NCBI GenBank assembly: GCA_026397035.1
Contig: JAPLVQ010000105.1
Coordinates: 1 to 15,928 of the forward strand
Source of the DNA: Candidatus Iainarchaeum sp.
Lineage (GTDB): Archaea; Iainarchaeota; Iainarchaeia; Iainarchaeales; JAAZKV01
Reading direction: 5' to 3'
DNA length: 15,928 nucleotides
Shown here: in pieces, positions 1-15,928 of the stretch
How the letters are laid out: the number at the start of each line of letters is the position of its first letter
Position numbering within the stretch: the stretch's first letter is position 1
Translations under genes and position numbers: made by a program
Notes under the pieces: model-generated
What the model was told of the DNA's origin: nothing
The model's database searches: none
The model's input: the letters and a program-made list of their open reading frames with translations, nothing else

Positions 1-36
1 ATTTTTGAGGTATTTTTGTATTATTGTTTCTCAAAA

Positions 37-351
37 CTATTTCTTCTCATACCTGTTCTTATCTCTTTCTTCATATTTTTGAATCATTTTTTTCCATGCT
101 GTGTCAAGATCTATTTTTTGAGAGTTCGCAAGGCAGCATATGGTGAAAAGAACATCAGCCATTTCCTGACTTAGTTCGTTTGTTTCTTCGGTAGATTTTT
201 TCTTTTTCGGTCCCCATATATGGTTTACTTCGCGAGCAAGTTCCCCCACTTCTTCAGTGAGCCTAGCAAGTATTTCGTGTGGTTGCCAATATTGGGGTTT
301 CCATTGTGAAGTCCATTTTTCAACATCATTTTGTATGTCTTTTAGTGCCAT
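37..351 (-). CDS. MazG-like nucleotide pyrophosphohydrolase
   Basis: A 104-residue protein of the all-alpha MazG/dUTPase-like superfamily, which hydrolyses (d)NTPs to monophosphates and pyrophosphate and is usually thought to clean non-canonical nucleotides from the cytoplasmic pool. The metal-binding signature is complete: EExxE at residues 33-37 (EEVGE) and ExxD at 63-66 (EMAD) on the next helix, separated by a lysine-rich loop (GPKKKK). The length fits the short single-domain MazG proteins that act as dimers or tetramers rather than the tandem-domain bacterial MazG. The ATG start follows a strong Shine-Dalgarno. It is transcribed divergently from topA. The substrate cannot be told from sequence. 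The family call is secure. Confidence 0.88.
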   Translation of the reverse strand: MALKDIQNDVEKWTSQWKPQYWQPHEILARLTEEVGELAREVNHIWGPKKKKSTEETNELSQEMADVLFTICCLANSQKIDLDTAWKKMIQKYEERDKNRYEKK

Positions 352-357
352 AAGGTA

Positions 358-366
358 CCCTCCTTT
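358..366 (-). promoter_or_regulatory. Shine-Dalgarno of the MazG-like gene
   Basis: On the minus strand this reads AAAGGAGGG, six bases before the ATG. It is the strongest ribosome-binding site in the window and supports the chosen start. It implies a transcribed leader, so the TATA box should lie further upstream (about 395-408). Confidence 0.7.
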
Positions 367-394
367 AGAGATATAAAATACTCTTTTTATGAAG

Positions 395-408
395 TTTATT
401 TAATATTA
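395..408 (-). promoter_or_regulatory. candidate TATA box for the MazG-like gene
   Basis: An AT-only stretch (TTTATTTAATATTA on the plus strand) whose centre lies about 50 nt before the ATG. Transcription would start near 376 and leave a leader of about 25 nt containing the Shine-Dalgarno. A second AT-rich box at 371-380 is only 25 nt from the ATG and would exclude the Shine-Dalgarno from the transcript, so I prefer this one. Confidence 0.4.
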
Positions 409-442
409 TCGAATTCCCTTCTTGTCGTATTCGTATGAAGCA

Positions 443-450
443 TTTAAGTT
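443..450 (+). promoter_or_regulatory. TATA box of topA (leaderless)
   Basis: TTTAAGTT centred about 28 nt before the ATG at 475, with no Shine-Dalgarno between. This is the spacing expected when transcription starts at or next to the start codon. Confidence 0.55.
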
Positions 451-474
451 TTTTTCGTTTGCTTGTTATTATTG

Positions 475-2697
475 ATGGATATAATTATTTCGGAGAAAGC
501 GATTGCTGGAGAAAATATTGCTAAATGCTTGGCGGACGGGAGTGTAAAGAATTCCACTGTTTTGGGTGCTCGGGTTTTTGATTTTTCCTGGAAGGGTAAT
601 GAAATTAGGCTTATTCCTTTGCGCGGGCATATTTCTGATGTTGAGTTTGAAAAGAAGTACGCGAATTGGAGGGGAGTTGATGTTCGAGAATTAATTAACC
701 CTAAAATTATTCTTTACGCAGAGAAAGAATTTGCTATTATTAACGCGATTAAGGAGCTTTCAAGCGGAGCAAATAATTTTATTGTTGCTACTGATGCGGA
801 CAGGGAAGGAGAGTCCATCGGGCTTGAGGCGATCACTTATGCGCAGTCAGTAAATAAAAAAATTAATATTTCCAGAGCTTATTTCTCAGCTATTACTAAA
901 GAGGATATGGATAAGTCTTTTTCTTCGCTTGAAAAGTTTGATTATAATTTTGCTTATTCTGCTAATGCCCGAAGGGAGATTGATTTGGTTTGGGGGGCGG
1001 TCTTGACTCGTTTTATTTCTATTGTTTCGGGCCAGATTGGAAAAGAGTTTTTGAGTGTGGGCCGTGTTCAGACGCCCGTTCTGGCTCTGATTGTAGATAG
1101 AGAGAAGGTGCGTCTTGCTTTTAAAAATAAAAAATATTGGGAGGTTGTTGCGCATTGCGAGAAGAATGAAATGCTTTTTGAGGCTATTCATCAGGAGGAA
1201 AAGTTTTGGGACAAAGTTAAGGCGCAGGCCGTTTTTGATAAGGATCCAAAGAAAGGGGTTGTGAAAAAGATTGATACTCGTGTTCGTGTGATAAAAAAGC
1301 CTGTTCCTTTTAATACTACTGAGTTTTTGCGTGCGGCTACTTCTCTTGGTTTCTCTGCGGGGCGGTCAATAGATATTGCGGAGACGCTTTATCAAAAAGG
1401 TTTTACTTCTTATCCAAGGACTGATAATTCTACTTATCCAAAGTCTCTTGATCTTAGGCAGGTTTTAAATAAGCTTGCGAGTGTTAAGGCGCTTTTGGAT
1501 AGTGTGGCGCTTGTGCTTGCTCAAAAAGAAATTGTTCCTTCTGCTGGAAAAGAAGCTAAGGATCATCCTCCTATTTATCCTGTTCTTGGTGTTCAAAAAG
1601 AGGCTTTGAGTATTGAGGAGTGGAGGATTTATGAATTAATTTGCAGGCGTTTTCTTGCTACACTTAGCGAGGACGCAAAGACGGAGAATACAAGTGTGTT
1701 ACTGGATATTTCTAATGAGCCTTTTATTGCAAAGGGCCAGGTTATTTTGTTTTCCGGATGGAAAGCGGTTTATCCTTATAGTGAGCTTAATGAATCGCTT
1801 TTGCCAAAACTTGTTGTTGGGGATGAGGTTAAGGTTTTGAAGCTTGATTTAAATGAGAAAGAAACTCAGCCGCCCGGGAGATATAGTCAGGGTTCGTTAA
1901 TTAAATTAATGGAAGAAAATAATTTGGGAACAAAGTCTACTCGTCCTTCAATTATTCAGAAGCTTTATGCGCGGAAATATATTTCAGGGAATAAAAGTAT
2001 TGAGCCTAGTAAAGTAGCTTTTGCGGTTATTGATTCGCTCGAGAAGCATTGTGAGACTGTGACTAAACCCGAGATGACGGCGAGTCTTGAGAAAGAGATG
2101 GATAGTGTTGCCGCGGGAAAGAAGAGTCAATTTATGGTTGTCGAAGGGTCTTGTTCTGATTTAAGAAAAGTAATGGATGCGCTTTTTAAAAATAAGGATG
2201 TGGTAGGACTTGAACTTAGAACGGCTCTTCGTTCTAGTGAAAGAATTGGTTTGTGTTCTTGCGGTTCTAATCTTGTGTTGCGTAAGAGCAAGATTGGAAA
2301 GCGTTTTGTTGGGTGTAGCGCGTATCCTAATTGTACTGTTACTTATCCTCTTCCACAGAAAGGATTGATTTTTCCGCTTAACGAGTGTTGCCCTGATTGT
2401 AAAGCACCTTTGATTAATGTAAAGAATGGGCGTTTTAATTACAAGATGTGTTTGAAAATGGATTGTGTGTCAAAGAAGGATTGGGTAAAGAAGACAGTGG
2501 GCACTTTGGCGGCAATAACAACTTCTGCTTCGGTTTCTAAGGAAACTGCTGTTCTTTCCTCAGTATTATCCGCTCAAAAAAGTTCTTCTTCAAGTGCCCC
2601 ATCCATAACTGCTCCTGAGCCGGTAAAAAAATCCCTTGTATTAAAGGAAAAAAAGCCTCGCGTAAAAAGAGTTAGTGTAAAAAAACTTTTGAAATAA
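475..2697 (+). CDS. topA: DNA topoisomerase I (type IA, archaeal)
   Basis: A type IA topoisomerase of 740 residues that relaxes negatively supercoiled DNA by transient single-strand cleavage through a 5'-phosphotyrosyl link. The N-terminal TOPRIM domain carries the acidic DxD of the motif TDADREGE (Asp107, Asp109). The catalytic tyrosine is Tyr313 in SYPRTDNS. Two four-cysteine zinc-ribbon modules follow: Cys594/596/614/620 and Cys638 or 639/642/659/664. The last 75 or so residues form a serine- and lysine-rich low-complexity tail, probably binding DNA. The open frame extends upstream to a TTG at 463, but the ATG at 475 starts the conserved MDIIISEKAIAGENIAK segment and sits at leaderless distance from a TATA box. 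It lacks the helicase domain of reverse gyrase. Confidence 0.96.
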   Translation: MDIIISEKAIAGENIAKCLADGSVKNSTVLGARVFDFSWKGNEIRLIPLRGHISDVEFEKKYANWRGVDVRELINPKIILYAEKEFAIINAIKELSSGANNFIVATDADREGESIGLEAITYAQSVNKKINISRAYFSAITKEDMDKSFSSLEKFDYNFAYSANARREIDLVWGAVLTRFISIVSGQIGKEFLSVGRVQTPVLALIVDREKVRLAFKNKKYWEVVAHCEKNEMLFEAIHQEEKFWDKVKAQAVFDKDPKKGVVKKIDTRVRVIKKPVPFNTTEFLRAATSLGFSAGRSIDIAETLYQKGFTSYPRTDNSTYPKSLDLRQVLNKLASVKALLDSVALVLAQKEIVPSAGKEAKDHPPIYPVLGVQKEALSIEEWRIYELICRRFLATLSEDAKTENTSVLLDISNEPFIAKGQVILFSGWKAVYPYSELNESLLPKLVVGDEVKVLKLDLNEKETQPPGRYSQGSLIKLMEENNLGTKSTRPSIIQKLYARKYISGNKSIEPSKVAFAVIDSLEKHCETVTKPEMTASLEKEMDSVAAGKKSQFMVVEGSCSDLRKVMDALFKNKDVVGLELRTALRSSERIGLCSCGSNLVLRKSKIGKRFVGCSAYPNCTVTYPLPQKGLIFPLNECCPDCKAPLINVKNGRFNYKMCLKMDCVSKKDWVKKTVGTLAAITTSASVSKETAVLSSVLSAQKSSSSSAPSITAPEPVKKSLVLKEKKPRVKRVSVKKLLK

Positions 2698-2702
2698 GAG
2701 AC

Positions 2703-2708
2703 TTTTTT
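2703..2708 (+). terminator. T-run terminator after topA (weak)
   Basis: Six consecutive T residues begin six bases after the topA stop codon, with no hairpin. Archaeal polymerase can terminate on T-rich tracts, and the next gene has its own TATA box. Confidence 0.3.
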
Positions 2709-2758
2709 AGCATGCATTTATTTTGCCTAATCTCACAAAATCGGGTTTAATCTTAATG

Positions 2759-2767
2759 TTTATTAAA
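2759..2767 (+). promoter_or_regulatory. TATA box of the membrane-protein gene
   Basis: TTTATTAAA centred 27 nt before the ATG at 2790, with no Shine-Dalgarno, consistent with a leaderless transcript separate from topA. Confidence 0.5.
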
Positions 2768-2789
2768 CCAAAAGTATTTGTATTACCTG

Positions 2790-3593
2790 ATGGTTCATAG
2801 TCCGCACGGGATTAGGGGAACACTTATAGTTTCCATTGATGTTTTGCTAAAGCATCCTTCACTCATCTTCCCAAAACTCCTTGTCGCGCTTCTTTATGGT
2901 TTTGGTGTTTTGAAGAGTATTACTCTAGCAAAACAGGTTCTCCCTGTTCTTTCTTCCTTCTACTCGCATTCATCAGCAGTTCTTCCTGATTTTAGCGGGC
3001 TATTTTCTGATGTTTTATTATTGTTAATAGTTTCTGCTGTGGCTTTTTTTCTTGATATTATTTTTTCAGGGGTGTATCCTCGTCTTGTTGAGACGGCTCT
3101 TGAGGGAAGAGTTTCTTTTTCAAAAGCATTTTCTTTGGTTAGAAAAAAGCTCAAGTTAATTTTATTTGTGGGTATACTCGCTTGGCTTATTGTTGGAGCG
3201 CTTTCTGCGGTTCTTTCAGTAGTTTTGTTGTTTTTTAATTTGAATGAGGTTTCATGGCTTTTCTCTTTTGCGGTGGCGTTCAGCTTTATTTTCTTTTTTT
3301 ATTTTTTATTTCCAACTGTTGTTTTCAAGGATGATAATGTAAAGTCCTCTTTTTTGGATACGCTTAAAGAATCTTTTAGTAATGGCAGGATGGTTTTTCT
3401 TTTTTCGCTGATTCCTTTTTCAGTTTCAATAGTAAAGTTTGTAGTGGCTTTTTTTGCCGATAAGCCTGATATGCTTTTTGTTTATTGGGTTCTTGTTGTT
3501 ATTACTTCGGTAGTGTATTCGGTTCATGCTATCGCCAATCAGGTTTTGTTTGAGAGGATTTATCTTAAACACAAAAAGCATTTTGGGGATTAA
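2790..3593 (+). CDS. polytopic membrane protein, unknown function
   Basis: A 267-residue integral membrane protein that I do not recognise. About six hydrophobic segments are visible, at roughly residues 24-44, 73-95, 122-150, 153-178, 201-222 and 228-250. Two short amphipathic stretches look alike and each precedes a membrane segment: FSKAFSLVRKKLKLILF near 110-126 and FLDTLKESFSNGRMVFLF near 188-205. This suggests an internal duplication of three segments each. The pattern recalls small uncharacterised archaeal membrane families, but no catalytic or transport motif is present. The frame could open at a TTG at 2778; the ATG at 2790 is preferred because of TATA spacing. No functional link to topA is evident. 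Confidence 0.75.
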   Translation: MVHSPHGIRGTLIVSIDVLLKHPSLIFPKLLVALLYGFGVLKSITLAKQVLPVLSSFYSHSSAVLPDFSGLFSDVLLLLIVSAVAFFLDIIFSGVYPRLVETALEGRVSFSKAFSLVRKKLKLILFVGILAWLIVGALSAVLSVVLLFFNLNEVSWLFSFAVAFSFIFFFYFLFPTVVFKDDNVKSSFLDTLKESFSNGRMVFLFSLIPFSVSIVKFVVAFFADKPDMLFVYWVLVVITSVVYSVHAIANQVLFERIYLKHKKHFGD

Positions 3594-3743
3594 ACCCAAA
3601 ATAAAGGGTCTAAAAACCGCGCAAATAGTCAAAAAACTTATTTTTGGCTAAATATTTCTCTCATCTTTAATAACAACGACGAATTCCCAACAGCATTATC
3701 CATCAAATCCTAAAAATCAGTATTTCTTCCTATTTTTTCAAAC

Positions 3744-3825
3744 TTTTTTTGAAATTAGGGGGTTGGAATTAGAATTAGATCCAATTAAAGCCTGGTGAGC
3801 CTACCCCCAAAATTTCATCCAAAAA
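3744..3825. ncRNA. candidate structured RNA element, unknown class
   Basis: Nested complementary arms surround a GC-rich island. TGAAATT (3750-3756) pairs with AATTTCA (3811-3817), GGGGG (3758-3762) with CCCCC (3804-3808), and an inner TTGGA (3763-3767) with TCCAA (3780-3784). Outermost, T-rich 3744-3749 can pair with AAAAA at 3821-3825. The 3' side keeps an unpaired segment (about 3785-3803) containing AGCCT twice. It is not a complete tRNA and I do not recognise a C/D or H/ACA box set. The strand of transcription is unknown. It could also be a DNA-level inverted repeat or a leader element. Confidence 0.3.
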
Positions 3826-3931
3826 CTTTTATTTTTCACACCTCTCTTTCAACACCTCCCATAAAAATTTCTTTTACAACAGGTATAAGGTTCTACTTTA
3901 TTAATAAGTATTGGTTCAAACATAATGTGAA

Positions 3932-3955
3932 AAAAGATACACTTAAATATCTTTT
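3932..3955. promoter_or_regulatory. inverted repeat enclosing the TATA box: candidate operator
   Basis: A perfect 8-bp inverted repeat, AAAAGATA (3932-3939) and TATCTTTT (3948-3955), with an 8-bp spacer. The TATA-like ACTTAAATAT (3941-3950) lies in the spacer and the right arm. A regulator bound here would block the TATA-binding protein. Lrp-family regulators commonly bind palindromes and repress their own genes, so autoregulation by the downstream product is the natural hypothesis. Confidence 0.45.
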
Positions 3956-3974
3956 CATGTAATAATTTGTTACT

Positions 3975-3998
3975 ATGAAGTGCTTTTATTGCAATTGA
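3975..3998 (+). CDS. seven-codon leader ORF (speculative)
   Basis: ATG at 3975 opens the frame MKCFYCN and then TGA. The ATG lies about 29 nt after the centre of the TATA box, the spacing at which other genes here appear to start leaderless. The stop falls just before the GGTGGT ribosome-binding site of the Lrp-like gene, so the mRNA could begin with this peptide and reinitiate on the main gene. Two of seven codons are cysteine. Chance is a serious alternative for so short a frame. Confidence 0.25.
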   Translation: MKCFYCN

Positions 3999-4003
3999 CG
4001 TAA

Positions 4004-4010
4004 AGGTGGT
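4004..4010 (+). promoter_or_regulatory. Shine-Dalgarno deciding the TTG start of the Lrp-like gene
   Basis: AGGTGGT ends four bases before a TTG at 4015. An almost identical site (GAGGTGGT, five bases before ATG) precedes the pilin-like gene at 11266. This favours TTG 4015 over the GTG at 4006, which lies inside the site. Confidence 0.5.
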
Positions 4011-4014
4011 TTTT

Positions 4015-4554
4015 TTGGCGCAGAAGATGAAAGTAAATGATGAAATTCGTTTGAATATTTTAAAGGCTCTTCTTGAGAAGGGCGCGTCGCATCCAAATAT
4101 TGGGCGGATTAAAACAAAAACTGATTATCACTTGGCAACTATTAAGAGTTCGCTTGATTTTCTCCAGAAGGAAGGAATTGTTACTGGTTTTGGCCCTAAA
4201 ATTGCTTTTTGGAAACTTGGTTTTAAGCTTGAAGCGGTAGAGCTTTTGCAGCTTGATTTTTCAAAGCCCGCGCTTGTGGAAAAATATTTGGATATTGCAA
4301 GAAACGATCCTCATGTTTTTGCGTTGAACTCTGTAATGGGTTCGGGGAATTTTAATGTGATTAGTTTTCAGTTTTATGAGGATGTTGAAGCATACCATAA
4401 GAATTTGCAGGAGACTTATGTAAAAAAGATTCCAAATTATTATGAAATAGTGAAAGATAGGCAGGTATTTTACTTGACTGAACCGACGTTTAAGAGAGGC
4501 TCGCGCACAAACTCAATTATTGAGATAATGAGAAAGAATGCCGCGCTTGATTAA
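4015..4554 (+). CDS. Lrp/AsnC-like transcriptional regulator
   Basis: A protein of 179 residues with a winged-helix N-terminal half (about residues 5-60, NDEIRLNILKALLEKGA through LDFLQKEGIVTGFGPKI) and a C-terminal alpha/beta region that looks like the RAM/ACT-like effector domain of Lrp/AsnC regulators. The segment HVFALNSVMGSGNFNVIS, then YEDVEAYHKNL, matches the family pattern of a glycine turn before a beta strand. Such proteins oligomerise on DNA and often sense amino acids. The closing stretch after FYLTEPTFKRGSR is basic. Start is TTG at 4015, chosen from the ribosome-binding site. A palindrome over its own TATA box points to autoregulation, and a hairpin terminator overlaps its stop codon. 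Effector and targets are unknown. Confidence 0.7.
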   Translation: MAQKMKVNDEIRLNILKALLEKGASHPNIGRIKTKTDYHLATIKSSLDFLQKEGIVTGFGPKIAFWKLGFKLEAVELLQLDFSKPALVEKYLDIARNDPHVFALNSVMGSGNFNVISFQFYEDVEAYHKNLQETYVKKIPNYYEIVKDRQVFYLTEPTFKRGSRTNSIIEIMRKNAALD

Positions 4555-4575
4555 AGCGGCTTTTTTATTTTGTTT
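4540..4575 (+). terminator. hairpin terminator overlapping the Lrp-like stop codon
   Basis: GCCGC (4540-4544) pairs with GCGGC (4556-4560), or alternatively GCTT with AAGC in a bulged stem, followed by TTTTTTATTTTG. The stop codon TAA (4552-4554) is inside the loop. This looks like a bacterial intrinsic terminator, which is less typical of archaea than a plain T tract. Confidence 0.5.
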
Positions 4576-4592
4576 TTTAAAAACTTTTTGTG

Positions 4593-5408
4593 ATGAGTAT
4601 GGATATTTTGCTTGATTTGAATAAATCCGTTGATGAGAATGCCGCTTATTATTTTGAAGAGGCGAAAGAGGCGCGCAAAAAAGTTGCTGGTTTAAGGAAA
4701 GCTATTTCTATTTTTGAAGAGAAGGCTTTGAACCAGAAAAAGAATGATGCACTTAATGAGGCAAAAAAAGAAGCGGTAAAGAAGAATTCTTTGCGTCAGA
4801 GGAAGTGGTTTGAGAATTTCAGGTGGTTTTTTTCTTCTGATAATTTACTTGTTGTTGGTGGTAAGGATGCTCATTCTAACGAAGAGATTGTAAAAAACAG
4901 GATGAAGAAGAAGGATGTTTATTTTCATGCCGAAGTGTTCGGCGCGCCGCATTGTTTTATTCAGAATCCCAATCCAAAAGAAGATTTCACTCCGCCAGAA
5001 AGTACAATGAACGAAGCCGCAATTTTTGCGGTTACTTTTTCAAAAGCTTGGGAAGAGGCTCGTCCGATTGCCGATGCTTATTCGGTACTGCCCGAGCAGG
5101 TTTCAAAAACCGCTAAACCAGGGGAGTACTTAGGTACGGGGGCGTTTATGATTTACGGCGAGCGTAATTGGTTCAAAAAATCCGTTCTCTCATGTGCTGT
5201 TGGTTATTTTCCTCGCGAAAGAACTTTAATGTGCGGTCCGCTTTCTGCAATAAAAAAGCATTGTAACTTTTTGATTGAATTAAAACAGGGTTCTCTTTCA
5301 AAAGAAAAAACCGCCAAAACACTTAAAGAAAGGTTTGAAAAGAAAGGCTTGATTTTCTCAATTGATGATTTTGTTTCTTTACTTCCTAATGGGAGGTTTG
5401 AACTTTGA
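4593..5408 (+). CDS. stand-alone NFACT-R domain protein (RqcH/NEMF C-terminal half)
   Basis: 271 residues matching the C-terminal half of the NFACT family (bacterial RqcH, eukaryotic NEMF/Rqc2), which binds the large ribosomal subunit and tRNA during rescue of stalled nascent chains. Residues 8-35 match the DL.KSV.ENA.YYFEEAKEARKK coiled-coil opening. Residues 36-70 continue charged and helical. Residues 71-195 are the NFACT-R (DUF814) domain, with KWFENFRWFFSSDNLLVVGG, later HAEVFGAPH, TMNEAA and VSKTAKPGEYLGTGAFMI. The N-terminal NFACT-N and HhH domains, about 250 or more residues, are absent, and no upstream frame could encode them. A partner NFACT-N gene may lie elsewhere. GTG 4590, ATG 4593 and ATG 4599 are all possible starts; 4593 is about 27 nt from a TTTTTTATTTT box. 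Confidence 0.88.
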   Translation: MSMDILLDLNKSVDENAAYYFEEAKEARKKVAGLRKAISIFEEKALNQKKNDALNEAKKEAVKKNSLRQRKWFENFRWFFSSDNLLVVGGKDAHSNEEIVKNRMKKKDVYFHAEVFGAPHCFIQNPNPKEDFTPPESTMNEAAIFAVTFSKAWEEARPIADAYSVLPEQVSKTAKPGEYLGTGAFMIYGERNWFKKSVLSCAVGYFPRERTLMCGPLSAIKKHCNFLIELKQGSLSKEKTAKTLKERFEKKGLIFSIDDFVSLLPNGRFEL

Positions 5409-5414
5409 CAACAA

Positions 5415-6113
5415 TTAATGCTGTTCTTGAGCAGAATGCCATCTTTTTAAATATTCAAGTATTCTTTTAGTTTTTTCAGGTGAAAAGTTTTGACTTTTTG
5501 CATATAGGACTAAATCGATTGGTTCCACAATGGTCAGTTCAAGTATAACTGGTTTTTTTGGGTTTGCAAAAGAAACATTTGTTGAATTTTCTAAACTTGG
5601 TTCCAATCCTGCTTCTTGCATTTTTGATTTTACTTTTTCAAGTGCAGCTAAATGCCGTGCTTGTGCGTACAGGCAGCCCGTATATTCTATTCCCCCAAAA
5701 TCATGGTATGCTTGATTAAGGTATCCTTTTGGAGTGTTTTTGGTCAATTGTGCCTGATATTCTGCAAGTTCTTTGTGTATCGGGACTTCTTGCATGTGTA
5801 GTTCCCAGCCACCTCTCATTTTACGGTAACCGTTTGCCTGTGGGACATTTTTCGGAAATAGTTCATGTGCGATTTTGAATTCCCAAAACATTTTAGGGAC
5901 ATTTTTTTCGCTGTCATTTCGATAGAATTTTACTAGTTCTCCTTTGGAATGAAAAACAGAAGATAAGGGATATTTCATGTCTCTTTTTCTATAAACTCTT
6001 GTATATCCACCTTGGGCAAAGTTTTCTGCACCTTTGTAAGTTTTGTCAAGTAAATCCATTGTTTTTTTAGGTATGCAGCTTTTTTTCAACAATCTTAGAA
6101 GTTTTATAGACAT
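5415..6113 (-). CDS. uncharacterised protein, possibly kinase-fold without catalytic residues
   Basis: 232 residues with no family I can name confidently. The first half reads like a kinase N-lobe. QGGYTRVYRKR (34-44) resembles a glycine loop, LVKFYR (60-65) the beta-3 lysine, and MFWEFKIAHELFPKNVPQAN (75-94) the C helix with Glu78, followed by a hinge-like MQEVPIH (107-113). The second half has GLEPSLENSTNVSF (169-182) and VILELTIVEP (189-198) where the catalytic loop and the metal-binding motif would be, but there is no HxD and no DFG aspartate. It could be a pseudokinase-like binding protein or simply an unrelated fold. No signal peptide or membrane segment. It converges on the NFACT-R gene with six bases between stop codons and follows the secreted-protein gene on the same strand. 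Confidence 0.6.
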   Translation of the reverse strand: MSIKLLRLLKKSCIPKKTMDLLDKTYKGAENFAQGGYTRVYRKRDMKYPLSSVFHSKGELVKFYRNDSEKNVPKMFWEFKIAHELFPKNVPQANGYRKMRGGWELHMQEVPIHKELAEYQAQLTKNTPKGYLNQAYHDFGGIEYTGCLYAQARHLAALEKVKSKMQEAGLEPSLENSTNVSFANPKKPVILELTIVEPIDLVLYAKSQNFSPEKTKRILEYLKRWHSAQEQH

Positions 6114-6130
6114 AAAATAATTGGGTTTGT

Positions 6131-6143
6131 GCTTAATTTAAGC
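6131..6143 (-). promoter_or_regulatory. palindromic TATA box upstream of the 5415-6113 gene
   Basis: GCTTAATTTAAGC is a 13-bp palindrome around a central T, centred 24 nt from the ATG at 6113. It can serve as a TATA box for leaderless transcription, and its symmetry could also be an operator half-site pair. Confidence 0.4.
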
Positions 6144-6159
6144 TTTTTTATTCAGAAGA

Positions 6160-7107
6160 TTATTTTCTTTTGTCGCGTAATTCTCTTCTAATCCGTTTTC
6201 TCTGGTTTTGTTGGGTTCTTGTTTTGAAATTAATTATAACAAATCCTTTGATGCTTGTGTTGTGTCTTTCGCCTACGGTCGCGCTTAGTCCAAAAAGCAT
6301 TCTTCCTTTGTTTGTTGGTTTTATTAAATACATGTCAGCAAACCATTTTTTGTTTTCTGGTAAATTTATTCCGAATCCTGCGGTGTATTTGCCTAAATTA
6401 ATTCCCGCTCGTCCTAGTGCGTGTTCGAGTCCGTTCGCGCCTATTCTTATTGTTGGTGTGTTGTCAAAGTATCCTTTTGTGCCGTAACTTATTTCTGGGC
6501 TAGGGAGTCTATATTTCCCAAATTCTGTTCCGAGTGAAAACCGATTTTTTTCTCCGCCAGCTTGTAGGTGTGCTTCAAAGCTTAATGGAGTTTTTTGTTG
6601 CATTAGAATTAATCCGTAATCGCTTCCGCTTAAGTTTCCTTTTCCCATTTGCGGGCTTAAATATCCAATATCGGCAAGGAACCCTTCAGGCAGTTTTACT
6701 CTTTGTGCGATTCCTATTCTTACTGCGTCGGGTGTCGTTCCTTGTGGGTATTTTCTTTCTGCAAGAATCACAGGCCCGTTGTTTGTCTGGCTCACAATTG
6801 GAAGTTTATAAGCAATTCTAAAATGGTCAAACCCGTTTTTTGACTTGTCAAAATCATGGCCGTGCATGTAAGTAGCTCTTGCGTCTTCTACTGTTGCCCA
6901 TCTTGGCGGCATTGGGGCTGGTTCTATTCCGCCTAGCGCCGCTCCTTTTGCTGTTGGTATAATCATCATTGCGGCGAGTGCTATTGCTCGCACTGCTTTT
7001 TTGCTCGGGTTAAATAAATGTGTGTTAAGGGATTTTTGCCCCAGTGAATTTATTCTTGGGATGGGCTTTCTTTCTGGAAAGTTTCTCTTGAATTGACTTT
7101 TTTGCAT
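6160..7107 (-). CDS. secreted beta-rich protein, beta-barrel-like, unknown function
   Basis: 315 residues. A basic N-terminal stretch of about 36 residues precedes a hydrophobic segment (38-53, AVRAIALAAMMIIP) and a possible signal-peptidase site near TAKGAA (52-57). From residue 95 to 294 the sequence is a succession of short alternating polar/non-polar strands separated by Gly/Asn/Lys turns, for example AVRIGIAQRVKL, FEAHLQAGGEKNRFSLGTEF, IRIGANGL, YTAGFGINL and IKGFVIINF. This resembles an outer-membrane-type beta barrel or another up-and-down beta structure. It ends in a very basic tail (295-315, RKRIRRELRDKRK). I recognise no family. A leaderless TATA box (about 7128-7137) supports the ATG. 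Being beta-barrel-like in an archaeon is unusual. The barrel reading is inference from the strand pattern. Confidence 0.65.
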   Translation of the reverse strand: MQKSQFKRNFPERKPIPRINSLGQKSLNTHLFNPSKKAVRAIALAAMMIIPTAKGAALGGIEPAPMPPRWATVEDARATYMHGHDFDKSKNGFDHFRIAYKLPIVSQTNNGPVILAERKYPQGTTPDAVRIGIAQRVKLPEGFLADIGYLSPQMGKGNLSGSDYGLILMQQKTPLSFEAHLQAGGEKNRFSLGTEFGKYRLPSPEISYGTKGYFDNTPTIRIGANGLEHALGRAGINLGKYTAGFGINLPENKKWFADMYLIKPTNKGRMLFGLSATVGERHNTSIKGFVIINFKTRTQQNQRKRIRRELRDKRK

Positions 7108-7127
7108 GACAAAGTAGGCTGCTTTGT

Positions 7128-7137
7128 TATTTTAATT
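7128..7137 (-). promoter_or_regulatory. TATA box of the secreted-protein gene
   Basis: On the minus strand AATTAAAATA, centred about 25 nt before the ATG at 7107. There is no ribosome-binding site between, as expected for a leaderless transcript. Confidence 0.45.
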
Positions 7138-7169
7138 GTTTCTTTGCAGGGTATTTTTTTTACTTACCT

Positions 7170-7177
7170 TTTTAATA
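7170..7177 (+). promoter_or_regulatory. candidate TATA box of the cdc48-like gene
   Basis: TTTTAATA, the best plus-strand TATA match upstream of the ATPase gene. It would give a leader of about 65 nt, with a GGTG (7255-7258) five bases before the ATG at 7264 as a weak ribosome-binding site. Confidence 0.3.
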
Positions 7178-7263
7178 CTTTTTGGAGAGGTTATTTCAGA
7201 GAGTGCGGTAGTATTTCGTGTAGTTGCTGTTGCATTAGTAAGAAGAGTGTTTTTGGTGTTGTT

Positions 7264-9393
7264 ATGCCTTCGGGTGCTGTTGGTACTAATTCAGAGGATA
7301 GAAGACCTGAAATAATTTTACAGGTGCAGGATCCTGACCCGACTCATGTTGGGCGAAATATTGTTACGCTTGATAAGGAAACTAAATCTATTTTGGGAAT
7401 AACTTCAGGGGATATTGTTCAGATTGAGGGTAGTAAAAAAACCGCGGCGATTGTTTGGCCTGCAAGGACTGATGATGAAGGAAAGAAAATTATTCGAATG
7501 GATTCGTTCATCAGGCATAATGCGGGCGTTGGTTTGAATGAGAAAGTTAAGGTAATAAAAATTATTCCTCAAGAGGGCAAGAAAGTAATTCTAGCCCCGA
7601 TTGAAGAGGTTAGGATTATTGCGTCGGGTTATGACAGGATTTTAAAAAAGAGTTTTCTTGGCAGGCCTTTGACTGTTGGAGATAATGTTTGGATTAGTGT
7701 TTTTGGTTCGGGTTTTATTTATCGTGTTGTTGATACTGCTCCAAGAGGGATAGTTAAAGTTACTGACGCTACGCAGTTTTCGCTTAAAGAGAAGCCGATT
7801 AAAGATTCGCTTGCGGGTGTTCCTAAAGTTGCTTATGAGGATATTGGGGGTCTTGGCGAGCAGGTTAAAAAAGTCAGGGAAATGGTTGAACTCCCGATGA
7901 AGCATCCTGAATTATTTCAAAAACTTGGTATTGTTCCTCCTAAAGGAATTTTATTGTTTGGTCCTCCGGGGACAGGAAAAACTTTATTAGCAAAAGCTGT
8001 GGCGAATGAAGCGCAGGTTCATTTTATTTCAATTTCTGCTCCGGAGATAATGGGTAAGTTTGTTGGGGAAGCAGAAGAGAGGGTAAGAAATATTTTCAAG
8101 GATGCGCAGGAGAATGCTCCTTCAATTATTTTTATTGACGAGATTGATTCTATTGCTCCAAAGAGGGATGAGGTTGTGGGAGAAGTTGAAAGGAGAGTTG
8201 TTGCCCAGCTTCTCTCGCTAATGGATGGTCTTGAGGGTAGAGGGGAAGTAATTGTAATGGCGGCAACTAATAGAGTTAATTCAATTGATGAAGCCTTGAG
8301 AAGGCCAGGAAGGTTTGACAGGGAAATTGAGTTTACTGTGCCTGATAAGCGTGCGCGTGAGCAGATTTTGAGTATTCATACAAGAGGAATGCCTTTGGAA
8401 GTTGAGGATAAGGGTAAAGTTGATTTGGCTTTTTTTGCTTCCATCACACATGGTTTTGTTGGCGCGGATTTGCAGGCTTTGACTAAGGAAGCGGCGATGA
8501 AGGCTTTGAGGAGGTATTTGCCGCAGATTGATTTGGAAGAAGAGACTATTCCTCCTGAGATTCTTGAGAAATTAAAAATTACTCAGCAGGATTTTTCTGA
8601 AGGTTTGAAGGATGTTCAGCCTAGCGCGTTACGCGAAGTAGCGATTGAGGTTCCTAATGTTAAGTGGGATGCTATTGGTGCGCTTGAATCAGTGAAGCAG
8701 GAATTAAAGCAGGCTGTTGAGTGGCCGATAAAAAATGCTGTTGCGACTGAGTCTGAAGCGAATTTTATTTCAATTAAGGGCCCTGAGCTTTTGAGTATGT
8801 GGATTGGGGAGGGAGAACGGGGTGTTAGAAAGATTTTTAAAAAAGCTCGGCAGGTTTCTCCGTGCATAGTTTTTTTTGACGAGCTTGATGCTGTTGCTCC
8901 AAGAAGGGGAGCGGAGATGGGGAATGGAGCTACTGAGAGAATGGTGAATCAGCTCTTGACTGAACTTGACGGGGTAGAGGCGTTGACTGATGTGGTTTTT
9001 ATGGCTGCTACAAATCGTCCTGATTTAATTGATTCTGCATTGCTTCGTCCAGGCAGGATTGATAAATTAATTATGGTTTCTGCGCCTGATGAATCTGCAA
9101 GGGAAGCGATTCTTAAGGTTCACACAAAAAATATTAATTTGGATAAGAATGTTTCAATAAAGATTCTTGCCCAGCAGACAAAAGGTTTTAGTGGAGCTGA
9201 TCTTGCGGGTCTTGTGAGGGAAGCGGCTCTTTTAGTATTAAGCCAGAATAATATGAAGCCTGCCCCGATTGCGATGAAGCATTTTGAAGAGGTTTTGAGT
9301 AAGATGCATCCTTCAATTGATGAGGAATCCGAAAAAGCGTACGGCGAGTTTAAGGATAAAGCTCTTGATTTTAGACCGAGCTATGTCGGGTAA
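7264..9393 (+). CDS. cdc48: Cdc48/VAT-type AAA ATPase lacking the D2 Walker A
   Basis: 709 residues of the Cdc48/p97/VAT unfoldase family, a hexameric ring that extracts and unfolds proteins for degradation. The N-terminal double-psi barrel (about 15-95) and second N subdomain precede AAA domain D1, which is intact: Walker A GPPGTGKT (233-240), Walker B IIFIDEID (288-295). D2 keeps Walker B VFFDELD (536-542), sensor AATNRPD and LLRPGRID with Arg595 and Arg598. But between EWPIK (486-490) and [10 protein letters not shown] (from 492) about 30 residues that normally contain [13 protein letters not shown] are missing, in frame. D2 therefore should not bind ATP normally. The start is the ATG before [10 protein letters not shown]; the open frame to 7093 overlaps the divergent gene and is not homologous. 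The deletion may be genuine or an assembly error. Confidence 0.93.
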
Positions 9394-9417
9394 TTAGAGA
9401 AACTTACCTTTCTTCAG

Positions 9418-9445
9418 TTAAACTCTTTTTTTTTATTAAGTTTAA
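9418..9445. terminator. T-tract terminator between convergent genes
   Basis: After the ATPase stop codon there is a run of nine T (9426-9434) flanked by the 6-bp inverted repeat TTAAAC (9418-9423) and GTTTAA (9440-9445). The T tract is likely the plus-strand terminator. The role of the inverted repeat is unclear. Confidence 0.4.
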
Positions 9446-9471
9446 GTTCTTAACATCTTCGTTTACCAAAC

Positions 9472-10140
9472 TCAATTTCTTCCTCTTTGTTGAGTTATTC
9501 TAAATAGCACTTGTTTTTGCGTTCTTTTTCTTTGCACTGTATTTTTTGTAAAGAAACGATTTTTTGTTCCATTTATCGGGGTGACTGGTTCATTATAGGG
9601 GTAATTAAATTTTCTTTTTTCAAGTTCTTTTATTGTATTTTTTAGTTTATTTCCTTCTTTTAATTTTTCCCAGAAGTTTTTTCCAAAACCAGAAAAAGGG
9701 CTTAGTTTGACTGGAGCAAAGAGCACATCTCTTTTTACCCCGTTTAATATGGTTTTTGCTTTTTTTGCTTTCAAAAGACGTCCGAATGTTCCTTCAATTC
9801 CTTTTAGTTCAATATTTGCTTCAATAGGTAGTGTTATTTCAACCCAAAGCGGATCTTTAAGTATATTTGTTCTGAATCTTTCGGTTGGGACAATTATTAT
9901 CCCGTGTTCGCCTTTTTGTGTTCCCTCATAATGTCCATAAGGAAGTATTTTTGAAAAGCAGCGGTCATAATTAGGATCATTTTCAAGTACTCGGCTTACT
10001 TTTGCGGCTTCTTCATAAAACCTTTCAGGAGGCACATCTCCTTTGAATATTGGTAAGAAGCTTACTATAATCAGTCCGCCGGCAACCCTTGCAATTCTCT
10101 TGAACGAGAAGAGCGCTTTTAATTTTGACTTCTTTTTCAT
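9472..10140 (-). CDS. membrane-anchored or secreted protein with basic tail, unknown function
   Basis: A 222-residue protein I cannot assign. A basic N-terminus (MKKKSKLKALFSFKR) leads into a single hydrophobic segment at about 16-33 (ARVAGGLIIVSFLPIF), a signal anchor or signal peptide. The remaining part would lie outside the cell: a mixed alpha/beta region (35-140) then a lysine-rich helix (KLKEGNKLKNTIKELEKRK, about 160-178) and a basic C-terminal tail ending RITQQRGRN. The frame extends to a TTG at 10188, but ATG 10140 is preferred because TTTTAAAT on the plus strand (10165-10172) is 28 nt upstream. It lies 96 bp downstream of the M50 protease gene on the same strand, with its own promoter. 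The basic tail resembles that of the secreted protein at 6160-7107. Confidence 0.65.
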   Translation of the reverse strand: MKKKSKLKALFSFKRIARVAGGLIIVSFLPIFKGDVPPERFYEEAAKVSRVLENDPNYDRCFSKILPYGHYEGTQKGEHGIIIVPTERFRTNILKDPLWVEITLPIEANIELKGIEGTFGRLLKAKKAKTILNGVKRDVLFAPVKLSPFSGFGKNFWEKLKEGNKLKNTIKELEKRKFNYPYNEPVTPINGTKNRFFTKNTVQRKRTQKQVLFRITQQRGRN

Positions 10141-10164
10141 ATAGTCAATAAGTAGTTCTGTTTG

Positions 10165-10172
10165 TTTTAAAT
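10165..10172 (-). promoter_or_regulatory. TATA box deciding the ATG start at 10140
   Basis: ATTTAAAA on the minus strand, centred about 28 nt before the ATG at 10140. It lies inside the longer open frame from TTG 10188, so the shorter protein is more likely. Confidence 0.45.
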
Positions 10173-10236
10173 CTTGCTTTTGTTCCAATAAAGATGAGTT
10201 TGGCTATTTTCTCAGTAAGATTAATTTGAAATAGTT

Positions 10237-10845
10237 TTACAGCACAAAAAACGAGAATATCGCGCTTAGTCCTATTAGTATTGCCCAAATTATTGGATTC
10301 CATTTGATTACTTTTGACCCGTCCAGCGGCGGTATTGGGAGGAGATTGAATAGCGCAAAGTAAAAGTTTATCATTGCTGCTGAGAGAAATATTTTTTGCA
10401 GGAATGAATCTGCTAAATTTATTCCGGATAGTAATAATATTGTTCCAAGAATAATATTCACTACTGGTCCTGCCGCTGAAATTATACCGTTTTGTTTTTT
10501 TGTGACGCTTGTTGCAAAAAAGTATGTTGCTCCGGGTGCTGCGAAAATGAATTGTCCCATTGAGACTACTGCGATTATTACTGCGATTGCGAGTCCCATA
10601 TACCATGCGCGAAATTCAGAATGGAATCCGTAATGTTTTGCTGCTTCTCTGTGGGCGAGTTCGTGGAGAACAAAGCCTGTTCCTACTGCAAGTAGAGCGA
10701 TTGGGAGGGATATTATTATGTTGCTGATATTTAGAAATACCGGGCTTATTACTACCGCAAATGCCAAGCTTAGTGTTATCCAGGATATTAGCAGGTCTTT
10801 TTTCTCTTGTGGGGAGAAGTAAAAGAATGATTGTTTTGTTGCCAT
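10237..10845 (-). CDS. M50 family (site-2 type) intramembrane zinc metalloprotease
   Basis: 202 residues, strongly hydrophobic, with the complete M50 signature: HELAH (61-65) supplies the two zinc histidines and catalytic Glu62, and Asp175 in NLLPIPPLDG (167-176) is the third zinc ligand. The conserved AGPVVN (125-130) lies between, as in the family. About six membrane segments are visible and there is no PDZ or CBS domain, so this is a minimal single-domain form. Site-2 proteases cut transmembrane segments of regulators or signal-peptide remnants; the substrate here is unknown. The ATG start has a TATA box at leaderless distance. It diverges from the pilin-like genes, which is suggestive only. 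Confidence 0.92.
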   Translation of the reverse strand: MATKQSFFYFSPQEKKDLLISWITLSLAFAVVISPVFLNISNIIISLPIALLAVGTGFVLHELAHREAAKHYGFHSEFRAWYMGLAIAVIIAVVSMGQFIFAAPGATYFFATSVTKKQNGIISAAGPVVNIILGTILLLSGINLADSFLQKIFLSAAMINFYFALFNLLPIPPLDGSKVIKWNPIIWAILIGLSAIFSFFVL

Positions 10846-10868
10846 AGTAACGTATTTTGTCGGTTAGC

Positions 10869-10880
10869 TTTAAATATTTA
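10869..10880 (-). promoter_or_regulatory. TATA box of the M50 protease gene
   Basis: An AT-only palindrome-like TTTAAATATTTA centred about 29 nt before the ATG at 10845, consistent with leaderless transcription. Confidence 0.5.
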
Positions 10881-10967
10881 ACAATTTGCTCAAAAGATGG
10901 TTTTTCTATTGTTTCTATTTATTTCAGCTAATTATTTTGGCTAATTCGTTTCATTTCCGGTTTAGAT

Positions 10968-10978
10968 TCTCTATAATC
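10968..10978 (+). promoter_or_regulatory. possible promoter for the plus-strand pilin-like pair
   Basis: CTCTATAATCA is a plausible TATA box upstream of the 11062 gene and would give a leader of about 60 nt. A second AT-rich box near 11023-11030 is close enough that the leader would be very short. The two cannot be separated by eye. Confidence 0.25.
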
Positions 10979-11061
10979 AATCTCATTTTTGGCTTCGTCG
11001 CTTGCCGTATTTTTGTAAAGCTTTTTATTCTCGCTCCAAACCTTTCTTTTTGTGGTTTGAA

Positions 11062-11250
11062 ATGGTTGAGAAAAATGTTTTTTCAGAGGAAAGGGCGCAG
11101 ATTTCTGTGGAACTGATTATTGTGCTTGCTGCGGTTGTTGCGGTAGTGCTGGTTTTAGTTTCTCAGATGCAGGCTACTTCGGCTGATGGTTCAAAGAAAT
11201 TAAAAGAGACTGCGGATGATGTTCTCAAAAAGATTGATGATATCAAGTGA
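11062..11250 (+). CDS. class III signal peptide pilin, very small
   Basis: 62 residues. The leader MVEKNVFSEERA is followed by QISVELIIVLAAVVAVVLVL, an exact QxSxE class III signal for archaeal prepilin peptidases (EppA/FlaK type), with cleavage expected between Ala12 and Gln13 and Glu at +5 of the mature chain. The mature protein would be only 50 residues: the hydrophobic assembly helix followed by a charged helix (SKKLKETADDVLKKIDDIK), with no room for a globular head. Major pilins of some archaeal adhesion pili are similarly minimal, so this is a good candidate for the abundant filament subunit. ATG 11062 is chosen over an upstream ATG at 11002 because GTGGT lies five bases before it and the class III leader starts there. 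Confidence 0.85.
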   Translation: MVEKNVFSEERAQISVELIIVLAAVVAVVLVLVSQMQATSADGSKKLKETADDVLKKIDDIK

Positions 11251-11252
11251 GC

Positions 11253-11260
11253 GAGGTGGT
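11253..11260 (+). promoter_or_regulatory. Shine-Dalgarno of the second class III pilin-like gene
   Basis: GAGGTGGT begins two bases after the previous stop codon and ends five bases before ATG 11266. It supports translation as the second gene of a two-gene transcript and the ATG over TTG 11263. Confidence 0.6.
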
Positions 11261-11265
11261 TTTTG

Positions 11266-11718
11266 ATGAAGGTAAAAATAAAGCCCTTCTGTCTCAATCG
11301 TTTGTTTGTTTGTAATCGCGCGCAAGTTTCTCTTGAATTAATTATTTTGTTCGCGGCTTTTTTTGGGATGCTTGCGCTCATCTTGCCTGTAATGTCTTCT
11401 TCGCTTGGTGCGTTAATAGAGTCAAGTGATGCTTCTCTTGCAAGGAGAATTTCAATTGAAATAGCCGATGCTTCTTCTTTAATGGGTTTTCTAGCTGAAG
11501 GCTCGGTGAAGGAATTTGACTATTATCCTGCAAAGAGTATTAGTGTTTATTCTTCTGGTTCGCAGGTGGTTTTTGAGTCTGCTTCGAAAAAGTTTTTCGC
11601 CGAGACTGGTTTTTCTCAGTCAATCCCAAAAGAAGATTTTTCTTCAAAATTTATAATAACTGTTTTGAGACTTGCTCAAGGAGTAAGAGTAGAAGTTGAA
11701 AGGGTTAGTGACTCGTAA
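11266..11718 (+). CDS. class III signal peptide protein, pilin-like
   Basis: 150 residues. A basic 19-residue leader ends in NRA, then QVSLELIILFAAFFGMLALI (Gln20, Ser22, Glu24), a QxSxE class III prepilin signal with cleavage expected between Ala19 and Gln20. After the hydrophobic helix comes a region of about 100 residues rich in Ser, with beta-strand-like stretches (KSISVYSSGSQVVFES, FIITVLRLAQGVRVEVE), plausibly a small head domain. It is co-transcribed with the 50-residue minimal pilin (15 bp between stop and start) and may be its minor or tip subunit. It converges on the four-gene pilin-like operon, with 22 bp between the stop codons. The class III assignment is firm; the role in a filament is inferred. 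Confidence 0.82.
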   Translation: MKVKIKPFCLNRLFVCNRAQVSLELIILFAAFFGMLALILPVMSSSLGALIESSDASLARRISIEIADASSLMGFLAEGSVKEFDYYPAKSISVYSSGSQVVFESASKKFFAETGFSQSIPKEDFSSKFIITVLRLAQGVRVEVERVSDS

Positions 11719-11740
11719 AGAATCGTTTGAAGAACTGGTT

Positions 11741-12184
11741 TTAATCATAATGAATAGTTATCTTTACTATATTTTCAGTAAGCGCAGTATCTAGTATTAC
11801 TCCTTCTGTTGAATAAGTGTTTTTTCCAGTTGTTTTGCTTTTTCCAGCGAGTTTATCATCAATTTTTATCCCGTTAATATTCAATTCAAATTTTTCCCCA
11901 AATATTGTATTAGCATCTAAAATCATTTCCCCTGGGCTTTCAAAAGAATAGCTCCATACGCGGAGCAAATCATTTGCTTGTTGTGCAATAGCAAGTTCTT
12001 TTAGTGTTACGGGCTTATTTTGCGGGAGTGTAAGTAATATCATGGTGAATAGTAATATTGCTATTGTTGCTTCAAAAGCGAACACGATTCCTTTCTGGAA
12101 AAGCTTTTTTGCGTTAAGTCGCTTTTTAGAAGCTTTTCTAAAGGGATTTGTCCGCTTTTCTTTTGCTTGCTTTTTGTCAGTCAT
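11741..12184 (-). CDS. pilin-like protein with EATIA signature (operon gene 4)
   Basis: 147 residues, last gene of the minus-strand operon. A long basic leader (MTDKKQAKEKR through KKLFQKG, 32 residues) precedes IVFAFEATIAILLFTMILL, a pilin-type hydrophobic helix. If a prepilin peptidase cuts after Gly32, Glu38 is at +6 instead of the usual +5. The soluble part (about 55-147) mixes helix (LKELAIAQQANDLLRVWSY) and beta-like segments and ends VKITIHYD. It has no cysteine. The start is ATG 12184 with a GGGAG site four bases before it, overlapping the upstream gene by 8 bp. The membership in a pilin/pseudopilin group rests on the N-terminal pattern and on the shared operon; no named family is recognised. 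Confidence 0.72.
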   Translation of the reverse strand: MTDKKQAKEKRTNPFRKASKKRLNAKKLFQKGIVFAFEATIAILLFTMILLTLPQNKPVTLKELAIAQQANDLLRVWSYSFESPGEMILDANTIFGEKFELNINGIKIDDKLAGKSKTTGKNTYSTEGVILDTALTENIVKITIHYD

Positions 12185-12689
12185 TTTTCTCCCTGCATGT
12201 TTTTACTTCTATAATTCCTTTTTCTTCATCAATAAGCGCAAACCTCTTTATGCTGATGCATTCGCCATATTGTTTTTGTTCGAACAAAATATTTTCAGTT
12301 CTGTTTTTGAGGATTACTTTTATTTCGGAAACAAATATTTCTCCAAGCTTTATTGGTTTTGATTTTTTTAATTCTTCAAGGCTGATTTTGTTCTCAAGGA
12401 CGCGTTTTTTGTCATAATCAATAATTGCGCTTCCAAGAATTGGATTTTCTTCATAATGATTTTTTATGAGTGTGTCTGAAATTAGAAGCGCGTTTTCTTC
12501 GAGTTCAAAATCCAGTATTTGCTTTTTTGAGTTTTTGCTTGTCTCTGCAAGTGTGAGTGTGAACATCATTGTTGAAGTAAGCATTATTACTAGGGCAATA
12601 GTGGCATCCGTGCTGAAAATAAATCCTTTGGATTTATTGTTTTTTTCAAAAAATACTTTTCTTCTTGTTTGAGATGTTTCTTTTTTCAT
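12177..12689 (-). CDS. pilin-like protein with DATIA signature (operon gene 3)
   Basis: 170 residues. A 22-residue basic leader ending KSKG precedes FIFSTDATIALVIMLTSTMMF, closely resembling the downstream neighbour (KG, two to four residues, then [DE]ATIA and a hydrophobic helix). With cleavage after Gly22, the acidic residue Asp28 is at +6. The head has two C-terminal cysteines (GECISIKRF and VKTCREKND) that could form a disulfide, and beta-like stretches (IKLGEIFVSEIKVIL). GAGGG stands seven bases before ATG 12689, which overlaps the previous stop codon by 4 bp. The similarity of leaders and the overlapping frames suggest coordinated translation and one assembly. Function is inferred only. 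Confidence 0.72.
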   Translation of the reverse strand: MKKETSQTRRKVFFEKNNKSKGFIFSTDATIALVIMLTSTMMFTLTLAETSKNSKKQILDFELEENALLISDTLIKNHYEENPILGSAIIDYDKKRVLENKISLEELKKSKPIKLGEIFVSEIKVILKNRTENILFEQKQYGECISIKRFALIDEEKGIIEVKTCREKND

Positions 12690-13048
12690 TTATTTCCCTC
12701 TTCTTGCAATTTTGAGTCAAGGTAGTGTTTGCTTGTTTTTACATAGAGTCCGTTAGTCATGTTTGTGTCAGTAAATATTTGGGAGGTTTTGATTTTCCCG
12801 TTTTTGCTGGCTTCGGCCATTTTTCCTTTTATAGTACATCGAGTCACTGTATTGTAATCATCTGCTGAATTTGAGTAAATAGAGTTGATCATTGCAGCAC
12901 ATTCTTCCGCAGTGTTTTTCGCTTCAAGCGAGTATAATGAATTTTGAGCGGGTTCTTTTATTTCATTTATTGTAAATAACAGTACTCCAAATCCTGCCAT
13001 TAGAGCGGTTGTTGCGATTAGTGCTTCTGTGCTTAGCATTTTTTTCAC
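12686..13048 (-). CDS. pilin-like protein with EALIA signature (operon gene 2)
   Basis: 120 residues if translated from GTG 13048 (MKKMLSTEALIATTALMAGF). Cleavage after Lys3 would give MLSTE with Glu at +5, the classical pilin position. However, the ATG at 13039 is preceded by AAGGTGA at good distance, which would start the protein directly at MLSTEALIA with no leader; the GTG itself has no obvious ribosome site. The hydrophobic helix (about 9-28) is followed by a helical stretch and two cysteines (EECAAMIN, TRCTIKG) that may pair. The head is small, about 85 residues. It overlaps both neighbours by 4 bp, so translation is coupled. Minor pilin or pseudopilin is the best guess. Confidence 0.7.
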   Translation of the reverse strand: MKKMLSTEALIATTALMAGFGVLLFTINEIKEPAQNSLYSLEAKNTAEECAAMINSIYSNSADDYNTVTRCTIKGKMAEASKNGKIKTSQIFTDTNMTNGLYVKTSKHYLDSKLQEEGNK

Positions 13049-13551
13049 CTTAAACTAATTATTTTTTGCGTGTATTCGGCGGGGATTTGAAAGTAAGAAA
13101 TAATTTCCCGTCCAAGTTTTGCGCTTACTATCGTATTTTTTAAAATTGATGAAGTAAAAGAATATTCAGCGTAGACTATTCCTTCTCCGCGCAATATTTG
13201 TACCGTGCTGTTCTCGATTAAGTATTCTTTTGTCGTTTCGCCTATTTTTTGGTGGAGGAGCGTGGAAGCGAATGTTTTTTTGTTCAAGTATTTTGCGAGT
13301 ATAGTGTTTATTTCGCTTAACGCAATTACTGAATTATAATTGCCGTTATTAATCTGTTCTTCGAGTTTTGCTTTTACTATTTTGTCGGTATTATTTTCAA
13401 GCAGTGTTCTTTGTTTATTCGCTTCTTCGGCGATGATGAGTTCATTTTTTACTTTTTCAAGTCCGAGGTAATTGTTTTGCGTGTTTTGTGTAAAGAGTAT
13501 TAATATTAGCGTCATTGCAAGTATTAGTGCGTAAGAAACAAAGCCTTTCAT
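13045..13551 (-). CDS. pilin-like protein without acidic +5 residue (operon gene 1)
   Basis: 168 residues, first gene of the minus-strand operon. It opens MKGFVSYALILAMTLILILF: a two-residue basic start, Gly3, then a hydrophobic helix, as in prepilins with a very short leader, but where the other subunits have Glu or Asp this one has only hydrophobic residues. Pseudopilins at the tip of type II secretion complexes (GspK) also lack this residue, which is only an analogy. The head starts with a helical region (LGLEKVKNELIIAEEANKQR) and finishes with strands (AEYSFTSSILKNTIVSAKL). The ATG has a TATA box 26 nt upstream and no ribosome site, so the operon mRNA probably begins at this codon. Confidence 0.72.
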   Translation of the reverse strand: MKGFVSYALILAMTLILILFTQNTQNNYLGLEKVKNELIIAEEANKQRTLLENNTDKIVKAKLEEQINNGNYNSVIALSEINTILAKYLNKKTFASTLLHQKIGETTKEYLIENSTVQILRGEGIVYAEYSFTSSILKNTIVSAKLGREIISYFQIPAEYTQKIISLR

Positions 13552-13553
13552 TA

Positions 13554-13586
13554 AAAGGACTTTTATTGACGAGTTAAAAAGTCTTT
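13554..13586. promoter_or_regulatory. TATA box and inverted repeat of the pilin-like operon
   Basis: The minus-strand TATA box CTTTTTAA (13574-13581) lies 26 nt before ATG 13551. It overlaps the right arm of an inverted repeat: AAAGGACTTTT (13554-13564) and AAAAGTCTTT (13577-13586), complementary over ten positions with one bulged G. A repressor bound to the arms would cover both TATA box and transcription start. Confidence 0.45.
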
Positions 13587-13655
13587 GGGAGTTTTCGTCG
13601 ATTGTTGTATCTTGCTAATAAAAAAGGTATTTTTTAAACGCGTTTTTTGCTTCGA

Positions 13656-13713
13656 ATTAAACAGTTTTTCTAAAATTAAACAGCTTTTCTAAAATTAAAC
13701 AGTTTTCTTCAAA
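13656..13713. repeat. three tandem 19-20 bp repeats
   Basis: Unit 1 ATTAAACAGTTTTTCTAAA (13656-13674), unit 2 with a single T to C change (13675-13693), and unit 3 of 20 bp with changes near its end (13694-13713). They abut the stop codon of the small membrane-protein gene and lie between it and the pilin-like operon promoter. They are contiguous without spacers, so this is not a CRISPR array. Possible roles are protein-binding iterons or a 3' end element; simple slippage is also possible. Confidence 0.75.
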
Positions 13714-13977
13714 TTACATGAAAAATAGTGCGATTACAAGGATAGCAAATACTACTGCAGCAAACGCTCTGTTGTAATATGCGATTAGTCCTGTCACTGC
13801 TGGTGCTATTACTGCAAGCATTGCCTGGTTTGGGTGGCGCTGGGCTATAATTACTCCCGCAAGTGCTCCTAGCGCTATCATAAAGAAAAAGAATGCCACA
13901 AAGTTCGCTATTTTTTTGTCGATATCTGCTTGTATTTTTCCAAACCATTTATCGGCTATTTTTTGAAATTCCACCAT
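13714..13977 (-). CDS. small membrane protein, unknown function
   Basis: 87 residues. An amphipathic cytoplasmic-looking start (MVEFQKIADKWFGKIQADIDKK) is followed by two or three hydrophobic segments (about 25-46, 53-67 and 70-87), ending directly in the membrane with FFM. I recognise no family. The frame also opens at a GTG at 13986, but ATG 13977 is 27 nt from a TATA-like box (about 14000-14008). It diverges from pheS and lies upstream, on the same strand, of the pilin-like operon, separated by three tandem repeats and the operon promoter. It might be a small membrane partner of that system, but only position supports this. Confidence 0.65.
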   Translation of the reverse strand: MVEFQKIADKWFGKIQADIDKKIANFVAFFFFMIALGALAGVIIAQRHPNQAMLAVIAPAVTGLIAYYNRAFAAVVFAILVIALFFM

Positions 13978-13999
13978 CAGTTTCACTAAAATATTTCCT

Positions 14000-14008
14000 T
14001 TAGTTAAT
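14000..14008 (-). promoter_or_regulatory. candidate TATA box of the small membrane-protein gene
   Basis: ATTAACTAA on the minus strand, centred 27 nt before ATG 13977. It is weaker than the other boxes in the window. Confidence 0.3.
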
Positions 14009-14065
14009 CCTTAATAATTTGACGTCGGACCTTTTTTAGGGGGTTTTTATTACCCTTTCCAAATG

Positions 14066-14075
14066 TTTAAAATAA
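14066..14075 (+). promoter_or_regulatory. TATA box of pheS
   Basis: TTTAAAATAA centred 26 nt before ATG 14096. It overlaps the start region of the longer open frame (ATG 14063), which argues that the longer start is not used. Confidence 0.55.
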
Positions 14076-14095
14076 CAAGTAACGCTTACTTTCTA

Positions 14096-15547
14096 ATGTC
14101 TAATGCTTTGAATGAGAGGGTAAAAGAGCTCAGCGAGATTGAGCGTAAGGCTGTTTTGGCTTTGTCAAAGATTCCCGTTTCTTTTGAAGAATTATCGGTT
14201 TCTGCCGGCGTGCCTATTGATTCAATTAGGCGTGCTAGTGCTTGGCTTAAAGAAAAGGGTTTTGCTATAGTTCTAGAAGAAGAGTCAGAAGGCTATTCAC
14301 TTTCGTCATATGGGGAGAAGGCTCTTTCTAAAGGTATGCCTGAAAATATTTTTCTTGAAGCGCTTTCTCGTATTGGCGGTAAAGCAACTTTTGCCGAGCT
14401 TGAGAAAGAATCGGGTTTGTCCAAACAGGAATTCATGGCGGCGCTTGGGATTAATAAGCGTAAAGTTTTTGTGATTATTTCCGGAGGGAAGATTGAAGAG
14501 ACTGGGGTTGCCAAAGAACAGGAGTCTTTTTCTGAACAGAATTTTTTGAGGGATATTGCTGATGGCAAGAAAATAAAACCTGAAGTACTGCTTGAGCTTT
14601 CAAAGCGCGGCTTGGTTGAGAAAAAGAAATTAATCTCCCGTACAATAAAAATTTCTCCCGCTGGAGAAGAAGCTAAAGAAATTCTTTTAACACAGAATGT
14701 TTCCCGCACATATGACGTCAGTGCTCCTGTTCCGCAGATATTTTTAGGAAAAAAAGCGCCGTATATCCAGTTTTTGCAGCAGATTCGCCAAAAGCTTGTT
14801 ACACTTGGTTTTAAGGAAATGCCTACAACTTTGGCGGTTACTGAGTTTTATCATTTTGATGTGTTATTTCAGCCTCAGAATCATCCAGCAAGGGCTTGGA
14901 CTGATACTTACCAGTTAAAGAATCCAAAGAAAGGCGCATTACCAAAAAAAGAAATGGTTGATGCAATCAGAGCCGCTCATGAGAATGGAGGGGTGTCAGG
15001 GAGTAAGGGCTGGGGTTATGATTGGAGCGCTGATATTGCCGAGCGGTTAATGCCTTCAGCGCATGGTACTGCTCACTCCGCGCGTCAGCTTATTAGCGGG
15101 GTAAAGTCTCCGGGAAAGTATTTTGCTATTGCGCGTTGTTTTCGTCCTGATGTTCTTGATGCTACTCACTTGATGGAGTTTAACCAGATGGAGGGGTTCA
15201 TTATTGGGGAAGGCTTGAATTTTAAACACTTGCTTGGTATGCTTAAAGATTTTGCAATTGAAATTGCGGGAGCCCAAGAAGTAAAATTCTTTCCTGATTA
15301 TTATCCTTTCACTGAACCTAGTGTTCAGCTTAGCGCTAAACATCCTGAGCTTGGCTGGGTAGAGTTTGGGGGTGCAGGAATGTTTAGACCCGAGATGCTT
15401 GATAATATAGGGATTAAAGGCGAAGCAATTGCTTGGGGATTGGGGATTGACAGGCTTGCGATGTTTAAACTTGGAATAAATGATATTCGTTATCTTTTCT
15501 CGGATGATTTGTCATATTATAGAAATGCTAAAGGGGTTTTGATTTAG
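14096..15547 (+). CDS. pheS: phenylalanyl-tRNA synthetase alpha subunit
   Basis: 483 residues of the archaeal/eukaryotic-type PheS, which with PheT charges tRNA-Phe in an alpha2-beta2 enzyme. The N-terminal 200 residues contain winged-helix repeats (for example PVSFEELSVSAGVPIDSIRR and GKATFAELEKESGLSKQEF) typical of this type and used in tRNA binding. The class II catalytic core follows, with motif 2 at ARCFRPD (346-352, Arg350) through LMEFNQMEG and motif 3 at GLGIDRLAM (448-456, Arg453). DTYQL and the SAHGTAHSARQL segment are also characteristic. ATG 14096 begins MSNALNERVKEL, the usual opening, and fits the leaderless TATA box. pheT does not follow directly: the next frame encodes an unrelated basic protein. 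Confidence 0.96.
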   Translation: MSNALNERVKELSEIERKAVLALSKIPVSFEELSVSAGVPIDSIRRASAWLKEKGFAIVLEEESEGYSLSSYGEKALSKGMPENIFLEALSRIGGKATFAELEKESGLSKQEFMAALGINKRKVFVIISGGKIEETGVAKEQESFSEQNFLRDIADGKKIKPEVLLELSKRGLVEKKKLISRTIKISPAGEEAKEILLTQNVSRTYDVSAPVPQIFLGKKAPYIQFLQQIRQKLVTLGFKEMPTTLAVTEFYHFDVLFQPQNHPARAWTDTYQLKNPKKGALPKKEMVDAIRAAHENGGVSGSKGWGYDWSADIAERLMPSAHGTAHSARQLISGVKSPGKYFAIARCFRPDVLDATHLMEFNQMEGFIIGEGLNFKHLLGMLKDFAIEIAGAQEVKFFPDYYPFTEPSVQLSAKHPELGWVEFGGAGMFRPEMLDNIGIKGEAIAWGLGIDRLAMFKLGINDIRYLFSDDLSYYRNAKGVLI

Positions 15548-15559
15548 GGGGGATGAATT

Positions 15560-15928
15560 ATGCAAAGTAAAAATGTGCTTGTGAGGAATATGGCTTTTCG
15601 TGGTCGTATTGGAAAAACAAAATTAGTTAGAATTGGGGGGAATGCAAGGATCTTTTCTGAGATGCAGAGGGGGGCGCGTGCTTCAAGAGGTCATTTTGGG
15701 ACAACTATTCCGAACCAACTTTTCAAAGTGGAAAAGAACGTGCGCATGAATCTTTTGGTTTTCTCTAAACTGAAGGGAAATAGTAGGCAGAGGTTAAAAC
15801 CTATGCAGGTTGCATCTCAACTTGGAGTTAATCTTTCGCAGCTTGGGGTATTGAGAGGATACATTTTGCCTTTATTTAAAAAAAAAGATAAACGCTCACT
15901 TTTAAGTGAGTTATTTACCTCTAGTAGG
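15560..15928 (+). CDS. unrecognised basic protein, truncated by the window end
   Basis: An open frame of 123 codons from ATG 15560 that is still open at the right edge. It starts 12 bases after the pheS stop codon behind a GGGGG tract, so it is probably translated from the pheS transcript. The product is rich in Arg and Lys (MAFRGRIGKTKLVRIGG, MQRGARASRGHF) and has a stretch near residues 80-101 (RLKPMQVASQLGVNLSQLGV) whose spacing resembles a helix-turn-helix. It does not look like PheT, whose N-terminus is different. An ATG at 15553 in another frame gives only five codons. Function unknown; nucleic-acid binding is a weak inference. Confidence 0.6.
   Translation, partial: MQSKNVLVRNMAFRGRIGKTKLVRIGGNARIFSEMQRGARASRGHFGTTIPNQLFKVEKNVRMNLLVFSKLKGNSRQRLKPMQVASQLGVNLSQLGVLRGYILPLFKKKDKRSLLSELFTSSR

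Follow-up and report, generated by a model that had tools for sequence, protein, structure and literature searches.

A 30-codon gap at the D2 P-loop of an archaeal Cdc48 gene is very probably an assembly artefact at an intragenic repeat

The Cdc48 gene and its gap

The stretch of DNA analyzed here (15,928 bases, hereafter ‘the window’) is an entire contig (C5) of the draft genome G000, which comprises 188 contigs and 1.29 Mb, with a completeness of 77% and a contamination estimate of 2.58%. It contains a Cdc48/VAT gene that begins at an ATG at position 7264, inside a listed open reading frame opening at a TTG at 7093, and the product has 709 amino acids as printed. The protein has the CDC48 N-terminal domains and two AAA modules that characterize this family, and it scored 923.7 bits against the TIGR01243 profile, above the curated cut-off of 802.65. 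The relevant features are as follows.

7264..9393, + strand: Cdc48/VAT gene (Pfam CDC48_N, CDC48_2 and two AAA domains; TIGR01243 score)
7936..8004, + strand: D1 P-loop core, the copy that is present (23 residues; in genus-mates, D2 repeats its DNA to a greater or lesser degree)
8736..8737, + strand: junction at which 30 codons of the relatives are missing (codon alignment)
8737..9390, + strand: rest of D2, in which Walker B, sensor 1 and the arginine fingers are intact (motif and column comparison)

The original prediction for this gene was an in-frame loss of the D2 Walker A motif, amounting to about 30 residues or 90-odd bases. The DNA at 8700-8760 reads GAG TGG CCG ATA AAA AAT, directly followed by GCT GTT GCG ACT GAG, in a single open frame. 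Alignment with 11 genomes, four of the same genus and seven others, showed that exactly 30 codons, including the D2 P-loop, are missing in frame between 8736 and 8737. The printed protein therefore has no D2 Walker A motif, but it is a Cdc48 by descent nonetheless. As had also been predicted, the Walker A motif of D1 is present and normal, and D2 retains Walker B (FFDE at 537-540) and motifs that we take to be sensor 1 and the arginine fingers. The prediction erred, on the other hand, in seeing a departure from KWVGESE nearby in D2: close relatives carry SMWVGEGERG or SMWVGEAERG, and the window differs from the former solely by V to I, which is close to the genus norm.

We also examined the edges of the gap. 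The left flank ends with AAT where the segment of the relatives ends with a Lys codon, and the right flank starts with GCT where that segment starts with Pro (CCN). When the flanks of each genus-mate were compared with its own segment, three of the four shared 0 bases; in the exception, G002, 4 A’s are shared between flank and segment, and the residue there is Lys. No direct repeat or microhomology is thus expected at the breakpoints, so that replication slippage at the short A-rich stretch of the junction, once suggested as the site of the deletion, was rejected. Two other routes were also rejected. Recombination between D1 and D2 would take out everything that separates the repeats, about 800 bp, and not just the P-loop. 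Imprecise loss of an intein does not agree with the HSPs of some relatives, which break at about query residue 513 (near the D2 pore loop) and in D1, not at the deletion.

Relatives and the retained part of D2

The relatives compared here are Diapherotrites, and those of the same genus are G001, G002, G003 and G004. The D2 Walker A was present in 119 of 119 other proteins (from the best 120 of 7998 scored). The motif G..G.GK[ST] was found at the D2 position in 109 of 109 relatives’ loci by best match, where several loci represent one genome fetched twice and the best match of a truncated locus may be D1. In a search of the phylum (87 genomes, 86 with a match), no match from another genome crossed the junction among the matches listed: they start no earlier than query residue 51, the junction lying between residues 53 and 54, and two genomes or more, G048 and G061 among them, do not appear in that list. 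No examined relative shares the loss, and the four same-genus and seven other genomes are intact. In addition, titles and abstract openings in the literature yielded no loss of the D2 P-loop in an archaeal Cdc48. In a database of 5.8 billion proteins, the window protein is alone in its cluster, which comes from a single contig. Among the best 120 of 7998 proteins scored, its nearest neighbour shares 88% identity, and the best eight other matches share 84-88%. A second complete Cdc48 was not found in the 77% complete G000 assembly.

The comparison also brought up unusual Cdc48 proteins in the phylum. Some of approximately 790 aa (in L027 and L028, and proteins such as P0026, P0027 and P0033) are enlarged where the D1 core meets the D1 lid, by approximately 60-70 residues that follow query residue 378. 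In G010, G024, G034, G041, G044 and G048, the Cdc48 open frames span 1072-1722 aa and their matches are broken in D1 and/or D2, and the Cdc48 P0107 contains a long insert; these interruptions suggest inteins.

Next, we asked how far the retained D2 appears constrained. Where 19 close relatives are invariant, the window differs at a single column in each part of the protein, out of 110 columns in D2 downstream of the junction, 211 in D1 and 114 in the N part. With an 85% threshold, the changed columns are 6 of 158, 2 of 239 and 2 of 134, respectively, and the D2 figure equals the highest among nine close relatives (range 1-6). The window has a D2/D1 terminal branch ratio of 1.66; the values printed for 19 relatives run from 0.18 to 4.46, and the whole tree gives 1.43. 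Relaxed selection on D2 is not clearly seen in either the column changes or the branch ratios, a pattern that would fit an artefact or a young deletion.

AlphaFold models were built from shallow alignments of 44 sequences for the window and 43 for P0003, an intact relative. The mean pLDDT and pTM were 79.1 and 0.46 for the former and 80.7 and 0.57 for the latter. In the window model, D2 has neither strand beta1 (E501-505 in P0003) nor the beginning of alpha1, and helix 475-490 is followed at once by 493-497. Strand beta1 is a central strand of AAA+ domains. A D2 that lacks both would be more than a Walker A mutant, and it therefore seems doubtful that the printed sequence could form a folded D2 ring devoid of hydrolysis. 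A naturally inactive AAA+ ring would be expected to keep its fold and to be shared by descent; here beta1 is absent in the model and the loss is found in no examined relative.

Faulty joins in the assembly and the P-loop repeat

To see how often genes are broken in G000, open reading frames of G003 were compared by tblastn with 81 stretches of G000, 67 of them readable. The 151 queries with at least 60% identity come from both strands, some antisense, and do not equal 151 genes. We found 17 HSP splits, all frame-changing, of which 10 are free of N’s. The other seven lie at N runs, where G000 is 13-100 bp longer than G003. The N-free splits comprise net losses of 127, 91, 37, 23, 14 and 13 bp and net gains of 1 (probably spurious), 7 and 16 bp, together with a 1037-bp intein-like insert. 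The 127-bp loss falls in uvrA, the 37-bp loss in uvrC, the 91-bp loss in a 350-aa gene and the 23-, 14- and 13-bp losses in three further genes; uvrA and uvrC lie on one contig (L192, G000:C35), each with its N-free frame-breaking loss, at about 2055 and 6990. In L135 (G000:C18, about 379-991), the proteasome beta gene psmB lacks approximately 140 bp that span its catalytic residue, the Thr at the mature N terminus, and its frame is broken; psmB is intact in G003 and G001. This event is outside the set of 17 splits, probably because its short left match fell below the E-value limit in the larger set. NCBIfam identified the G003 copies as UvrA, UvrC and proteasome beta (the last just under the cut-off). 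Queries from G004 gave three splits in 32, a loss of 37 bp and gains of 4 and 16 bp, the 16-bp gain being a site already counted with G003 queries.

Frame-changing events appear as splits in such a search and in-frame events as gaps, and both were counted. The in-frame gaps in G000 comprise the 90 bp of cdc48 and three others, of 51, 24 and 24 bp, which fall in variable segments. Splits and gaps together give nine N-free losses of 140, 127, 91, 90, 37, 37, 23, 14 and 13 bp, those of 91 and 13 bp in weakly aligned stretches, and only that of cdc48 is in frame. An earlier survey by reciprocal matches of open reading frames (75 pairs, 45 at 60% identity or more) had found Cdc48 as the sole loss in a conserved segment; it sees frame-breaking losses poorly and was superseded by tblastn. 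As for the intein-like insert (L198, G000:C45, about 7176-8214), it interrupts the Walker A of what we take to be an Orc1/Cdc6-like gene, beginning CIAGDS after YGKTG and ending HN before TGKTS, and a frame break near its C-terminal end is probably another assembly fault.

As controls, G003 queries gave 0 splits in 40 on G004, and G004 queries gave one in 45 on G003. Queries from G000 gave three in 171 on G003, two at the N runs of G000 itself and a third (query L252) unexplained. In these two control genomes, similar frame-breaking joins are almost absent. G003 is itself scaffolded, with 23 N runs of exactly 100 each. The N runs of G000 number 44 and measure 1-98 bp, and none of them lies in the window. 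Seven of the 44 share a word of at least 8 bases at both edges (3.5% at random sites), and three of these words are 17-19 bp. Given these duplicated edges, we read the N runs as scaffold gaps with wrong size estimates. Together with the splits, they indicate that this assembly joins contig ends wrongly, apparently sometimes without N’s. The other losses in G000 thus point to faulty joins; they do not extend to the P-loop repeat as the cause.

That repeat was seen when the D1 and D2 P-loop cores of each genus-mate were compared. They agree at 68 of 69 nucleotides in G003, with an exact word of 57 bp, and at 64 of 69 in G001 (48 bp), and in both genomes they encode the same 23 residues; the figures are 58 of 69 (23 bp) in G004 and 56 of 69 (25 bp) in G002. 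Across 61 of the 109 loci, duplicates included, identical residues have identical codons in 647 of 1150 cases in the core versus 1432 of 2978 nearby (20 of 22 versus 18 of 40 in G003). Exact D1/D2 words of at least 31 bases occur in 7 of the 61 loci and of at least 21 bases in 20, again including duplicates. In L002/L040 and L026/L043, and less so in L015 and L091, the D1 and D2 P-loop DNA of one Cdc48 is near identical at synonymous sites too, which resembles the outcome of gene conversion.

Short-read assembly graphs break or fork at repeats of this length. The segment missing from D2 is the counterpart of this repeat with short flanks, and the kept copy is in D1. Therefore, if the window species resembles G003 and G001, the repeat ties the general assembly fault to 8736/8737. 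A long repeat that could make contigs break there is seen, however, in two of four genus-mates, and the D2 copy of the window species is absent from the sequence. A search of the readable stretches of G000 (67 of 81, the other 14 being short contigs) did not turn up the missing piece at another place.

Origin of the gap

The original prediction allowed either a real allele whose D2 is structural or a deletion made in assembly. The latter is supported, by way of the P-loop repeat and faulty joins and not the A-rich stretch; the former is disfavoured because the loss is unshared among the relatives examined, D2 looks constrained, and beta1 and the start of alpha1 are removed too. We consider it very probable that the gap arose in assembly at the D1/D2 P-loop repeat and that the D2 of the organism is ordinary, with its P-loop. 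Most likely, the deletion is present in the sequence and absent from the organism. Since the P-loop DNA of D1 and D2 is near identical in the genus (in two of four relatives), the assembler may have placed the repeated piece once, in D1. A scaffolding or gap-closing step that put the gap at about 0 would then have joined the contig ends beside the D2 copy, dropping 90 bp and leaving no N’s. This bridging is suggested by the other faulty joins of G000. The reading frame would have survived by chance, since one length in three is a multiple of three, and the true protein would work as an ordinary VAT/Cdc48 unfoldase. Several observations speak against an artefact. No k-mer-sized repeat occurs at the two edges of the junction, and because N’s are also absent, the join presupposes scaffolding or gap closing, not a simple collapse of the repeat. 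Moreover, this deletion respects codon boundaries and keeps the frame, which sets it apart from the other losses in G000. Two of the four genus-mates have only 23-25 exact D1/D2 bases, words of at least 31 bases occur in only 7 of 61 loci, and the D2 column count at the 85% threshold is as high as in any of the nine relatives.

If instead a strain or population had recently lost beta1, the P-loop and the alpha1 start of D2 in frame, leaving D1 as the sole motor, then the continuous open frame, the codon-exact boundaries, the lack of N’s in the window and the single copy found in the assembly would all fit, and nature would offer a test of Cdc48 working with D1 alone. However, the relatives examined lack the deletion, G000 is full of faulty joins, the seemingly constrained residues of D2 would require it to be young, and the modelled D2 has lost a strand, whereas natural dead rings keep their fold. 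In an excerpt of a study of VAT (PMC5423775), moreover, mutating one ATPase domain also alters hydrolysis by the other. We therefore regard a real deletion as unlikely. It is more doubtful still, and highly unlikely, that a living Diapherotrites archaeon combines a D1-only Cdc48 with a broken 20S proteasome beta subunit because its Cdc48-proteasome pathway is being lost. A chimera could also yield such a junction, whether it united molecules from two related strains or arose as a product of amplification, and N-free joins with no demonstrated repeat do occur elsewhere in G000. Yet both sides of the junction match P0003 well (93% and 88%), with no clear sign of two sources, and the contamination estimate is 2.58%, so that a chimera of this kind seems very improbable. 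An assembly artefact at the P-loop repeat would mean that near-identical P-loops in one gene can mimic a clean in-frame ‘allele’ in a draft genome.

Compared with the archaeal double-ring AAA+ unfoldase Cdc48/VAT (TIGR01243), the window protein shares the N-domains, an intact D1 and the Walker B, sensor and arginine fingers of D2, and differs by the 30 missing codons, which in D2 encode beta1, the P-loop and the first part of alpha1. Pex1/Pex6 and NSF are type II AAA+ proteins in which one ring is degenerate and its fold is kept. The printed protein resembles them in having one ring without a working Walker A, whereas here the strand is lost too. Finally, spurious pseudogenes caused by assembly error in bacterial genomes, as outlined in an excerpt of PMC11017572, are similar to the present case in that conserved genes are broken in one assembly and intact in relatives; the Cdc48 loss differs from them in that it stays in frame, and so resembles an allele.
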